From Gemmatimonadota bacterium (GTDB taxonomy: Bacteria; Gemmatimonadota; Gemmatimonadetes; Gemmatimonadales; Gemmatimonadaceae): a stretch of DNA of 64,000 nt. The notes under the pieces were generated by a model, which saw only the letters and a program-made list of their open reading frames with translations, searched no databases and was not told where the DNA came from. The stretch spans positions 62,001 to 126,000 of the forward strand of contig JAPLKU010000003.1 in assembly GCA_026387935.1 (NCBI GenBank), written 5' to 3'. Each line of letters begins with the position of its first letter. The first letter of the stretch is position 1. This document shows, in pieces, positions 1-64,000 of this stretch. A program made the position numbers and the translations under genes.

Positions 1-1784
1 AACAGCAACACTTCGCGACGGACGCGCTCGTCTTCCGCGAAGGCGAACCGCGCGCCTTCTTCGCCGTCATCGTGGACGGCAACGTCGCCATCGAGCGCAC
101 CGATACTTCCAGCGGCCAAGAAGGGATCTCCTTCCGGCTCGCGACGTTCGGGCCGGGCAGCGTGCTCGCTGAGGGCTCGCTGCTCGACTCGAGCCCTCAT
201 GGTTCGTCGGCGCGCGCGACGCGACCGACCAATGTCATCCTCTTCCGAACCGACAAACTCGAGCAGGCGCTGGAAGACGCGCCCGCCCTGCACGCAGCCC
301 TTGTTTCACGAGCCGCGCGCGCGATCGCCGAACGGCTTCGCGGCGCCGATGCGATGCTCGCCGGTGGGCGCCGTGGCCCCGGCTTCGGCGGCGCCACGCG
401 CAAGGAACATGACTTCCTCGGCGAACGCGACGTGCCCGATGCCGCGCTCTACGGCGTCCAGACTCTCCGCGCGATGGAGAATTTTCCCATCACCGGTGTA
501 CCGCTGGCCGACTTTCCCGAACTGATCATCGCGCATGCGCAGGTGAAGGAATCCGCCGCGCGGGCAAACATGACGCTGGGCCTCCTCGACACGACGGTCG
601 GCGACGCGATCATCAACGCATCGCGCGAAATCCAGCGCGGCCGCCACCACGAGCACTTCCGCGTGGACATGATCCAGGGCGGTGCGGGAACCTCGACGAA
701 CATGAACGCGAACGAGGTCATCGCCAATCGTGCACTCGAACTGCTTGGCTTCGCCCGCGGCGACTACCATCACGTGCATCCCAACGAGCACGTAAACCTC
801 TCGCAGAGCACCAACGACGTCTATCCGACGGCGGTGAAAATCGCGCTGCACCGCGGCATCGCCACACTGAAAGACTCGATGGTGGCGCTCGTCGCCGCCT
901 TCGCTCGCAAAGGCGAGGCCTTTGCGCCGCATCTCAAGATGGGCCGCACGCAGCTGCAGGACGCCGTGCCCATGACGCTCGGCCAGGAGTTCATGGCCTT
1001 CGCGCATACCATACTGGAGGACGTGGACCGCCTCACGGAAGCGCAGGCGCTGATTCGCGAGATCAACATGGGCGCGACAGCCATCGGCACGGGCATTACG
1101 GCGCCGCCCGGGTACGCCGAGCTGGTCCGCACGAATCTGAGCGAAGTAACCGGCCTCGCGTTGATCACCGCGCCCGACCTGGTGGAAGCGACGGCCGACA
1201 CCGGCTCCTTCGTGCAACTCTCCGGCGTGCTCAAGCGCTGCGCGGTGAAGCTGTCAAAAATCTGCAACGATTTGCGGCTCCTTTCGAGCGGCCCACGCAC
1301 CGGGTTCGGCGAAATCAACCTCCCGCCCATGCAGCCCGGTTCGAGCATCATGCCCGGCAAGGTGAATCCGGTCATTCCCGAAGTGGTGAACCAGGTATGC
1401 TTCGACGTGATCGGTGGTGACATGACGGTCACCATGGCCGCCGAGGCAGGCCAGCTGCAGCTGAATGTATTCGAACCGATCATTGCGTTCCGGCTGCTCC
1501 GGAACATCCAGTCGCTGAGCAACGCGTGCCTGGTCCTTCGCGAGCGGTGTATTGACGGAATCACGGCCAACCCCGAGCGCATGCGCCAGCTGGTGGAGCA
1601 TTCGATCGGCATCGTGACGGCGCTGGTGCCCATTCTTGGCTATGAGAAGTGCGCCGAGGTCGCGATGGCCGCGCTGCAGTCGGGGCGCGGGGTCTATGAG
1701 CTCGTGCTGGAGCGCGGGTGGATGCAGCGCGCCGAGTTGGAGCGCGCATTAAACCCCGCGTCAATGACGGGCGGGACCACCTGA
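1..1784 (+). CDS. aspA: Aspartate ammonia-lyase with an N-terminal cyclic-nucleotide-binding domain (5' partial)
   Basis: Catalyses L-aspartate = fumarate + ammonia in the cytoplasm. The gene enters the window already open: codons from position 3 read through the GTG at 72 without a stop, giving a CAP_ED-like stretch (LVFREGEPRAFFAVIVDGNV, then GPGSVLAEGSLLD). This is the beta-roll of a cNMP-binding domain, so the true start lies upstream and GTG 72 is internal. Aspartase begins near KEHDFLGERDVPDAALYGVQ; the family features NLSQSTNDVYPTA and the signature GSSIMPGKVNPVIPEVVNQ are intact. VIPEVVNQ favours aspartase over class II fumarase. The stop overlaps the next start (TGATG at 1782-1786). 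Fusion of a cNMP sensor to aspartase is unusual. The lyase assignment is secure; ligand binding by the N-terminal domain is inferred. Confidence 0.93.
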   Translation, partial: QQHFATDALVFREGEPRAFFAVIVDGNVAIERTDTSSGQEGISFRLATFGPGSVLAEGSLLDSSPHGSSARATRPTNVILFRTDKLEQALEDAPALHAALVSRAARAIAERLRGADAMLAGGRRGPGFGGATRKEHDFLGERDVPDAALYGVQTLRAMENFPITGVPLADFPELIIAHAQVKESAARANMTLGLLDTTVGDAIINASREIQRGRHHEHFRVDMIQGGAGTSTNMNANEVIANRALELLGFARGDYHHVHPNEHVNLSQSTNDVYPTAVKIALHRGIATLKDSMVALVAAFARKGEAFAPHLKMGRTQLQDAVPMTLGQEFMAFAHTILEDVDRLTEAQALIREINMGATAIGTGITAPPGYAELVRTNLSEVTGLALITAPDLVEATADTGSFVQLSGVLKRCAVKLSKICNDLRLLSSGPRTGFGEINLPPMQPGSSIMPGKVNPVIPEVVNQVCFDVIGGDMTVTMAAEAGQLQLNVFEPIIAFRLLRNIQSLSNACLVLRERCIDGITANPERMRQLVEHSIGIVTALVPILGYEKCAEVAMAALQSGRGVYELVLERGWMQRAELERALNPASMTGGTT

Positions 1785-2176
1785 TGGCAGGCGTAAAGCT
1801 CGATGGCGCTGGGGACCAAAAGATGAAGACGCTTGAAGCGGCGCTCTTCACGATCGGCCCGATCCACGCGATGGTGGAGCGCGCCGCGATGGTGGAGCGC
1901 GCCGCGATGGAAGTGAAGGCCAACAAGCCCATCGGCACGATTCCGCATATGATCAAGCGACTGGCCGTCCCGATGCAAGGCCAGCTGAAGGGCCAGTTCG
2001 GCATGATCGCCGACCAGGTGGCCCAGTTCATCATGAACTCGACGCGCGGCGGCAGAGGCGACCAACAGAAGATCCGCGGCATGCGCGAGGGCCTGGCGAT
2101 GATCAAGACCGCCGTTGAGCTCGCGAAGAACAAGGTGAAGCACCAGCACGCCGTCGCCATCGAGACGGCGGACTGA
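1784..2176 (+). CDS. Small hypothetical protein translationally coupled to the aspartase
   Basis: A 130-residue soluble protein that I do not recognise. The start at 1784 is chosen because its ATG overlaps the aspartase TGA, the usual sign of coupling; the longer reading frame from 1718 lies inside aspartase. It is rich in Met, Lys and Ala and predicted helical (for example TIPHMIKRLAVPMQGQ and KIRGMREGLAMIKTAVELAK), with no signal peptide or membrane segment. Residues 30-41 are a perfect duplication, MVERAA twice, encoded by an 18-bp tandem repeat. The tight coupling suggests a role linked to the lyase, but nothing in the sequence shows what it is. Confidence 0.6.
   Translation: MAGVKLDGAGDQKMKTLEAALFTIGPIHAMVERAAMVERAAMEVKANKPIGTIPHMIKRLAVPMQGQLKGQFGMIADQVAQFIMNSTRGGRGDQQKIRGMREGLAMIKTAVELAKNKVKHQHAVAIETAD
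1871..1906 (+). repeat. Perfect 18-bp tandem duplication inside a coding region
   Basis: Two identical 18-base units (1871-1888 and 1889-1906) keep the frame and duplicate the six residues MVERAA in the small protein at 1784-2176. Their identity at the base level suggests a recent slippage event. Confidence 0.9.
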
Positions 2177-2336
2177 CGTCAAGTCGGGGAAACGCCCGAC
2201 GCGGACGGTCGCAGCAAGTTTGACGAAAGGCCTTCCATAGAGCGGGCGCCGGGCCGTAATTTTAGCGGGTTGGATTCAGCGTTTTCACGCTTGGCCTGCC
2301 CCACCTTCCCGTCATCCCTACGGACAGGACCGCTTA

Positions 2337-3641
2337 ATGACCCGTACGCCTCACCGCCGGCACGGCGCTGGCTTTTTCGTTGTGGCCGCGCTACTAGCGC
2401 TCGCTGCATGCAGCACGCAGGACTACCCCAACACGACATTCACCCATAACAGCGACCTCAACGTTGATGTGAATGCGTTGTGGGATCGTGTGCTGTTCAT
2501 GGCAACCGGCGTGTTCATCGTCGTCGAAGCGATTCTCGTCTTCACGATCTTCAAGTTCCGCGCCAAGCCCGGCGCGCCGATGCCGAAGCAGATCCACGGA
2601 AACCACGTGCTGGAAATCGTGTGGACGATGATCCCCGTGTTCATCCTGATTCCGCTCGCGATCCCGACGGTCAAGACGATCTTCAAGACGCAGGCGCCGG
2701 CGCCAGCCGGTTCGCTGCAGGTGGAAGTGTACGGGCACCAATGGTGGTGGGAGTTCCGCTATCCGCAGTACGGCGTGACCACCGCCAACGAGTTGTACAT
2801 CCCCACGGGCAAGACGGTCAACTTCACGCTCCGCACGGTGGACGTGCTCCACTCGTTCTGGGCGCCGGGACTTGGCGGCAAGCGAGACCTGATCACGAAC
2901 AAGACGAACTACCTCTGGTATACGCCCAACGCCGATCTCGCGGAGCAGGTGTTCAACGGGTTCTGCACGGAGTATTGCGGCTCATCGCACGCGAACATGC
3001 GGCTCCGGGTGTACACCGTGAAGCCGGAGAACTTTGAAAGCTGGGCCGCGCATCAGAAGGCCGGCGCCGAGGGCTCACCGGCCCTGATCGCCGCCCAGAA
3101 GACGGCGGACAGCATTGCGAAGAAGGCGCCAGCCAAGGCGGCGATCGTACCGACGCCCGGAGGAGCACCTTCCCCACCGGTCATGAACACGGGTTACGTC
3201 TTCCCCGCGGCCAACCTCAAGGCACACAATATTCCGCGCACGCCGATTCCGGCGAGCATGAAGTTCGACGACGGCCTGCTCGCGCAGGGCGACGCGGCTG
3301 CGGGCCACGCGCTGGTGACGAACCCGGTGAACATGGGCAAGGCGCCCTGCCTCACCTGCCACCTCATTCGTGGCGAGCAGGCATTCCTGACCGACGACAA
3401 CGCGAAGGGCCCGAATCTGACGCACGTGGCCTCGCGCCACACCTTCGCGGGCGGACTCTTCCCGTCCAACCCGGCGAATCTCGCACGCTGGATCAAGAAC
3501 GCGACGGCAATGAAGCCCGGCGCGACGATGACGACGTTCGGCATCGGCGAATACAGCTCGCTCATGAAGGCCAAGGTGACGGCTGGACTGACCGACAAGG
3601 AAATCGCCGATATCGTCGCCTACCTCATGACACTCAAGTAA
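2337..3641 (+). CDS. ctaC: Cytochrome c oxidase subunit II with fused C-terminal cytochrome c domain (caa3 type)
   Basis: Electron-entry subunit of an aa3/caa3 haem-copper oxidase, periplasmic side of the inner membrane. The N-terminus carries a lipobox-like LLALAAC, followed by two membrane helices (about 45-70 and 90-115). The CuA site is complete: His172 in VLHSFW, then Cys210, Glu212, Cys214, His218 and Met221 in CTEYCGSSHANM. After a Pro/Ala-rich linker comes a class I cytochrome c domain with CLTCH at 338-342 for covalent haem; Met residues near the C-terminus could be the axial ligand. At 434 residues it has the usual length for the fused type. It is the first gene of the oxidase operon, followed 19 bases later by subunit I. 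Confidence 0.96.
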   Translation: MTRTPHRRHGAGFFVVAALLALAACSTQDYPNTTFTHNSDLNVDVNALWDRVLFMATGVFIVVEAILVFTIFKFRAKPGAPMPKQIHGNHVLEIVWTMIPVFILIPLAIPTVKTIFKTQAPAPAGSLQVEVYGHQWWWEFRYPQYGVTTANELYIPTGKTVNFTLRTVDVLHSFWAPGLGGKRDLITNKTNYLWYTPNADLAEQVFNGFCTEYCGSSHANMRLRVYTVKPENFESWAAHQKAGAEGSPALIAAQKTADSIAKKAPAKAAIVPTPGGAPSPPVMNTGYVFPAANLKAHNIPRTPIPASMKFDDGLLAQGDAAAGHALVTNPVNMGKAPCLTCHLIRGEQAFLTDDNAKGPNLTHVASRHTFAGGLFPSNPANLARWIKNATAMKPGATMTTFGIGEYSSLMKAKVTAGLTDKEIADIVAYLMTLK

Positions 3642-3660
3642 CGGCCGGAGACTCATACAC

Positions 3661-5592
3661 ATGGCTACCACTGCAGCCCCCGCCCCAGGGCAGACGCCCA
3701 CCGCCGGCGGATCGTACGCCGCCGGTGAGCAGACGGGCATCTGGAGCTGGCTCGCGACCGTTGATCACAAACGGATCGGGACCCTGTATCTCTGGACCGC
3801 GCTTTCGTTCTTCATCGTTGGCGGCATTGAGGCATTCATTATCCGCCTCCAGCTCATGCGGCCCAACGGACAGGTCGTCTCGGCGGAGGTGTACAACCAG
3901 CTCTTCACGATGCACGGCACGACGATGGTCTTCCTCGTCATCATGCCGCTCTCGGCCGCCTTCTTCAACTATTTGATTCCACTGCAGATTGGCGCGCGCG
4001 ACGTCGCGTTCCCGCGCCTCAACGCATTCAGCTACTGGGTCTATCTGTTCGGCGGCGTCTTCATGACAATCCCGATTTTCTTCGGGGCCGCGCCCAACGG
4101 TGGCTGGTTCGGGTACGCGCCGCTCACCACGATGCAGTTCTCGGGTGGACTGAACATCGACTTCTGGGTGATCGGACTCCAGATCCTTGGCATCAGCTCG
4201 CTCGCCGCGGCGTTCAACTTCATCACGACGATCATCAACATGCGCGCGCCAGGGATGACCCTGATGCGCATGCCGATCTTCACCTGGATGTCGTTCATCG
4301 TGCAGTTCCTGCTGATCCTCGCCTTCCCCGCCATCACGATCGCGCTGGTATTCCTCCAGTTCGACCGGTTCTTCGGCACGCAGTTCTATGAGATCGCCGC
4401 GGGCGCTGACCCGCTGCTCTGGCAGCACTTGTTCTGGGTGTTCGGCCATCCCGAGGTGTACATCCTGATTCTGCCGGCCTTCGGCCTGGCGTCAGAGATT
4501 CTCCCGACCTTCTCGAAGAAGCCGCTCTTCGGCTACAACGTGATGGTCTACTCGGGCATCATGATCGGCTTTCTCGGGTTCGGCGTGTGGGCCCACCACA
4601 TGTTCGCGGTTGGCATGGGCGCCACGGCTGACACGATCTTCTCCATGGCGACGATGCTCATCGGCATCCCGACCGGCGTGAAGATCTTCAACTGGATTGC
4701 CACGATGTGGGGCGGTCAGATTCGCTTCACGGTCGCGATGAAGTTCGCCATTGCACTCGTCGCACTCTTTACGATTGGCGGCATCTCCGGCGTGATGCAC
4801 TCGTCACCGCCAACCGACCTGCAGCAGACTGACACGTACTTCATCGTCGCGCACTTCCATTACGTGCTCTTCGGTGGCTCGATCATGGGCATCATGGGTG
4901 GCATCTACTTCTACTACCCGAAGATGACTGGCCGGTACATGAGCGAGAAAATCGGCAACTGGCACTTCTGGCTCTTTTTCATCGGAATGAACCTCACGTT
5001 CTTCCCGATGCACTTCAGCGGCATGTTGGGTATGCCGCGCCGTATCTACTCGTACGACGTTGGCCAAGGCTGGGAGACCTTCAACTTCCAGTCCACCATC
5101 GGCGTGATGATCCAGGGACTCGGACTGATCCTCTTTGTCTATAACTTCCTGAAGAGCAAGAAGACCGGTGCCGTGGCGCCAGGCGATGCCTGGGGTGCAG
5201 GCACGCTCGAGTGGTCCATCCCGTCGCCACCACCGGAGTACAACTTCGCGCAGTTGCCCGTCGTGACCTCGCGCTATCCGCTCTGGGATCTCAAGCACCC
5301 CGAGATGACGGCCGGGCTTGCGCACTCGGGACCAGATGCGATGACGGTTACGGATTCGCACGCGACGCCGATGCACGAGGAGACCGAATACAAGAACGCT
5401 GCGGACCTCGGCATTCCGATGCCGTTCCCAACGATCAAGCCGTTGTTCACTGCGCTCTTTCTGGTGCTGATGTTCTCCGGCCTGCTCTTCATCCACCTCG
5501 ACCTGTTCCCGGTGGCGTTGACCATTATGATCGGGTGCGCCGCGGCATTCGTCGGCTCGCTCTACGGCTGGCTGACCAGCCCGCTCGAATAA
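3661..5592 (+). CDS. ctaD: Cytochrome c oxidase subunit I (haem-copper oxidase, type A)
   Basis: Catalytic subunit reducing O2 to water and pumping protons; polytopic inner-membrane protein of 643 residues. Visible markers are GHPEVYILILPAFG (CuB His, the cross-linked Tyr and the type-A Glu of the D channel), VWAHHMF (the two further CuB histidines) and FIVAHFHYVLFGGS (histidines for the high- and low-spin haems). MLGMPRRIYSY follows near the end of the core. The protein extends past the usual 12-helix core with a hydrophilic linker of about 60 residues and two more hydrophobic stretches (ALFLVLMFSGLLFIH and VALTIMIGCAAAFVGSLYGW). That extension resembles forms carrying part of subunit III/IV. 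It lies in an operon with subunits II, III and IV. Confidence 0.97.
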   Translation: MATTAAPAPGQTPTAGGSYAAGEQTGIWSWLATVDHKRIGTLYLWTALSFFIVGGIEAFIIRLQLMRPNGQVVSAEVYNQLFTMHGTTMVFLVIMPLSAAFFNYLIPLQIGARDVAFPRLNAFSYWVYLFGGVFMTIPIFFGAAPNGGWFGYAPLTTMQFSGGLNIDFWVIGLQILGISSLAAAFNFITTIINMRAPGMTLMRMPIFTWMSFIVQFLLILAFPAITIALVFLQFDRFFGTQFYEIAAGADPLLWQHLFWVFGHPEVYILILPAFGLASEILPTFSKKPLFGYNVMVYSGIMIGFLGFGVWAHHMFAVGMGATADTIFSMATMLIGIPTGVKIFNWIATMWGGQIRFTVAMKFAIALVALFTIGGISGVMHSSPPTDLQQTDTYFIVAHFHYVLFGGSIMGIMGGIYFYYPKMTGRYMSEKIGNWHFWLFFIGMNLTFFPMHFSGMLGMPRRIYSYDVGQGWETFNFQSTIGVMIQGLGLILFVYNFLKSKKTGAVAPGDAWGAGTLEWSIPSPPPEYNFAQLPVVTSRYPLWDLKHPEMTAGLAHSGPDAMTVTDSHATPMHEETEYKNAADLGIPMPFPTIKPLFTALFLVLMFSGLLFIHLDLFPVALTIMIGCAAAFVGSLYGWLTSPLE

Positions 5593-5615
5593 CAAACTCC
5601 ACGGAGACCATCAAA

Positions 5616-6365
5616 GTGGCCACCGCCGTCGCGACAGCAGGACACGATTCACACGCCGAGGGGCATGGCGAGCACGTGCATTACACGAGCACGGGGCTCG
5701 AGAACCGCAAGATTGCGGTGTGGGCCTTCATTGGCTCAGAGTGCATGCTCTTTGCATCGCTCATCTCGACGTATTTGATCTACAAGGGCCGCTCACGCGT
5801 CGGTCCCTGGCCGCACGAATGGGGGTGCAAGACTTCAGCCGCGGTCGCAAAAACTCGCGAACTGCTGCAGGGCTGCTCGCCGGCCGATGTCATGAAGCCG
5901 ATTCTCGACATCCCCGTCACGTCGCAGTCGACGTTTGTCCTCCTGATGTCGTCACTCGCCATGGTGCTCGCACTGGCCGCCGTCGAGACGAAGGGAACGC
6001 CGCTTCCGGCTGGCGCCGGCTGGTGGGATCGCTGCCTCGCCTCGTCGAAGTTCTGGCTGATGGCCACGGCGGTGATGGGTGCCACATTCCTTGGGTACCA
6101 GTCGTACGAGTTCACCTCGTTCGTGCACGAAGGCCTGACGATCAAGACGAATCTTTTTGGATCGTCGTTCTTCACGCTGACCGGTTTCCACGGCGCCCAC
6201 GTCACGGCCGGCGTGCTCTGGCTCCTGACGCTCTTTGCGATTGACGTGAAGCGCGGCCTCAAGGGCAAGACCGACGTCCTGCTCGTGGATATTTGCGCGC
6301 TGTACTGGCACTTCGTGGACGTCGTCTGGATCGCGATCTTCACGCTAATCTACCTCATCCAGTAG
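5616..6365 (+). CDS. ctaE: Cytochrome c oxidase subunit III
   Basis: Membrane subunit that stabilises the subunit I proton-uptake path. GTG at 5616 is the chosen start because GGAG at 5603-5606 sits 9 bases upstream; the reading frame stays open further upstream but that part lies inside ctaD. The protein is 249 residues with about five helices after a His-rich N-terminus (HDSHAEGHGEHVH). Typical family segments are IGSECMLFASLI in the second helix region (with its conserved Glu), TGFHGAHVTAGVLW and ALYWHFVDVVWIAIF. The loop holding KTRELLQGCSPADV is longer than in compact homologues. It lies 23 bases after ctaD. Confidence 0.95.
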   Translation: MATAVATAGHDSHAEGHGEHVHYTSTGLENRKIAVWAFIGSECMLFASLISTYLIYKGRSRVGPWPHEWGCKTSAAVAKTRELLQGCSPADVMKPILDIPVTSQSTFVLLMSSLAMVLALAAVETKGTPLPAGAGWWDRCLASSKFWLMATAVMGATFLGYQSYEFTSFVHEGLTIKTNLFGSSFFTLTGFHGAHVTAGVLWLLTLFAIDVKRGLKGKTDVLLVDICALYWHFVDVVWIAIFTLIYLIQ

Positions 6366-6386
6366 CCAGAGCAAAATAAAAACATC

Positions 6387-6713
6387 ATGAGCGATCATAA
6401 CGCGCACGGTTCAGCTGCTAAGGCAGACCACGTTGAGCACCCCACCTGGAAGCAGTACAAGTGGGTGGCGTTCTGGCTGACGCTGATTACGGCGATCGAA
6501 GTCTGGATCTACTACACGCCTTTCAAGGATTCAGCGGCATTCGCGCCGACGCTGATGGCGATGTCGGCCTTCAAGTTTGGCGTGGTGGTGTTCTACTACA
6601 TGCATCTCAAGTACGACCACGCGATTTTCCGCCGGCTATTTGCCATGGGGCTCGGCATCGCGTTGTTCACGATCATGGCGCTGCTGTTCCTGTTTCATAA
6701 GATCAGCGTGTAA
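6387..6713 (+). CDS. Cytochrome c oxidase subunit IV family protein
   Basis: A 108-residue inner-membrane protein with three hydrophobic helices, the size and layout of the bacterial prokaryotic subunit IV (CtaF/CyoD-like). The N-terminus is hydrophilic and His-rich (SDHNAHGSAAKADHVEHPTW), followed by FWLTLITAIEVWIYY, FKFGVVVFYYMHLKYDH and LGIALFTIMALLFLFH. The KFxxVxxFYMHLKxD element is characteristic of this family. It is the last gene of the oxidase operon, 21 bases after subunit III and directly before a strong hairpin. Confidence 0.9.
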   Translation: MSDHNAHGSAAKADHVEHPTWKQYKWVAFWLTLITAIEVWIYYTPFKDSAAFAPTLMAMSAFKFGVVVFYYMHLKYDHAIFRRLFAMGLGIALFTIMALLFLFHKISV

Positions 6714-6733
6714 GGACCAGACAGGAGAAGGTC

Positions 6734-6778
6734 GAAAGGAAAACGGCCGGCGAGAGATTCGCCGGCCGTTTTCCTTTC
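6734..6778 (+). terminator. Perfect 20-bp hairpin closing the oxidase operon
   Basis: Arms 6734-6753 and 6759-6778 are exact reverse complements around a 5-base loop. The stem has a GC core (CGGCCGGCG) and A/T-rich flanks, so the T run lies inside the 3' arm instead of after it. It sits 20 bases after the subunit IV stop and 15 bases before the next ATG, which suits a factor-independent terminator for ctaCDE-IV. Confidence 0.75.
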
Positions 6779-6793
6779 TCGTAGATTCAAGCC

Positions 6794-8002
6794 ATGTTCG
6801 CACCCCAGGTCGCCACCGCGACGCGCACCACGCTCGATCCGGCACTCCTCACCACGCCGGTGACCACCCAGGCCCAGCGGCTCCTCGCCGTGGACGTGTT
6901 CCGCGGGCTCACCGTGGCGAGCATGCTGCTCGTGAACAACCCGGGGAGCTGGGGCGCGATCTATCCACCGCTCGAACACGCGGTGTGGAATGGCTGGACG
7001 CCTACCGATCTGATTTTCCCATTTTTCCTGTTCATCGCCGGCATCACCACGCACCTCTCGCTCAGCGCGCGCCGAGCGCGTGGCGACGACGAGGGCGCGA
7101 TCACACGGCAGATCATCAAGCGCGGAATCCTGATAGTGCTGTTCGGATTCCTCGTTGCGACCTTCCCCTACACGCCGCTCACGCGCTTCACCAACGTACG
7201 GATTCCGGGCGTGCTCCAGCGGATCGGCGTGGCGTACACGTTCGCCGCACTGCTCACCCTCCGGACCACGCTCAAGCAGCAGGTGATCATCCTCGTCACG
7301 CTGCTCTACGGGTACTGGTTTGCGATGACGCTTATTCCCGTACCCGGCGCCGACGGCGGCATCGGCGCCAACCTCCTCGATGCGCCATCCCGCACGATGG
7401 CCGCCTGGGTGGACCGGCTGCTCCTGGACGGCCATCTCTGGGTCAGTTCCAAAACCTGGGATCCCGAGGGGCCTCTCTCGACGATTCCCGCAATTGGGAC
7501 ATGCATACTGGGCGTGATGGCCGGCCGCTGGCTCGGCTCAGACCGCCCACTTTCAGAGCGTTTGAGTGGCATGTTTGCCGCCGGTGCACTCGGAATGCTC
7601 GTCGGCCTGATGTGGCACTGGTCGTTCCCCATCAACAAGTCGCTCTGGACCAGTTCTTACGTGATTTTCACTGCGGGAATGGCCTGCGTGACCCTCGCGA
7701 CAATCACCTGGATCACTGACGTGCATCGCGTTACTTCATGGACCCAGCCGCTCGTCATATATGGTATGAACCCGATGATCGCTTTTGTCGGGTCGGGCAT
7801 GATGGCACGCACGATTTACACGCTCTGGAAGGTCGAATACGGCGGCAAGATGGTCGCGGTCCAGTCGGTGGTCTATCAGACCGTATTCGCCTCCTGGCTC
7901 GAGCCCGAAAATGCCTCCCTCGCGTTCGCCCTCAGTTTCGTGTTACTCTGGTATGGAATTCTCTGGATCCTATGGCGACGAAAAATCATCCTGAAGGTGT
8001 AG
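6794..8002 (+). CDS. Membrane acyltransferase of the HGSNAT/NagX type (DUF5009/DUF1624-like)
   Basis: A 402-residue polytopic membrane protein with about ten to eleven helices. The N-terminal RLLAVDVFRGLTVASMLLVN followed by DLIFPFFLFIAGIT is the hallmark of the family that includes human heparan-alpha-glucosaminide N-acetyltransferase and bacterial NagX; VPGVLQRIG-type sequence appears as RIPGVLQRIGVAYTFA. Members move acyl groups from cytosolic acetyl-CoA to sugars across the membrane, often in amino-sugar recycling. The gene runs 31 bases into the DD-peptidase gene, so both are probably made together and may act on cell-wall material. The substrate is inferred. A decayed relative lies at 26954-27430. 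Confidence 0.85.
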   Translation: MFAPQVATATRTTLDPALLTTPVTTQAQRLLAVDVFRGLTVASMLLVNNPGSWGAIYPPLEHAVWNGWTPTDLIFPFFLFIAGITTHLSLSARRARGDDEGAITRQIIKRGILIVLFGFLVATFPYTPLTRFTNVRIPGVLQRIGVAYTFAALLTLRTTLKQQVIILVTLLYGYWFAMTLIPVPGADGGIGANLLDAPSRTMAAWVDRLLLDGHLWVSSKTWDPEGPLSTIPAIGTCILGVMAGRWLGSDRPLSERLSGMFAAGALGMLVGLMWHWSFPINKSLWTSSYVIFTAGMACVTLATITWITDVHRVTSWTQPLVIYGMNPMIAFVGSGMMARTIYTLWKVEYGGKMVAVQSVVYQTVFASWLEPENASLAFALSFVLLWYGILWILWRRKIILKV

Positions 8003-9537
8003 CGAACGCAGCAACCGCCCGGCGCGTACTCGCGCTGTTGCGTGCCACCGCGCTTCCGGGATTGGTCTTTGCCACGCTTGTGCCGGCGCCGCGCTTGGCT
8101 GCCGCACAGCACCGCCCGACCTTCGCCGATCTCGCCGTCGCGCCAGCCACGATGGCCCGCCGTCGCGAAGCCGCGGACAAGCTCACCGCCGCGCTGAACG
8201 CTACACTCGACAAAACGAAGAACTCCGGCACCTGGGGCGTGATTGTCGTTTCGCTCACCAACGGCGACACCCTCTTTGACCGCAATCCGGACCGCCAGCT
8301 CCTGCCGGCGTCCACGATGAAGCTCTTCACGTCAGCGCTCGCGCTCGACCGCTTTGGCCCGAATGGCCGCTTTGAAACACAGGTGCTGCGCACGGGCACG
8401 ATTCGCGCCGACGGCACGCTCGACGGCGACCTGATTCTCCGTGGTGCGGGCGATCCCACGCTAGGCGGCCTGCCGGTAAACGATCAGGCCGCGCTCCCGA
8501 TGGCCGTGCTCGCACGCTCGGTTGCTAACGCGGGGATCAAGCACGTGAGCGGCGCCCTTATTGGCGATGCCTCTGGCTTCGACGACGGCAAAGTTCCCGA
8601 CGGCTGGCGCAAGCGATATCTGAACGCGTCGTACGCAGCGCGGGTGTCGGCGCTCTCGTTCAACGAAAACAAGATCACGATTCTCGTCCGCCCTGATGGC
8701 AAGCGCGCAGCGGTATCGTTCCGCCCGGCGATCAGCGGCGTGGATCTGTTCAACGACGTAAAGCTCGTCTCCGGCAGCCGCAGCGCGCGCATCCGCGTGT
8801 CGCAGGACTCGGTGGCCGGCCGCATCAAGATCAGCGGCTGGATTGGCACCCAGAGCGACGAGCGCGACTATCGCCTTGTCGTGGAAAACCCAGAGCTCTT
8901 CGCGGCTGGCGCACTCCGCGCTGCGCTCGAAGCTGAGGGCATCAAGATTGACGGCCCCGCGCGCATCGGCCAGCCGCGCGACTCGGCGACGCCGGTGGCG
9001 TCACTTCCCTCGCCAACGCTGGACCGGATCATTGGCCAGATGAACGGCGAGAGCAATAACCACTTCGCCGAACTACTCTTCAGAAACGCCTCGCGAAGCG
9101 CCGGCACTCGGGGTTCGGCAGAAGGTGCGAACTCAATGCTCGGCAAATTCCTCTACGAAAAAGTGCATGTCGCCGCCGACGCGGTGTTCGCCGCCGACGG
9201 CAGTGGCCTCTCCACACTCGACCGCGTGACGCCGCGCGCGATGGTGCAGCTACTCGGCTATGTGCGGCAGGCCTCGTGGGGCTCGGTGCTTGAAGGCTCG
9301 CTGCCGGTCGCTGGCCAGACGGAAACCCTCCGTCGACGCATGCGCCGCACGGCCGCGATGGGCAACCTCCACGCCAAGACGGGTACGACTAACGATGTCG
9401 CGTCGCTGGGCGGGTATGTGACCGCGGGCAATGGCGAAGATCTGGCGTTCTCCGTGATCTACAACGGCTCGGACCGCTGGCGCGCGCGGGATGCGATTGA
9501 CCGCATTGGCGTGACGCTGGCGACGTTTACACGCTAG
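7972..9537 (+). CDS. dacB: D-alanyl-D-alanine carboxypeptidase/endopeptidase (peptidase S13, DacB/PBP4 type)
   Basis: Periplasmic peptidoglycan hydrolase of 521 residues that cleaves D-Ala-D-Ala ends or cross-links. ATG 7972 is preferred; it overlaps the upstream acyltransferase by 31 bases and puts a hydrophobic stretch (LPGLVFATLVPAPRLAAAQ) near the N-terminus as signal peptide. All three penicillin-binding motifs are present: SxxK as Ser114-Lys117 (STMK), SxN at 361-363 (SNN) and KTG at 469-471 (HAKTGTT). The long insertion between the first two motifs is typical of S13 enzymes. A palindromic repeat follows the gene. Confidence 0.94.
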   Translation: MATKNHPEGVANAATARRVLALLRATALPGLVFATLVPAPRLAAAQHRPTFADLAVAPATMARRREAADKLTAALNATLDKTKNSGTWGVIVVSLTNGDTLFDRNPDRQLLPASTMKLFTSALALDRFGPNGRFETQVLRTGTIRADGTLDGDLILRGAGDPTLGGLPVNDQAALPMAVLARSVANAGIKHVSGALIGDASGFDDGKVPDGWRKRYLNASYAARVSALSFNENKITILVRPDGKRAAVSFRPAISGVDLFNDVKLVSGSRSARIRVSQDSVAGRIKISGWIGTQSDERDYRLVVENPELFAAGALRAALEAEGIKIDGPARIGQPRDSATPVASLPSPTLDRIIGQMNGESNNHFAELLFRNASRSAGTRGSAEGANSMLGKFLYEKVHVAADAVFAADGSGLSTLDRVTPRAMVQLLGYVRQASWGSVLEGSLPVAGQTETLRRRMRRTAAMGNLHAKTGTTNDVASLGGYVTAGNGEDLAFSVIYNGSDRWRARDAIDRIGVTLATFTR

Positions 9538-9549
9538 TTCCGAGAGCGT

Positions 9550-9712
9550 AACCGCGGAGATTCGCTGAGAAACGGGCGGAGAAACCGCGGAGACAACAAC
9601 TGCAACTAATTGGGGGAACTGCAACGACGGCGCGCACTGTCGTGGCAGTTCCCCCAAGTTTTTGCAGTCTCCGCGTTTTCTCAGCCGCCGGTGTCCGCGA
9701 ATCTCCGCGGTT
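9550..9712. repeat. Intergenic palindromic element, copy 1
   Basis: Fills the gap between convergent dacB and the GMC oxidoreductase. The outer arms (9550-9565 and 9697-9712, 16 bases, AACCGCGGAGATTCGC and its complement) match perfectly. Inner arms pair less perfectly (around 9576-9593 with 9667-9690), and a central hairpin follows. Close relatives lie at 32879-33048 and 60951-61113, all between genes. The element encodes nothing and no target-site duplication was obvious. A 12-bp direct repeat (GGTTCCTGACGC twice, 9709-9732) abuts it. Confidence 0.85.
9610..9657. terminator. Central hairpin of palindromic element copy 1
   Basis: A 19-base stem (9610-9628 with 9639-9657) with a single mismatch around a 10-base loop, followed by T5 at 9659-9663. 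It has the form of a factor-independent terminator for dacB. The same hairpin recurs in the other copies. Confidence 0.65.
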
Positions 9713-9747
9713 CCTGACGCGGTTCCTGACGCGGATTTTCACCGAGT

Positions 9748-11469
9748 CTACAACTCGTTCCTCTTCGCAGCACCGATCATCTTGTCCGCCGCGCGGAACG
9801 CCAGCGCCTGAATCGTCATCGTCGGCTGACCACGACCCGACGTCACGAAGCTCGACCCGTCCACCATGTACAGGTTCGGCACATCGTGCGCGCGGTTGTT
9901 CGCGTTCACGACTGACGTTTTCGGATCGTTGCCCATGCGGCAGGTGCCCAGCAGGTGCACGGTCGGGTAGCCCTGTTGCATCGCGCCGAGGTCCACCGCG
10001 CGCTCTGCGCCGGCGGCCTCGAGCAGTTCCTTGCCCTTGGCACCGAACCACTTCATCATTTCCAGATCGTTCTGGTGATCGGCGAAGGTGGTGCGCAACA
10101 CGGGCATTCCCCACGCGTCCTTGAGCGTCGGGTCGAGATCGAACCGATTCGTCATCACCGGCAGCTGCGTCGTGTGGCCGATCGCCATGCAGGTGTTCGA
10201 GAACATCTTCGGCAGATTCTTTTTCCACGCGCTGCCCCAGCGCGGCATTCCCGGCATTGTGTTGAGCACGGCATTCATCGGCGTCATCATTGACCGGAAG
10301 TCGAACCCTCCTCCCCCGTAGATGCCCGTGGACTCGGGAAGAATCATTGGGTCATGCACGATACGAGAGACCACCGCGCCCTTCCAGCCATTTACCTCGT
10401 GGGCAAACATGCCTATGCCGGCCGAGTTGTAGTTCGACATCAGGTTGCGCCCCACGTAGCCGCTGGAGTTCGCGAGCCCGTCCTGGAATCCATTCGTCGC
10501 GCTGTTCAGCAGGAGGCGCGGCGTTTCGGCGCCGTTCGCGCAGATGACCACCGCCTTGGCACGCTGGAACTGTTCAGTCTTCGTGGAATCGAAATACTTC
10601 ACGCCAGTGACTTTGCCATTGGCGCCGAGTTCCACCTTGCGCACGTAGCTGCCCGGGCGGATTTCGCAGCGGCCAGTTTTGACCGCTTCGGGAATCATCG
10701 TATTGATCGTGCCTGATTTTGCGCCGACTTCGCAGGCGAAGCCAAAGCAGAATCCGCACGATACGCAGCCGGAACGGCCGCGATAGGGCTGTGAGGTAAT
10801 CGCCATCGGCGCGGGTGCCGCATGCCAGCCGACTTTTTTCGCGGCTTTTTCGAGAAGCACGCCCTCAGACTTGATGGGCAGCGGCGGCATCGGATAGCCC
10901 TTCGAACGCCAAGGCTCAAACGGATTGACGCCCGCCTTTCCTGAGACGCCGCACTCCCAGTCCACCATCGTGTAGTACGGCTCGAGATCGGCATAACTGA
11001 TAGGCCAATCGGCAATCGACGAGCCCGGCGGGACGCCAAAGCGCGACGCCTGCATGAACTCGATTTCCGGAAAACGCCAATAGTTCGCGGTGAAGTGCGC
11101 GCTGCTGCCGCCCACCATCATTGCGTACTGCGCCACCTGCGACTTTTTTGCTACGTCGCTCTCGCGCGCGCGAAACGTGTTGGGCACTTTGTCAAAATCG
11201 TTGGTCAGGCCCTGCTGCATGCTCACCCAGAGCTCGTCGTGCTTGAAGTCGGAGTTCACGCGCCAGGGCCCCTGCTCGAGCACGACAACGCTGAACCCGG
11301 CTTGGGCGAGCTGGCGCGCGACCACACCACCGGCGGCGCCGGACCCAACGATTGCGAAATCGACTTCATCACTCGGCTTGTAGCGCTTCATCCCCGCCTG
11401 CGGCGAAGCACCCTGCTTGGCGTGGGGGTGCTCGTGCGGATCGTTAGGCGTCAGTGAGGGATTAGACAC
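9748..11469 (-). CDS. GMC family oxidoreductase (gluconate 2-dehydrogenase large-subunit type)
   Basis: FAD-dependent alcohol/sugar dehydrogenase of 573 residues. The ADP-binding motif is VGSGAAGGVVARQL (about residues 40-53) followed by a Glu in VVVLEQGPW. The C-terminal GMC region contains LLGTCRMGNDPKTSVVN and VDGSSFVTSGRGQPTMTIQA. A Cys-rich segment, SGCVSCGFCFGFACEVGAKS, is typical of the gluconate dehydrogenase-like branch. It overlaps the upstream subunit-3 gene by 8 bases, so the two form one enzyme. The small subunit has a twin-arginine signal, which suggests the complex is exported as a folded pair. The substrate cannot be told. No cytochrome c subunit is adjacent. Confidence 0.9.
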   Translation of the reverse strand: MSNPSLTPNDPHEHPHAKQGASPQAGMKRYKPSDEVDFAIVGSGAAGGVVARQLAQAGFSVVVLEQGPWRVNSDFKHDELWVSMQQGLTNDFDKVPNTFRARESDVAKKSQVAQYAMMVGGSSAHFTANYWRFPEIEFMQASRFGVPPGSSIADWPISYADLEPYYTMVDWECGVSGKAGVNPFEPWRSKGYPMPPLPIKSEGVLLEKAAKKVGWHAAPAPMAITSQPYRGRSGCVSCGFCFGFACEVGAKSGTINTMIPEAVKTGRCEIRPGSYVRKVELGANGKVTGVKYFDSTKTEQFQRAKAVVICANGAETPRLLLNSATNGFQDGLANSSGYVGRNLMSNYNSAGIGMFAHEVNGWKGAVVSRIVHDPMILPESTGIYGGGGFDFRSMMTPMNAVLNTMPGMPRWGSAWKKNLPKMFSNTCMAIGHTTQLPVMTNRFDLDPTLKDAWGMPVLRTTFADHQNDLEMMKWFGAKGKELLEAAGAERAVDLGAMQQGYPTVHLLGTCRMGNDPKTSVVNANNRAHDVPNLYMVDGSSFVTSGRGQPTMTIQALAFRAADKMIGAAKRNEL

Positions 11470-12034
11470 GGTCGTAGTAGCCGAAGGGAGCCGCCCAGGA
11501 AAACTGATCCTTGAAGCCCATCAGGGACCAGCCTGTTTTGTTGTTGTTTCCACCGTACGATGGATTCGTGAACATCCCGGCCATCGTCGGGAACCAGAAC
11601 GCGGCTTTGAACTCGCTGTCATGTGCCTGTTCGAAGCCTTCCATCACCTTCGTGCGCTCGTCCGGCTTGAGCGCGGAGAACGCTGCGGTACCGGGGCGCT
11701 CCTTGGCCACGTATTCGCTGAGCGCTTTCAGTGCGCCTTCAATGGCGGGCTTCTGGTCCTTGGCCCAGGTGCCGAGCGAGCGGTCGATGAACCGGACAAC
11801 CTTCGCTTCGCGCGCGCCGGGCGTGCCATCACTCGGCACGAGCGTGGAAGTGACCGCGTCGAGTTCACGCACTTGCTCGGCGGTGAGCACCTTGTATTTG
11901 TCCTGGGCGCCGGCCTGTTCCGCGTGGGTGGCGGCGGCATGCAGGTCCTTTGTGGCCACGAGCCAGACGGACGCCGCAGCGCCCCCCATGGTGGCCACGA
12001 ACCCGCGGCGAGAAACAGACCCCTCTTCGGTCAT
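11462..12034 (-). CDS. Gluconate 2-dehydrogenase subunit 3 family protein with Tat signal
   Basis: A 190-residue small subunit that partners the GMC flavoprotein downstream. The N-terminus has a twin-arginine motif, SVSRRGFVATMGGAAAS, ending near KDLHAA. This predicts Tat export, probably carrying the large subunit with it because that has no signal of its own. The body contains family-like text: LTAEQVRELDAVTSTLVPSD, GAREAKVVRFIDRSL and LSEYVAKE. The start overlaps the stop of the broken upstream gene (ATGA at 12031-12034). The end overlaps the GMC gene by 8 bases. Confidence 0.87.
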   Translation of the reverse strand: MTEEGSVSRRGFVATMGGAAASVWLVATKDLHAAATHAEQAGAQDKYKVLTAEQVRELDAVTSTLVPSDGTPGAREAKVVRFIDRSLGTWAKDQKPAIEGALKALSEYVAKERPGTAAFSALKPDERTKVMEGFEQAHDSEFKAAFWFPTMAGMFTNPSYGGNNNKTGWSLMGFKDQFSWAAPFGYYDRV

Positions 12035-12988
12035 GCTGATCTCCGGTAGTAAGCAAGCTGAATATCGCGCTTTGCGAGCTCTGCCACATAGTCGTCGCCG
12101 GGTACGGCTTCGTCCGGCGTCCGCACGCCACCGGGCGCGATGGCGCCCGAGGACTGCATCAGGCCGGTGATGGCGAGCGAGAATCCCGTGGTGCGCTCCA
12201 TCGCGCTAATCTCATGGCGCATATCGAACCGTTCAATCAGCTCCCAGGTATGCGTCACGGGAGCGCCGCCCTTGGTTCCCTCGGCAACCACGCGAAGCGC
12301 CACGAGGTCGCGGCTCTTGGGCTTCGTGAGTCGCAGCTTGAGCACGGCGATGGTGAGATCGCGCGGCGACACCTGCTGCCCCTTTACGTCGATGGGAGTG
12401 TTGTCGCGAAAGCCGAGCTCGCGAAAGGAAGCCATGAGCGCCGCGTGGCCCGGGGTAGCGGAGTGTCTTGTATTCCATTGTCGGAATGACGCCTTCATAG
12501 CGAAAGGCCATCGTCGAGAGTCCGCCGGCGGTGTGAAATGCCTCGAGCGAATACACCACTTGGTACTTGAGCGCGCCTTCGGGCTTCTGCGGCAATCCGC
12601 CAACGTAAATGCGAACGCTCTTCGTCGTATCACAGCGCGAAATGCCGAGTTGCGCCAGGATGTTCACCATCCCGGGCGCGAGTCAGCAATCAGGGCCGAC
12701 CGACACGCCAGTGGCTTTCGCTTCGGCATCGAGTTGCTTCTGCTTCGACACAATCTCAGTGTTACCGCCCAAGTCCGCGAAGTGCGCACCGGCATCGATG
12801 GCAAGCCGAGTCATTTCAAGATTGAAGTAGTAGGGCAGCGCGCACATGACGGCGGTGCAGCCCTCCATCGCCTGGCGCGCGGCGACCGAATCACGCGCGT
12901 CGAGCGTAAGCAGCGTCAGGCGCGGATTGTTGCGCGACGCATTGAGGAACGACGGCGTTTTTGTGAAGTCGCAATCGGCGAGCGTCAC
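12031..12988 (-). pseudogene. Broken saccharopine dehydrogenase/reductase-like gene
   Basis: Three lesions are visible. (1) The gene begins at VTLADCDF, so the Rossmann GxGxxG strand that should come about 25 residues earlier is missing and response-regulator sequence lies there instead. (2) At 12683-12685 an in-frame TGA interrupts VGPDC-stop-LAPGMVN, where relatives have Gly (PDCGLAPG); the frame is unchanged on either side. (3) Near 12449 one extra C shifts the frame: YKTLRYPG continues as HAALMASFRELGF in the next frame. The remainder to the stop at 12031 is well preserved (LTKPKSRDLVALRVV, ERTTGFSLAITGLMQ), so decay is recent or the sequence has errors. The stop overlaps the start of the oxidoreductase small subunit. 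Confidence 0.85.
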
Positions 12989-13418
12989 ACTTCGCGCAGC
13001 TCATCCTCGGCAGACTTGCGCAGCACGCGCGTATTTACCAGGGCGCGGTGCAGCCGGAGTTGCGCCTGCACGCGCGCGATGAGTTCGCGGGGGCGGAACG
13101 GCTTGCGAATAAAGTCGGCGGCGCCCAGCCCGAATGTTTTCTCTGTCATCTCGTCGGGCGAGAGTGACGAGATCATTAGCCGGGGATGTCGCACCAGCGC
13201 GCGTCGGCCTTCAGTTCCTTCAGCACCTGCACGCCGTCGGCGCCGGGCATGATCACGTCGAGCAACAGCAAGTCGGGCGTACCGATACTCAGCTCGCGGA
13301 TCAGCGCGTCGCGACCGTCCGCGGCAGCTACATCGAATCCGGAATCGCGCAGTACCCAGGACAACGATTCGAGCACGCTCGGATCGTCGTCCACGATGAG
13401 GATGCGCGCGTTGCCCAT
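12985..13418 (-). pseudogene. Broken response-regulator gene (receiver domain, truncated)
   Basis: Starts at ATG 13418, five bases after the threonine dehydratase stop. A CheY-like receiver follows: ARILIVDDDPSVLES (acidic pocket), PDLLLLDVIMPGADG (phospho-acceptor Asp) and, in another frame, GAADFIRKPFRPRELIARVQ (Lys-Pro motif). The frame breaks at about 13183-13188: GACATC is followed by four C's where five would read DIPRLMISS. After the receiver only about 25 residues remain (AQLRLHRALVNTRVLRKSAE) before the stop at 12985, so any output domain is gone. The stop overlaps the next broken gene, which suggests a deletion joined the two. An alternative is a single-base sequencing error in the C run. 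Confidence 0.8.
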
Positions 13419-13423
13419 GGCAA

Positions 13424-14419
13424 TTACTGCTTGCCTGTCAGCAACGCGGCCAGCCCATCCCACTCGATGTTGCCACCGGAAAGAAGGCAAACCACTGGCG
13501 TGGTCGGCCTCATCACGTTGGCCAGCAAGGCGGCGACCGTGATGGCGCCGCTCGGCTCGGCCACGAGCTTGTGCCGGTCGAGGAGAAAGCGCACGGCGGG
13601 CGGGAGATCGCTGTCTTCCACTGCAATCACTTCGTCCACGTACGCCTGATGGTGTTCGAAGGTGAGCGTTCCGACGCGCACCGCGAGGAGGCCGTCGGCG
13701 AGACCCTTTGGATTTGATGCAATCGTCACTGGCGCGCCAGCTTCGCGGGCGCGCGACAGCTTCGGCGACCCTGCCGGCTCCACGCCAATCACTTTGGCAC
13801 GCGGCGTAACGTTCTTGATCGCCGTTGATACGCCGGCGGAGAGCCCGCCGCCGCCGACCTGCACGAGGACAGCGTATTCGTCGAGCCCCAGCGCCTTCGC
13901 GTCTTCAGCAATCTCGAGGCCGCCGGTGCCCTGGCCGGCGATGATCAGTGGATCGTCGTAGGGCGGAACGAGCGTGCCATTTTCCGACTCGATGATTTCC
14001 ATCGCCTTGTCCATGCGCTCGGCCGTCGTCGTACCGGCGAAAATGACGCGCCCGCCGAGACGTTCGGTGCCGGCGACCTTCGCACGCGGCGCCGTGGTCG
14101 GCATGACGATCGTCGCCTTCACGCCGAACAGTTTGGCGGCAAGCGCAACCGCCTGCCCGTGATTGCCGGATGACGGCGCGACGAGGCCACGAATGCGTTC
14201 GTCGTGCGTGAGCCGCGAAACGAAGTTGTACGCGCCGCGGAACTTGAAGGCGCCGCCGCGCTGCAACATTTCCGGCTTGAGGTACACTGGCACGCCGGCC
14301 AGTTCTTCCAGCGGATACGAGCGCATCAATGGCGTGCGCTCAGCGACGCCATGCAGCGTCGCGGCGGCGCGGCGAATGTCGTCAATCGAGACGAGAGTTG
14401 TGTTGGCTGATGGGCTCAT
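13424..14419 (-). CDS. Threonine/serine dehydratase (PLP-dependent, short form without ACT domain)
   Basis: Converts threonine to 2-oxobutanoate (or serine to pyruvate) plus ammonia. Fold-type II PLP enzyme of 331 residues, the length of catabolic TdcB-like forms with no regulatory ACT domain. Landmarks are the PLP lysine in GGAFKFRGAYN, the SSGNHGQAVALAA loop, the phosphate-binding GGGGLSAG and C-terminal CLLSGGNIEWDG. Conserved substrate-end text, PSGAITVAALL, is present. It is the first gene of a minus-strand run that includes two broken genes and the GMC oxidoreductase pair. A catabolic role is inferred from the missing ACT domain. Serine racemase-like activity is an alternative. Confidence 0.9.
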   Translation of the reverse strand: MSPSANTTLVSIDDIRRAAATLHGVAERTPLMRSYPLEELAGVPVYLKPEMLQRGGAFKFRGAYNFVSRLTHDERIRGLVAPSSGNHGQAVALAAKLFGVKATIVMPTTAPRAKVAGTERLGGRVIFAGTTTAERMDKAMEIIESENGTLVPPYDDPLIIAGQGTGGLEIAEDAKALGLDEYAVLVQVGGGGLSAGVSTAIKNVTPRAKVIGVEPAGSPKLSRAREAGAPVTIASNPKGLADGLLAVRVGTLTFEHHQAYVDEVIAVEDSDLPPAVRFLLDRHKLVAEPSGAITVAALLANVMRPTTPVVCLLSGGNIEWDGLAALLTGKQ

Positions 14420-14637
14420 CGGATCCCGGCTTGCGCCCCGCGAGCCGGCAGGCGCCGGAGGACGGGGTCTTACATGAACTAACCGATACCTATTAATTCC
14501 GTTGAAAAAGGTACCGCTCTCCGGGTCACTAGACCAGTCCGGGAGCGCCCGGGCGGCTCGCCCGCCTGCCCCAGCCTATAACCAGCGCCCGGCAGCACGA
14601 ACCTCGCCCCGATCGTTCCGGCGATTGCACCGAGACC
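14420..14637 (-). other. Intergenic region upstream of the dehydratase; possible promoter
   Basis: About 218 non-coding bases between BNR protein no. 1 (ending at 14638) and the dehydratase start. An A/T-rich island at about 14478-14516, read on the minus strand as TTTTTCAACGG then TTAATAGGTAT, stands out from the GC-rich surroundings and is the likeliest promoter region. I cannot place -35 and -10 boxes reliably. No riboswitch or repeat element was recognised. Confidence 0.3.
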
Positions 14638-17600
14638 CTACCGCAATGGCACGACCACTGCCTTCACAGGAACGCCCCATGCCTTCTTCGCTGCTTTGTA
14701 CGCCGCGGGAATGTCCGTCCTGACGAGCCTGTTGAGCTCCGCGACGGCGTTCGTCGCATCCTCCACCGCATAGCCTAGCAGCGCCTGCTGATCCTTGCTC
14801 GGCATTCCGCTCCACGATTCGATGGGCTGACGCTGGCCACTCATCGCGGTGAAGGCGCGATCGATGTCAGGACCGAGCCGCGCGATACGCGCGTTGAGCG
14901 AATCGGCGCGGTCGCCAAGTTCGTTCTTGATGCCGTCACGCTGCGCGACGAGTGCGCGAGCAGCGGTGCGCGCTTCGCCGAGTGCGCGCGTCCAGTCGTA
15001 GGCGCGCGTGAGGAGCGACTGGCGGGCCGCACGTTCAATAGAATTGAACTTGGGCAGTGGGTCGGCGTCAACGATGACTTTGCCCATGAGCGGCGCCTTG
15101 CCACCGGGAATCGTCACGCGCACCGAATACGTGCCGGGCATCACGTACGGACCTGCGGGCGCACCGCCGCGACCGAAGCCGGGCACGTCAACTGCACCTG
15201 GGAACCCAACGGGCACTGCAGCCGGCGGTCCACCGCGACCACCGCCGCGACCACCGGCCGCGACCGGTGCGTTCGCTGAATCAACAGGCGAACTGTAGCG
15301 CAGATCCCAGATGACGCGATTCATCCCCTTGTTCACCGGGCCACGCAGCGTGCGAATCGTCTTTCCTGTCGCATCCATGACGGCGATTTCGGCCGAGCCG
15401 GACGCGCCGTCGCGAATGTTGTACGAGAGGACCGCGTTCCATTCCGGGTTCGGCGCAAAGAACTCACCAGCTCCGTACCATGCCTGCGGCGAGAACGTGC
15501 TCATGATGCGCGCGCGCGGAATCGGCATCAGTACCGCGTCGGCCGCCAGTGCTTCGGTGGTCATCCCTTCAAGCGCGCCAACATCGTCGAGCACCCAGAT
15601 GCCGCGGCCATGCGTGCCCACCACCAGTGCATTGTCACGCTCCTGGAAGACGGCATCGTCAACGGACACGGTCGGCATGTTGGTCGCAAGCGACTTCCAA
15701 CTCGCACCGCCATCGTTGGAGAAGTGCACGCCGCGCTCATGCGCGACCACGAGCAGCTTCGCGTTCTTCGGATGCTCGCGGATGCGATTCACTGACGTCT
15801 CGGGAAGTCCGCCCGCGAGCGACTTCCAGGTGGCGCCGAAATCCTCGCTCACAAAGACGTATGCCTTGTAGTCGTCGGCGTAGTGCCCGTCGAAGGTCAC
15901 ATACACGCGGCCGGCCTTGTGCCGCGACGGCAGAACCGTGCTCACGTACGTTTGCTGCGGCACATCGATTTTGGACGTGATGTTTGTCCAGGTCTTGCCG
16001 CCATCCTGTGTGACCTGCACCTGCCCATCGTCGCTGCCGGTGTACACCACGAGCGGATCAACTGGCGACTCACCAATCGCGGTGAGCGAACCGTAGTTCG
16101 ATTGGCCGTCATGGCGCGAGAGCGCGTCGGTGCCAACCACGGCGCCCATCATCTTCAGTGTGTCGCGATCAACGTTGAGCGACAGGTCGCCGCTGATCTT
16201 CGTCCAGCTTGAGCCGCGATCAGTGCTCTTGAAGAGCATCTGCGCGCCCATGTACCAGATTTTCGGATTCCGCGTCGAGACGATGATCGGCGTGTCCCAG
16301 TTCCAGCGATACGCGGCGCCACGTCCTCCTGCGCCTGGACCCGCCTCACCTTCACCACCAGCCGCGGGCGCGGCGCCGGCTGCGGGAACCGCACCGCGAC
16401 CACCACGACCGCCGCCAACCACAGGACGATCGCCTGTCCCCGGACGCGCGCCCTGCCGCTCGAGCGTTTCGATGTTTACCCACGCCGCATTGCCGTTCTG
16501 CGACGACTGCAGCACGAGCGAGCTATTCGCCGGATCAAAGTGCGCATGGAATCCGTCGCCGCCGCCGATGTTCCATCCATCGCGATCGGCGATGCCATTC
16601 CGGTTGCGCACCGCACTCGGCACACACCACACGCCGTTGTCCTGCAAGCCGCCGCAGATGCGGAACGGCACGCTATTGTCCACGTCCACTTCATAGAACT
16701 GGCCGAGAGGCATGTTGCGGCGGAAATCCCAGGTCTTGCCGCGATCCCACGTGATCGAGATGCCGCCGTCGCCGCCGATGATCTGATGGTTCGGTGAATC
16801 CGGATCGATCCACATCGCGTGATCCTCGCCGTGCACATTGCTGAACAACTCGGTGAAGCTCTTCGCGCTGTCGTTGGAGATGTAGAAACCGCGATTCGAG
16901 CCGAGGGTGTAGATGTTGGCGGGATCGCGTGGATCGATGCGGATCTGCGAGAAGTAATTTGGACGCGTATTGAGATTCGACGTCTTTGCCCAGGTGGTGC
17001 CGCCGTCGAGCGTGCGATAAATGCCGGTGCCGCCCGCGCGCGCTTCGACTGTGGCGTAGACGACCTTCGGATCACTCGCGGCGAGCGAGAGCGCGATGCG
17101 TCCCTTGTCGCCGGCCGGGAGACCGTTCGTGAGTTTCGTCCAGGTGACGCCGCCATCCACTGTCTTATAGATGTTCGAGCCAGGGCCACCGCCGTTGAAT
17201 CCCCAGGCGCGGCGCTGCCGCTGGTACATCGCGGCGTAGAGCACTTTCGGGTTCGATGGATCCATGACGAGATCAGTCGCGCCGGTGTTCACGTCCACGT
17301 AGAGCGCTTTCGTCCAGGTACGTCCACCGTCGGTCGTGCGAAACACACCGCGTTCGGCGTTCGGCCCCCAGAGATGCCCGCCTGCGGCGATGTACACCTT
17401 GTTCGCATCGGTGGGATCGATGACGATTCGCCCGATCGACTTCGAGTCCTTGAGGCCCATGTTCGTCCAGGTCTTGCCGGCGTCGGTCGACTTGTAAACA
17501 CCGTCGCCCCAGCTCGAACTCTGCCTGGTGTTCGCTTCGCCCGTGCCGGCCCAGACCACGAGCGGCGCGGACTGCGCGACGGCAATTGCACCGATGGACA

Positions 17601-17877
17601 TCATCGCGTCAGTGCCGTCGAAGACTGGCGACCATGACGTGCCGTTGTTGGAACTCTTCCAGACGCCGCCGCTCGCGGTGGCCACGTAGATGATGTCGGG
17701 CTCGCCGTACGCGCGCGCGACGGCGATGTCGTCGATGCGGCCGCTGGTGTTCACGGGGCCGATGGAACGCCACTTCACATTCGCGAGTGGCGACTGCGCG
17801 GCGATGACGGACGGAAGCGCGACGCTCGCGAACGTGAGTGCAGTGCGCGCGATGAGGCGCGAGATGGATCGAGTCAC
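14638..17877 (-). CDS. Exported sortilin/VPS10-type BNR-propeller protein no. 1
   Basis: A 1079-residue exported protein with a GTG start and signal peptide (ISRLIARTALTFASVALPSV ending IAAQ). It begins NVKWRSIGPVNTSGRIDDIA and then runs through many BNR/Asp-box-like repeats (SSNNGTSWSPVFDG, STDAGKTWTNMG, TTDGGRTWTKAL, TVDGGVTWTKL, TQDGGKTWTNI). These build one or two beta-propellers, as in the glycosyl-hydrolase-annotated VPS10/sortilin family. A C-terminal beta domain (AEIAVMDATGKTIRTLRG) and a helical end follow. Two Gly/Arg/Ala-rich tracts (about 15150-15272 and 16314-16431) interrupt it. It lies 45 bases after the HEAT/cyclophilin gene, probably in one operon. Enzymatic activity is unproven for this family; ligand or polymer binding is equally possible. 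Confidence 0.85.
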   Translation of the reverse strand: MTRSISRLIARTALTFASVALPSVIAAQSPLANVKWRSIGPVNTSGRIDDIAVARAYGEPDIIYVATASGGVWKSSNNGTSWSPVFDGTDAMMSIGAIAVAQSAPLVVWAGTGEANTRQSSSWGDGVYKSTDAGKTWTNMGLKDSKSIGRIVIDPTDANKVYIAAGGHLWGPNAERGVFRTTDGGRTWTKALYVDVNTGATDLVMDPSNPKVLYAAMYQRQRRAWGFNGGGPGSNIYKTVDGGVTWTKLTNGLPAGDKGRIALSLAASDPKVVYATVEARAGGTGIYRTLDGGTTWAKTSNLNTRPNYFSQIRIDPRDPANIYTLGSNRGFYISNDSAKSFTELFSNVHGEDHAMWIDPDSPNHQIIGGDGGISITWDRGKTWDFRRNMPLGQFYEVDVDNSVPFRICGGLQDNGVWCVPSAVRNRNGIADRDGWNIGGGDGFHAHFDPANSSLVLQSSQNGNAAWVNIETLERQGARPGTGDRPVVGGGRGGRGAVPAAGAAPAAGGEGEAGPGAGGRGAAYRWNWDTPIIVSTRNPKIWYMGAQMLFKSTDRGSSWTKISGDLSLNVDRDTLKMMGAVVGTDALSRHDGQSNYGSLTAIGESPVDPLVVYTGSDDGQVQVTQDGGKTWTNITSKIDVPQQTYVSTVLPSRHKAGRVYVTFDGHYADDYKAYVFVSEDFGATWKSLAGGLPETSVNRIREHPKNAKLLVVAHERGVHFSNDGGASWKSLATNMPTVSVDDAVFQERDNALVVGTHGRGIWVLDDVGALEGMTTEALAADAVLMPIPRARIMSTFSPQAWYGAGEFFAPNPEWNAVLSYNIRDGASGSAEIAVMDATGKTIRTLRGPVNKGMNRVIWDLRYSSPVDSANAPVAAGGRGGGRGGPPAAVPVGFPGAVDVPGFGRGGAPAGPYVMPGTYSVRVTIPGGKAPLMGKVIVDADPLPKFNSIERAARQSLLTRAYDWTRALGEARTAARALVAQRDGIKNELGDRADSLNARIARLGPDIDRAFTAMSGQRQPIESWSGMPSKDQQALLGYAVEDATNAVAELNRLVRTDIPAAYKAAKKAWGVPVKAVVVPLR

Positions 17878-17922
17878 GATGAGCTCCAGTGGGGACCTGC
17901 TGAGAACATACGCTGTTGCGCC

Positions 17923-20037
17923 TTACTTCTCTCCCGGCTTCAGTACGCGCACCGACTTCACGTAGTCGCCGAGTTCCATCTTGTCGACAGCGTCCATGCC
18001 GTTGATGATACGACCCAGCGCGGCGAAATCGCCCTCGTTGTGCGGCTGCGGCGTGTGGGCAAAGACGTAGACCGCCGGGCCGGTGTCGTACGCGGCGCCC
18101 GGGCCGCGGCCTGGGAAACGTGACGCGTTGCCGATGTTCGAGCCCCAGCTCAAGTTGCCGCGCACGAGACGACTGCGACTGATTTCGTCGCGTTGGAGTG
18201 GCTCGTCAATCAGCACTTCTCGCTGCTGCGCCACAAAATTCGGTACCACGCGGTCGAATCTAATGCGCTTCATGGCGCCTTTCGCCGTGAGCTGCAGCAG
18301 ATAGTCGGTTGCGAGCGGCACATCGAGCGGATGCAGTTCTGTATCAACCGGTCCACGCGTGGTTTCCCAGCGAAGGCGTGGTGGCGCGGCCCCGTTGTAC
18401 GCGGGCACGATGAGCGTTTCGACAATGCGCTTATAGTCGGCGTCGGAGCGCGTTGTGCGTACGGGACGGCCGTTGCCCCATGCCGCGAGCGTCCTGGGGC
18501 CGAACGCGCGACCGGCGAGTCCGTAGGCGATGTCGCTCGGCGATTTCGGATAGCGCGCAAAGAACGCCAAGGCTGCCTTGCCATCCCGCGTCTCGATGTC
18601 GGCGAGTGTTTCGACGACGGCTTCCTGCGCGATCACGGCGCTGTCCTTCAGCGCAACGCTGAAGGCATCGAGCAGCATCGGAATGTCGGATGCGTTGGCC
18701 CACTCGGACATCGAGCGCGCGGCGCCCGCTCGCACGGCAACATCCTTCGAAGCGAACGCGGTCTTTCGCGCCGCGCGGCGCACGACCGGATTCTCGATCG
18801 AGTCCACCAGCGCGATCCATGCCGCCTGGACCTTTGCGCGCGTGGAACGATCGGGCTCATTGCGCATGAGGGCCAGACCGGCGCGCCCACCAACCTTGAG
18901 GCGCGTCAGCACTTCTGCCGCCGCGATGCGCACGGTGAGCGACGTGTCCTTGGCCATGCGCGCCGCGGGAATCATCGCATCCGACAGCCACACATCGGCG
19001 AGCGCCTTGAGCGCCGCACTGCGGACCCAGGCGTTATGACCGGGCAACGTCGTATTGGCGAGCTGCAGCACCGCGGCGCGCGCCTTGTCGCCACGCGAGC
19101 CGATTGCCTCCGCGGCCGACACGGCGATCCACGGGTCTTCGGCGTCAAGAAACACAATCAGCTGAATGAGCGATGCGCCGTCGTCGTGCGTGCCGAGTGC
19201 GCGAACAGCTTCAGTTTGCACACGCCGGTCGTCTTCGTCGCGCAACAGGCCGAGCAGTACCGCGCGTGCGGGTACGGCGCCAACCGTCGATGAGTCGGCG
19301 CGCGGGCCGGTGAGTCCCCGCGTCGCCCAATAGCGGACCTCAGCCGATGGATCGTCGGTGAGCGCCATCAGGTTGGGAATGGCGCGGGGATCACGGTTGC
19401 GCACGAGGGCCCATGCGGCTCGCCAACGGATTTCATCGTCCTTCGATGTGGCCCAGCGGACGATTGGCGCCATGTCACCGCGCTCACGCGCGCGGCCAAT
19501 CGAGAGCAACGCTTCGCTCACGATCGGTGCGTTTTCGGGCGTGGGAACGGCGTTGCTCAGGTAGGCCGAGAGCCGGCTCCGCGTGTCCGTTGTGCGAATC
19601 TTGCCGAACGCGCCGGCGGCTTCGGTGGCGACGCCGACGGCTGTCTTTGCGTTTGTCAGGAGCGAGTCGAGCCACGCTACTGCGCTGGTATCGACGAGCT
19701 GACCGGTGGCCCACACGACCGTGGCGAGCACGGCAGTGTCCGCCTCGTGGCGCATGGCGCGGAGCAGTTCTCGCCCGCGTGGATCGTACAGCCGCGCAAT
19801 GGCAAGCGCGGCGCGACGGCGGAGTTCGGGGTGCTGCGCCTTGGCGATGCGCTGAAGTGCGGCGGCATCGAAGTCGCGGCGATCCTCGAGTTTCTCGAGC
19901 GCGATGATCTCGGTAATGTCGCCCGCAGAGAGCGGCGGCTTCTTGGCGGCGGGGGCCTGCGCGCCCGCGCGTACCGGCACGGCGAAAACGGCGGCAGCCG
20001 CGGCGGCGAAAATCAGCTTTCGGGTGTGAAAACGCAT
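17923..20037 (-). CDS. HEAT-repeat protein with C-terminal cyclophilin-type peptidyl-prolyl isomerase
   Basis: A 704-residue exported protein with signal peptide (KLIFAAAAAAVFAVPVRAGA). Residues about 45-530 are HEAT-like helical pairs (HPELRRRAALAIARLYD, EIRWRAAWALVRNRDPRAI, AEVRYWATRGL, VRIAAAEVLTRLKVGG). Residues about 560-704 are a cyclophilin domain: LATDYLLQLTAKG, IRFDRVVPNFVAQ, LVRGNLSWGSN, VFAHTPQPHNEGDFAALGRI and MDAVDKMELGD. The active-site Arg (FDRVVPNF) is kept, though the usual FHRV is FDRV. The likely role is a periplasmic folding factor whose HEAT solenoid binds clients. It is followed 45 bases later by BNR protein no. 1, which could be such a client (inference). Confidence 0.85.
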   Translation of the reverse strand: MRFHTRKLIFAAAAAAVFAVPVRAGAQAPAAKKPPLSAGDITEIIALEKLEDRRDFDAAALQRIAKAQHPELRRRAALAIARLYDPRGRELLRAMRHEADTAVLATVVWATGQLVDTSAVAWLDSLLTNAKTAVGVATEAAGAFGKIRTTDTRSRLSAYLSNAVPTPENAPIVSEALLSIGRARERGDMAPIVRWATSKDDEIRWRAAWALVRNRDPRAIPNLMALTDDPSAEVRYWATRGLTGPRADSSTVGAVPARAVLLGLLRDEDDRRVQTEAVRALGTHDDGASLIQLIVFLDAEDPWIAVSAAEAIGSRGDKARAAVLQLANTTLPGHNAWVRSAALKALADVWLSDAMIPAARMAKDTSLTVRIAAAEVLTRLKVGGRAGLALMRNEPDRSTRAKVQAAWIALVDSIENPVVRRAARKTAFASKDVAVRAGAARSMSEWANASDIPMLLDAFSVALKDSAVIAQEAVVETLADIETRDGKAALAFFARYPKSPSDIAYGLAGRAFGPRTLAAWGNGRPVRTTRSDADYKRIVETLIVPAYNGAAPPRLRWETTRGPVDTELHPLDVPLATDYLLQLTAKGAMKRIRFDRVVPNFVAQQREVLIDEPLQRDEISRSRLVRGNLSWGSNIGNASRFPGRGPGAAYDTGPAVYVFAHTPQPHNEGDFAALGRIINGMDAVDKMELGDYVKSVRVLKPGEK

Positions 20038-20141
20038 TTGTTTAAGATACCTCGCGAGCCCGGCGGACGTCTCAGGGTTTGATGTTAGACAGCGGCGGCC
20101 CCAAGACGTAGCTTGGATCTTCGCCCACGGGAATACCGACC

Positions 20142-20362
20142 ATGCCCAAGCGACTCCAGACCTCCGAAAGTGTTGAAATCACGGTCACGTTCGACCTGAA
20201 CAGCTGCCACCACTCTGGCGTCTGTGTGCGCGGACTGCAGTAAGTGTTCGACCTGAATCACCCGAAGAAGTGAAAGCACTGATCGACCGCTGCCCCTCTG
20301 GCGCATTGAAGTACCTGCCCGGCACGGGCGGCCAATCCCACGGAGAAGCCAATGTTTCGTAA
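20142..20362 (+). pseudogene. Relic of a divergent [4Fe-4S] mono-cluster (YjdI/Fer4_19-like) gene
   Basis: From ATG 20142 the frame reads VEITVTFDLNSCHHSGVCVR then GLQ and TAA at 20241. This matches the family pattern VTFDxxxCxHxGxCVRGLPxVFD. After the stop the same frame continues VFDLNHPKK and stops again. The C-terminal part, EVKALIDRCPSGALKYLPGT, is present in another frame and ends at 20360-20362, inside the start of the next gene. The conserved PW segment between them is missing. So there is an in-frame stop, a frameshift and a short deletion. Three of the four expected cysteines survive. Too broken to show up as an open frame. No intact copy lies in the window. Confidence 0.8.
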
Positions 20363-21458
20363 ACTGATTCCGTTGCTCGCGCTCGCGGTCGCATCAACCG
20401 CACAGGCCCAGGGACGCTGCATCCGCGCGTACGGCACGCCGGCCTGCAACACCGATACGATCAAGGCGGTGTTTGCGAAAACCGGGTGGCGCACGGTGTC
20501 GCTGAACCAGATCACCTTTCGCGTCGCTGAGCCCGAAAAAGAAGGCGCGTTCTACGCGGCGCTGATGGGATGGAAGCTGCGCAGCGAAGACGCCAAGCGC
20601 GTCGTGATGGACGCGGGCGACTGGGGAACGGTGATCTTCCGCCGCGTGCCCGCAGATTCATTTGCTGTGCCGGCGCCCGCGGCGGCGGTCGCTGCCGACT
20701 CGACTGGCGGCCGTGGTGGTCGCGGCGGTCGCGGTAGCCCGCGCGAACCCGTGCGCGCTGTGGTTGAAGGATTTGGATTCGACATTGAACCGTGGAATGC
20801 CAAGACCGTGAAAGCCGAACTCGAGAAGCGCGGTATGACGCCGATCGCGGACAACGACGGCAAGGGTTTCGAGAGCTTCCATGTGAAGGATCTCGACGGC
20901 TGGGACCTGCAGATCGGCAACGGTCAGGGCTGGGCCAAGGCGCGGCGCACATCACCGGCGAACGCGAAGTCGGCTGCCCCGGCCCCGTTCGCCTCCACTG
21001 GCTGGAACACGGTGTGGCTCGATCACTTCTCCTACGGCGCCACGAACTACAAGGCGAGCGTCTCCTTCTATATGAACCTGCTCGGCTGGGGTTCGACGTA
21101 CGACGAGGGGAGCCAGAACGAACTCATGATTGGCGATGTGGGCGACATCATCATCCGCGGCAGCAATCCCCTGGATCCCGCCTTTGGCCAGGGCCGAGGT
21201 CGCGCGGGCGGAAGCATCGACCACATCTCCTTCGGCATTTCGCCGTGGGATACTGACGGCTTAGTGGCCGAACTCGAGAAGCGTGGACTCCCGCATACCA
21301 TCGACACGTCCGACGGCATGGAGATTCATGCCGCGATGTTCAAGAGCTACCACACGCGGACGCCAAACGGATACAACCTGCAGATCAGCTACAACACGCA
21401 TGACACGCGGCTCAACCTCGCGGTTGCCGTGAATCCGCGGCGGCCGGGGAACAAGTAA
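20352..21458 (+). CDS. Exported protein with two VOC (glyoxalase-fold) domains
   Basis: A 368-residue exported protein with signal peptide (LIPLLALAVASTAQAQ). The first VOC-like unit spans about 50-190 (VSLNQITFRVAEPEKEGAFY, AALMGWKLRSED, ESFHVKDLDGWDLQIGNG). The second spans about 215-350 (NTVWLDHFSYGATNYKASVS, FYMNLLGWGSTYDE, DHISFGISPWD, YHTRTPNGYNLQIS). Each pair of beta-alpha-beta-beta-beta modules would make one metal- or ligand-binding barrel. A Gly/Arg tract (GGRGGRGGRG, about 20705-20737) is inserted in the first unit. Its start overlaps the preceding relic by 11 bases. Metal ligands cannot be assigned with confidence. Dioxygenase, isomerase or binding roles are all possible. Confidence 0.78.
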   Translation: MFRKLIPLLALAVASTAQAQGRCIRAYGTPACNTDTIKAVFAKTGWRTVSLNQITFRVAEPEKEGAFYAALMGWKLRSEDAKRVVMDAGDWGTVIFRRVPADSFAVPAPAAAVAADSTGGRGGRGGRGSPREPVRAVVEGFGFDIEPWNAKTVKAELEKRGMTPIADNDGKGFESFHVKDLDGWDLQIGNGQGWAKARRTSPANAKSAAPAPFASTGWNTVWLDHFSYGATNYKASVSFYMNLLGWGSTYDEGSQNELMIGDVGDIIIRGSNPLDPAFGQGRGRAGGSIDHISFGISPWDTDGLVAELEKRGLPHTIDTSDGMEIHAAMFKSYHTRTPNGYNLQISYNTHDTRLNLAVAVNPRRPGNK

Positions 21459-21514
21459 CAGCAAGTAGAAAGACCTCAAAGCGTCACCTCCGTCACACCC
21501 GTCGTGGACTTCAG

Positions 21515-22816
21515 TTGAAGCTTTCGAAAAGCCGTCTCGCATTTACGCTTGGCCTGCTGTTTCTCATCAACTTCATGAACTTTTACGATCGTCAGGTTAT
21601 TGCGGCGATGGGGGAAAGCATCAAGCGGGAGTGGCAACTCTCGGACAGCCAGCTGAGTGGACTCACCACAGCGTTCATTCTCCTCTACGCCGTAATAGGC
21701 ATTCCACTCGGCCGCCTCGCCGACGTGGCAAAGCGGAAGAACCTGCTTGCTGCCGGCGCGCTCGTGTGGAGCGGATTCACGGCGCTCTCGGGATTCGCCG
21801 GCAATTTCGCGGCCCTCTTCGCCTGCCGGCTTGGCGTTGGCGTTGGCGAGGCGACAGCGGCCCCGACAGGCAACTCGCTGATCGGCGACCTGTTTCCACC
21901 CAAGCAACGCGCGCGTGCAATCAGCATCTTCATGCTTGGTATTCCGCTCGGCGTCGGCGCGAGCAACATCATCAGCGGCATGGTCGCCAAATCCACCGGC
22001 GGCTGGCGCCCGGCGTTCTTCGTGGCGGCGGTACCCGGCATAGTCCTCGGCCTGCTCGCGCTCGCGCTGCCCGAGCCGCCGCGGGGCGCGGTTGATCCGC
22101 ATCTCGCGGAACAGCAAGAGAGCTCGATCGAGAGCATCCGCACAATTCTGCGGATTCCCACAATGTGGTGGATCATCGCGTCGGGCGCGCTGTTCAATCT
22201 GAGCATGTATGCGCTGGCCGTATTCACGACGTCGTTCCTGATTCGCTTCCACGGACTCGACATCGACTACGCGAATCGGTTCAGTGGCGGCATCTATGGA
22301 ATCGGCGGCGCAGTCGGAATGCTGTTCGGCGGCTGGCTCGGCGATCGGTCGGTGCGCTGGGGGCCCGGCGGCCGGCTGAAGTGTGCGGCGATCGCGTCGT
22401 TCCTCGCGGCGCCGCTCGTCTGGGCCGCGCTGCAGCAGCCGAAGGGCGCGTACTGGGCGTTCTTCTGGATCATGCTGACCAGCTGCGTGGTGCTGTATGT
22501 GTACTACGCGACGGTCGTCTCCACGATGCATGAGATTGTCGCGCCGCGCATGCGTGGCATGGCGATGTCAGTCTATTTCTTCGTGTTCTACATGTTCACG
22601 GCGATTGGATTGCTGTCGTTTGGCAAACTGAGCGACGGGCTGGCGGCGCGGGCACTCGCCGCGGGCGCGTCGGTGACCGAGTCCGTATCGATGGGACTGC
22701 ACGAAGCGCTGTATGTCGTGCCGCTGATCAGTGCGATCATGGTACCTATCCTCTGGATTGGTTCGCGCACGGCGGTGGCCGATCACGCGAAGTTGCACGG
22801 AACCTCAGCGGCATAA
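21515..22816 (+). CDS. Major facilitator superfamily transporter (spinster-like)
   Basis: A 433-residue carrier with about 12 membrane helices. The start is TTG at 21515; an upstream GTG runs into a stop, and the first ATG would remove most of helix 1. The motif between helices 2 and 3, GIPLGRLADVAKRKNLLAAG, is the MFS signature A (G-x-L-x-D-x-x-x-R-K variant). Helix 4 has CRLGVGVGEATAAP, typical of the spinster/hexuronate-like branch. A central loop at about 190-210 separates two six-helix halves. It sits just before an exported amidohydrolase in the same direction, so it may carry a product of that enzyme (inference). The substrate is unknown. Confidence 0.88.
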   Translation: MKLSKSRLAFTLGLLFLINFMNFYDRQVIAAMGESIKREWQLSDSQLSGLTTAFILLYAVIGIPLGRLADVAKRKNLLAAGALVWSGFTALSGFAGNFAALFACRLGVGVGEATAAPTGNSLIGDLFPPKQRARAISIFMLGIPLGVGASNIISGMVAKSTGGWRPAFFVAAVPGIVLGLLALALPEPPRGAVDPHLAEQQESSIESIRTILRIPTMWWIIASGALFNLSMYALAVFTTSFLIRFHGLDIDYANRFSGGIYGIGGAVGMLFGGWLGDRSVRWGPGGRLKCAAIASFLAAPLVWAALQQPKGAYWAFFWIMLTSCVVLYVYYATVVSTMHEIVAPRMRGMAMSVYFFVFYMFTAIGLLSFGKLSDGLAARALAAGASVTESVSMGLHEALYVVPLISAIMVPILWIGSRTAVADHAKLHGTSAA

Positions 22817-22832
22817 ACAAGAAAGAACATTC

Positions 22833-24071
22833 ATGACTCGACCGATCCGCGTTTTTGCGCTCCTCAGCCTTGTGGCATTCTCTGCTGCCTTCGTCAACGG
22901 GCGCACTGAGCCCGTGCCGCAGGGCACGCAACCGTCCAACGTCACAATCATTCACGCCGCTACAATGCTCGACGGCCGCGGCGGATCGCAACGCAACGCA
23001 TGGGTCGTGGTGCGCAGTGGGAAGATCGAGCGCATCGGCAGCTCGCCGATCAACATCCCGAACGCAAAGTTGATTGACCTCGGAACCGCCACGCTGCTGC
23101 CGGGATTCATCGACACGCATGTGCACCCGGGCTGGTATCTCGACAAGCAAGGAAAGCGCAACTCGCCACGCAGCGGCGATACGCCGGCCGAAGCGGCGCT
23201 CGCACGCGCGGGCAATCTCTATGTGACGTTGATGGCGGGCTTCACGACATTTCAAAGCGTCGCTGGTCCGGAAGATCTTGAACTTCGTGACGCAGTGGCG
23301 CGGGGTTGGATTCCCGGCCCGCGGCTGCTGACGTCAATCACGCAGCTGAGCAACGTGCGTGTGCAACCGGATTCGTTGCGTACGCTCGTGCGCGGGCTCA
23401 AGGCACAGGGCGCGGACCTCATCAAGCTCTTTGCCTCACAGGGACTCGGCTCCGGTGGAGCGCAGACACTTTCCGACGAACAGATCGGCGCGATTTGCAG
23501 CGAAGCAAAGGCGCAGGGACTCCGAACGCTGGTGCATGCGATCAGCGCACAGAGTGTCCGCGCCGCGACGCTCGCGGGGTGCAACCAGATTGACCACGGC
23601 ATGTTCGTCACGGACGCCGAACTGACGCTGATGGCAGAGCGCGGCACGATCTTTGGACCGCAGGTGTGCCTCGTGTTGCAGAACTACGTGGATCACCGCG
23701 ACGCGTACAACTTCTCAGATTCGGCGCTCGCGCCGCTGCAGAATGCGCTGCCGGTTGCGAGCGCGATGTTCTCGCGCGCCGTGAAAACGCCGGGACTCAA
23801 GGTTGTATTTGGCACCGACGCCGTGGCCGCTGCACATGGGCGCAACGCGGAGGAGTTCATCTGCCGCGTGGCGGCAGGCCAATCGCCAATGGACGCGGTG
23901 GTGTCCGCGACGTCAGCGGCGGCAGCCGCCATCGGACTCGGCAACACGATCGGCTCGATCGCAACCGGCTACGAGGCCGACCTCATTGCGACGGAAGGCG
24001 ATCCGTCAAAAGACATCGGCGCGACCAAGCGCGTGGTGTTCGTGATGCGCGGAGGCGTGCGCTTCAAGTAG
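22833..24071 (+). CDS. Exported amidohydrolase (imidazolonepropionase/prolidase-like)
   Basis: A 412-residue metal-dependent hydrolase with a signal peptide (IRVFALLSLVAFSAAFVNG). ATG 22833 is used because the earlier in-frame sequence lies in the MFS gene. The N-terminal beta domain is VTIIHAATMLDGRGG. The metal motif HxH is in GFIDTHVHPGWYL; further candidate ligands are the Lys in GADLIKLFAS, His in TLVHAIS, His in NQIDHGMF and Asp in VVFGTDAVAAAHG. The C-terminus has IGSIATGYEADLIATEGDP, typical of the amidohydrolase superfamily. Exported members often cut dipeptides or cyclic imides. The substrate is unknown here. Confidence 0.9.
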   Translation: MTRPIRVFALLSLVAFSAAFVNGRTEPVPQGTQPSNVTIIHAATMLDGRGGSQRNAWVVVRSGKIERIGSSPINIPNAKLIDLGTATLLPGFIDTHVHPGWYLDKQGKRNSPRSGDTPAEAALARAGNLYVTLMAGFTTFQSVAGPEDLELRDAVARGWIPGPRLLTSITQLSNVRVQPDSLRTLVRGLKAQGADLIKLFASQGLGSGGAQTLSDEQIGAICSEAKAQGLRTLVHAISAQSVRAATLAGCNQIDHGMFVTDAELTLMAERGTIFGPQVCLVLQNYVDHRDAYNFSDSALAPLQNALPVASAMFSRAVKTPGLKVVFGTDAVAAAHGRNAEEFICRVAAGQSPMDAVVSATSAAAAAIGLGNTIGSIATGYEADLIATEGDPSKDIGATKRVVFVMRGGVRFK

Positions 24072-24094
24072 CTGAAACGCGCTACGTTGCGGTA

Positions 24095-24799
24095 ATGACG
24101 CAGCGAGCGGCAAAAAAGGGCGAAACGCACCGCAGCGGCCGAATCGGTTGGCTGCGCGCCGCCGTCCTGGGTGCCAACGACGGGCTCATTTCCACGAGCA
24201 GCCTCGTGGTGGGCGTGGCCGCGGCCGCTCCCGCGCCCGGTGCGATTCTCGTTGCCGCCATCGCCGGCCTCGTCGCCGGCGCGCTCTCGATGGCCGCTGG
24301 TGAGTACGTCTCGGTCAGCTCGCAAGCCGACACCGAGCAGGCCGACCTCGCACTGGAGCAACGCGAACTTGCCGCGTCGCCAGAGGCAGAGCACTCCGAG
24401 TTGACCGCGATCTATGAGAGCCGAGGCCTCAGCCGCGACCTCGCGGTACAGGTCGCCACGCAACTCACCGCCTACGATGCGCTCGGGGCACACGCGCGAG
24501 ACGAGCTTGGGTTCCATCCACACTCCCGGGCCCTGCCGGTGCAAGCTGCCGTGACGTCCGCCGCGTCGTTCGCCGTCGGCGCGGCACCGCCCGCGATCCT
24601 GGTCGTGCTGGTGCCGGCGAATGTGCTGACCCCGTCCATCGCCGCTGTTACCGTTGCCCTGCTACTCGTGCTTGGCGCCGTTGCCGGTCGCCTCGGCGGT
24701 GCATCGCCGCTGCGCGGCGCGTTGCGCGGCGCATTCTGGGGCGCGATGGCGATGGGCGCAACCGATGCCGTCGGGCGACTCTTCGGCGCTACGGTATAG
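24095..24799 (+). CDS. VIT1/CCC1 family iron/manganese transporter
   Basis: A 234-residue membrane protein of the VIT1/CCC1/Nodulin-21 family, which moves Fe2+ or Mn2+ out of the cytosol. ATG 24095 is chosen; the frame is open further upstream only through the amidohydrolase gene. Helix 1 carries the family sequence AAVLGANDGLISTSSLVVGV, then GALSMAAGEYVSVSSQADTE, both strongly conserved. A cytoplasmic Glu-rich segment follows (EQREL, EAEHSELTAIYE), expected to hold metal-binding residues. Three more helices complete the fold. Its last 11 bases overlap the convergent S9 peptidase gene. Confidence 0.92.
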   Translation: MTQRAAKKGETHRSGRIGWLRAAVLGANDGLISTSSLVVGVAAAAPAPGAILVAAIAGLVAGALSMAAGEYVSVSSQADTEQADLALEQRELAASPEAEHSELTAIYESRGLSRDLAVQVATQLTAYDALGAHARDELGFHPHSRALPVQAAVTSAASFAVGAAPPAILVVLVPANVLTPSIAAVTVALLLVLGAVAGRLGGASPLRGALRGAFWGAMAMGATDAVGRLFGATV

Positions 24800-26825
24800 C
24801 TGCGGCCAGCTTCTTTTTCTCGCTCGGCACGTCCGGATACGCGTAGTCCTTCAGCCCGCGCACGTACTTCTGCATCCACTGGATCTCTTCCGTGTCACGG
24901 ACGCGCTGGTGCTTCAGCTTGCCGAAGCCGTGCGGCTCGTTGGGAAACCGAACGTAGCGCGACGGCACGTTGAACTTCTGCAGGCCCGCAAAAAAGTTCA
25001 TGCTCTGCGCCGGCGTGTCGGTGATGTCGTTGTCGCCATGCAGCAGCAGCGTCGGCGTCTTCACCTTGTTCACATAGGTGAGCGAACTCTTCTCGCGGAA
25101 CGCCTGCGCGTTGGTCCACGGGTCGCCACCGATGTACCAGAGACTCACGTCGAAGTTGAACCCCGGCCCGTATTCGCTCGTCCAGTCGCTCACCATCGCG
25201 CCGAGGCTCGCGGCCTTGAAGCGCGTGGTCTGGGTGATGGTCCAGCCGCCGAGTATGCCGCCGTACGACCAGCCGCGGAGTGAGATGCTGTCGGGCACGG
25301 TAAGGCCGCGCGCGATCATGGCGTCCACACCCGTCATGACGTCCTGGTAGTCGCCGCCGCCGATGTCGCCCATGTTACCGCGCATGAGTTTGTCGTCATA
25401 GCCCACGGAGCCGCGCACATTGGGCGAAATGAGCGCGTAGCCAAGTCCGTTGTAGACGTGCGCGATGGTGGAGAAGTTGTTCGTCCACGCGCCGGCAGGG
25501 CCGCCATGAATGTTGAGGATGAGTGGAATCGGTTTCTTGGCCGCTGGGTCATAGCCCGCCGGCGTGTGCACGAGGCCTTCGATGGTGAAGTCCTTCACGC
25601 TCTTCCACTGTACGACTTCGACTTTCCCCATGGCGATGGAGTCGCGCACCCAGGGGTTCGCGTCGGTAACTTGCACCTGACGGTCGGCTGTTTTTCCCAC
25701 TGTGCCAACGTAAAGATCGGCCGGCGTATTGAAGTCCTGATAGCTGTAGAGGTACTTGGTGCGGTCTTTCGACCAGGACGAGACGCCGATCAGTCCCTTC
25801 GTGCTGGCGAGCTCGTCCATCTTGCCTGAGGCCATGTCGAGGCGGCGCGGCCAACGGGCGGTGCCGTAGCCGCCGGCGAAGTAGATGTATTTGCCGTCCG
25901 GTGTGAAGACCGGATTGCCGATCTGCCCTGCGTGCGGCTGCGTGATCTTCTTGATCGCTTTGGTGTCCGCATCAATCGTGAAGAAGTCGCCGTTGCCCGA
26001 ATCCCACTTGTCGAGCGAGACGGCTTCGAAGACAATCGTGTGATTGTCCGGCGCCCAGGCCGGGCCGCTCTCGGGGCCCTTGTTGTCCGTCAGCTGTGTG
26101 ATCCCCTTCGATGCGATATCGATCAGGTACAGCTCGGCGGCGCCACCCGTGTTGCGCTTGTTGTCCGCGCGGGCTGATAGGACGATGCGTTTGCCGTCGG
26201 ACGAAACGTCCATCGCACCGATCGCCCAGTCGCGTTGCGTGAGGCGGGTGAGTTTCTTCGACGCGAGGTCGAAGGTCCAGAGATTGGACCAGCTCTCGGC
26301 GCTCTGCCCGTTGGAGCCCTCGTCCACATAGACATGGTCCCATCCGTCCTTCTTTTTCTTTTCGAGCACCGAGTCTTTTTCGGAGCGGCGGATGACGAAG
26401 AACTTTCCACTGGGATCAAGCGTCCAGTTCCCTTCGTTCTCCTTGAACTCAGTGAGCGCGAGCGCTTCGCCGCCGTCGAGTGACATCGAGTGCAGCTGCC
26501 GCACCTTGTTGACGGGGCGCAGGAAGTAAAGCGTGCGTGAATCCGGGGCCCAGATCATGTTGGCCGCGCCCGCCTCGCCGATAAACTGGCGCGCCGGAGT
26601 GGAGGCGTCGGTCGGTGCGAGCCACCACGTGGTCTTGGACGAATCGGTCGCGAAGTCGCGAGTAGCGCGGCTGTACAACGCCCACCGGCCATCGGGGCTG
26701 ATCTGTCCGCCGCCGACATTCACCATCCGGAATCCGTCGTCGAGGGTCATCGGACGCTTGGCCGACTGGGCCGGCAGTCCGACGGCAAATGCGAGCGCGA
26801 GTGCAACGGTGACGGTTCGCTTCAT
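24789..26825 (-). CDS. Exported S9 family peptidase (prolyl oligopeptidase/acylaminoacyl-peptidase type)
   Basis: A 678-residue exported serine peptidase with signal peptide (VTVALALAFAVGLPAQS). The first two thirds form a WD40-like propeller (MVNVGGGQISPDGRWALYSR, LTRLTQRDWAIGAMDVSSDG, IVFEAVSLDK, NPVFTPDGKYIYFAGG). The alpha/beta-hydrolase domain carries the nucleophile Ser520 in GWSYGG, the acid in HGDNDITDTP and the His in NEPHGFGKLK. The oxyanion strand is LILNIHGGPAGAW. Such enzymes trim oligopeptides in the periplasm. Its 3' end overlaps the VIT gene by 11 bases in convergent orientation. Confidence 0.93.
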   Translation of the reverse strand: MKRTVTVALALAFAVGLPAQSAKRPMTLDDGFRMVNVGGGQISPDGRWALYSRATRDFATDSSKTTWWLAPTDASTPARQFIGEAGAANMIWAPDSRTLYFLRPVNKVRQLHSMSLDGGEALALTEFKENEGNWTLDPSGKFFVIRRSEKDSVLEKKKKDGWDHVYVDEGSNGQSAESWSNLWTFDLASKKLTRLTQRDWAIGAMDVSSDGKRIVLSARADNKRNTGGAAELYLIDIASKGITQLTDNKGPESGPAWAPDNHTIVFEAVSLDKWDSGNGDFFTIDADTKAIKKITQPHAGQIGNPVFTPDGKYIYFAGGYGTARWPRRLDMASGKMDELASTKGLIGVSSWSKDRTKYLYSYQDFNTPADLYVGTVGKTADRQVQVTDANPWVRDSIAMGKVEVVQWKSVKDFTIEGLVHTPAGYDPAAKKPIPLILNIHGGPAGAWTNNFSTIAHVYNGLGYALISPNVRGSVGYDDKLMRGNMGDIGGGDYQDVMTGVDAMIARGLTVPDSISLRGWSYGGILGGWTITQTTRFKAASLGAMVSDWTSEYGPGFNFDVSLWYIGGDPWTNAQAFREKSSLTYVNKVKTPTLLLHGDNDITDTPAQSMNFFAGLQKFNVPSRYVRFPNEPHGFGKLKHQRVRDTEEIQWMQKYVRGLKDYAYPDVPSEKKKLAAAIP

Positions 26826-26953
26826 ATGACTGGTTCAAGGAGAGGTTCGATGCAGCCTATAAAGTGCAGTGCGGAGTCGCCCTAAGCCATACGCAACCCG
26901 ATCCCTGCTGCCGACAGCGCCAATCCAGACACCCTCCCCCAGTGAGGCCGCGG

Positions 26954-27430
26954 ATGGCCCCCACGACCGCGACCGGTGCAACGCCGTGCTCAGCCCGGCT
27001 TCGTTCACTCGACATCATTCGCGGACGTCATCTGGATGCTCGGGTGGTGCGTGGTGCTCCTCGCCGGGCTCGTGAGTCTCGCACCGTACTGGTCGTTCAT
27101 CTATCCGGCGAACACCGAGCCGGCATTCGGCATCGCCGTGCTCTCTGTGCTCGTGCCCAGGATTGTCGTGATGGTCGCGTGCCGATGTTTTACTATCTCC
27201 TGGACCTCCCGGCGATTCACATCGCGGCGGTCGTGGTGTCGCTCATTCGGAGCGGCGCCGTGATCCCTCAGATGGTCGGCAACTTCCCACTCAACACGCC
27301 ACATATGCCGGACGGATATCGGTGGAGCTTGCCCCTCCTCTACCTGGTGTGGGCGATTGTCATCGTCGCGATTCTCTATCCAGCCTGTCGCTGGTACGCG
27401 GCCCGAAAGGCGCGCAATCCCGGTGGGTGA
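26954..27430 (+). pseudogene. Relic of a DUF1624/HGSNAT-type membrane acyltransferase
   Basis: Three blocks of one family remain, in two frames. ATG 26954 gives SARLRSLDIIRG (the N-terminal family motif). The next block is in the other forward frame: ADVIWMLGWCVVLLAGLVSL and SVLVPRIVVMVA. The third returns to the first frame: GRVPMFYYLLDLPAIHIAAV, then GYRWSLPLLYLVWAIVIVAI and CRWYAARKARN to the stop at 27430. In intact relatives about 60 to 100 residues separate each pair of blocks, so two large internal deletions have occurred, each changing the frame. The protein cannot be functional. An intact distant relative is at 6794-8002. An ABC exporter gene starts 19 bases later. Confidence 0.8.
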
Positions 27431-27448
27431 ATTCAATACATTGAGTGC

Positions 27449-29437
27449 GTGACTGAACCACCGCATCCGTCGCCGAAACCGTCGCGCCCGCGCACGTCGC
27501 GCAACCGCTTCGACGAGTTTGTAGACGACTACAAGCACCGACGCCTCGACGATAAACTCGAAGAGCACACGCTCGGCGCGACGGACAAACCGCCGGCTGG
27601 CGCGAGAGCCTCGACGCCGGCACCCGCAAAGGGTTTGCTCGCCGCCAAGCTCACGCCGAAGCGCCGCGAATCACTCCGCGAATACATCCGGTGGCTGAAA
27701 CCGCACCGTAACGCCGTTATCTGGTTCACGGTGCTGGCGCTGATCGTTGCGGGTTTGCAGATGATCGAGCCGCTGTTCATGCGGTACATCGTGGACAATG
27801 TGCTGCTGGTGAGCGGAGTGGACACGGCAACCCGCATCTCGCGGTTGAATCTCGCCGGCGCCGTATTCCTCATCGCGATCATTTCGCAAAACCTGCTCAA
27901 CGCGTTCAAGGATTTCCGTCAGCGCAAGCTGAATGTGAAGGTGATGCTGTCGCTGCGTCGCTCGCTCTTTGACCGGTTGCTCAACCTGCCGCTCCCCAAG
28001 CTCTGGGAGATGAAGACGGGCGGAATCCTCTCCCGCCTGACGGGCGACGTGGACACGACGACCGGCCTGCTCCAGCTGGCGATCGTCTCGCCGGCGCTGT
28101 CCTTGATTCGCCTTCTCATCGCGATCAGCGTGCTCACGGCGCTCAACTGGCGCCTCGCGCTCACCGCGCTGGCGATCATCCCCGGCATCATGCTGATCAG
28201 CTTCATCTCGGCAAAGCGGATCAGACCGATCTATAGAAGCATCAGAAAGGATGTCGAACAGATCGACGGGCGTGTGGGCGAGACCTTCTCCGGCATTCGG
28301 GTGGTACGCGCGTTCCGCCGCGAGATCTACGAGCTCCTCGAGTACATGCGCGGTCGCCACACGGTGCTGCGCAAGGAGATGTTCGCGCAGCGCCGCGAGA
28401 TGATTATCTGGACGTCCTGGGGCTTGCTCATGGGCGCCGTGAACGTCGTCATCGTGTGGTATGGTGGCTACCTGAATATCCAGAAGGCCGCGACTGTCGG
28501 CGACATCATGGCGTTTCAGTGGTACACCTTCCTGCTACTGAACCCCGTCTGGAACATCGTCAACTCGTTTTCCGAGCTGCAGCGTTCGCTGGCGGCGATG
28601 GAGCGTGTCTTCGAGATTCTCGCGCTGCCAGCCGACAAACCCGACCGCCCCGGCGCGATGAATGCGCCCTCGCACGTAGACGCGATCACCTTCGAGAACG
28701 TCGCGTTTGAGTATCGCGAGGGTCGCCCAGTCGTGAAGGATTTCAGCGTGACGGTACCGAGTGGATCGGTGGTGGCACTCGTTGGGCGGAGCGGCGCCGG
28801 CAAGACGACGATCACCGACATCGTCGCCCGTTTCCACAACCCGACGAGCGGGCGCGTCCTGCTCAACGGCGTGGACATTCGCGACTACCGGCTCGGCACC
28901 TACCGCGATCTACTCGCGATTGTGCAACAGTCCGTATTCCTCTTTGACGGCACGATTCGCGAAAACATCGCGTACGGCCGTCAGGACGCCACGGACCCCG
29001 ATGTCGAAGAAGCTGCGCGGCTCGCGAACGCACACGAGTTCATCGAGAAACTCCCCGAAGGCTACGAGACCATCGTCGGCGAGCGCGGCGTGAAGCTCTC
29101 GGGTGGCCAGCAGCAGCGGCTCGCGATCGCGCGCGCAATCGTGAAGAAGCCTGCAATTCTGATTCTCGACGAGGCCACGAGTAATCTCGACACCGAAAGC
29201 GAGCAGCTCATCCAGGCGTCGATGGCGGGCCTCCTCGCGGGACGCACGACCTTCGTGATCGCCCATCGGCTCTCGACGGTGCACCGCGCCGACCTCATTT
29301 TGCTCATGGCAGACGGCGCGATCGTCGAACGCGGCACGCATGAGGAACTGATGGCGGCCCGCGGCGTCTATCATGAAATGGTGCAGCGACAGATGGAGTC
29401 GCACGGCGAGCAGGGCGAATCGGTGCTGAGCGCATAG
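27449..29437 (+). CDS. ABC exporter, fused permease and ATPase (MsbA/lipid A exporter-like)
   Basis: A 662-residue half-transporter expected to act as a homodimer. It starts at GTG 27449 and has an unusually long, charged, Pro-rich cytoplasmic N-terminus of about 80 residues (EPPHPSPKPSRPRTSRNRF). The transmembrane domain (about 90-370) has type IV exporter text: MIEPLFMRYIVDNVLL, RSLFDRLLNLPLPKLWEMKT, GGILSRLTGDVDTTTGLLQL and GIRVVRAFRRE. The nucleotide-binding domain has Walker A GRSGAGKTT at 446-454, signature LSGGQ at 550-554 and Walker B ILILDEAT around Asp574; the H-loop is FVIAHRLSTV. The cargo is unknown; lipids or drugs are usual for this branch. Confidence 0.93.
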   Translation: MTEPPHPSPKPSRPRTSRNRFDEFVDDYKHRRLDDKLEEHTLGATDKPPAGARASTPAPAKGLLAAKLTPKRRESLREYIRWLKPHRNAVIWFTVLALIVAGLQMIEPLFMRYIVDNVLLVSGVDTATRISRLNLAGAVFLIAIISQNLLNAFKDFRQRKLNVKVMLSLRRSLFDRLLNLPLPKLWEMKTGGILSRLTGDVDTTTGLLQLAIVSPALSLIRLLIAISVLTALNWRLALTALAIIPGIMLISFISAKRIRPIYRSIRKDVEQIDGRVGETFSGIRVVRAFRREIYELLEYMRGRHTVLRKEMFAQRREMIIWTSWGLLMGAVNVVIVWYGGYLNIQKAATVGDIMAFQWYTFLLLNPVWNIVNSFSELQRSLAAMERVFEILALPADKPDRPGAMNAPSHVDAITFENVAFEYREGRPVVKDFSVTVPSGSVVALVGRSGAGKTTITDIVARFHNPTSGRVLLNGVDIRDYRLGTYRDLLAIVQQSVFLFDGTIRENIAYGRQDATDPDVEEAARLANAHEFIEKLPEGYETIVGERGVKLSGGQQQRLAIARAIVKKPAILILDEATSNLDTESEQLIQASMAGLLAGRTTFVIAHRLSTVHRADLILLMADGAIVERGTHEELMAARGVYHEMVQRQMESHGEQGESVLSA

Positions 29438-29532
29438 CAGGTGAGGGAACGCGGCAAGGGATAACAGTACTCCTTGAATTCTGCGAGCTCGAAAGACATC
29501 AATCCACGCGCGTCTTACTCTGGAGATTTGCA

Positions 29533-29988
29533 ATGAGAGCGATTCCGATCATCCTCGCCGCTGTCTGCATTTCCACGGTTGCCGCATGCGGCGGCATGAC
29601 GCAGTCGACGGCGGGCAGCACACTGATGCCACAGGCAGTTCCCGCTGGCACGCTGGCGCAGATCTACTACTGGCACGCGAAGCCTGGCAAACTCGAGGAG
29701 TACAGCCGATACATTCGCGACCTCGCCGAGCCGATCGATCACGAGGCCCAGCGCAGGGGCGCGTTTCTGAGCGTGACGACCTATGTCGCGCACGATACGG
29801 CGAGCGCCTGGACGCACATGCGCGTGTTCATTCTGCGCGACTCCCTTCAATTGAAGGGACTTTCCGGCGCGCTCGACAGCGCCGGCATCCGGCTCGAGCC
29901 CGACAGCACGAAACGCCGAGTCCGTGGCGCGTACTCCGCGTCGCTGCGGGACCGCGTTGGCGCTGTGACGGTGGAACTGCTCCGATGA
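29533..29988 (+). CDS. Small exported lipoprotein, possible alpha-beta barrel
   Basis: A 151-residue protein with a lipoprotein signal (IPIILAAVCISTVAAC, Cys as the lipidated residue). GGAG at 29521-29524 sits 8 bases before the ATG. After a Ser/Thr linker the body reads AQIYYWHAKPGKLEEYSRYI, DLAEPIDHEAQRRGAFLSVT and WTHMRVFILRDSLQ. This beta-alpha-beta order resembles the dimeric ferredoxin-like fold of monooxygenase/EthD-type proteins, but I do not recognise the family. The stop overlaps the start of the next gene (ATGA at 29985-29988). Confidence 0.65.
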   Translation: MRAIPIILAAVCISTVAACGGMTQSTAGSTLMPQAVPAGTLAQIYYWHAKPGKLEEYSRYIRDLAEPIDHEAQRRGAFLSVTTYVAHDTASAWTHMRVFILRDSLQLKGLSGALDSAGIRLEPDSTKRRVRGAYSASLRDRVGAVTVELLR

Positions 29989-30503
29989 TCGCTGCGCGAC
30001 AGTTGGTACTCGCGCTGGCGGCTCCGTTGGTGTTGGCGGCACAGGGCGCGCCAACAAAGGCGGACATCGTCGCCGCCGCCCGCGACGTAATGACCCGCGC
30101 GCGCTACGCGACGCTGGCCACCAACGGACCGGGCGCGCAGCCGCAGGCGCGCATTGTCGATCCGATGCTCCCTGACAAGGACATGATCGTCTGGATCGGC
30201 ACAAACTCGCTCACGCGCAAGCTCGCCGAGATTCGAGCGAACAACCACGTCACCCTGCTCTACTTCGACGCCAAGGGCCTCGAGTACGTGACTCTGCTGG
30301 GGACGGCTGACATCGTCACCGATAAAACCGAGGCGGCGAAGCACTGGAAGGCCGAGTGGGAGCCCTTCTACAAGAAGGGTGCTGCCGGCGCTGATTTCGC
30401 CCTGATTCGCGTTCGCGCCAACCGCCTCGAAGTCGTGAGCCCGAGTCATAAGCTTGTGAACGACCCCCCGAACTGGCGACCGGCCGGAGTGAACCTCCCG
30501 TAG
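29985..30503 (+). CDS. Exported pyridoxamine 5'-phosphate oxidase-like flavin-binding protein
   Basis: A 172-residue protein with a signal peptide (RQLVLALAAPLVLAAQ) followed by the split-barrel fold of the PNPOx/general-stress-protein-26 family. Landmarks are YATLATNGPGAQPQARIVDP, DMIVWIGTNSLTRKLAEIRA, NNHVTLLYFDAKG and YVTLLGTADIV, with the ending PSHKLVNDPPNWRPAG. Most members bind FMN, F420 or haem in the cytoplasm, so the signal peptide is unusual. It begins by a 4-base overlap with the lipoprotein gene, and the two probably work together. Confidence 0.82.
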   Translation: MIAARQLVLALAAPLVLAAQGAPTKADIVAAARDVMTRARYATLATNGPGAQPQARIVDPMLPDKDMIVWIGTNSLTRKLAEIRANNHVTLLYFDAKGLEYVTLLGTADIVTDKTEAAKHWKAEWEPFYKKGAAGADFALIRVRANRLEVVSPSHKLVNDPPNWRPAGVNLP

Positions 30504-30634
30504 CGCAACACCGGCCGACCGGCACGGATCGATCCGCCACGGTCGCAGCGAGCCGCCTCACGCAGCCGTATGTTTTGTGACTGCGGCGCGATAGCGCCGA
30601 CCGTGACCACCGCCCCACCACGAAGGGTTTCCAT

Positions 30635-32866
30635 ATGAAGAAGATCGGCCTCCTCCTCGCTGCGGTCTTTGCGTACCACACGCCCAACGCGAACACGACA
30701 CCGACGACTGCCGAACTCGTGCGCTGGCAGGCCCAGGCGCAGAACGTCACCATCACGCGCGACGACTGGGGCATTCCCCACGTGCGCGGCAAGACGGACG
30801 CCGACGTGGTGTTCGGCGCGATGTACGCGCAGGCCGAAGACGACTTCAACCGCGCCGAGACGAACTTCATCACGTCGCAGGGTCGCACCGCCGAGGCCGA
30901 AGGCGAGAGCGCGATCTACCGCGACCTCAGGATGAAGCTGTTCATCGATCCGGATTCAATGAAGAAGATCTATGGCACGAGCCCGGAATGGCTGCAAAAG
31001 CTGATGGTCTCGTGGGCCGACGGCCTCAACTTCTACCTCGCGAAGCATCCTGAAGTGAAGCCGCGCGTGATCACGAAATTCGAACCCTGGATGGCGCTCA
31101 CCTTTAGTGAAGGCAGCATTGGCAACGATATCGACGGTGTGAACGTGCCGCAGTTGCAGGCGTTTTACGGCAACGGGCCGGTGAAACTCTCGAGCATGCA
31201 CTCGGGTTCGCAATTCGACCGCGCGGCACGCGCGGCTGATGCCGCGAAGCGTGTTGAAGACGCCATCGACAAAGAACCGGGCGGCTCGAACGGCATGGCG
31301 GTCTCGCCGAAGAACACGAAGAATGGTCGCGCGCTGCTGCTCATTAATCCGCACACGTCGTTCTTCTTCCGCGAAGAACTCCAGATGACGAGCGACGAAG
31401 GCCTGAATGCGTACGGCGCATCTACCTGGGGCCAGTTCTTCATCTATCAGGGCTTCAACAGCACCGCCGGCTGGATGCACACGACGAGTGCGGCCGACCG
31501 CTCCGACGAGTTCCTCGAGACGGTGACCGAAAAGGGCGGCAAGTACTTCTACAAGTACGGGAGCGAGGAACGGCCATTCATCGTCAAGACAATTACGGTG
31601 CCGTACAAGAGCGGCGCGACGATGGCCGAGAAGAAATTCACGGTCTACTACACGCACTTCGGTCCGGTCGTCCGATCGGCGGGCGGGAAGTGGGTGGCGG
31701 TTCGCATCATGCAGGAGCCGCTCAAGGCGCTGACACAGAGTTACACGCGCACGAAGGCGAAGAACCTCGCCGAGTTCAACAAGACGATGGCACTGAACAC
31801 GAACTCGTCGAACAACACGCTCTTCGCGGACGCTGAGGGCAACATCGCCTACCTGCACGCGAACTTCCTGCCGCAGCGCGACACAAAGTTCGACTGGCGG
31901 CAGCCGGTGGATGGCAGCGACGCGGCAACGGAGTGGGGGGCACTGCTCCCCTTCGACAAAGCGCCGAACGCGATCAATCCGAACAGCGGCTGGGTGTACA
32001 ACTCGAACGATTGGCCCTGGGCCGCGGCGGGTCCCGACAGCCCCAAGCAGGCAAACTTCCCGGCCTGGGTGGACAACGGCAGTGAATCGGCGCGCGGGCG
32101 ACATGCGGTGATCGTCCTCTCCAACAAGAAGGACTTCACGCCAGCTGGCCTACGGGACGCGGCGTACGACTCGTACATGCCGGGGTTCGACAAGTCGATT
32201 CCTGCGCTGGTGAAGGCGTGGGATGCCGCGCCGGCATCGAACCCGCTCAAGGCGAAGCTCGCCGACCAGATCGAGTTGCTGCGGAAGTGGGATCTGCGCT
32301 GGAGCGTGACCTCGGTGCCGACGTCGCTCGCGATGTTCTACACGCCTGAACTTGGACGCGTTGCCGGTGGTGGTCGCGGTGGCCGTCGCGGTGGTGCCGC
32401 AGCCGCCGAGCCCTCGGGCGACCAGCTGCTGCAGGCGCTCGACGCGGCGTGCACGAAACTCACTGCCGACTTCGGCAAGTGCAACACGCCCTGGGGCGAT
32501 ATCAATCGCTTCCAGCGCCTCAACAACAAGATCGACTCGGAGTTCGACGACAGCGCGCCGAGCACACCGGTCGGATTCCCGTCGGCCGGACAGTCGGGAA
32601 CGCTGGCGTCGTTCGCCGCGCGCGCGTATCCGAACACGAAGAAGTGGTACGGCTCGAGCGGCAACAGCTTTGTGTCGGTGGTGGAGTTCGGAAAGGACAG
32701 CGTGCGCGCGAAGGCCGTGACCGCGGGTGGACTGAACAGCGTGGTCGGGTCGAAGCACTTCAACGACCAGGGCGTGCGCTATTCGACGGGCGACCTGCGC
32801 GACGTATACTACTATCCGAACCAGCTCAAGGCGCACACCGAAAAGGTGTATAAGCCGGGGAACTAG
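30635..32866 (+). CDS. Exported penicillin acylase family amidase (N-terminal nucleophile hydrolase)
   Basis: A 743-residue precursor that would self-cleave into alpha and beta chains. A short signal (KIGLLLAAVFAYHTPNA) precedes the alpha-chain text VTITRDDWGIPHVRGKTDAD. The nucleophile is Ser218 at the cleavage point in PGGSNGMAVSP, the beta-chain N-terminus of this family. Further conserved text is ALLLINPHTSFF, GFNSTAGWMHTTSAADRSDE and the Asn in NTNSSNNTLFAD. Relatives deacylate penicillins, N-acyl homoserine lactones or other amides; specificity is not readable. A Gly/Arg tract (GGGRGGRRGGA, about 32364-32400) lies in the C-terminal third. A palindromic element follows. Confidence 0.92.
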   Translation: MKKIGLLLAAVFAYHTPNANTTPTTAELVRWQAQAQNVTITRDDWGIPHVRGKTDADVVFGAMYAQAEDDFNRAETNFITSQGRTAEAEGESAIYRDLRMKLFIDPDSMKKIYGTSPEWLQKLMVSWADGLNFYLAKHPEVKPRVITKFEPWMALTFSEGSIGNDIDGVNVPQLQAFYGNGPVKLSSMHSGSQFDRAARAADAAKRVEDAIDKEPGGSNGMAVSPKNTKNGRALLLINPHTSFFFREELQMTSDEGLNAYGASTWGQFFIYQGFNSTAGWMHTTSAADRSDEFLETVTEKGGKYFYKYGSEERPFIVKTITVPYKSGATMAEKKFTVYYTHFGPVVRSAGGKWVAVRIMQEPLKALTQSYTRTKAKNLAEFNKTMALNTNSSNNTLFADAEGNIAYLHANFLPQRDTKFDWRQPVDGSDAATEWGALLPFDKAPNAINPNSGWVYNSNDWPWAAAGPDSPKQANFPAWVDNGSESARGRHAVIVLSNKKDFTPAGLRDAAYDSYMPGFDKSIPALVKAWDAAPASNPLKAKLADQIELLRKWDLRWSVTSVPTSLAMFYTPELGRVAGGGRGGRRGGAAAAEPSGDQLLQALDAACTKLTADFGKCNTPWGDINRFQRLNNKIDSEFDDSAPSTPVGFPSAGQSGTLASFAARAYPNTKKWYGSSGNSFVSVVEFGKDSVRAKAVTAGGLNSVVGSKHFNDQGVRYSTGDLRDVYYYPNQLKAHTEKVYKPGN

Positions 32867-32878
32867 CTCCGAGAGAGA

Positions 32879-33048
32879 AACCGCGGAGATCCACAGAGCA
32901 ACTGCACGGAGAAAACGCGGAGACTACAACTGACTGGGGGAACTGCAACGACAGCCTGAATGGCGAACTGTCTTTGCAGTTCCCCCAAGTTTTTGTAGTT
33001 GCGGTCTCAGCGGCTTCTCCGCCCTCGTCTCTGCGAATCTCCGCGGTT
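32879..33048. repeat. Intergenic palindromic element, copy 2
   Basis: Lies between co-directional penicillin acylase and S9 peptidase genes. The outer arms are AACCGCGGAGAT at 32879-32890 and its complement at 33037-33048. The inner GGAGAAAACGCGGAGAC at about 32909-32924 resembles copy 1. The central hairpin is nearly the same as in copy 1, but the loop and flanks differ, so pairing is kept better than sequence. Confidence 0.83.
32935..32994 (+). terminator. Central hairpin of palindromic element copy 2
   Basis: A 20-base stem (32935-32954 with 32968-32987) with one mismatch, a 13-base loop and T5 at 32990-32994. It is a plausible factor-independent terminator for the penicillin acylase gene, ahead of a fresh promoter for the downstream peptidase. 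Confidence 0.65.
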
Positions 33049-33114
33049 CCGCAGTTGGCGCATGCGCGGACCGAGTGCGAGATTCGAACCCGTCCCCTCC
33101 ACCCAGACGGTCGC

Positions 33115-35289
33115 ATGCGCCCGAACGCACTCTTCGCCATTCCCTTCGTTGCCGCGTCGCTGGCGGCTCAGGCGTCCGTGCCGGCCGCCGCGACTCGAGC
33201 GCCATTTACGCTCGAGCAGGTGACGTCGTATCCATTTCCCAACGAACTGACCGCGGCGCGCTCCGCAAACCGCATCGCATGGGCCGTCAACGAGGCCGGT
33301 GTCCGCAACCTCTACGTCGCCGAGGGGCCGAGTTTCGCCGCGCGACGCGTCACGACCTACGCGGGCGACGACGCGCAGGAACTGACCTCCGTGCAGCTCA
33401 CGCCGAATGGCGCGCAGGTGGTGTTCGTGCGCGGCGGCGATCATGGAGCAAACTGGGACGACGCACTCCCGGTGAATCCAGCCGCAGCCACAACGCCCGT
33501 GCGGGTGCAGGTCTGGTCGGTCTCCTTCTCCGGCGGCGAGCCCAAGCTGCTCGGCGATGGTGATTCGCCCGTGGTGTCGCCGCGCGGTGATGTGGTCGCA
33601 TTCGAGCGTGGCGGCCAGGTGTGGACTGCGCCCGTAGACGGATCAGCACCGGCGAAGACATTGTTCACCGCGCGCGGCAACAACGCTGACGTCGTTTGGT
33701 CGCCCGATGGGTCGCGGCTCGCGTTCGTGTCGAATCGCGGTGACCACGCCTTCATCGGCGTGTACACAAGCGCCACCGCGCCAATCACCTGGATCGCGCC
33801 GTCCACGAGCCGGGACGGAAGTCCACGCTGGTCACCCGATGGCGCGCGAGTGGCATTCATCCGCCGTCCCGGTGCGGGTGGATCGCCGCAGAACATTCTT
33901 GAGCAGCGCCCTACGGCGTGGGCAATCTGGACGGCGAGCGTCGCAACGGCAGAAGGCACGATGCTCTGGACGTCGCCAAATACGCTGCGTGGCTCCGTGC
34001 CTTCGACAGACGGCTCCACCAACCTGCATTGGGCGGCTGGCGATCGAATCACCTTCCTGTCCTATATGGACGGTTGGCCGCACTTGTATTCAATGGCGGC
34101 GTCCGGCGGCACACCGCTCCTGCTCACGCCCGGCGCATTTCAGGTCGAGAATGTGAAGCTCGCCAACGACGGGCGCGCGCTGGTCTACGCGGCCAATGCC
34201 GGCAGCGCACGCGATGATGGTGAGCGCCGGCACGTCTTCATGGTTCCGGTCGACCGCGCCGAGCCACGCGCACTGACCGCCGGCCCGGGCATCGAGACAT
34301 ACCCGATTCTCCTCGGCGATGGCACGACCGTCGCCTACCTCTCGGCAACGGTGCAGCGTCCTGCGGTACCCGCGATCCGCTCGATTGTCGGCGGCGCGGC
34401 AACCTACGTGGGACTCGATCGCATTCCCGCGGACTTTCCCGCCGCGCAGCTCGTGACGCCGAAGCCGGTCACGTTCACCGCCGAAGATGGCGTGGTCGTG
34501 CACGGCCAACTGTTCGAACCAGTAAACACACCTGGGGGCGCAGCCAGCGAACGAAAGCCCGCCATCCTCTACATCCACGGCGGACCGCAGCGGCAGATGC
34601 TGCTCGGCTGGCATCCGCTGGACTACTATGCCAACGGCTACGCGATGAACCAGTACCTCGCGTCGCGCGGATTCGTAGTCCTCTCGGTCAACTACCGGCT
34701 CGGCGTCGGTTATGGATATGAGTTTCATCAGGCGGCGGCCGCTGGGGCACGCGGCGCAAGCGAGTATCTCGACGTGAAAGCCGCGGGGCTCTACTTGAAA
34801 TCACTGCCGCACGTGGATCCCGCACGCATCGGCGTCTATGGCGGGTCGTACGGTGGCTTTCTCACGGCACTCGCGCTCGGCCGGAACTCCGATCTGTTCG
34901 CCGCCGGCGTGGACATTCATGGCGTTCACGATTTCACGAGCGATGGATCGGGCGCCGGATCAGCGCTCGCGGCGGTGATGAGTGGCTCGGGGCGGTTCGA
35001 GCCGAACGACCGCGAGAAGGCGCTCGAGGTGGCGTGGAAGTCGTCGCCGGTGTCGTCAGTGAATACGTGGAAATCGCCCGTGCTCTTCATTCACGGTGAC
35101 GACGATCGCAACGTGAAGTTCTCGCAGACCGTGGATCTTGTTCGGCGCATCGCCGCCAAGGGTATTGAATACGAGGAGCTCGTCATCGTGGACGACACGC
35201 ACCATTTCATGCGGCACGCCAATCAGGTGCGCGTGAACGCAGCGATTGCAGCATACCTCGAGAAAAAGTTGAGCCGGCCGAAGATGTAG
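33115..35289 (+). CDS. Exported S9 family peptidase (dipeptidyl-peptidase IV-like)
   Basis: A 724-residue exported serine peptidase. ATG 33115 gives a signal peptide (NALFAIPFVAASLAAQAS); sequence upstream in frame belongs to the palindromic element. The propeller region has several WD40/TolB-like strands (VQLTPNGAQVVFVRGG, SPVVSPRGDVVAFERGG, VVWSPDGSRLAFVSNRG, PRWSPDGARVAFIRR). The hydrolase domain has GGPQRQM near the oxyanion, nucleophile Ser578 in YGGSYGGFL, acid about Asp664 in HGDDDRNV and His about 696 in DDTHHFMRH. It probably degrades peptides in the periplasm alongside the neighbouring acylase and metalloprotease. Confidence 0.93.
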   Translation: MRPNALFAIPFVAASLAAQASVPAAATRAPFTLEQVTSYPFPNELTAARSANRIAWAVNEAGVRNLYVAEGPSFAARRVTTYAGDDAQELTSVQLTPNGAQVVFVRGGDHGANWDDALPVNPAAATTPVRVQVWSVSFSGGEPKLLGDGDSPVVSPRGDVVAFERGGQVWTAPVDGSAPAKTLFTARGNNADVVWSPDGSRLAFVSNRGDHAFIGVYTSATAPITWIAPSTSRDGSPRWSPDGARVAFIRRPGAGGSPQNILEQRPTAWAIWTASVATAEGTMLWTSPNTLRGSVPSTDGSTNLHWAAGDRITFLSYMDGWPHLYSMAASGGTPLLLTPGAFQVENVKLANDGRALVYAANAGSARDDGERRHVFMVPVDRAEPRALTAGPGIETYPILLGDGTTVAYLSATVQRPAVPAIRSIVGGAATYVGLDRIPADFPAAQLVTPKPVTFTAEDGVVVHGQLFEPVNTPGGAASERKPAILYIHGGPQRQMLLGWHPLDYYANGYAMNQYLASRGFVVLSVNYRLGVGYGYEFHQAAAAGARGASEYLDVKAAGLYLKSLPHVDPARIGVYGGSYGGFLTALALGRNSDLFAAGVDIHGVHDFTSDGSGAGSALAAVMSGSGRFEPNDREKALEVAWKSSPVSSVNTWKSPVLFIHGDDDRNVKFSQTVDLVRRIAAKGIEYEELVIVDDTHHFMRHANQVRVNAAIAAYLEKKLSRPKM

Positions 35290-35371
35290 CCGGCTTGGCC
35301 AGCGTGCCGGACGTGGCGGACGACCGTCGCGGATGCGAGATTCTGAGAACTCTCCTTCCCCAACACTCCGT

Positions 35372-37888
35372 ATGCGATTTGTCATCGTCGTCGCCGCAGT
35401 AGCGACCTCACTCGGCGCCCAGAACCCCACACCACCCGCTGCCGGTGCGCCCGCCGCACAGCCGCCCGCCGCCGGTCAGGGCGCCGGTCGCGGCAATGCC
35501 CAGGCCGCCGGTCCCCGACCCTACAACACGGTCATCACCGACCGCGCGAAGTCCGAGAACGGGATCATCACCGTCCACAAGGTCGGCGACCGGTTCTTCT
35601 TCGAGGTTCCCGACTCCGCGTCGAAGCGCGAGTTCCTCTTCGTCACGCGCACCGCGACCCTCCCTGAGGGCCAGACCGGCGGGTTCGCCGGCAGCTCGAA
35701 GGAAGAGCGCGTCGTTCGCTTCGAGCGCATCGGCGACCGCGTGATCATGAAGAGCCAGAGTTATCTGGCCGTAGCAGATGACTCTCTTCCAATAGCAAAG
35801 GCCGTCGAGCGGGCCAACTATACGCCCGTGCTCGCGTCATTCCCGGTGCAGGCGTATGGCCGCGACAGCGCCTTTGTCATTGATGTCACCGACTTCTTCG
35901 CCGGCGACACGCCGGGCATCTCGGGCATGAGCGCCGCCGAGCGCCGCACCTACGGCGTCCGCCGCCTGGACCCCGCGCGCAGCTGGATCAGCGGCATTCG
36001 GGCCTTCCCGACCAACATCGAAGTGCGGCATGTGCAAACGTTCGACGCCGCCGATCCGCCGGGCGAGGATAAGACCGGCAGCACCATCTCCATCGAGATG
36101 CGCCAGTCGATGCTGCTGCTCCCCAAGACCCCGATGCGCCCGCGGTATGCCGACGAGCGCGTCGGCATCTTCACCGTGGGACGCGTCAACTATGGCCTCG
36201 ACGAGCTGAAGGCCGCCGACCAGCGGTTCCTCGTGCGCTGGAGACTCGAGCCGAAGGATCCCACGGCGTACGCGCGCGGCGAGCTCGTCGAGCCGGTGAA
36301 GCCCATCATCTACTATCTCGACCCCGCCACGCCCACACGCTGGGCGCCCTACGTGAAGGAAGGCGTGGAGCGCTGGCAAAAGGTGTTCGAGAAGGCGGGC
36401 TTCAAGAACGCCATTCAGGCGCGATACGCGCCCAAGAACGATCCCGACTTCGATCCCGATGATGCGCGCTACTCCATGGTGCGCTGGGCGGCCTCGCTCA
36501 CGCGCAACGCCGTGGGTCCGAACACGCACGACCCGCGCACCGGCGAGATCCTCAACAGCGAAATCAACTGGTACCACAACCACATGCGGTCATACCGCAA
36601 CTGGCTGATGATGGAGACTGGCGCGTCGAACCCTGGCGCCCGCTCGCTCGACATCAGCGAGGAAGTGATCGGCGAGACGATGCGCGGCGTCATCACGCAC
36701 GAAATCGGCCACGCACTCGGCCTGCCGCACAACATGATCGCGTCGGCGTCGATCCCCGTGGATTCGCTGCGTTCCAAGGCGTTCGCGAGCAAGTACGGCG
36801 TCTCACTCACGATCATGGACTACGCGCGGCAGAACTATGTCGCGCAGCCCACGGATGGCCTTGCCCCGCTCGACTTCATCCGTCGCATCGGACCCTTCGA
36901 TGACTTCGTCATCAACTGGGGCTATCGCGTGTTCCCGACTGCGCGCACGCCAGAGGCCGAGCGGCCTATCCTCAACAAGCTCGTCACCGACGAAAAGGGG
37001 ATGTTCGCGTACCGTTTCGGCGCGGGCAACTACACGGGCATCGATCCGCGGAACCAGACGGAAGACCTGGGCGACGATCCGGTGAAGGCGTCGACGTACG
37101 GCACCATGAACATGAAGAAGGTCGTGTCGAACCTCGTCGCCTGGACCACGAAGCCCGGCGAGGACTATTCAGATCTCGAGGAGCTGTACAACGAGCTGAT
37201 CGCCCGCTGGTCGCTCTATTACGGCCACGTGACCAACGTCGTCGGCGGCGTCTATGTCGACAACAAGACCGCCGAACAGGGTGGCAACGTGTATCGAATC
37301 GTGCCCAAGGCGAAGCAGAAGGCCGCACTCAACTGGCTTGGCGAGAACATTATCGCCGAGCCCAAGTGGCTGCTGCCGCAGGATATTCTGTCGCGACTTG
37401 GCCAGCCGCAGCAGAGCCTTGCGACCCGCGCCGGCGGCGTGGTGACGAACCTGCTGAGCAACGCGCGCCTCGGCCGGATGGCGGAAGCCGAAACGTTCGA
37501 TCCGGCAAACGCCTACCCGCTCGCCGAGTACATGGATGACGTGCGCGCAGTGGTGTGGACGAGTGCCGCGCCGGACGCCCACCGGCGGTCGGTGCAGCGC
37601 GCGCACATCGAGCGGCTCGCGCAGATCATCAACCCGCCGCCGCCTGCCGCTCCCGGGGCGGGTGGTCGTGGCGGCGGTGGTGGCGGTCGCGGCGGAGGAC
37701 CGCCGGCGCCATTCACCGATGCGCCAAACGTCCCGCGCAGCGACCTCCCGGCCTTGGCTCGTGCGGAGCTCCGCGCGATTCAGGCGCTCTCGCGGATGCG
37801 CGGCGCTACAGCAACCGGTGCAGTGGCCAAGGCGCATTACGCCGATGTGGTTGATCGTGTGACGACGGTACTCGAACCGAGACGGTAG
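35372..37888 (+). CDS. Exported zinc-dependent metalloprotease (DUF5117/DUF4953 type)
   Basis: An 838-residue exported protein. ATG 35372 is preferred over 35333 because it gives a clean signal peptide (RFVIVVAAVATSLGAQ). The N-terminal half matches the DUF5117-like region (GDRFFFEVPDSASKREFLFV, SQSYLAVADDSLP, IEMRQSMLLLP). The catalytic site is an extended zinc motif, HEIGHALGLPHN, starting at His443, resembling metzincins. The C-terminal DUF4953-like part includes YSDLEELYNELIARWSLYYG. Two Gly-rich tracts occur: Ala/Gly/Pro-rich after the signal peptide (about 35435-35520) and GGRGGGGGGRGGG at about 37660-37705. It follows the S9 peptidase by about 80 bases. Confidence 0.9.
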   Translation: MRFVIVVAAVATSLGAQNPTPPAAGAPAAQPPAAGQGAGRGNAQAAGPRPYNTVITDRAKSENGIITVHKVGDRFFFEVPDSASKREFLFVTRTATLPEGQTGGFAGSSKEERVVRFERIGDRVIMKSQSYLAVADDSLPIAKAVERANYTPVLASFPVQAYGRDSAFVIDVTDFFAGDTPGISGMSAAERRTYGVRRLDPARSWISGIRAFPTNIEVRHVQTFDAADPPGEDKTGSTISIEMRQSMLLLPKTPMRPRYADERVGIFTVGRVNYGLDELKAADQRFLVRWRLEPKDPTAYARGELVEPVKPIIYYLDPATPTRWAPYVKEGVERWQKVFEKAGFKNAIQARYAPKNDPDFDPDDARYSMVRWAASLTRNAVGPNTHDPRTGEILNSEINWYHNHMRSYRNWLMMETGASNPGARSLDISEEVIGETMRGVITHEIGHALGLPHNMIASASIPVDSLRSKAFASKYGVSLTIMDYARQNYVAQPTDGLAPLDFIRRIGPFDDFVINWGYRVFPTARTPEAERPILNKLVTDEKGMFAYRFGAGNYTGIDPRNQTEDLGDDPVKASTYGTMNMKKVVSNLVAWTTKPGEDYSDLEELYNELIARWSLYYGHVTNVVGGVYVDNKTAEQGGNVYRIVPKAKQKAALNWLGENIIAEPKWLLPQDILSRLGQPQQSLATRAGGVVTNLLSNARLGRMAEAETFDPANAYPLAEYMDDVRAVVWTSAAPDAHRRSVQRAHIERLAQIINPPPPAAPGAGGRGGGGGGRGGGPPAPFTDAPNVPRSDLPALARAELRAIQALSRMRGATATGAVAKAHYADVVDRVTTVLEPRR

Positions 37889-37915
37889 CGCGGCGAGCAG
37901 CGCACTAGCGCCGCG
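37889..37915. terminator. Hairpin at the junction of convergent genes
   Basis: CGCGGCG at 37889-37895 pairs with its complement at 37909-37915 immediately after the metalloprotease stop and overlapping the stop of the convergent lipoprotein gene. There is no T run, so terminator function is tentative. Confidence 0.35.
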
Positions 37916-38945
37916 GAAACACCGCGATCACAGGGCAGTTGATCACGACACCGGGTCGGGGTTCCGCAACAAGGAATCCCGACCCGGTGAGCGTTTGGGC
38001 CTGTTGCCACGAAAAGAGTTTCGTGCGCTGATTGCCCGTGACCGCGCCCGCGCTCCAGTGCGTGAGATTCAATTCCCACGCCGGCGAGTAGATCGGATTC
38101 TTGCCGCTCACATCAGGCGCATGCTCGAGCACATTCAGCGGCGCACGATCATCCACGAGCGCCGACCGAAGTCCCTGCCGCGCGGGATTGTCGAGTCCCG
38201 TTTCGCCATTCGTCACGGCGAGAATCCCGGTGCGCGCAGAACCAGTCGCCCCCGTCTTCCCTTCTCCCGGCGCCGCACGCATCGCCGGCGCGAACGTCGC
38301 GCGCTCCATCGCCGCGACGACCTCGTCTGACGCGTCGGTGGACGTGTACCAGACGGCCTGGCCGTTCCAGTAGCCGCGGGAGATTCGCAGCCGCACGGTG
38401 CCCGTTGTCGGGTCGAGCCGCTCCACGCGATCGAGCGCCGCGCGTTCGTCGGCAACAATCGGTGCGTTGATCACGATGCCGTTGTCGAGTACCACGAATG
38501 GCGAGTAGAACGGATCGGCCATCGACCCCGGCGATGCCACTGACGGTGGAAATCCGCTCTCCGGATTCGCCACGACACTCCGCGTCGGCGTAAAATCCAC
38601 GCCCGCATCGAACGTCAGCAGCCCGCGCGATTCGTGCGCGCGCTGCGATGCCGCCGTGCCCGCCATCGCCTTGAGGCGCGGGGCCCAGGTCACGCCGCGC
38701 CGCGCCGCATCGGCGCGATCGGACGATTCAGTGACGATGTACCACACCGTCTTGCTCCCCACGAGTCCCTGGTACACCGGCAGCGTCGCGAATCCACCGA
38801 TCGTGCCGATCGCGGTCGCCGAGGCCATTCGATAGGCCGGGTTGGCGCCACCCGCCCGAATCGTCGCGCACCCGACGACGAGTAGCGCGGCTAAGGCCGC
38901 GGCCAGCGGCGCGGCAAATCGACGTACGGCGTGCGGCCTCAACAC
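37905..38945 (-). CDS. Lipoprotein built of two related modules, unknown function
   Basis: A 346-residue exported protein with a lipobox (AALAALLVVGC). It is internally duplicated: SKTVWYIVTESSDRADAARR followed by GVTWAPRL recurs as GQAVWYTSTDASDEVVAAME followed by RATFAPAM. PFYSPFVVLDNGIVINAPIV matches PIYSPAWELNLTHW with PGVVINCPVIA at the end. I do not recognise a named function. It begins 21 bases after the RnfD/NqrB-like gene on the same strand, so it probably belongs to that flavin electron-transfer operon. There it may be a surface or periplasmic partner (inference from position only). Confidence 0.75.
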   Translation of the reverse strand: MLRPHAVRRFAAPLAAALAALLVVGCATIRAGGANPAYRMASATAIGTIGGFATLPVYQGLVGSKTVWYIVTESSDRADAARRGVTWAPRLKAMAGTAASQRAHESRGLLTFDAGVDFTPTRSVVANPESGFPPSVASPGSMADPFYSPFVVLDNGIVINAPIVADERAALDRVERLDPTTGTVRLRISRGYWNGQAVWYTSTDASDEVVAAMERATFAPAMRAAPGEGKTGATGSARTGILAVTNGETGLDNPARQGLRSALVDDRAPLNVLEHAPDVSGKNPIYSPAWELNLTHWSAGAVTGNQRTKLFSWQQAQTLTGSGFLVAEPRPGVVINCPVIAVFPRR

Positions 38946-38966
38946 TCAGGCGTATTCGTCAGCGAC

Positions 38967-39797
38967 CTACAGGGATGCTGCGGCGGCGCGGCGGCGCGCC
39001 AGCTTCTTCGTCCGGTATCGGCGAATCGCCTCCCACACGTTGCCCGCAAGCAACCCGGCGAGCAGGAAGTAGGCCGCGCCAATGAACTCAAACGCTGCAT
39101 AGCTGACCACGGCAACGATGACCCCGTTGATCAGTTGGTCGCGGTGCTTCGGCGGCGACGTGGGCGGATCGGTCACCATGAAGAACGCGAAGTAGAGTGC
39201 CGCGTTCAGATCGGGCACGCGATACAGCTCGGCGACCCGAGCCGGTTGCCCGAAAAATGCCGTCGCCGTCACCAACAGGTAGTACGTCCCGAGGAACGAC
39301 AGCACGAGAGGCGTCTTGTTCACGCGGTCCGTGATAAAGATGCCGGTCGCGAGCAGCACAACGAGTGCGAGCGGTGGCGCCTCGGGCAGAGAGCCCCACC
39401 AGCTGTGCCCTGTGTCAAACAGGTAGAAGGTGATCACCAGCGCGAGCGCCGCCGGGTTGAACACATTCGCCTTCCCAACGCGCAGCAGATACTTGCTCGC
39501 GACTGCGATGGCCGACGTCACGGCGGCAATCCACCACGCTTCGTGTGGACTCAGGATCATCGCGACAATCAGGCCCGTCAGCAGCGCGCCATCGGGAAAG
39601 ACCCACTCGCCCTCGCGCCAGCGCAGAATCGGCGCATCCACGAGCATCGCAGCGAGCACGCCACCGGCGAGGCCGGGCGCGGCAAGCCGCAGCCCTTCGC
39701 TCCACACAGCAACAACCGTCACGGCCGCCATCAGTGCGATGAGCAGACCCTTTGGCGTGCGGAAAAACTGTTTAGCCGCGGTGAGTGTCGGCGCCAT
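38967..39797 (-). CDS. RnfD/NqrB-like membrane protein without a visible flavinylation motif
   Basis: A 276-residue polytopic membrane protein of the RnfD/NqrB family. ATG 39797 is used; it overlaps the apbE end by 26 bases. Typical segments are VFPDGALLTGLIVAMILSPH, KANVFNPAALALVITFYLF, NAALYFAFFMVTDPPTSPP and GAAYFLLAGLLAGNVWEAIR. In RnfD and NqrB proper a Thr in an SGAT-like motif carries covalent FMN; here that region reads FDTGHSWWGSLP, with no such motif. So it probably passes electrons with a non-covalent flavin or channels them to the FMN-binding partner. No other rnf or nqr genes are nearby. Confidence 0.82.
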   Translation of the reverse strand: MAPTLTAAKQFFRTPKGLLIALMAAVTVVAVWSEGLRLAAPGLAGGVLAAMLVDAPILRWREGEWVFPDGALLTGLIVAMILSPHEAWWIAAVTSAIAVASKYLLRVGKANVFNPAALALVITFYLFDTGHSWWGSLPEAPPLALVVLLATGIFITDRVNKTPLVLSFLGTYYLLVTATAFFGQPARVAELYRVPDLNAALYFAFFMVTDPPTSPPKHRDQLINGVIVAVVSYAAFEFIGAAYFLLAGLLAGNVWEAIRRYRTKKLARRRAAAASL

Positions 39798-40728
39798 GTG
39801 GAATTGCGGTGTCGGCCGCGAAGCCGGCGGTGGCAAAGCGTTCGAGCGCCGGCGAGTACAACACACCGGCAACGCCGTGCGCTTCGAGAAACTTCATTCC
39901 GGCCTGCGGACCGAGTACGAACGCCGCCGTGGCCAACGCATCCGCCACCATGGCGTGCGGCGCGATCACCGTCGCGCTCGCGAGCAGGCGAGCGCTGCGG
40001 CCTACGCGCGCGTCCATGATGTGGTGGCCACCGTCCGTGGCCACACCGGCGCGCTCGTAGTCTCCGGACGTGCACACGGCGACATTCGACACGCTGATCG
40101 TCTCAAGGAGTTCGTTCGCGGCGCGCGGATGGCGAACGCCGACGCTCCACGGTTCGCCGTCGGCATTGTTCCCACCGAGGAACACGTCGCCTCCGGCGTC
40201 GATTGCGAAGTCGCCGAGAGGCCCGAGTTCGCGCGCGGCGAGGTCCATCGCCAGTCCCTTTGCGACCGCGCCAAGATCGAGCGTGAGCGGACGCGCGATA
40301 GTCACGGTGCGAGCCTCGCTGTCGAGTTCCAGATCGCGGTACGATGCGCCTGCGGGCGTGGCCACCGGAGAGTTCGCCACTGCGCCGGTACGATGTTCAC
40401 GATTGAATCCGCGCGCCTCCATCATGGCGCCAATGGTCGGATCAAAGGCGCCCTCGGTGTCCTGCGCAACGGCGAGCGCAAACCGAATCGGCTCGAAAAG
40501 CATTTCGCTCACGGGGACGGGCTCGCCGACCGTCGCGCAGAGCCGGCGGAGTTCGCTCCGGCTATCGAACCGGGAGCACGTCGCCTCTACCTGCGCGAAC
40601 CACTTCAAGGCGCGTACCACGGTGGCTTCACGTTCATCGCGCTCCGGCTGGTTCGTTCCGCGCCCGACTACCTGAACGGTGACCACCGTGCCCATCATCG
40701 GGACGGTGCGCAGGAGCAGGTCGTTCAC
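39772..40728 (-). CDS. apbE: FAD:protein FMN transferase (ApbE)
   Basis: A 318-residue enzyme that attaches FMN from FAD to a Thr in SGAT-type motifs of target proteins. GTG 40728 is chosen: it overlaps the upstream TGA (GTGA at 40725-40728), and upstream sequence in this frame lies antiparallel to no real homology. Family motifs are MMGTVVTVQVV near the N-terminus, LTLDLGAVAKGLAMDLAA, FAIDAGGDVFLGG, the metal-site region HHIMDARVG and ATVIAPHAMVADALATAAFV. There is no signal peptide or lipobox, so modification would occur in the cytoplasm unless the start is wrong. The gene sits between its likely target and the RnfD/NqrB-like gene. Confidence 0.92.
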   Translation of the reverse strand: MNDLLLRTVPMMGTVVTVQVVGRGTNQPERDEREATVVRALKWFAQVEATCSRFDSRSELRRLCATVGEPVPVSEMLFEPIRFALAVAQDTEGAFDPTIGAMMEARGFNREHRTGAVANSPVATPAGASYRDLELDSEARTVTIARPLTLDLGAVAKGLAMDLAARELGPLGDFAIDAGGDVFLGGNNADGEPWSVGVRHPRAANELLETISVSNVAVCTSGDYERAGVATDGGHHIMDARVGRSARLLASATVIAPHAMVADALATAAFVLGPQAGMKFLEAHGVAGVLYSPALERFATAGFAADTAIPHGADTHRG

Positions 40729-41567
40729 TTCGCGCGATTGAGTGCTTCGAGGACCGCGTAGTAAAACGCGTTCGTACTCTGAGTCGCACCCGACACGTAG
40801 TCGACTTCGGGACTCTGGCGGCCAATCACCTGCGGAGGCAGCGCCGCGATCCACGAACAGGAATAGCGCGTCAGGCACTGCGAAATCATCGCGTTGGCAA
40901 TCCGTCCACCCTGGATCACCACGGCAGCCTGAATGTCGCCATGACGGGACGTGCCCCATCCATAGTAGGTGCCGTCCTTCCACTTGGGCGCAGGCGGATC
41001 GGCCGAGTGCGCCGCCTCGGCGCTCGGTTTCGCCGCCGGCACCGAGGCCATCGAGTGCTGCGGACCGGGAGCGGGTGCGGGAGTCGGTGCAGGAGCCGGC
41101 GCAGGGGTCGGCGCTGGTGCTGGAGTTGACGCAACGGTCGGCGCCGCTGCCGCGACAGTGGTGACGGAGTCCGACACTACAGGAACGGTTGCTGTCGGCG
41201 TGATCACGGACAGGGTCAGCGCACCGCGCGGCGTTAGCGACGGCGCGTCCTCGGCAGACTCCGATTCGGGCTTCGCCGGCTTGGCGTTTGCAACCCGCGC
41301 GAGCGACGGCAACGTAGGCGACGCTGCAGCTGCTCCGGCCCGCATACGAACTTGCGACCCGGCCGGCTGGGTTGGAACAGCCTGCTCGACCGTCATTGCG
41401 CGCGGCGCCTCGCTCGGCGATGGCACAGGGCGGCGGCGCTGACCGGCATCGGCCTCGGCCGCGAAGAGGTCGGCCGCGGCCTTCGTCTTGAACCAGCCTG
41501 CGGCATAGACTCCGATAACAGCAGCGGAGCCGAGTGCCATCAAGCTGGTTTTGTTGTCAGCGGCCAC
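40725..41567 (-). CDS. Exported/anchored FMN-binding domain protein with Pro/Ala linker
   Basis: A 280-residue protein with an N-terminal membrane anchor (SLMALGSAAVIGVYAAGWF). A long disordered region follows, including a pure Ala/Pro/Thr linker at about 150-175 (STPAPAPTPAPAPAPTPAPA), and then a C-terminal FMN-binding domain of about 90 residues (KWKDGTYYGWGTSRHGDIQA). The flavinylation motif is SGATQST with Thr262 as predicted FMN attachment site (codon at 40782-40784). Two Cys in SQCLTRYSCSW precede it and could form a disulfide. It is first in the operon with apbE and the RnfD/NqrB-like gene, which makes it the obvious ApbE substrate and an electron carrier outside the membrane. Confidence 0.88.
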   Translation of the reverse strand: MAADNKTSLMALGSAAVIGVYAAGWFKTKAAADLFAAEADAGQRRRPVPSPSEAPRAMTVEQAVPTQPAGSQVRMRAGAAAASPTLPSLARVANAKPAKPESESAEDAPSLTPRGALTLSVITPTATVPVVSDSVTTVAAAAPTVASTPAPAPTPAPAPAPTPAPAPGPQHSMASVPAAKPSAEAAHSADPPAPKWKDGTYYGWGTSRHGDIQAAVVIQGGRIANAMISQCLTRYSCSWIAALPPQVIGRQSPEVDYVSGATQSTNAFYYAVLEALNRAK

Positions 41568-41712
41568 GAATTGCAGTCCTGCGGCAGGTTATGAGTCGGC
41601 ATAAGTCATACGCGCCTCAGTAGATATACGCTTGCGCGGGCGGCCCGTCACGTTTTTGTCACTTCTTCCCAAAGAGGACCCTCGGGGCCCGTATTCCTAC
41701 ATATTTCACAGG

Positions 41713-42216
41713 ATGAATCTGTACGATTTTAGCGCCCGTTCCGTTGCTGGTGATGAGACGTCGCTCGACACGTTCCGCGGCAGAGTATGCCTGATCGTGA
41801 ACGTCGCGAGTGGCTGCGGCTACACGCCGCAGTACGCCGGCCTCGAGCGCCTCTATCAAAAGCACAAGGCTGATGGATTTGAGGTGCTGGCCTTTCCCTG
41901 CAATCAGTTTGGCGCGCAGGAGCCCGCTAGCAACCTCACGATCCTAGAGTTCTGCTCCGCGAAGTACGGCGTGAGCTTTCCGCTCTTTGCCAAGGTCGAC
42001 GTGAATGGCCCTGATGCGCATCCACTCTTTGCGCATCTCAAGTCGGAGCAGCCTGGCCTGCTTGGGACTGAAGGCATCAAGTGGAACTTCACAAAGTTTC
42101 TGGTCGCGCGCGACGGCACGGTGAGCGCGCGATTCGCGCCCAACGTCGCACCTGAACAACTCGAAGGCCAAATCACGTCGCTCCTGGCGGAGCCCGTGCC
42201 AACTTACGCCCGCTGA
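41713..42216 (+). CDS. Glutathione peroxidase family thiol peroxidase
   Basis: A 167-residue cytoplasmic peroxidase reducing hydroperoxides, with thioredoxin or glutathione as donor. ATG 41713, preceded by ACAGG, gives the usual N-terminus NLYDFSARSVAGDETSLDTF. The peroxidatic residue is Cys35 in NVASGCGYTPQY, in place of selenocysteine; relatives usually have SKCG, so Gly34 is a variation. Other active-site residues lie in LAFPCNQFGAQEP (Gln and possible resolving Cys63) and GIKWNFTKFLV (Trp and Asn). Its stop overlaps the small membrane protein that follows. Confidence 0.94.
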   Translation: MNLYDFSARSVAGDETSLDTFRGRVCLIVNVASGCGYTPQYAGLERLYQKHKADGFEVLAFPCNQFGAQEPASNLTILEFCSAKYGVSFPLFAKVDVNGPDAHPLFAHLKSEQPGLLGTEGIKWNFTKFLVARDGTVSARFAPNVAPEQLEGQITSLLAEPVPTYAR

Positions 42217-42374
42217 AGAAGCTCTTCGGCTTTCTGGGGTCCACCGTCGGCAGTTACGCCGGCTGGTGGGTCGGCTCGCAGTTCGGCGAGATCATGACCT
42301 CCTTCATTGTCAGCATGATCGGCTTCGGCATCGGGATGTATTACGGGGTGAAGTACGCGCGCCGGTACGAATAG
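42213..42374 (+). CDS. Small two-helix membrane protein, CTG start, coupled to the peroxidase
   Basis: A 53-residue protein too short and oddly started to be found easily. It reads KKLFGFLGSTVGSYAGWWVG then IMTSFIVSMIGFGIGMYYGV and ends KYARRYE. This is two glycine-rich hydrophobic helices with a basic tail, a pattern I have seen in small conserved membrane proteins of unknown function. No ATG, GTG or TTG lies between the last upstream possibility and this sequence. CTG at 42213, overlapping the peroxidase TGA (CTGA), is the only sensible start and would rely on translational coupling. An internal ATG at 42294 would lose the first helix. Confidence 0.6.
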   Translation: MKKLFGFLGSTVGSYAGWWVGSQFGEIMTSFIVSMIGFGIGMYYGVKYARRYE

Positions 42375-42476
42375 GCAGCCCGCAGACCCGACCGCACGAT
42401 CGGAATTTGAATTAGAATTGAGGGATGCAGGCAGGTTGCCGGCCAGTCGTCACGCCACACTCATCCCTGAGCAACG

Positions 42477-43037
42477 ATGCGACTCCTGAGCAACGCTTTT
42501 CTCGCAGCGACACTCATCGGCGTCGTGCCTGCCGCCGCGCTGGCGCAGTCGGCGCCAACGATGGTCATTGTGGTGCGCCACGCCGAGAAGGGCACGACGC
42601 CGGCGAGTGACCCGCCCCTTACCGAAGCGGGCACCACACGCGCCAAGGCGCTCGCCGCGGCGCTCACCGACGCGAACCTCCAGGCCGTCATCACGACGCA
42701 GTTGCTGCGCACGAAGGACACGGCGCGCCCGACGGCAGATGCCCGCGGGCTGACGATGGAAACGGTGCAGGTCAGCGGAGCCGTCGCTGATCATGCCAAG
42801 GCGGTCGCGGATGCCGTGCGCAAACACGTCGGCCAGACGATTCTCGTTGTGGGCCACAGCAACACGGTCACGCAGATCATCGCCGCGCTCGGCGGACCGA
42901 AAATGCCCGATCTCTGCGACTCGCAGTATTCGAATCTGTATACGCTCGTGCTCGATGGTGCGTCGGCCCGAATGGTGCAGAGCAGCTATGGCGCCGCGTC
43001 GCCCGAAGTGGCGACCGGCTGCCCGGCGATGAAATAG
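42477..43037 (+). CDS. Exported histidine phosphatase family protein (SixA/phosphoglycerate mutase-like)
   Basis: A 186-residue protein with a signal peptide (LLSNAFLAATLIGVVPAAAL, cut near AQS). The phospho-acceptor His is in VIVVRHAEKG, and the second catalytic His in ILVVGHSNTV. The RHAEK form and small size are like SixA-type or extracytoplasmic histidine phosphatases. Arg in TTQLLRTKDTARPTA completes the phosphate pocket. The substrate is unknown, and export argues against a role in histidine-kinase phosphorelays. The DinB-like gene follows 8 bases later. Confidence 0.88.
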   Translation: MRLLSNAFLAATLIGVVPAAALAQSAPTMVIVVRHAEKGTTPASDPPLTEAGTTRAKALAAALTDANLQAVITTQLLRTKDTARPTADARGLTMETVQVSGAVADHAKAVADAVRKHVGQTILVVGHSNTVTQIIAALGGPKMPDLCDSQYSNLYTLVLDGASARMVQSSYGAASPEVATGCPAMK

Positions 43038-43045
43038 GCCGCGCC

Positions 43046-43534
43046 ATGCATCCCCTCGACGCTCCCGCCGCGCAGTGCAAACACCACTTCACGAACTCTG
43101 CCGCGCTCTTCAGCGATCTCGATGACTCGCATCGCGCCCTAGAGCCCGTTGCCGGACTGAAGACGGCGGGTTGGCTCATTGGCCACATCTGCATGACCGG
43201 CGATTTCGGGCGTAAGATCTGCGGGCGCCCGCCGATCTGCCCCAAGGAATGGCGCGTGAAGTTCAATCCCGGCACGCGCCCATCGCACGACGCCGCCGAC
43301 TATCCACCGATGGCGGATTTACTCGACACGATGCATCGCGTGTACGCCGACCTTCGTGACGCGGCAACGAGCCTCGACGCCGCAGCCGCCGCATCGCCGA
43401 ACCCGTTCACACCGGCGGTGCATGAACTTCCGACGGCCGGTGAGTTCGTCGCATACCTGATGACCGGGCATCTCGCCTACCATCTCGGGCAGTTGCAGGC
43501 CTGGCGGGTTGCCGCGCGCGCAACGAAAGCATAG
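43046..43534 (+). CDS. DinB superfamily protein (putative metal-dependent thiol transferase fold)
   Basis: A 162-residue four-helix-bundle protein of the DinB/YfiT type. Candidate metal-binding His residues sit in the usual three places: the first helix end (WLIGHICMTGDF) and the paired HLAYHLGQLQAWR near the C-terminus. No signal peptide. Relatives use bacillithiol or mycothiol, or have unknown substrates. The gene is close to its neighbours (8 bases before, 6 bases after). A second DinB member begins at 63526. Confidence 0.85.
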   Translation: MHPLDAPAAQCKHHFTNSAALFSDLDDSHRALEPVAGLKTAGWLIGHICMTGDFGRKICGRPPICPKEWRVKFNPGTRPSHDAADYPPMADLLDTMHRVYADLRDAATSLDAAAAASPNPFTPAVHELPTAGEFVAYLMTGHLAYHLGQLQAWRVAARATKA

Positions 43535-43540
43535 CCGCCA

Positions 43541-43987
43541 ATGATTTTCGAACGGACGCTGCTCGCCGGTTGGGCCGACATGGATTTCAACTCGCACATG
43601 CGGAACTCCGCGTATCTCGACAAATGCTCCGACGTGCGGATGCTCTTTTTTGAAGAGAACGGATTTCCCATGGCGGAGTTCCGCCGAATCGGGTTCGGTC
43701 CCGTGATCAAGAGCGACCATCTGGAATATTCCCGCGAAGTGCAGATCATGGAATCGCTTCGCGTAACCCTCTGCTGCACAGGGCTTGCCGAAGATGGCAG
43801 CAGATTTCGGTTACGCAATGAGATCTGGCGTGGGGACGGACAGCTCGCCGCGCGGGTAATGAGCACCGGCGGCTGGCTCGACTTCGGCGCGCGAAAACTC
43901 ATCAAGCCTCCGGAAGCGCTACGGGCCGCCATGCGTTCACTCGAGCCCGCGTCGGACTTCGAAGTGCTGCCCTCGAGCATCAAGTGA
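43541..43987 (+). CDS. Acyl-CoA thioesterase-like hotdog-fold protein (4HBT family)
   Basis: A 148-residue hotdog protein. The N-terminal FERTLLAGWADMDFNSHMRN contains the 4HBT-type active-site Asp (DMDFNSH, relatives DxDxxGHxNN), then SAYLDKCSDVRMLFFEENGF, the long central helix. Later strands include VIKSDHLEYSREVQIME and RFRLRNEIWRGDGQLAARVM. It is probably a thioesterase acting on short or aromatic acyl-CoA; the substrate is not readable. It lies in a tight run with the DinB-like gene upstream and an OsmC gene 69 bases downstream. Confidence 0.87.
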   Translation: MIFERTLLAGWADMDFNSHMRNSAYLDKCSDVRMLFFEENGFPMAEFRRIGFGPVIKSDHLEYSREVQIMESLRVTLCCTGLAEDGSRFRLRNEIWRGDGQLAARVMSTGGWLDFGARKLIKPPEALRAAMRSLEPASDFEVLPSSIK

Positions 43988-44056
43988 CTCTGCGAACGGC
44001 CGCCCACCTGCATGTGCGCGTGGCGATATTTGACTGACGACACTTAATCTGGAGCA

Positions 44057-44491
44057 ATGACGATGGATCGCACTGCAGAAGCGCGCTGGACCGGCGACCT
44101 CAAGACGGGCAACGGAAAGGTCAAGCTCGGAAGCGGCGCTTATGAAGGCCAATACTCATTCACGAGTCGCTTTGAGAGCGGCGCGGGAACGAACCCCGAA
44201 GAACTTCTCGGCGCCGCGCATGCGGCCTGCTTCTCAATGGCGCTGAACGCCGCGCTCGGTCGCGCGGGCAAGCAGCCCACGAGCATCACGACGACGGCCA
44301 CGGTGCACATGACGAAGGGCGACGCCGGTTTCGGCATCTCCGGCATCACGCTCACCACGCGCGGTGTCGTCCCCGGTCTCACCGCCGCTGAGTTTGCCAA
44401 GGCAGCGGAAGACACAACGACCGGGTGCATCATTTCCAAGGCGCTGTCGGCGGTGCCGATGACGCTGGACGCCCAGCTCGTCACTGTCTGA
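44057..44491 (+). CDS. OsmC family peroxiredoxin
   Basis: A 144-residue thiol peroxidase for organic hydroperoxides. The two redox cysteines are Cys58 in LLGAAHAACFSMALNAAL and Cys124 in TGCIISKAL. The OsmC-type N-terminus (ARWTGDLKTGNGKVKLGSG) and ending FAKAAEDTTTGC are present. The form EELLGAAHAACFSMAL favours OsmC over Ohr. Together with the glutathione peroxidase at 41713 it suggests a small oxidative-stress neighbourhood. Confidence 0.93.
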   Translation: MTMDRTAEARWTGDLKTGNGKVKLGSGAYEGQYSFTSRFESGAGTNPEELLGAAHAACFSMALNAALGRAGKQPTSITTTATVHMTKGDAGFGISGITLTTRGVVPGLTAAEFAKAAEDTTTGCIISKALSAVPMTLDAQLVTV

Positions 44492-44502
44492 CGTCGAACG
44501 GC

Positions 44503-44937
44503 ATGTCGCTCGCCATTCGCGACGGCACGCCGGACGACGCTGAGCTCCTCGCGCCTGCCTTTGCCGCGCTCGGTTATCCCGCCGAGCCGGCAACGGTGCG
44601 GGCGAGACTGACGGCGATGCTCACCGATGATCGCACGGCCCGATTGCTCGTCGCCGAGGTCGCAGGCGGCGTGGTGGGATTCGCAACGCTGCATGAAACA
44701 CCCATGCCACACCGGCCGACTCCGGTCGGTCGCATCACGGCGATTGCGGTGCTCGATTCCGCGCGCGGCACGGGTGCGGGACGCGCGCTCGTCGAAACGG
44801 CAGAGGAGCATTTTCGCTCTCGGGGCATTGCGCGCGTGGAAGTCACGAGCGGCGAAAACCACGCGGCGGCGCATGCGTTTTATCGCCACATTGGCTATGC
44901 CGACAACGGCCTCCGCTTTTCCAAGGCCCTGACATGA
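44503..44937 (+). CDS. GNAT family N-acetyltransferase
   Basis: A 144-residue acetyl-CoA-dependent acetyltransferase. ATG 44503 lies 11 bases after the OsmC stop and gives the standard GNAT start SLAIRDGTPDDAELLAPAF. Motif A is ITAIAVLDSARGTGAGRALV (pyrophosphate-binding R/Q-x-x-G-x-G/A). Motif B is VTSGENHAAAHAFYRHIGY. No signal peptide. The acceptor is unknown. Its stop overlaps the start of the next gene (ATGA at 44934-44937). Confidence 0.9.
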   Translation: MSLAIRDGTPDDAELLAPAFAALGYPAEPATVRARLTAMLTDDRTARLLVAEVAGGVVGFATLHETPMPHRPTPVGRITAIAVLDSARGTGAGRALVETAEEHFRSRGIARVEVTSGENHAAAHAFYRHIGYADNGLRFSKALT

Positions 44938-46169
44938 AACCCATTCGAATCGCCGCGACCGCATTGTCACTCGTGGCAGTCTCCGTACTCGTTGCGGGCT
45001 CACGATCCAACGCCGGTGCGTCGGCTGTGGTCATTCAATCGCTCGAGAGTCCGGCCGGCCCCGGCGCGGCCGAGTCGAACCTCACGGTCGGTCCCGACGG
45101 AAGAGTGTTTCTCTCGTGGCTCGAGCCCGCGCCAGACTCCGCCATGGCGATGCGCTTTGCATCGTTTGATGGCACCAAGTGGAGTGCGCCGCAGACTATT
45201 CGGAGTGGTCGCGAATTTTTCGTGAACTGGGCCGACTTCCCTTCGCTCGCTGTACGCGCGAACGGGCGGATGGCGGCGCATTGGCTGCAGCGGTTCGGCG
45301 CCACGTCGTACGCGTACGATGTGCGCATCGCGCAGTCGTCGGACGGCGGCAAAACGTGGGGGACAGCGGTACAACCGCACGCGGACCGGTCGGCGACGGA
45401 GAAGGGCTTCGTCACGATGTGGCCTGAAGGCGAGGGCTTCGGCGCCGTGTGGCTCGATGGGCGAAAGGCCGACAAGGCCGGAAAGAATCCCGTTCAGGAA
45501 ATGATGCTCTTCGCGACAACGCTCGGCGCAAGTCAGGCCGCGCCCAAAGAGACGCTGCTCGACGGCCGCACCTGCGACTGTTGCCAGACGACGGCGGCCA
45601 TGACGGCGAATGGTCCTCTCATCGCATACCGCGACCGAACGACGAACGAGATTCGCGATATCTATGTGACGCGCCGCGTCCGCGGCGCCTGGACTGAACC
45701 GAAGGCCCTGTACGCTGACGGATGGGAGATCAACGCCTGCCCGGTGAACGGGCCGTCGGTGGACGCGGCCGGCCAGCGCGTGGCGTTGGCGTGGTATACC
45801 GGCGCCAAGGACACTCCGCGAGTGAAGCTGGCGTTCTCGTCTGATGCAGGCGCGACGTTCAGCGCCCCAATCACGATTGACGAGGGCAATCCGGCCGGAC
45901 GTGTCGCCGCAGTCCTCCTGGCCGATGGCAGCGCACTGGTCAGCTGGATCGAACGCACTGGCGGTGACACCGCCAGCGTGCGGGTGCGTCGCGTTCGTGA
46001 AAAGGAAGGTGTCAGTCCAGCCACGACCGTCGCCGCATCGAGCGCGGCGCGTGCAAGTGGATTTCCGCGCATGGTGCGCGCCGGCGACCAGGTCTATTTC
46101 GCGTGGACCGTTCCCGGCCGCCCATCCACGGTGCGCCTGGCGCGCGCCAACGCGCAGGACATTCGCTGA
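44934..46169 (+). CDS. Exported sialidase-fold (BNR) protein with a CDCC motif
   Basis: A 411-residue exported beta-propeller protein (signal RIAATALSLVAVSVLVAG). Asp-box-like repeats are QSSDGGKTWGTAV and FSSDAGATFSAPI. Sialidase catalytic residues are not evident, so it may not cleave sialic acid. It has an unusual cysteine set: DGRTCDCCQTTAAM near residue 210 and INACPVNGPSV further on. These could bind metal or form disulfides. Its stop overlaps the start of a TlpA-type thioredoxin (TGATG at 46167-46171), a natural partner for handling those cysteines. Confidence 0.8.
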   Translation: MKPIRIAATALSLVAVSVLVAGSRSNAGASAVVIQSLESPAGPGAAESNLTVGPDGRVFLSWLEPAPDSAMAMRFASFDGTKWSAPQTIRSGREFFVNWADFPSLAVRANGRMAAHWLQRFGATSYAYDVRIAQSSDGGKTWGTAVQPHADRSATEKGFVTMWPEGEGFGAVWLDGRKADKAGKNPVQEMMLFATTLGASQAAPKETLLDGRTCDCCQTTAAMTANGPLIAYRDRTTNEIRDIYVTRRVRGAWTEPKALYADGWEINACPVNGPSVDAAGQRVALAWYTGAKDTPRVKLAFSSDAGATFSAPITIDEGNPAGRVAAVLLADGSALVSWIERTGGDTASVRVRRVREKEGVSPATTVAASSAARASGFPRMVRAGDQVYFAWTVPGRPSTVRLARANAQDIR

Positions 46170-46681
46170 TGCGTTTGCGGGCACACGCCGCGTTGCTGCT
46201 GCTCAGCGCCGTCGCCGGCTGTAGCGCTGATTCGCGGCGCGGTACCGTGCAGATCGGAGCGGCGGCGCCGCAGTACGCCACGGTCGCGCTTGGCGGCGAT
46301 TCGGTTTCACTCGCGGGGTTACGGGGCAAGGTCGTCGTGCTGAACGTCTGGGCCACCTGGTGCCACCCGTGCCGAGATGAGATTCCGCAACTCGAGGCGT
46401 TGCATCAGCGGTTCGCCAAGGACGGGCTCGCGCTCGTGGGCGTCAGCGTTGACAACGGCGGGATGGACGAGGGCATCCGCCAGTTCATGCGCGATTTCAA
46501 AATGACCTACGCCGTCTGGCTCGATCCCGACGAACGGGTGAACGCGCAGTTCCTCACGATCGGCGTGCCGGAGACATTCGTCATCGATCGCGCCGGTGTC
46601 ATCCGGTGGCACAAGATCGGCGCAATTCAACCGGGCGACACCACACTGACCAACGTCGTCGCACGAGCACTCGGCGGCTGA
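46169..46681 (+). CDS. TlpA/ResA-type thioredoxin-like lipoprotein
   Basis: A 170-residue extracytoplasmic thiol-disulfide oxidoreductase. ATG 46169 overlaps the preceding TGA and gives a lipoprotein signal (AALLLLSAVAGC). The redox centre is WCHPC in VVVLNVWATWCHPCRDEIPQ; the cis-Pro region is IGVPETFVIDRAG. The extra loop FAKDGLALVGVSVDNGGMDE is typical of TlpA/ResA. Usual jobs are reducing cytochrome c apoproteins or copper-site cysteines. Here the upstream CDCC protein is the likely client. Confidence 0.92.
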   Translation: MRLRAHAALLLLSAVAGCSADSRRGTVQIGAAAPQYATVALGGDSVSLAGLRGKVVVLNVWATWCHPCRDEIPQLEALHQRFAKDGLALVGVSVDNGGMDEGIRQFMRDFKMTYAVWLDPDERVNAQFLTIGVPETFVIDRAGVIRWHKIGAIQPGDTTLTNVVARALGG

Positions 46682-46698
46682 CTGCTGCATCTTTACCA

Positions 46699-46731
46699 AA
46701 CGGCGCCTGACACTCAGCGGCGCCGCGTTTT
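46699..46731 (+). terminator. Possible terminator after the TlpA gene
   Basis: CGGCGCC at 46701-46707 pairs with GGCGCCG at 46719-46725, with AA/TT extensions, and is followed by GCGTTTTC. Small bulges weaken the stem. It lies 18 bases after the TlpA stop and 24 bases before the next ATG. Confidence 0.4.
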
Positions 46732-46754
46732 CGTCCCCACCCACGACACCCGCC

Positions 46755-49700
46755 ATGCGTATCTACACGATGCTCGTCCGTTCACTCGGCACGCTCGCGA
46801 TTGCCACTGCCGCACTGCACGCGCAATCGCCCGACGGCGCAACGCTTGCCTCCATCAAGTGGCGGTCGATTGGCCCGGTGAACATGGCTGGTCGCATGAC
46901 GGATGTTGAAGTGGACCCGAAGAACTCGCGCGTGTTCTACGTGACCGGTGCCGCGGGCGGCATCTGGAAGACGGTGAACGCGGGCACGACGTTCTTCTCC
47001 ATCTGGAACAACGAACCCATCGCGTCGATCGGCGACATTGCCATCGCGCCGTCGAACCCCAGCATCCTGTACGTCGGCACCGGAGAGCAGAACTCGCGCA
47101 ACAGCGTCACGCCCGGCTACGGCGTCTACAAGTCCATCGATGCCGGCGTGACCTGGGCCTCGGTCGGGTTGCAGAAAACGCAGCACATCGGCCACATCGT
47201 CGTGCACCCGACCAATCCCAACATCGTCTACGTCGCAGCGCTGGGCGCCGTGTGGACGAGCAATCCGGAGCGTGGACTCTACAAGACGATCGACGGGGGA
47301 AAGACCTGGACGCTCGTCAAGTTCATCAGCGATAAGGCAGGCTTCGTGGACGTCGCGATGGATCCGAAGAATCCGGAAGTGCTCTACGCGGCCGCATACG
47401 AGCGCGTGCGCAAGCCGGCGTTCTTGAAGTCAGGCGGCCCGGGGTCGGGACTCTGGAAGACCACCGACGGCGGCCGCACCTGGAACGAGATCAAGGGCGG
47501 CGGATTCCCAGCCACCGACAAGGGCCGCATGAACATCAACATCGCGGCCAGCAACTCGAACATCGTGTACGTGATGGTCGAGGCCGACAGCGTGCGCGGC
47601 AAGAAGCCGCAGCAGCTTCTCTCGGGCCTCTACAAGTCGATCGACGCCGGCAAGACCTGGAAGTGGATGAGCACCGTCAACAACCGTCCGTTCTACTTCT
47701 CGCAGGTTCGTGTCGATCCGAAAGATCCGAATCGGCTCTACCGCATGGCGGTGGACTTCGCCTTCTCCGATGACGGCGGCTACTCGTGGAAGCTCTCGAT
47801 GGTCGGCAACCACGAGGATTATCACGCCATGTGGATCGACCCCGCTGATCCGGCGCACTTCATCATTGCCGGTGATGCCGGCCTCTTTCAGACGTGGGAT
47901 CGCGGCGGCACGTACGACTCGATCAACAACATGCCAATGGGCCAGTTTTACGGCGTGAGCTTCGACTACCAGGTGCCCTATCGCGTGTGCGGCGGGCTTC
48001 AGGACAATGGCACCAGCTGCGGCCCGAGCCGTCGTCGGAACGGACAGCTGCAGATGACCGACTGGTTCCAGGTGGCCTCCGCGGATGGATTGCTCACGGC
48101 GCAGGACTGGGCCGATCCGAACAACGTCTACTTCACGACGCAGGGTGGAAACATTTCGCGCCGGAATCTTGCGACCGGTGAAAACCAGAGCGCGAAGGCG
48201 CGCACCGTCACGGCGAACACGTACGGCCAGCAGATCGCGGCAATCAAAGGCTATGGTACCACGCCGCTCACCGCCGAGCAATCGAAGCAGATCGACGATA
48301 TCCGCGCGAACATGAAGCGTGCGCTCGCCGATCCGACGGCGGCCACACGCTGGAACTGGAATTCGCCGTTCATCGTTTCGAATCACAACCCGAACGTGCT
48401 CTACACCGGCGCCGAGAAGCTCTTCAAGTCGGTGGAGAAAGGGGCCAACCCGCGGGCCATCTCGGGCGACCTGACGCGCGCCGATCCAATGTGGATTCGC
48501 GTGGCCGGCGGACTCGATGCGGACGGCAATGCCGCCGCCGATGCGTCCGGCGGCATCACGCGCGATGCGACCGGCGCCGAAGAGAACTCCACCCTCGTGA
48601 ACATCGCCGAATCCACGATTCGCGCAGGGCTCCTCTACACCGGCTCAGATGACGGCAAGATTTTCCTCACGCGGAACGACGGCGGCACCTGGGAAGACCT
48701 GAGCAACAACTTCCCGGCCGGCACACCGCCCATGTCGCACATCGCACGCATTGAGCCGTCGCATCACGACTCGGGCACCGTATACGTCGTGCGCGACTTC
48801 CACCGCGAGAACGATTTCAAGCCCTACGTCTTCATGTCCACGGATTGGGGCAAGACCTTCCGGTCCATCAACGGCAACCTGCCCGACGGATCGGGCCCGC
48901 CGGCGTCGAGCTATGTGATTCGCGAAGACCTCGTCAATCCGAATCTTCTCTATGTCGGCACCGAAACCGGCGTCTTCGCGTCGCTGAACAAGGGGCAGAG
49001 CTGGTTCTCTATCAGCAACAACCTCCCGACGGTTCCGGTCTACGATTTACAGATTCATCCGCGCGACCACGAGCTGATCGCCGGCACCCATGGCCGCGCC
49101 ATCTGGATTCTCGACGTCAGCCAGTTGCAGCAGATGATGCCGGCCGTCATCGCCAAGAGCGCGCATCTGTTCGATCCGCCACCGGCGTTCCAATACACAC
49201 AGATGATCCAGGGCTCCGAACCCCGCGGGCAGCGCGGGTGGAAAGGCGACGGCGGCCCGAGCGGCGCCGAGATTTCCTACCGCCTGAGCGCCGCCGTAAC
49301 AGGCGCCGTTCGCGTACTCATCGTGAATACACGCGGTGACACGGTCGCTCGCCTCGCGGGCACTGGCGCCGCAGGCGTGAACAAGGTGAGCTGGAACTTT
49401 GCGCTGGCGGCGGCTGATGCCGTCGCGGGTGCGGGCGGCGGCGGCGCGTTCGCACAGTTCGGCGGCGGACGCGGCGGTCGCGGCTTCGCCGACACCGCAC
49501 AAGTGCCTGGATTCCCGCGCGGATTCAATCCGCGTCCAGCGGAATCAATCGGCGCGCCGGACTCCACCGGCAGCCCGACAGCCGTGCAGCGCGCGCTGGC
49601 AGAGGCGGCGGGTCGCGGTGGCGCTGGTGGTCGTGGCGGCCGCGGTGGTGGCGGTGGCGGTGGTGGTGGTGGTGGTGGATTCGGCGGACGTGGCGGCGCC

Positions 49701-49823
49701 ACAGCAGAAACGGGCGACTACCGTGTGGTACTCGACGTGGCCGGACAGAAGCAGAGCACCGTCCTGCGTGTCGTAAAGGTGCAGCCCGGCGACGTCATGG
49801 TCATGGCGCCGAAGGGGCACTAA
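46755..49823 (+). CDS. Exported sortilin/VPS10-type BNR-propeller protein no. 2
   Basis: A 1022-residue exported protein (signal LVRSLGTLAIATAALHAQ). It starts SIKWRSIGPVNMAGRMTDVE, nearly the same entry as protein no. 1, and has repeated Asp-box blocks (SIDAGVTWASVGL, TIDGGKTWTLVKF, TTDGGRTWNEIKG, FSDDGGYSWKLSM, TRNDGGTWEDLSN). A middle segment, VCGGLQDNGTSCGPSRRRNG, is shared with the other two paralogues. The C-terminal part is disrupted by Gly-rich tracts (about 49430-49490 and 49606-49698). No catalytic residues are identifiable; the protein may bind polymers or proteins outside the cell. Confidence 0.86.
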   Translation: MRIYTMLVRSLGTLAIATAALHAQSPDGATLASIKWRSIGPVNMAGRMTDVEVDPKNSRVFYVTGAAGGIWKTVNAGTTFFSIWNNEPIASIGDIAIAPSNPSILYVGTGEQNSRNSVTPGYGVYKSIDAGVTWASVGLQKTQHIGHIVVHPTNPNIVYVAALGAVWTSNPERGLYKTIDGGKTWTLVKFISDKAGFVDVAMDPKNPEVLYAAAYERVRKPAFLKSGGPGSGLWKTTDGGRTWNEIKGGGFPATDKGRMNINIAASNSNIVYVMVEADSVRGKKPQQLLSGLYKSIDAGKTWKWMSTVNNRPFYFSQVRVDPKDPNRLYRMAVDFAFSDDGGYSWKLSMVGNHEDYHAMWIDPADPAHFIIAGDAGLFQTWDRGGTYDSINNMPMGQFYGVSFDYQVPYRVCGGLQDNGTSCGPSRRRNGQLQMTDWFQVASADGLLTAQDWADPNNVYFTTQGGNISRRNLATGENQSAKARTVTANTYGQQIAAIKGYGTTPLTAEQSKQIDDIRANMKRALADPTAATRWNWNSPFIVSNHNPNVLYTGAEKLFKSVEKGANPRAISGDLTRADPMWIRVAGGLDADGNAAADASGGITRDATGAEENSTLVNIAESTIRAGLLYTGSDDGKIFLTRNDGGTWEDLSNNFPAGTPPMSHIARIEPSHHDSGTVYVVRDFHRENDFKPYVFMSTDWGKTFRSINGNLPDGSGPPASSYVIREDLVNPNLLYVGTETGVFASLNKGQSWFSISNNLPTVPVYDLQIHPRDHELIAGTHGRAIWILDVSQLQQMMPAVIAKSAHLFDPPPAFQYTQMIQGSEPRGQRGWKGDGGPSGAEISYRLSAAVTGAVRVLIVNTRGDTVARLAGTGAAGVNKVSWNFALAAADAVAGAGGGGAFAQFGGGRGGRGFADTAQVPGFPRGFNPRPAESIGAPDSTGSPTAVQRALAEAAGRGGAGGRGGRGGGGGGGGGGGGFGGRGGATAETGDYRVVLDVAGQKQSTVLRVVKVQPGDVMVMAPKGH
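49606..49698 (+). repeat. GGN/CGN triplet-like low-complexity tract encoding poly-Gly/Arg
   Basis: About 93 bases built from GGT, GGC and CGT/CGC codons, giving GRGGAGGRGGRGG then a run of 12 Gly and FGGRGG, near the C-terminus of BNR protein no. 2. Similar but shorter tracts interrupt six other exported proteins in the window. Confidence 0.85.
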
Positions 49824-49827
49824 ACGG

Positions 49828-50277
49828 ATGTACCAGTCGCACCGAGGAAGTCCGATCAAGTGGTTCATCGGCTTCGTGATCTCGGTGCACATCATGGCTG
49901 GTCTCTGGGCGGCGGACCGCGCGTGGAAGCAGGTGCGCAGTATGAGCCTCATCGCGGGGCCCGACCTGGCCGCAGGCTCGCGCACGCGCATTGAAGTGGT
50001 CACGTCCGGGCGCGCAGCGGTCACGGTGGTGCTCACCCTCGCGCAGGGTGCGCGCACCGACACGATTGCCGTGCAGCGCATCACTGCGCACCGCGACGGA
50101 TTCTGGGACCCGCGGTTCATCACGCGCGTGTTCTCGCCACGACTGACGCCTACGCAAATGGCGCACTTCAAGGCGGGCGCGGCGTCGCTGCGCGCCGAAG
50201 CGCGTGGGGGACCACAGTGGTTGCGTGAGCCGCCACCGGTGATCTGCGAAGTGGCAGTGACTATCCTGCCGGAGTGA
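49828..50277 (+). CDS. Hypothetical single-pass membrane protein
   Basis: A 149-residue protein with one N-terminal hydrophobic segment (IKWFIGFVISVHIMAGLWAA) and a mostly beta-rich outside region (RIEVVTSGRAAVTVVLTLAQ, TDTIAVQRITAHRDGFWDPR). No family recognised. It starts 5 bases after BNR protein no. 2 and its TGA overlaps the GTG start of the next gene, so the two small genes form a coupled pair. Confidence 0.65.
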   Translation: MYQSHRGSPIKWFIGFVISVHIMAGLWAADRAWKQVRSMSLIAGPDLAAGSRTRIEVVTSGRAAVTVVLTLAQGARTDTIAVQRITAHRDGFWDPRFITRVFSPRLTPTQMAHFKAGAASLRAEARGGPQWLREPPPVICEVAVTILPE

Positions 50278-50858
50278 ACAAACCGTTACTCTGGCGCATC
50301 GTCGCCATCGGATGTGCGCTCGGCGTGGCGGGGCTCGCGCTCTTCGCCGGGCTCCACGCGCTGATCATCAAGCCCGTCTGGGCGCAACTCGCCGGCGGCC
50401 TGCCCTTCGTCATTGCGATCGGAATCTCGGTCACATTTGCCTACCACGAGTTCGTGCAGGTCGTGCCCAAGAGCGTGTGTGCCACGGGCGGCTTGCGGTT
50501 CGGCGCAATGATGTGGTTGTCGGCCTGGCCGGCGACCGCGTTCGCCAACCTGATGCGCATCCAGCTGGCCGGGTCGCTTCCCGCGTGGGTGGACCTGTTC
50601 TCTTTCAGCTTCGCATTTGCGGGCGGCGCAGCCGTGATCGGACTGGTCACGCGTTCGCGCCGGGCCGCGCTCGCCGCGGCCGTGGCCTCAGCCATACTGC
50701 TCACGGCCGGCGGCGGCCCGCTTCCCGTGCTCCGAGGTGGAGGCGCAGCCGAACTCTGGTTCGGGCTGTTCATCGTCGAAACGCTCGGTGGCGTAATTCT
50801 GGCGCAGCTCTACAAGCGGTGGATTTTGCCATTTGCAGCACGGCGGCACGCAGTCTGA
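50274..50858 (+). CDS. Hypothetical polytopic membrane protein
   Basis: A 194-residue protein of about six hydrophobic helices (AIGCALGVAGLALFAGLHAL, GGLPFVIAIGISVTFAYHEF, FGAMMWLSAWPATAFANLM, SFAFAGGAAVIGLVTRSRRA, WFGLFIVETLGGVILAQLY). The GTG start at 50274 overlaps the previous stop (GTGA). The family is not recognised. It may be a membrane partner of the single-pass protein encoded before it. Confidence 0.62.
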   Translation: MNKPLLWRIVAIGCALGVAGLALFAGLHALIIKPVWAQLAGGLPFVIAIGISVTFAYHEFVQVVPKSVCATGGLRFGAMMWLSAWPATAFANLMRIQLAGSLPAWVDLFSFSFAFAGGAAVIGLVTRSRRAALAAAVASAILLTAGGGPLPVLRGGGAAELWFGLFIVETLGGVILAQLYKRWILPFAARRHAV

Positions 50859-50952
50859 TTGCCGTGACCGTCAAACGCGCCGTGAACCGATCGGATTTGC
50901 AGCACTCACCAGTCCCAGCCGGCCCGGTTTCTTTCTACCAGGATCACTCGCC

Positions 50953-52632
50953 ATGACCGTACAGCACCGCCACTTCCACCCGGCCCGCTCAATCGTCAGG
51001 GTTGCCGCGCTCACGCTCATCGTCCTGGCCGCCTGCGCGAAACCCGGTAGCCCGGCGCGCGGCACGAAGCACGACGACCTCGTGGCGCTGTTCAAGGAGT
51101 GGCGCACGTTCCAGCAGCCAAAGCTCGTGACTGGGGTTCCCGACTACTCGGCGCGCGCAATGGCGGCGCAACGTGCCGAACTCCCCGCCTGGCAGGCCAG
51201 GCTCAAGGCCATCGACACCACCGGGTGGAGTACGGCTGACCAGGTGGACTGGCATCTCGTTCGCGCAGAAATGAACGGGCTCGATTTCGACCATCGCGTG
51301 ATGCAGCCCTGGGCGCGCAACCCCGCGTTCTATGTCACCGTGTTCTCTGAGCAAAGCGACCAGCCGGCGCGCGAGGGGCCGTTCGCACTCGGCGCGATTG
51401 AACTCTGGCAGTATCGCTGGCCCCTCGACGCTGCGGAGTCCACCGACCTCGCCGCCAAACTGCGCAGCGTTCCTCCGCTGCTGGCGCAGGCCAAAACCAA
51501 CCTCACCGGAACGGCGAAGGATCTCTGGACCTACGGCGCGCTGGACCTTCGTGCACAGGCCACGGAACTCAAGGAACTGCGCGAACGCGTCGGCGCGGCC
51601 GCGGCCGCGGGCGCGGGCGCCGACCTTGCCAGCGCCATCGATGCAGCCCGGACTGCCACCGATTCACTGGTCACTTGGCTCGATTCGCAGGCCTCCACAA
51701 AGACCACTGCGTCGGGCATCGGCATCGCCAACTACGACTGGTATCTCAAGAACGTGCAGTTGGTGCCGTGGACCTGGCACGATGAAGTGACGCTCATGCA
51801 GCGGGAGCTTTCTCGTGGCCACGCCTTCCTTCGCCTTGAGGAAGGACGCAATGCCAAGCTGCCGCCGGCCATTCCGGTGGCGAGCGCAGAGGAACACTCG
51901 CGCACGTTCAATGCGGCCGTGACTGCGTACATGGCCTTTCTCAAGGGCCATGACCTGATGCCGATCGCGGATTACCTCGAGCCGGCGCTCCGCGCGCACA
52001 TCGGCAACTTCAACCCGGCCGTGCCGCGCGCCTTCTTCACCGAGGTGGACTACCGCGACCCGATGGTCATGCGCACGCATGGGTTCCACTGGTTCGATCT
52101 CGCGCGCATGTCGGCCGAGCCGCACCCAAGCCCGATCCGCCGTGGCCCGCTGCTGTACAACATGTTCATCACCCGCACCGAAGGGCATGCCACCGGCTGG
52201 GAAGAAATGATGCTTCAGGCCGGCATGTTTGATGCACGGCCGCGGTCGCGCGAGCTGATCTATATCCTGCTCGCGCAGCGGGCCGCCCGCGCACTCGGCG
52301 ACCTCAAGATGCACGCCAATGAACTCACACTCGACGAGGCCGCCACCTTCGCCGCCGCCAATACCCCCAAGGGGTGGCTCCGGCTGGACGGCCCGCTCGT
52401 CCGGTTTGAACAGCACTTGTACCTGCAGCAGCCGACGTACGGACCGAGCTACATCAACGGAAAGATTCTGATCGAGGGCATCCTCGCAGCGCGACGCCGT
52501 CAGCTGGGCGATGCCTTTACCATGCACGAATTCATGGACGAGTTCCTGCAGGCTGGCCTCATTCCCGCATCCTTGATCCACTGGCAGCTGGCGGGCATGA
52601 CCCCGGAGATTGCACGCATGCTCGCTCCATAG
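50953..52632 (+). CDS. DUF885 family lipoprotein lacking a recognisable HExxH
   Basis: A 559-residue exported lipoprotein (lipobox LTLIVLAAC). The fold matches the DUF885 group of gluzincin-like peptidases at its C-terminal end: TYGPSYINGKILIEGILAAR then RRQLGDAFTMHEFMDEFLQA and GLIPASLIHWQL, and also EGHATGWEEMMLQAG in place of the usual EGWALYAE. The zinc helix of active relatives (HEGxPGHHLQ type) should lie before this, but the sequence there is MRTHGFHWFDLARMSAEPHP, with no HExxH. It may be a non-peptidase member or use another metal site. Confidence 0.78.
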   Translation: MTVQHRHFHPARSIVRVAALTLIVLAACAKPGSPARGTKHDDLVALFKEWRTFQQPKLVTGVPDYSARAMAAQRAELPAWQARLKAIDTTGWSTADQVDWHLVRAEMNGLDFDHRVMQPWARNPAFYVTVFSEQSDQPAREGPFALGAIELWQYRWPLDAAESTDLAAKLRSVPPLLAQAKTNLTGTAKDLWTYGALDLRAQATELKELRERVGAAAAAGAGADLASAIDAARTATDSLVTWLDSQASTKTTASGIGIANYDWYLKNVQLVPWTWHDEVTLMQRELSRGHAFLRLEEGRNAKLPPAIPVASAEEHSRTFNAAVTAYMAFLKGHDLMPIADYLEPALRAHIGNFNPAVPRAFFTEVDYRDPMVMRTHGFHWFDLARMSAEPHPSPIRRGPLLYNMFITRTEGHATGWEEMMLQAGMFDARPRSRELIYILLAQRAARALGDLKMHANELTLDEAATFAAANTPKGWLRLDGPLVRFEQHLYLQQPTYGPSYINGKILIEGILAARRRQLGDAFTMHEFMDEFLQAGLIPASLIHWQLAGMTPEIARMLAP

Positions 52633-52712
52633 CCTCCGCCGAATCGGTACATCCGGGTGTGAGCCGAGTTAAGTTGAAAGGCAGCCCGACCCCTATTCCG
52701 AATCCGGTATTC

Positions 52713-53195
52713 ATGCGCATCACGTTTCGACTTGCTGCGGCCAGTCTGGGTACGATGGCCACGATCGCACTTTCCTCATGCACGCCCGAGATGGCCACCG
52801 CGCCCGCCGTCGACCCGGCAGCCGCGACGTACGCCGCAGCGCTCGGCGTCAACCTCGCGTCCATGACCAAGACAGCGAGCGGGCTCTACTATCAGGACGT
52901 TCCGCCGGGCACCGGTACCGCTGCGGTCTCAGGCAATCATGTGACCGTGCACTACACGGGCTACCTGACAAACGGCTCCACCTTCGACACGAGCATCGGC
53001 AAGACACCCTTCGGCTTCACGCTCGGCCAGGGTGCCGTCATCGCCGGATGGGACGAAGGGGTCGTCGGCATGAAGATCGGCGGCACGCGAAAGCTCGTGA
53101 TCCCTGCCGCGCTCGCATATGGCGCTGGCAGCGTTGGATCGATTCCGGCGAATTCGATCCTCGTGTTCAACGTGCAGCTGATTTCCATTCCGTAG
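52713..53195 (+). CDS. FKBP-type peptidyl-prolyl isomerase, lipoprotein
   Basis: A 160-residue extracytoplasmic foldase. ATG 52713 is preferred over GTG 52659 because it gives a lipoprotein signal (FRLAAASLGTMATIALSSC). The FKBP domain is complete: LYYQDVPPGTGTAAVSGNHV, TVHYTGYLTNGSTFDTS, PFGFTLGQGAVIAGWDEGV, KIGGTRKLVIPAALAYG and PANSILVFNVQLISI. Active-site Tyr, Phe, Asp and Trp are present. It is one of two isomerases in the window, with the cyclophilin fusion at 17923, which fits the heavy load of exported proteins. Confidence 0.95.
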   Translation: MRITFRLAAASLGTMATIALSSCTPEMATAPAVDPAAATYAAALGVNLASMTKTASGLYYQDVPPGTGTAAVSGNHVTVHYTGYLTNGSTFDTSIGKTPFGFTLGQGAVIAGWDEGVVGMKIGGTRKLVIPAALAYGAGSVGSIPANSILVFNVQLISIP

Positions 53196-53207
53196 CCGCG
53201 CCGCCGC

Positions 53208-53855
53208 GTGACTGATCTCTCCCACCTCTTCGAGCGCAATCGCGCCTGGGCCGAGCGCATTGCGGCCGAGAAGCCCGATTTTTTTGCAACACTCGTGTCG
53301 CAACAGAATCCTGGCTATCTCTGGATCGGGTGTTCCGACAGTCGCGTGCCGGCAAACGAGATCGTGGATTTGCTTCCCGGCGAGCTGTTCGTTCACCGCA
53401 ATGTGGCAAACGTCGTCGTCCACACCGATCTCAACTGCCTCTCGGTCATCGAGTACGCTGTTGACGCGCTCCACGTGCGCGATGTGATCGTCTGCGGGCA
53501 TTATGGCTGCGGCGGTGTGCGCGCGGCGCATGACAACCAGAAGATCGGCCTCATCGACAACTGGCTCCGTCATGTGCAGGATGCGCGCGACAAGCATCGC
53601 GCGATCCTCGACCAGACCGGCGGCGGCGAAGCCTCGGTCGATCGCCTCTGCGAACTGAACGTCATTGAACAGACGCTGAATGTCTGTGAAACCACAGTCG
53701 TGCAGGATGCGTGGGCGCGCGGCCAGCCGTTGACCGTGCACGCCTGGATCTACGCGCTGAATGACGGTCGCTTGCGCGACCTCAAGTTCACGGCCTCGTC
53801 GAAGGCCGACGTGACACCGGCGTTCGATCGCTCGATCGCCGCACTCCGCAAATAG
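53208..53855 (+). CDS. can: Beta-class carbonic anhydrase
   Basis: A 215-residue zinc enzyme for CO2/bicarbonate interconversion in the cytoplasm. GTG start 12 bases after the FKBP stop. Zinc ligands are Cys42 and Asp44 in GCSDSRVP, and His98 and Cys101 in CGHYGCGGVRAA; Asp44-Arg46 form the catalytic dyad in the open form. The length and ending (WIYALNDGRLRDL) match the bacterial Can type. A perfect hairpin follows. Confidence 0.96.
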   Translation: MTDLSHLFERNRAWAERIAAEKPDFFATLVSQQNPGYLWIGCSDSRVPANEIVDLLPGELFVHRNVANVVVHTDLNCLSVIEYAVDALHVRDVIVCGHYGCGGVRAAHDNQKIGLIDNWLRHVQDARDKHRAILDQTGGGEASVDRLCELNVIEQTLNVCETTVVQDAWARGQPLTVHAWIYALNDGRLRDLKFTASSKADVTPAFDRSIAALRK

Positions 53856-53870
53856 CGCGTCCCGAATTGC

Positions 53871-53912
53871 AACGCGGCGCCCGGTCGTGAACCACTGACC
53901 GGGCGCCGCGTT
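53871..53912. terminator. Perfect 16-bp hairpin between convergent can and fecR-like genes
   Basis: Arms 53871-53886 (AACGCGGCGCCCGGTC) and 53897-53912 are exact complements around a 10-base loop. With A/T ends on both sides it can end transcription from either direction. Confidence 0.75.
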
Positions 53913-53931
53913 CTACATCAGGAGGGGCGGA

Positions 53932-54792
53932 CTATTTCTTCTTCGCCGCGCCCTTCGCGGCTGCCGCCGGGTCATCCTTGAGGATCGGCGTCGAACCGTC
54001 GTAGGTGAACTTGACGTGCGCACTTTGCTCAAGCGCAGCGATCGCTTTCTGCTTGGAGTCGAGCTGCGCTTCCATCTCCACCGGGCGCGACAGGAGCGCC
54101 TCGTCCTTCACGGTGAGCTTCATGGCGTAGTTCTTCTCGAAGAGCGGCAGCACCTGCTTGAGCGTCAGGCCCTTGAAGACCACCTTGCCATCCACCCAAG
54201 CGGTGGCGACGTCGGCCGCGGCCGGATCGGCATCGGTCAGCGTGGAATCCTTCGACACGTGCACCGCCGCCGGCGCCGTGAGCTGGCGACGGATGCCCTT
54301 GGCGCGGATTTCACCGGTGCCGGCCGTGAGCTTCAGGATGACATCGCCTTCGTCATCGTATCCGCGCACGACAAGGGCGCCTTCTGAAATCAGGAACACG
54401 GCGCCACCGGCGCGTACCTCAAGCGGAATCCCGGCGCTCGCCTTCACGTCGAAGCTGGCCGTGCCGTCCACCTTGACACCACGATAAAGCTCGTTGTACT
54501 TGGGGATGATCACCAGCTTCGTCGCCGAGCCGATGGTCAGCTTCGTGCCGTCGGAGAGCGTGATATCGCCGCGCTGTCCGTTCACGGTCGAGATCTTTCG
54601 TGTCTCGTTCGATGCGAAGAGCGTATTGAGTTTATTGTCCTCACCTGCGCGATTCAGCCACCAGAGCCCTCCGCCGCCAAGCAGCGCGACGATGACGCCG
54701 ACGATGATCATCTGTTTCATCGGCGTGCCGGAATCGGCCGCCTTGATGTGCGCGTGATGTTTGGGCTTCCCTGCTCCGCCGTCGCCAGCCAT
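53932..54792 (-). CDS. FecR-like membrane-anchored protein with C-terminal STN/DUF4974-type domain
   Basis: A 286-residue protein with ATG at 54792; the open frame extends much further upstream but only through non-coding sequence and the M19 gene. One membrane helix, MIIVGVIVALLGGGGLWWL (about residues 28-46), follows a short His/Lys-rich cytoplasmic tail. The outside part has the FecR core (ISTVNGQRGDITLSDGTKLT, KLVIIPKY, SFDVKASAGIPLEVRAGG). A C-terminal secretin-like fold follows: FKGLTLKQVLPLFEKNYAMK. FecR proteins normally pass signals from a TonB receptor to an ECF sigma factor. Neither is adjacent, and the cytoplasmic tail is too short for a usual anti-sigma domain. Confidence 0.85.
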   Translation of the reverse strand: MAGDGGAGKPKHHAHIKAADSGTPMKQMIIVGVIVALLGGGGLWWLNRAGEDNKLNTLFASNETRKISTVNGQRGDITLSDGTKLTIGSATKLVIIPKYNELYRGVKVDGTASFDVKASAGIPLEVRAGGAVFLISEGALVVRGYDDEGDVILKLTAGTGEIRAKGIRRQLTAPAAVHVSKDSTLTDADPAAADVATAWVDGKVVFKGLTLKQVLPLFEKNYAMKLTVKDEALLSRPVEMEAQLDSKQKAIAALEQSAHVKFTYDGSTPILKDDPAAAAKGAAKKK

Positions 54793-54865
54793 TTGATTCT
54801 CCTGTGGGGGTCGTTCACCGCTGCGAATACAGTAGCTCCCAAGCCGGCCCCCGGAAAGGGTGTCC

Positions 54866-54895
54866 GGCCCATTGGTGTTCGGCCCATTGGTGTTC
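54866..54895. repeat. 15-bp tandem duplication in an intergenic region
   Basis: GGCCCATTGGTGTTC occurs twice in perfect tandem (54866-54880 and 54881-54895) in the 204-base gap between divergent fecR-like and M19 genes. It may affect promoter spacing. Confidence 0.85.
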
Positions 54896-54996
54896 GGCGC
54901 GGCTCCGGCGGCGGCGGCCGTCGCCACCGACAGCGGCGGACCGTAGGTTATACGATGTAGGCATGTCGCTCCTTCACCAGCTACGGGCTGTCCATC

Positions 54997-56445
54997 ATGA
55001 CCCTCCTCGCGCCCCGCCACCGTCGTGCCTTTGTCGCCACGGCCCTGATCCTCACGGGCATTCCGCTCGCCGCCCAGCAGCCCGACGCGGCGCTCGTCGC
55101 CAAGGCCAAAGCCATCCACGAGCGCGTGATCAAGCTCGACACGCACGTGGATTTTTCGCCCGGAAACATGAGCGACATGCCGCCGAACTATGTGACGGGG
55201 CTGCGCGGCCAGGTTGACCTGCCAAAGATGAAGGCGGGCTACAACGGGATCTTCTTCTCGATCTACACCGGCGCGGGACCGCTCACGCCAGAAGCATACG
55301 AGGCGGCGTGGAAGACCGACGTAGACAAGTTCGAGGCGGTGCACAAGCTCGCCGAGAAAATGGCGCCGGATAAGATCGAAATCGCCCGCACGGCGGCTGA
55401 TGTCCGCCGCATCGCGCGCGCCGGCAAGCTCGTGGCACTGATGGGCGTCGAGAACGCGCTGGGCGTCGGCACCGACATCAGTCGCGTCAAGAAGATGGCC
55501 GACTACGGCGCCCGTTACATCTCCCTTGCGCACAACGGCAACAACCAGCTCTCCGATTCAAACACCGGCGAGGCGGCCAATGAGTGGCTGCACGGCGACG
55601 GCGTGAGCGCGCTCGGCAAGCAGGTCGTCGCCGAGGCAAATAAGTACGGAATTCTTCTCGACATCTCGCATCCGTCGAAGGGTTCAAATCTCTGGGTGAT
55701 GGCCAATAGCAAGGCGCCGGTCATCGCGTCGCACTCGAGCGTTCGTGCGCTCTGCACCACGGCTTCGCGCGACCTGGACGACGAGCAGTTGCTGGCGCTC
55801 AAAAAGAACGGCGGCGTCATGCAGACCACCGCATTCGCCTCCTACGTGAACTGCACCCCGGCGCCATCGGCGCAGCGCACGGCCGCGCTCGCGGCGCTGG
55901 CCCAGGAGTACGGCGTGCCGGTGAACGCACTTGGTGGAGGTCGTGGCGGTGCGGGTGGACGAGGTGCCGCAGCTGAACGCTCGGCGCTCTGTTCGATTGG
56001 CGATCCGCCGGAAACGCCGGCGGCAGACGCCGGTCGCGGCGGCAGCGCGGGCGCGCCAGGCGGACGCGGTGGACGGGGCAATCCGCTCGACGCACTGGAT
56101 GCCGCGAAGCGCGCGCAGATGCAGACCAAGCTCGATGCGCTGAATACGCAGTACCCGGCCCCGGTCGCACCGCGTCGCGCCAACGTGCAGGACTTCGCGA
56201 ACCACATTGACTACGCCGTGAAGCTCATCGGCATCGACCACGTAGGCATCAGCTCCGACTTCGATGGCGGCGGCGGCATTGACGGCTTCAACTGCGCCGG
56301 CGAGTCCATCAATGTCACGATCGAACTCGTGAAGCGTGGCTACACCGAAGAACAGATCGGCAAGCTCTGGAGCGGCAACCTCCTGCGCGTGATGGAAAAG
56401 GCGGAGCAGGTGGCGAAGCAGCTGCAGAGCTCGCGCCAGCCGTAA
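54997..56445 (+). CDS. Exported membrane dipeptidase (renal dipeptidase, peptidase M19)
   Basis: A 482-residue exported zinc dipeptidase (signal AFVATALILTGIPLAAQ). Zinc site features are HxD in LDTHVDFSP, a bridging Glu in VALMGVENALGVG, His in LDISHPSKG and His in VIASHSSVRAL. The substrate-site Asp is in GIDHVGISSDFDGGGGI. Two Gly/Arg-rich tracts (GGGRGGAGGRG at about 55935-55970 and GGRGGRGNP at about 56060-56090) are inserted after residue 310 in a loop absent from short homologues. It overlaps or abuts GluQRS at its 3' end. Confidence 0.93.
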   Translation: MTLLAPRHRRAFVATALILTGIPLAAQQPDAALVAKAKAIHERVIKLDTHVDFSPGNMSDMPPNYVTGLRGQVDLPKMKAGYNGIFFSIYTGAGPLTPEAYEAAWKTDVDKFEAVHKLAEKMAPDKIEIARTAADVRRIARAGKLVALMGVENALGVGTDISRVKKMADYGARYISLAHNGNNQLSDSNTGEAANEWLHGDGVSALGKQVVAEANKYGILLDISHPSKGSNLWVMANSKAPVIASHSSVRALCTTASRDLDDEQLLALKKNGGVMQTTAFASYVNCTPAPSAQRTAALAALAQEYGVPVNALGGGRGGAGGRGAAAERSALCSIGDPPETPAADAGRGGSAGAPGGRGGRGNPLDALDAAKRAQMQTKLDALNTQYPAPVAPRRANVQDFANHIDYAVKLIGIDHVGISSDFDGGGGIDGFNCAGESINVTIELVKRGYTEEQIGKLWSGNLLRVMEKAEQVAKQLQSSRQP

Positions 56446-56447
56446 GC

Positions 56448-57254
56448 CTGGACTCGCTGAACCAACTGATCACCCGATTCGCGCCCGCGCCAACGGGCTA
56501 CCTCCACCTCGGACACGTCGCGAATGCCGCGCGTGTCTGGGGTGAGGCCCGCGCGCGCGGCGCACGGGTGCTGCTGCGCATCGAAGACCACGACCGCACC
56601 CGCTGCAGACCCGAGTATGAAACCGCGCTACGCGAAGACCTCGCCTGGCTGGGGTTTGCGGCCGATTCAGAACTACCGCGGCAAAGCGATCGTGGCGCGC
56701 GGTACGCCGAGGTGCTCACCATGCTCGAGTCGCGTGGCCTCGTGTATGCGTGCGACTGCTCGCGCAAAGACATCGCCGCCGAATCAGGTGACGTGTTCAA
56801 TGAAGAGACGCGCTATTCGGGGCGATGCCGCACGCACCGCGTGGATCCCGCGTCCACGCCGGCGCGGCGCGTGGTGATGGAACCTGGCGTCGAGCGGTTC
56901 GTTGACCTCGCCCTCGGCGCGCAATCGCAGGCACCCGCCGAACAGTGCGGAGACTTCCTGATTCGCGACCGGCTTGGCAACTGGACGTATCAGTTCGCCG
57001 TTGTGGTCGACGATATGGATCAGGGCGTGAACCTCGTCGTGCGCGGAGAGGACCTGCTCGCGTCCACCGGGCGACAGATTCGGCTCGCGCGAATGCTGGG
57101 CCGTACGGCGCCACCGGCGTTCCTGCATCACGCGCTCATTCGAAAGCCGGGCGGGGCGAAGCTCAGCAAGTCCGACGGCGACACTGGCGTCCGGGAGTTG
57201 CGTGCGGCCGGGATTTCGGCTGCGGACGTCATCGCCCTGGCCACCGCGTCATAG
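56448..57254 (+). CDS. gluQ: Glutamyl-Q tRNA(Asp) synthetase (GluQRS), start codon uncertain
   Basis: Attaches glutamate to queuosine at the wobble position of tRNA(Asp). The catalytic domain begins ITRFAPAPTGYLHLGHVANA with the HIGH-type motif HLGH, so the start must be near 56448. However, no ATG, GTG or TTG occurs in frame for many codons upstream. CTG codons at 56448, 56457 and 56466 are the candidates, just after the M19 stop at 56445. Other features are YACDCSRKDI with YSGRCRTH (zinc-type Cys) and the second motif KLSKS near the end. The protein is about 268 residues, with no anticodon-binding domain, as expected. Confidence 0.88.
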   Translation: MDSLNQLITRFAPAPTGYLHLGHVANAARVWGEARARGARVLLRIEDHDRTRCRPEYETALREDLAWLGFAADSELPRQSDRGARYAEVLTMLESRGLVYACDCSRKDIAAESGDVFNEETRYSGRCRTHRVDPASTPARRVVMEPGVERFVDLALGAQSQAPAEQCGDFLIRDRLGNWTYQFAVVVDDMDQGVNLVVRGEDLLASTGRQIRLARMLGRTAPPAFLHHALIRKPGGAKLSKSDGDTGVRELRAAGISAADVIALATAS

Positions 57255-57340
57255 TGTCGGCCAGGGCGACGGCCATCGCCAGAGGCGCATGCCACACCGA
57301 CGGTAACGGACCGACCGGGTCGGGCCGAATTGACTCCGGC

Positions 57341-57606
57341 GTGCGCGGTCGTCTCATCGGCGACTGGTTTCTGACGACGCTGGCGAAGACGCAGGAAAGT
57401 ACCGGCGGCTCGATCGGCTGGAGGCACTCGTTGGCGCTAGTCTACGACAACGTGTCGCCGTCAGTCATTCGTGTATCGACCGGAGGCACCCTGCCGTTGG
57501 GGGCGGTGGCCGATCGGCGGAAGACCGCATTCGCCTCGAGGTGTTCATCGGGAGCACGAACCCGAATCCGGCATTCACTGCGGCGGCGCCAGGATACGTG
57601 CGTTAG
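57341..57606 (+). pseudogene. Unidentified gene remnant in the 401-base gap before BNR protein no. 3
   Basis: Coding-like text appears in two frames. From 57341: VRGRLIGDWFLTTLAKTQES then GWRHSLALVYDNVSPSVIRV and STGGTLPLGAV. In another frame: EVFIGSTNPNPAFTAAAPGY, ending VR and TAG at 57604-57606. The switch lies at about 57500-57535. I do not recognise the protein. Nothing else was seen between 57255 and 57655 apart from this and the start of the signal peptide of the next gene. It could be chance, since GC-rich non-coding DNA often stays open. Confidence 0.35.
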
Positions 57607-57655
57607 CGGGGACAAGTGCCCAGATTTGGAAATGACTCGTACCAGAGGCGTTTCC

Positions 57656-60600
57656 ATGTCGTCGTTCCGCCGTCTTGCCCTCGCCGCGCTTGTCCTTTCC
57701 AGCGCACTCTCGAGTGTCGTCCAAGCACAGCAAGCACAGGCGTCAATTCCAGCCAACGCCACCAAATCGCTCAAGTGGCGCATGGTCGGTCCATTCCGCG
57801 GCGGCCGCACCAAGAGCGCTGTCGGCGTGCCGAGCCAACCCAGTGTGTTCTATATGGGCGTGATCAACGGCGGCGTCTGGAAGACGAATGATTACGGTCA
57901 ACGCTGGACGCCCATCTTCGACGACCAGCCGTCACAGTCTGTTGGCGCGATCGATGTGTCGCTGTCGAACCCGAATGTGATCTACGTCGGCTCCGGCGAA
58001 GGGCTCCAGCGCCCTGACCTCTCCACGGGCGACGGCATGTGGAAGAGCGTCGACGCCGGAAAAACGTGGCGCAACATCGGACTCGGCGACGCGCAGCAGA
58101 TCCCGCGCATCGTGATCGACCCGAAAAATCCGGATCGTGTGTTCGTGGCCGCGCTTGGACATCCGTACGGTGCAAATGCGGAACGCGGCATTTTTCGCAC
58201 GACCGACGGCGGCCGCAGCTGGCAAAAGGTGTTGTACAAGGATGAGAACACCGGCGGTGCCGACATCGTCATGTCGCCGACTGACCCCAACACACTCTAC
58301 GCCGCGATGTGGGAAGCGCGGCAGGGTCCGTGGGAAAACGGCGCATTCAGCGGCCCGGGCACGGGCCTCTTCAAAACGACCGACGGCGGCAATACCTGGA
58401 CGCAGCTCGCCGGCGGACTTCCGACGTTCGCAGACGGCCTTGGCAGAATGGGCATCGCCGTGGCGCCGAGTTTTGCGAACCGGCTGTTCATCACGGCGAC
58501 AGCGGGCGCGAAAAGCGGCATCTGGCGCAGCGACGACGCGGGTGCGAGCTGGACGCGCGCGACCGACGACAATCGCATCTACGGACGTGGCGACGACTTC
58601 GCGGCGCTGACCGTTGATCCGAAGAATCCCGATATCGTCTATTCGGCGAACGTCGTCGCGTGGAAGAGCGTGGACGCCGGCAAAACGTGGCGCGCGCATC
58701 GCGGCGCTCCCGGCGGCGACGACTACCAGCGGTACTGGATCAATCCAAACAATCCGGACATCATGCTCCTCGTTGCCGACCAGGGCGCGGTAATCACCGT
58801 GAATGGCGGCGAAACCTGGAGTTCCTGGTACAACCAACCCACCGCGCAGTTCTATCATGTGACCGCCGACTACAACTGGCCGTACAATCTCTGCGGCGGC
58901 CAGCAGGAATCGGGCTCGGCGTGTGTGGCGAGTCGCGGAAACGATGGGTCCATCGGCTACCGCGAATTTCATCCGGTCGGCGCGAGCGAGTACAGCTATG
59001 TCGCGCCGGACCCGCTCAATCCGAATATCTATTACGGCGGCACGGTCTCGCGGTACGACCGGCGCACGGGGCAGACGCAAAACGTTTCGCCCAACGCCGG
59101 TGCCGGCCGCGGGGGCGGTGGTGGCAGCGGACCGAATCTCTTCCGCGGCGTCCGCACCATGCCGCTTCTTTTTTCGCCAGCGAATCCGAGGAAGCTCTAC
59201 TACTCCACCAACGTCCTCTGGGAAACGGTGGACGGCGGCCAGCACTGGACACAGAAGAGCCCCGACCTCTCACGCGAGACCTGGGAGGCACCGAAGAACA
59301 TCGGCAAGTACCTCGGCACCCCAGCGGCGGCATCGTCGCGCCGTGGTGTGATCTACACGATTGCGCCAAGCCCGATTGATACGAACACGATCTGGGTGGG
59401 CACGGATGACGGGTTGATGCATGTCACGCGCGACAATGGCAAGAACTGGAAGGACGTGACGCCGCCGGCCATCGGCCCCTGGGCGAAGATCTCGATCGTG
59501 GACGCGTCGCACTTCGATGCGAACACGGCGTACACTGCGGTGAACACGCTGCGGCTCGACGATCTGAATCCGCACCTCTTCCGCACGACGGACGGCGGTA
59601 AGACGTGGACCACGATTGTCAGCGGCATCGAGAAGGGTGCGCCCACAAACACGATTAAGGAAGATCCCAAGCGGCGCGGCCTGCTCTTCGCCGGGACCGA
59701 GCGCACGGTGTGGTTCTCGCTCGACAACGGCGACAACTGGCACTCGCTGCGCAGCAACCTGCCCGGCTCGTCGATGCGCGACCTGATCATCAAGGACAAC
59801 GATGTCGCCGTCGCGACGCATGGCCGCAGCTTCTGGATTCTCGACGACATCAGCGCCCTGCGGCAGTGGAGTGAAAAGGCTGCGAATGACGCGGCCACGC
59901 TCTTTAAACCGGCGACCGCTACCCGCGTGAAGTACTCGCTGTACACCGACTCGCCCGTACCTCCCGATGAGCCGATGGCCGAGAACGCACCCGATGGCGC
60001 GGTGATCGACTACTACCTCAAGAGCGACGTGACCGGCCCGGTCACGCTGCAGATACTCGGCGACAAGGGCCGCGTTGTTCGCGAGTACTCGAGCGCAGAC
60101 AAACTCGAAGAGCCTAAGGATGTCGGCAACTGGCCAGTGTACTGGTTCCGTCCGCCGCATCCGGTGTCAACGAAGGCCGGCCTCAACCGCATGGTGTGGG
60201 ACCTGCACTACGAGCGCCCTGACGGCGCCGGCTGCTCGCTCCCCATTTCGGCCACGCCGCGCAACACCAAGTGTGAACCAGAAGGACCGTGGGTGCTGCC
60301 TGGCGAGTACACGGCCAAGCTCGTCGTGAATGGCGTGGCGTACACGCAGAAGTTCAACGTGCGCCTGGATCCGCGTGTGAAGACGCCACTCGCGACGTTG
60401 CAGCTTCAGCACTCGCTCTCGGTCGGCCTCTACGATGCGGCGAACGTGAGTCTCGGCTCGCAGGGCCAGATCACGGACCTCCGCAATCAGCTGCGCGACC
60501 GGAAGGCGAAGGCATCTGGTGACGTGGTGACAGCAATAGACGCGCTCGACGCTCAACTCGTCGCACTTTCCGGCGCATCAGTAGGCGGACGTGGCGGACG

Positions 60601-60946
60601 CGGTGGCGGTGGCGGTGGTGGCCGCGGCGCAGGCCCGGGTCGCGGTGGCGCGCCGGCGGGCGAATCGTTCGGCAGCATCGCCGGCACACTCAGCGGGCCG
60701 ATGCTTGTGCTGCAGGCCGCCGACGAACAACCAACGGCGTCAGTCGTGACTGCAGCGAAGGATCGCCTCGCGGTCTACGATGCACTCAAGCGACGTTGGG
60801 AAGACGTCCAGAAGGTGGCGGTCACCGCGCTCAACGCCAAGCTGGCAGCGGCCGGCGTCGCGGTGGTGAAAGTCATTCCGCCGCCGAAGCCGCCGCGTGG
60901 CGCACCAGATGACGAAGGAGAGGACGAGCCGGCGCTCCGCAACTGA
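57656..60946 (+). CDS. Exported sortilin/VPS10-type BNR-propeller protein no. 3
   Basis: A 1096-residue exported protein. ATG 57656 is chosen because it gives a signal peptide (FRRLALAALVLSSALSSVVQ) and the open frame upstream is non-coding or GluQRS in another frame. It enters SLKWRMVGPFRGGRTKSAVG, the form seen in a distinct subgroup, and then repeats SVDAGKTWRNIGL, TTDGGRSWQKVLY, TTDGGNTWTQLAG, VNGGETWSSWYNQ and TTDGGKTWTTIVS. The shared middle LCGGQQESGSACVASRGNDG corresponds to the Cys region of nos. 1 and 2. Gly/Arg tracts occur at about 59098-59135 and 60588-60665. Function as for the other two is unproven. Confidence 0.86.
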   Translation: MSSFRRLALAALVLSSALSSVVQAQQAQASIPANATKSLKWRMVGPFRGGRTKSAVGVPSQPSVFYMGVINGGVWKTNDYGQRWTPIFDDQPSQSVGAIDVSLSNPNVIYVGSGEGLQRPDLSTGDGMWKSVDAGKTWRNIGLGDAQQIPRIVIDPKNPDRVFVAALGHPYGANAERGIFRTTDGGRSWQKVLYKDENTGGADIVMSPTDPNTLYAAMWEARQGPWENGAFSGPGTGLFKTTDGGNTWTQLAGGLPTFADGLGRMGIAVAPSFANRLFITATAGAKSGIWRSDDAGASWTRATDDNRIYGRGDDFAALTVDPKNPDIVYSANVVAWKSVDAGKTWRAHRGAPGGDDYQRYWINPNNPDIMLLVADQGAVITVNGGETWSSWYNQPTAQFYHVTADYNWPYNLCGGQQESGSACVASRGNDGSIGYREFHPVGASEYSYVAPDPLNPNIYYGGTVSRYDRRTGQTQNVSPNAGAGRGGGGGSGPNLFRGVRTMPLLFSPANPRKLYYSTNVLWETVDGGQHWTQKSPDLSRETWEAPKNIGKYLGTPAAASSRRGVIYTIAPSPIDTNTIWVGTDDGLMHVTRDNGKNWKDVTPPAIGPWAKISIVDASHFDANTAYTAVNTLRLDDLNPHLFRTTDGGKTWTTIVSGIEKGAPTNTIKEDPKRRGLLFAGTERTVWFSLDNGDNWHSLRSNLPGSSMRDLIIKDNDVAVATHGRSFWILDDISALRQWSEKAANDAATLFKPATATRVKYSLYTDSPVPPDEPMAENAPDGAVIDYYLKSDVTGPVTLQILGDKGRVVREYSSADKLEEPKDVGNWPVYWFRPPHPVSTKAGLNRMVWDLHYERPDGAGCSLPISATPRNTKCEPEGPWVLPGEYTAKLVVNGVAYTQKFNVRLDPRVKTPLATLQLQHSLSVGLYDAANVSLGSQGQITDLRNQLRDRKAKASGDVVTAIDALDAQLVALSGASVGGRGGRGGGGGGGRGAGPGRGGAPAGESFGSIAGTLSGPMLVLQAADEQPTASVVTAAKDRLAVYDALKRRWEDVQKVAVTALNAKLAAAGVAVVKVIPPPKPPRGAPDDEGEDEPALRN

Positions 60947-60950
60947 AACT

Positions 60951-61113
60951 GCGTGGCCGCTGAGATCCGCTGGGAAGAACGGAGAAATCGCAGAGACGGC
61001 AACAATAAGAACTTGGGGGAACTACGGCGACATGTACCGGTCGTTGCAGTTCCCCCATGGCGTGGTAGTCCCCGCGTACCTCAGCGTTGTTCTCCGCGAA
61101 TCTCGGCAGCCAC
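60951..61113. repeat. Intergenic palindromic element, copy 3 (degenerate)
   Basis: Between convergent BNR protein no. 3 and the M28 peptidase. Outer arms (GTGGCCGCTGAGATCCGC at about 60952-60969, and the complement-like GCGAATCTCGGCAGCCAC at about 61096-61113) still pair imperfectly. The central stem (61014-61031 with 61040-61057) matches at 15 of 18 positions, and the T5 tail of the other copies is missing. This is the most diverged of the three copies. Confidence 0.75.
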
Positions 61114-61129
61114 GCCTTAGAACTCCGCC

Positions 61130-63397
61130 CTACGGCACTACGTTCTTCTTCTCGAGCACATTCGCCGCCTTGTGCAACAGCGCGGCTTCCTTGTCGAGCG
61201 CGCCGGCAATACGCGTGAGTTGCGTGCTCGCCATAGCCCAGTCGTGATTGTCCATCGCCTCGCGTGCGCCCGGCATCGTCTTCACGCCATAGCCCGTGTA
61301 CAATCCGGGCGCGTAGAGCGAATGCTTAAACCAGGGACGCTTCGGCAATCCGTCCGCCAACAGCATTTCCTGGTCCGCCGTCTTGAGCAGCCCGTTCACC
61401 TGACCGAGCGCAATCGACGCCAGGTTGGCCGCGATCGCCGTCATCTGTGCGCGCTCGTAGCGCTGTGACGCGCGTGCCAGCGAGTCGAGCGCGTTGTCCA
61501 CCTTACTGAAGTCGATGTTCGGCACGAGCGCCTCGCGCTTGGGAGGCTGCAGCGGATTCCAGGGATCCATCGTCGCCGCAATCACGCCCTCGTCAAGCTG
61601 CCGGTTCGTCTCCGCAATTTTCGCGGCTTCACCATCGCGCAGGGCCTTGAGCTCCGCCGAGTACCCGCGCGCCGTTTCCACGAGCTGGTCAAACTGATAC
61701 GGCAGTACCTCGGCGTTCGCCGTCCGCATGATCAGCGTGCCGACCGTCTGCGCGAGCGCGCGCCCGTACGTGAACGTCGTATCGGCAAACTTCGTGTACC
61801 AATTGAATGAGTCGTAAATCGAGTGGTATACCCCGCCGCCACCTTCGCCTCCGAAGCCCAGATTCAGCGTCGGAATACCAAGGTGCTGAATGAACGGCGT
61901 GTAGTCCGAGCCAGAGCCAAGCGCGGCGATACGGAGATCCGCTCGCCCGCCACGTGCCTCTCCCTTCGCCTTCGCATCGCCACGCGAGATTACGGCCGCC
62001 TGCCACCGCTTCCACACCGACCCGCCCGTTTCGGGATCCGTTACGTCGCGGGCAACGGCGTTCACCAGGTTCTCGAGGTAGTGCGAGCCTTCGGCATTCA
62101 AGAATCCGCGACCGTTGCCGTCGGTGTTCAGATACATCACCGCTTTCTTCTGCAACTCATCGCCATGATGCTCGGCCCACTCCGTGGAGCCAATCAGGCC
62201 ATGCTCTTCGCCATCCCACGCCATGTAGACAATCGTGCGCTTCGGGCGCCAGCCCTGCTTGTAGAGCTCGCCCATCGCACGCGCCTCTTCGAGCTCAGCC
62301 ACGAGGCCTGAGAGTGGATCCGCGGCGCCATTCACCCAGCCATCCATATGGTTGCCGCGCATTACCCATTCGTCGGGCCACGTTGAGCCCGGCAGTTTCG
62401 CGATGACATCGTAGAGCGGCGTCTGCTTCCAATTGAACGCGAGCTTGAGATGCACGCGTGCCGCGCCAGGTCCGATGCGATAGGTGATCGGCAGCCCACC
62501 ACGCCACGCCTCAGGTGCCACCACTCCCGTGATCGCGGCGAGCATCGGCTGCGCGTCGGCGTACGAAATCGGCATCACCGGAATCTTCATGATCGTGACG
62601 GCGTCCTTGATGTCGAGACGCTTCGCATCCGCCGTCGCGCCAACACCAGGCGTGAGCGGATCGCCGGGATACACCGGCATGTCCATCACGCTGCCGCGCT
62701 GCACACCGTCTTTGGGACGCCACGGACCAACGGGATACACATCACCCTGCAGGTAGCCGTCGTCCTTGGGGTCAGAATAGATGAGGCAGCCCACGGCGCC
62801 ATGCTCGTAGGCGACCTTGGGCTTGATGCCGCGCCAGCTGCCACCGTAGCGCGCAATCACAATCGCGCCGCGCACGGAAATGCCGCGCTTGTCCAGCTCG
62901 TCGTAGTCTGCCGGCGTGCCATAGTTCACGTACACGAGCGGCGCGGTGACATCGCCGTCACCGGAGTACGAGTTGTACGTCGGCAGCTGCTCCGTCTTCT
63001 GGCCCGACGTCGCGTCTTCCTTCAGCACGGGTTCGTCGATGCGCGCCACGAACTTCGTCGGCGCCACCATCTCGAGCACGCGCTCCTTCGGCGTAGGGAA
63101 GAGTACCGAGTACTCCTCGATCTCCGCCTGCCATCCATATGACCGAAACCAATCGCGCACGCGCGTCGCGTTTTCCTTCTGGTACGGCGAGCCCAGGTGG
63201 TTGGGCCGCGCCGAGAGGATACGGAGTGATTCACGGATGCGACTCGGTTCCGGAATCGCCCGGAACTTCCCTTCCCACTCCCGCTGCGCCTTGCTCGACT
63301 CAGCGGTGTACCCGCGGAGCGGCGGATCTTCGATCGTCGCCGCCATCAATACAACGCCGGCGAACGAAAGGGCGGCGTACCGGATTGAACGATTCAT
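61130..63397 (-). CDS. Exported M28 family metallopeptidase with PA and transferrin-receptor-like dimerisation domains
   Basis: A 755-residue exported aminopeptidase/carboxypeptidase resembling glutamate carboxypeptidase II. ATG 63397 gives a signal segment (IRYAALSFAGVVLMAATI); the reading frame upstream is non-coding. A PA-like insert (GISVRGAIVIARYGGSWRGI, AYEHGAVGCLIYSD) precedes the catalytic domain. Co-catalytic zinc residues lie in GNHMDGWVNGAADPLSG, AWDGEEHGLIGS (Glu-Glu pair), MYLNTDGNG and FIQHLGIPTLNLGFGG. The helical C-terminus matches the TfR-type dimerisation domain. It probably digests peptides outside the cytoplasm. It is divergent from the DinB gene, with 128 bases between. 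Confidence 0.92.
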   Translation of the reverse strand: MNRSIRYAALSFAGVVLMAATIEDPPLRGYTAESSKAQREWEGKFRAIPEPSRIRESLRILSARPNHLGSPYQKENATRVRDWFRSYGWQAEIEEYSVLFPTPKERVLEMVAPTKFVARIDEPVLKEDATSGQKTEQLPTYNSYSGDGDVTAPLVYVNYGTPADYDELDKRGISVRGAIVIARYGGSWRGIKPKVAYEHGAVGCLIYSDPKDDGYLQGDVYPVGPWRPKDGVQRGSVMDMPVYPGDPLTPGVGATADAKRLDIKDAVTIMKIPVMPISYADAQPMLAAITGVVAPEAWRGGLPITYRIGPGAARVHLKLAFNWKQTPLYDVIAKLPGSTWPDEWVMRGNHMDGWVNGAADPLSGLVAELEEARAMGELYKQGWRPKRTIVYMAWDGEEHGLIGSTEWAEHHGDELQKKAVMYLNTDGNGRGFLNAEGSHYLENLVNAVARDVTDPETGGSVWKRWQAAVISRGDAKAKGEARGGRADLRIAALGSGSDYTPFIQHLGIPTLNLGFGGEGGGGVYHSIYDSFNWYTKFADTTFTYGRALAQTVGTLIMRTANAEVLPYQFDQLVETARGYSAELKALRDGEAAKIAETNRQLDEGVIAATMDPWNPLQPPKREALVPNIDFSKVDNALDSLARASQRYERAQMTAIAANLASIALGQVNGLLKTADQEMLLADGLPKRPWFKHSLYAPGLYTGYGVKTMPGAREAMDNHDWAMASTQLTRIAGALDKEAALLHKAANVLEKKNVVP

Positions 63398-63525
63398 GAG
63401 CCTGAGTCCTTTGTCAGTTTCAGCGGTTTCCACAGTCAAATCGGCTGTCGCGGGATGATATGACCGGCCTCGCTCAGCCGCCAGCCGGACGTTATCTTGC
63501 CAGTGCAACGAATGGAGCCATCCAA

Positions 63526-64000
63526 ATGAGCGTTCAGGGCGACTATGCGCGTCTGTTCGGTCGTGAGCTTGCGACAGTACGCGACCAACTGCTGGCCTAC
63601 CCCGATACCGCGTCCATCTGGGCGCTACCGGCCGGCCTCCCGAACTCAGCCGGAACGCTGGCGCTGCACATCGCCGGCAATCTGAGATTCTTCATCGGCG
63701 CGATGCTCGGCGATAGTGGTTACGTGCGCGACCGCGACGCCGAGTTCAGCCTGCGTGGCATTGACCGCGATGAGCTGGTGAAGCAGATCGAGGCGGCGGC
63801 CAACGAAGTCACTCGCGCGCTTGCCACCCTCGACGACTCGGAACTCGAAAAACCCTTTCCGGTCGAAGTCGCCCGTGTACGGCTGCCCACAGGTCGGTTT
63901 ATCGGCCATCTGGCCGTGCACCTCGGCTACCACCTGGGCCAAATGGACTACCATCGCCGCATCGTGACCGGCGTCAACAAATCGCTCGGCGCTCTCTCTC
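63526..64000 (+). CDS. DinB/DUF664-like protein (3' partial)
   Basis: The first 158 codons of a gene running off the window. ATG 63526 follows CCAA and gives VQGDYARLFGRELATVRDQL. The DinB four-helix pattern is visible with candidate metal His in LHIAGNLRFFIG and HLAVHLGYHLGQMDYHRR, the latter ending the domain, so little of the protein is probably missing. It is a distant relative of the DinB gene at 43046. Substrate unknown. Confidence 0.85.
   Translation, partial: MSVQGDYARLFGRELATVRDQLLAYPDTASIWALPAGLPNSAGTLALHIAGNLRFFIGAMLGDSGYVRDRDAEFSLRGIDRDELVKQIEAAANEVTRALATLDDSELEKPFPVEVARVRLPTGRFIGHLAVHLGYHLGQMDYHRRIVTGVNKSLGALS

Follow-up and report, generated by a model that had tools for sequence, protein, structure and literature searches.

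A conserved FMN-binding, ApbE and RnfD-like gene trio in Gemmatimonadota as a candidate minimal transmembrane flavin relay

Composition of the locus and spread of the trio

The window analysed here, a stretch of 64,000 nucleotides from a Gemmatimonadota bacterium, belongs to a genome of 2.8 Mb that is 95% complete. Four minus-strand open reading frames lie at 37905-41567 of the window, separated by overlaps or by a gap of 21 bases. All four had been described in a sequence-only reading of the same DNA, and all are present, with slightly corrected start sites. The first gene (40725..41567, minus strand) encodes FMNB, a protein of 280 aa made up of an N-terminal membrane anchor, an Ala/Pro-rich linker and a C-terminal FMN-binding domain (PF04205, 25 bits against a cut-off of 22). 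The second (39772..40728, minus strand) encodes an ApbE flavin transferase (318 aa; PF02424, 204.6 bits, cut-off 25.6), whose GTG start at 40728 falls within the FMNB stop, giving an overlap of 4 nt. The third (38967..39797, minus strand) encodes an RnfD/NqrB-like integral membrane protein (276 aa; PF03116, 63.6 bits, cut-off 27.7) and begins with an ATG at 39797 inside the end of apbE, an overlap of 26 nt. The fourth gene (37905..38945, minus strand), 21 bases 3′ of the third, encodes a lipoprotein of 346 aa with the lipobox LVVGC and a match to DUF7482 (PF24298, 33.8 bits). A large Met-zincin metallopeptidase gene (DUF4953/DUF5117/DUF5118) at 35333-37888 is convergent with the operon and is syntenic in the closest relative. 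A whole-genome search found one PF03116 protein, one ApbE and one FMN_bind protein.

The unit that is conserved consists of three genes. Among 86 distinct loci from several phyla, about 80 have an apbE gene next to that for the RnfD-like protein, and an FMN_bind protein (FMNB) is encoded nearby in 72 of the 86, the shortfalls being mostly contig ends or genes overlooked by the simple gene caller. The order across loci is FMNB-ApbE-RnfD, mostly with overlapping reading frames, and no fourth gene recurs up- or downstream in the 86 loci. The operon is thus FMNB-ApbE-RnfD-like, with the lipoprotein gene outside it.

Close orthologues of the RnfD-like protein (E < 1e-20) occur in 40 of 395 Gemmatimonadota genomes, or about 10%. 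When 84,980 species genomes were scanned, 109 relatives came up, a lower bound because the scan was pattern-based; the 80 that were kept come from Gemmatimonadota, Acidobacteriota, Opitutae, Nevskiaceae and another gammaproteobacterium, and Chloroflexota. The protein was found in 4 of 297 genomes of an Acidobacteriota sample and is therefore rare in that phylum. In the tree of RnfD-like proteins, sequences from one phylum mostly cluster together, and long branches lead to a form that is fused to an NAD-binding domain. The gammaproteobacterial copies nest within Acidobacteriota, which suggests that they were acquired by horizontal transfer. Two sequences from bins titled Candidatus Kuenenia stuttgartiensis (L108) and Bordetella parapertussis (L116) are placed in the Gemmatimonadota and Acidobacteriota groups, respectively, and these are probably mislabelled metagenome bins.

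About 47 further genomes of the 395 contain distant RnfD-like matches. These matches, from roughly half of the positive Gemmatimonadota, were considered as copies of the module and rejected, since they belong to a different family, and in those checked an FG-GAP/ASPIC protein is either the neighbour or the fusion partner. In Gemmatimonadota and Chloroflexota, a second RnfD-like family (PF03116) whose members stand alone (L078:6800-7708, L079:6857-7729, L080:6731-7837 and L199:4335-5270) adjoins a CRTAC1-like FG-GAP/UnbV-ASPIC protein in 4/4 loci checked. Fused versions are found at L075:5033-8083 (to FG-GAP/UnbV-ASPIC) and L077:3105-4511 (to FG-GAP). Neither ApbE nor FMN_bind was detected at the loci of the second family, which together with its FG-GAP/ASPIC neighbour might form another undescribed membrane redox pair. 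A membrane protein of 529 aa at L202:3745-5331 shows the RnfD motifs FNP and DPSTSP but matches PF03116 only in part, and its C-terminal tail contains Cys.

The downstream lipoprotein gene

The sequence-only reading had described the lipoprotein as two related modules, and its halves are indeed related: their Smith-Waterman score is 84, compared with 31.9 +/- 5.6 (maximum 55) for 300 shuffles. A single-sequence structure model was useless (pLDDT 31.6). The same reading had made the lipoprotein the fourth member of the system and a possible terminal electron donor or acceptor site, and in this genome the gene is indeed co-directional with the trio and close behind it. The distribution of the lipoprotein, however, argues strongly against such a role. 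No profile match at E<=1 was found in 114 fetched other module loci (duplicates included), and no module genes are present at 10 other lipoprotein loci. Homologues occur in 11 of the 395 Gemmatimonadota genomes, and the lipoprotein and the module are found together only in the window's genome, a co-occurrence that is about the one expected by chance. In the nearest relative, whose RnfD-like protein is 77% identical, the same genes flank the locus on both sides, but only a short intergenic gap separates the trio from the metallopeptidase gene, and the lipoprotein gene is missing.

The lipoprotein gene is hence an insertion, a passenger next to the module and not a member of it, and conservation at the other loci and in the closest relative rules the lipoprotein out as a general partner of the trio. 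A search for the four-gene order in relatives had been set in advance as a test of the four-gene system. The first three genes are conserved across phyla, but the lipoprotein is absent from the other module loci, and the four-gene system therefore fails by the test of the reading that proposed it; we regard it as barely credible. A lineage-specific recruitment of the lipoprotein, in the window's genome alone, is possible. The DUF7482 proteins, to which the lipoprotein belongs, have no relation to the flavin module: they also occur on plasmids of Deinococcus and in a methylotroph with no ApbE at the locus. The lipoprotein's homologues include proteins encoded on two Deinococcus plasmids and one Methylocalor plasmid, in one case next to a DM13-domain gene.

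Predicted flavin sites and membrane topology

The FMN-binding domain of FMNB (residues 209-277; 40737..40943, minus strand) contains a conserved SRHGD motif, a CX5C pair (C231, C237) and an SGAT motif with T262. The predicted FMN attachment site, Thr262 (codon at 40782..40784, minus strand), had been recognized earlier within the sequence SGATQST, and it is invariant in one alignment (A2). The acceptor position is Thr, or rarely Ser, in 72/72 FMNBs. ApbE would be expected to attach FMN covalently to this residue. In the CX5C pair, C231 is conserved in 72/72 proteins and C237 in 67/72. As a guess, the pair could serve as a disulphide or a thiol relay.

The FMNB anchor (approximately residues 9-26; 41490..41543, minus strand) shows a charge bias between its flanks. 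The mean net charge is +2.66 on the N-terminal side versus -0.04 on the C-terminal side, and the N-terminal side is the higher in 48 of 50 homologues. By the positive-inside rule this places the N-terminus in the cytoplasm, and the FMN domain is therefore predicted to be periplasmic; anchor and leader calls here were made from hydropathy and charge, not SignalP.

ApbE presents a puzzle with regard to this topology. A hydrophobic leader, defined as a hydrophobic segment before the domain with a 12-residue mean of 2.0 or more, is found in 0/72 module ApbEs, compared with 9/20 other ApbEs of the same genomes by the same hydropathy measure. The module ApbE is the sole ApbE of the window's genome, and across 27 genomes it is the sole one in 9. 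Cytosolic ApbEs exist, and the reviewed cases modify cytosolic substrates (PMC12052999). One way to reconcile the two proteins would be a cytoplasmic FMN domain, with the module working wholly on the inner side of the membrane, and the lack of an ApbE leader at all 72 module loci agrees with this. On the other hand, the anchor charge bias points to N-in/C-out in 48/50 homologues, the Ala/Pro linker is periplasm-like and the Cys pair is conserved, so that we give a wholly cytoplasmic module only a slim chance. If the FMN domain is periplasmic, it would receive its FMN before export, unless the leaderless ApbE itself leaves the cytoplasm by another route. In the Opitutae-type genomes of L239, L240 and L241, extra ApbE paralogues also seem to have no leader, so the lack of a leader may be widespread among the ApbEs of this group.

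The assignment of the third protein to the RnfD/NqrB family, made earlier from the letters, is upheld by structure prediction. An AlphaFold model built from 47 orthologues (pLDDT 90.9) matches RnfD (8rbq_D) with Z 24.6 and rmsd 4.9 over 259 residues, and NqrB (8a1x_B) with Z 22.9. Residues T74, N111, N114, A116 and D210 align with T162, N200, N203, A205 and D346 of NqrB, which touch riboflavin (PMC10643135), and D210 is also the counterpart of Asp248 of C. tetanomorphum RnfD, which lies at riboflavin (PMC9588780). The asparagines form part of an NVFN motif (39456..39467, minus strand). T74 is kept in 45/47 orthologues, and N111, N114, A116 and D210 (codon at 39168..39170, minus strand) in 47/47; F206, the counterpart of NqrB Phe342, varies (F in 34, I in 11 and V in 2 of the 47). 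A DPPT.P motif is invariant among the orthologues. From these residues, we infer a site for a non-covalent, riboflavin-type flavin.

The sequence-only reading had noted that the protein has no SGAT motif, and the covalent-FMN Thr site is in fact missing from all 47 orthologues (SGAT in 0/47), but it had overlooked that the whole flavinylation loop is deleted. In RnfD and NqrB the flavinylated Thr is borne by a linker of about 36 or more residues, and in RnfD this linker covers the FMN (PMC9588780). A profile search of the protein found no fused PF00175 NAD-binding domain, and in the model just one short helix (3-13) precedes TM1.

The fold also resembles urea and ammonium transporters (Z 10-12, far below RnfD/NqrB), a likeness that is expected for the RnfD/NqrB fold and is not taken as a function. 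Together with the retained flavin-site residues, it could be read to mean that the protein is a flavin or solute carrier serving FMNB maturation, and not an electron path. The Z scores to RnfD and NqrB (22-25) are twice as high, however, and the DPPT.P motif is invariant, as are most of the flavin ligands, which makes a carrier very unlikely.

Relation to RNF and NQR, and a possible electron path

The other subunits of RNF and NQR, which the sequence-only reading had reported as lacking from the set, are missing more widely. Profile searches with PF02508 found no RnfA/E or NqrD/E over the cut-off in 27/27 module genomes, including the window's, and no second full PF03116 protein accompanies that of the module in any of the 26 genomes tested, a few of which have 1-2 weak partial matches; RnfB and RnfC are absent from the locus. 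These absences are provisional, because most of the genomes are drafts. A canonical RNF elsewhere in the window's genome was rejected by the PF03116 and PF02508 searches.

In comparison with RNF, the module shares an anchored FMN protein and the RnfD fold, as in RnfG/RnfD, with most riboflavin-site residues retained. It differs in that RnfA and RnfE are absent from the window's genome and RnfB and RnfC from the locus, that the five-helix linker with the flavinylated Thr is deleted, and that its FMN_bind domain is of a shorter type. Na+-NQR (NqrC/NqrB) is similar in the NqrB fold and in the counterparts of T162, N200, N203, A205 and D346, and its NqrB hands electrons to quinone. Unlike Na+-NQR, the window's system is without NqrD, NqrE, an NqrF-type NAD domain and the SGAT loop, and it has a shorter N-terminus. 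In NqrB, amphipathic helices at the N-terminus form the quinone site, and RnfD does not have them (PMC12174285); with its single short helix before TM1, the window's protein gives a point against a quinone step.

The closest relative in gene order is the Nqr/Rnf-like flavinylated system, which is defined by a fused C-terminal PF00175 NAD-binding domain (Meheust et al. 2021, PMC8238504). It likewise combines a PF03116 membrane protein with clustered ApbE and FMN_bind genes. The Chloroflexota loci L191 and L196 correspond to the published form, with FMN_bind, a leaderless ApbE and an RnfD-like protein fused to PF00175, and at L192 the three genes recur, with a leaderless ApbE and a truncated third gene. 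All three loci share the order FMN_bind-ApbE-RnfD-like with the window's module, and the RnfD-like subunit of this system also has no covalent-FMN Thr. In contrast, the PF00175 domain is missing from the window's protein and undetected in its genome, the two groups of RnfD-like proteins are far apart (22% identity, long branches), and the FMN domains of L191, L192 and L196 do not have the CX5C pair. With the same trio order but no NAD domain, the window's module is therefore distantly related to the Nqr/Rnf-like system, as a sister form that lacks the NAD end. The earlier proposal of a flavin redox system is supported for FMNB, ApbE and the RnfD-like protein, but it had overlooked the leaderless ApbE and the missing NAD domain.

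It might be supposed that the module is nevertheless a classic NAD(P)H-driven Nqr/Rnf-like system with its reductase domain supplied by a separate protein, and the gene order and leaderless ApbE of the Chloroflexota loci would fit. However, PF00175 was undetected in 6/9 module genomes tested (the window's and 5/8 others) by a search, for this family only, that was positive in 10/14 control genomes, and no neighbouring gene is conserved. An NAD domain in trans was hence rejected for the window's genome, where no separate PF00175 protein is detectable, and we consider this arrangement improbable.

We think it reasonably probable that the trio descends from the half of RNF/NQR that comprises RnfG and RnfD, and that it works on its own as a minimal flavin relay for electrons across the membrane. 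ApbE would attach FMN to Thr262 of FMNB, which, anchored in the inner membrane, would hold its FMN domain in the periplasm on the long Ala/Pro-rich linker. The RnfD-like protein would retain a buried, non-covalent riboflavin-type flavin. The loss of the loop in which RnfD keeps its covalent FMN bound and covered would leave a free pocket, and the tethered FMN of FMNB could dock there and thereby exchange electrons across the membrane; docking of a tethered FMN has been put forward for the NAD-fused relative (2024 follow-up, PMC10979944). The inner partner would most likely be the quinone pool, as in NqrB, since there is no fused NAD domain and no detectable PF00175 reductase in the genome. Taken alone, this quinone step, drawn by analogy, is more doubtful than the relay itself.

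The direction of flow could also be inward, from a periplasmic reductant through the FMN of FMNB and the riboflavin of the RnfD-like protein to quinone, with the module acting as the NqrC/NqrB half of NQR and oxidizing something in the periplasm. The path in NQR runs from the FMN of NqrC through the NqrB flavins to quinone (PMC10643135, PMC12174285), and the residues along it are mostly retained. For the Nqr/Rnf-like system, however, the presumed direction is outward, starting at NAD(P)H (PMC8238504), and no gene for a periplasmic donor is linked to the trio; inward flow is for these reasons unlikely, though a serious contender. Similarly speculative is the fullest form of the relay, in which two proteins and a maturase would connect the quinone pool with an arm that spans the periplasm and bears both the covalent flavin and a CX5C thiol pair, with no NAD, iron-sulphur clusters or ion-pump partner, and with FMN attached in the cytoplasm before export.

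Finally, we note what such a relay would mean. To place a system in this class, a large survey of flavinylated systems demanded either a fused NAD domain or the complete RNF/NQR set, and the trio would therefore fall between its categories. The leaderless ApbE raises the question of whether a protein can receive its covalent FMN in the cytoplasm and be exported afterwards. The trio would carry out the electron step of RnfG/RnfD with two subunits, and it could serve for the study of flavin-to-flavin transfer, and possibly of ion coupling, without the four other subunits.
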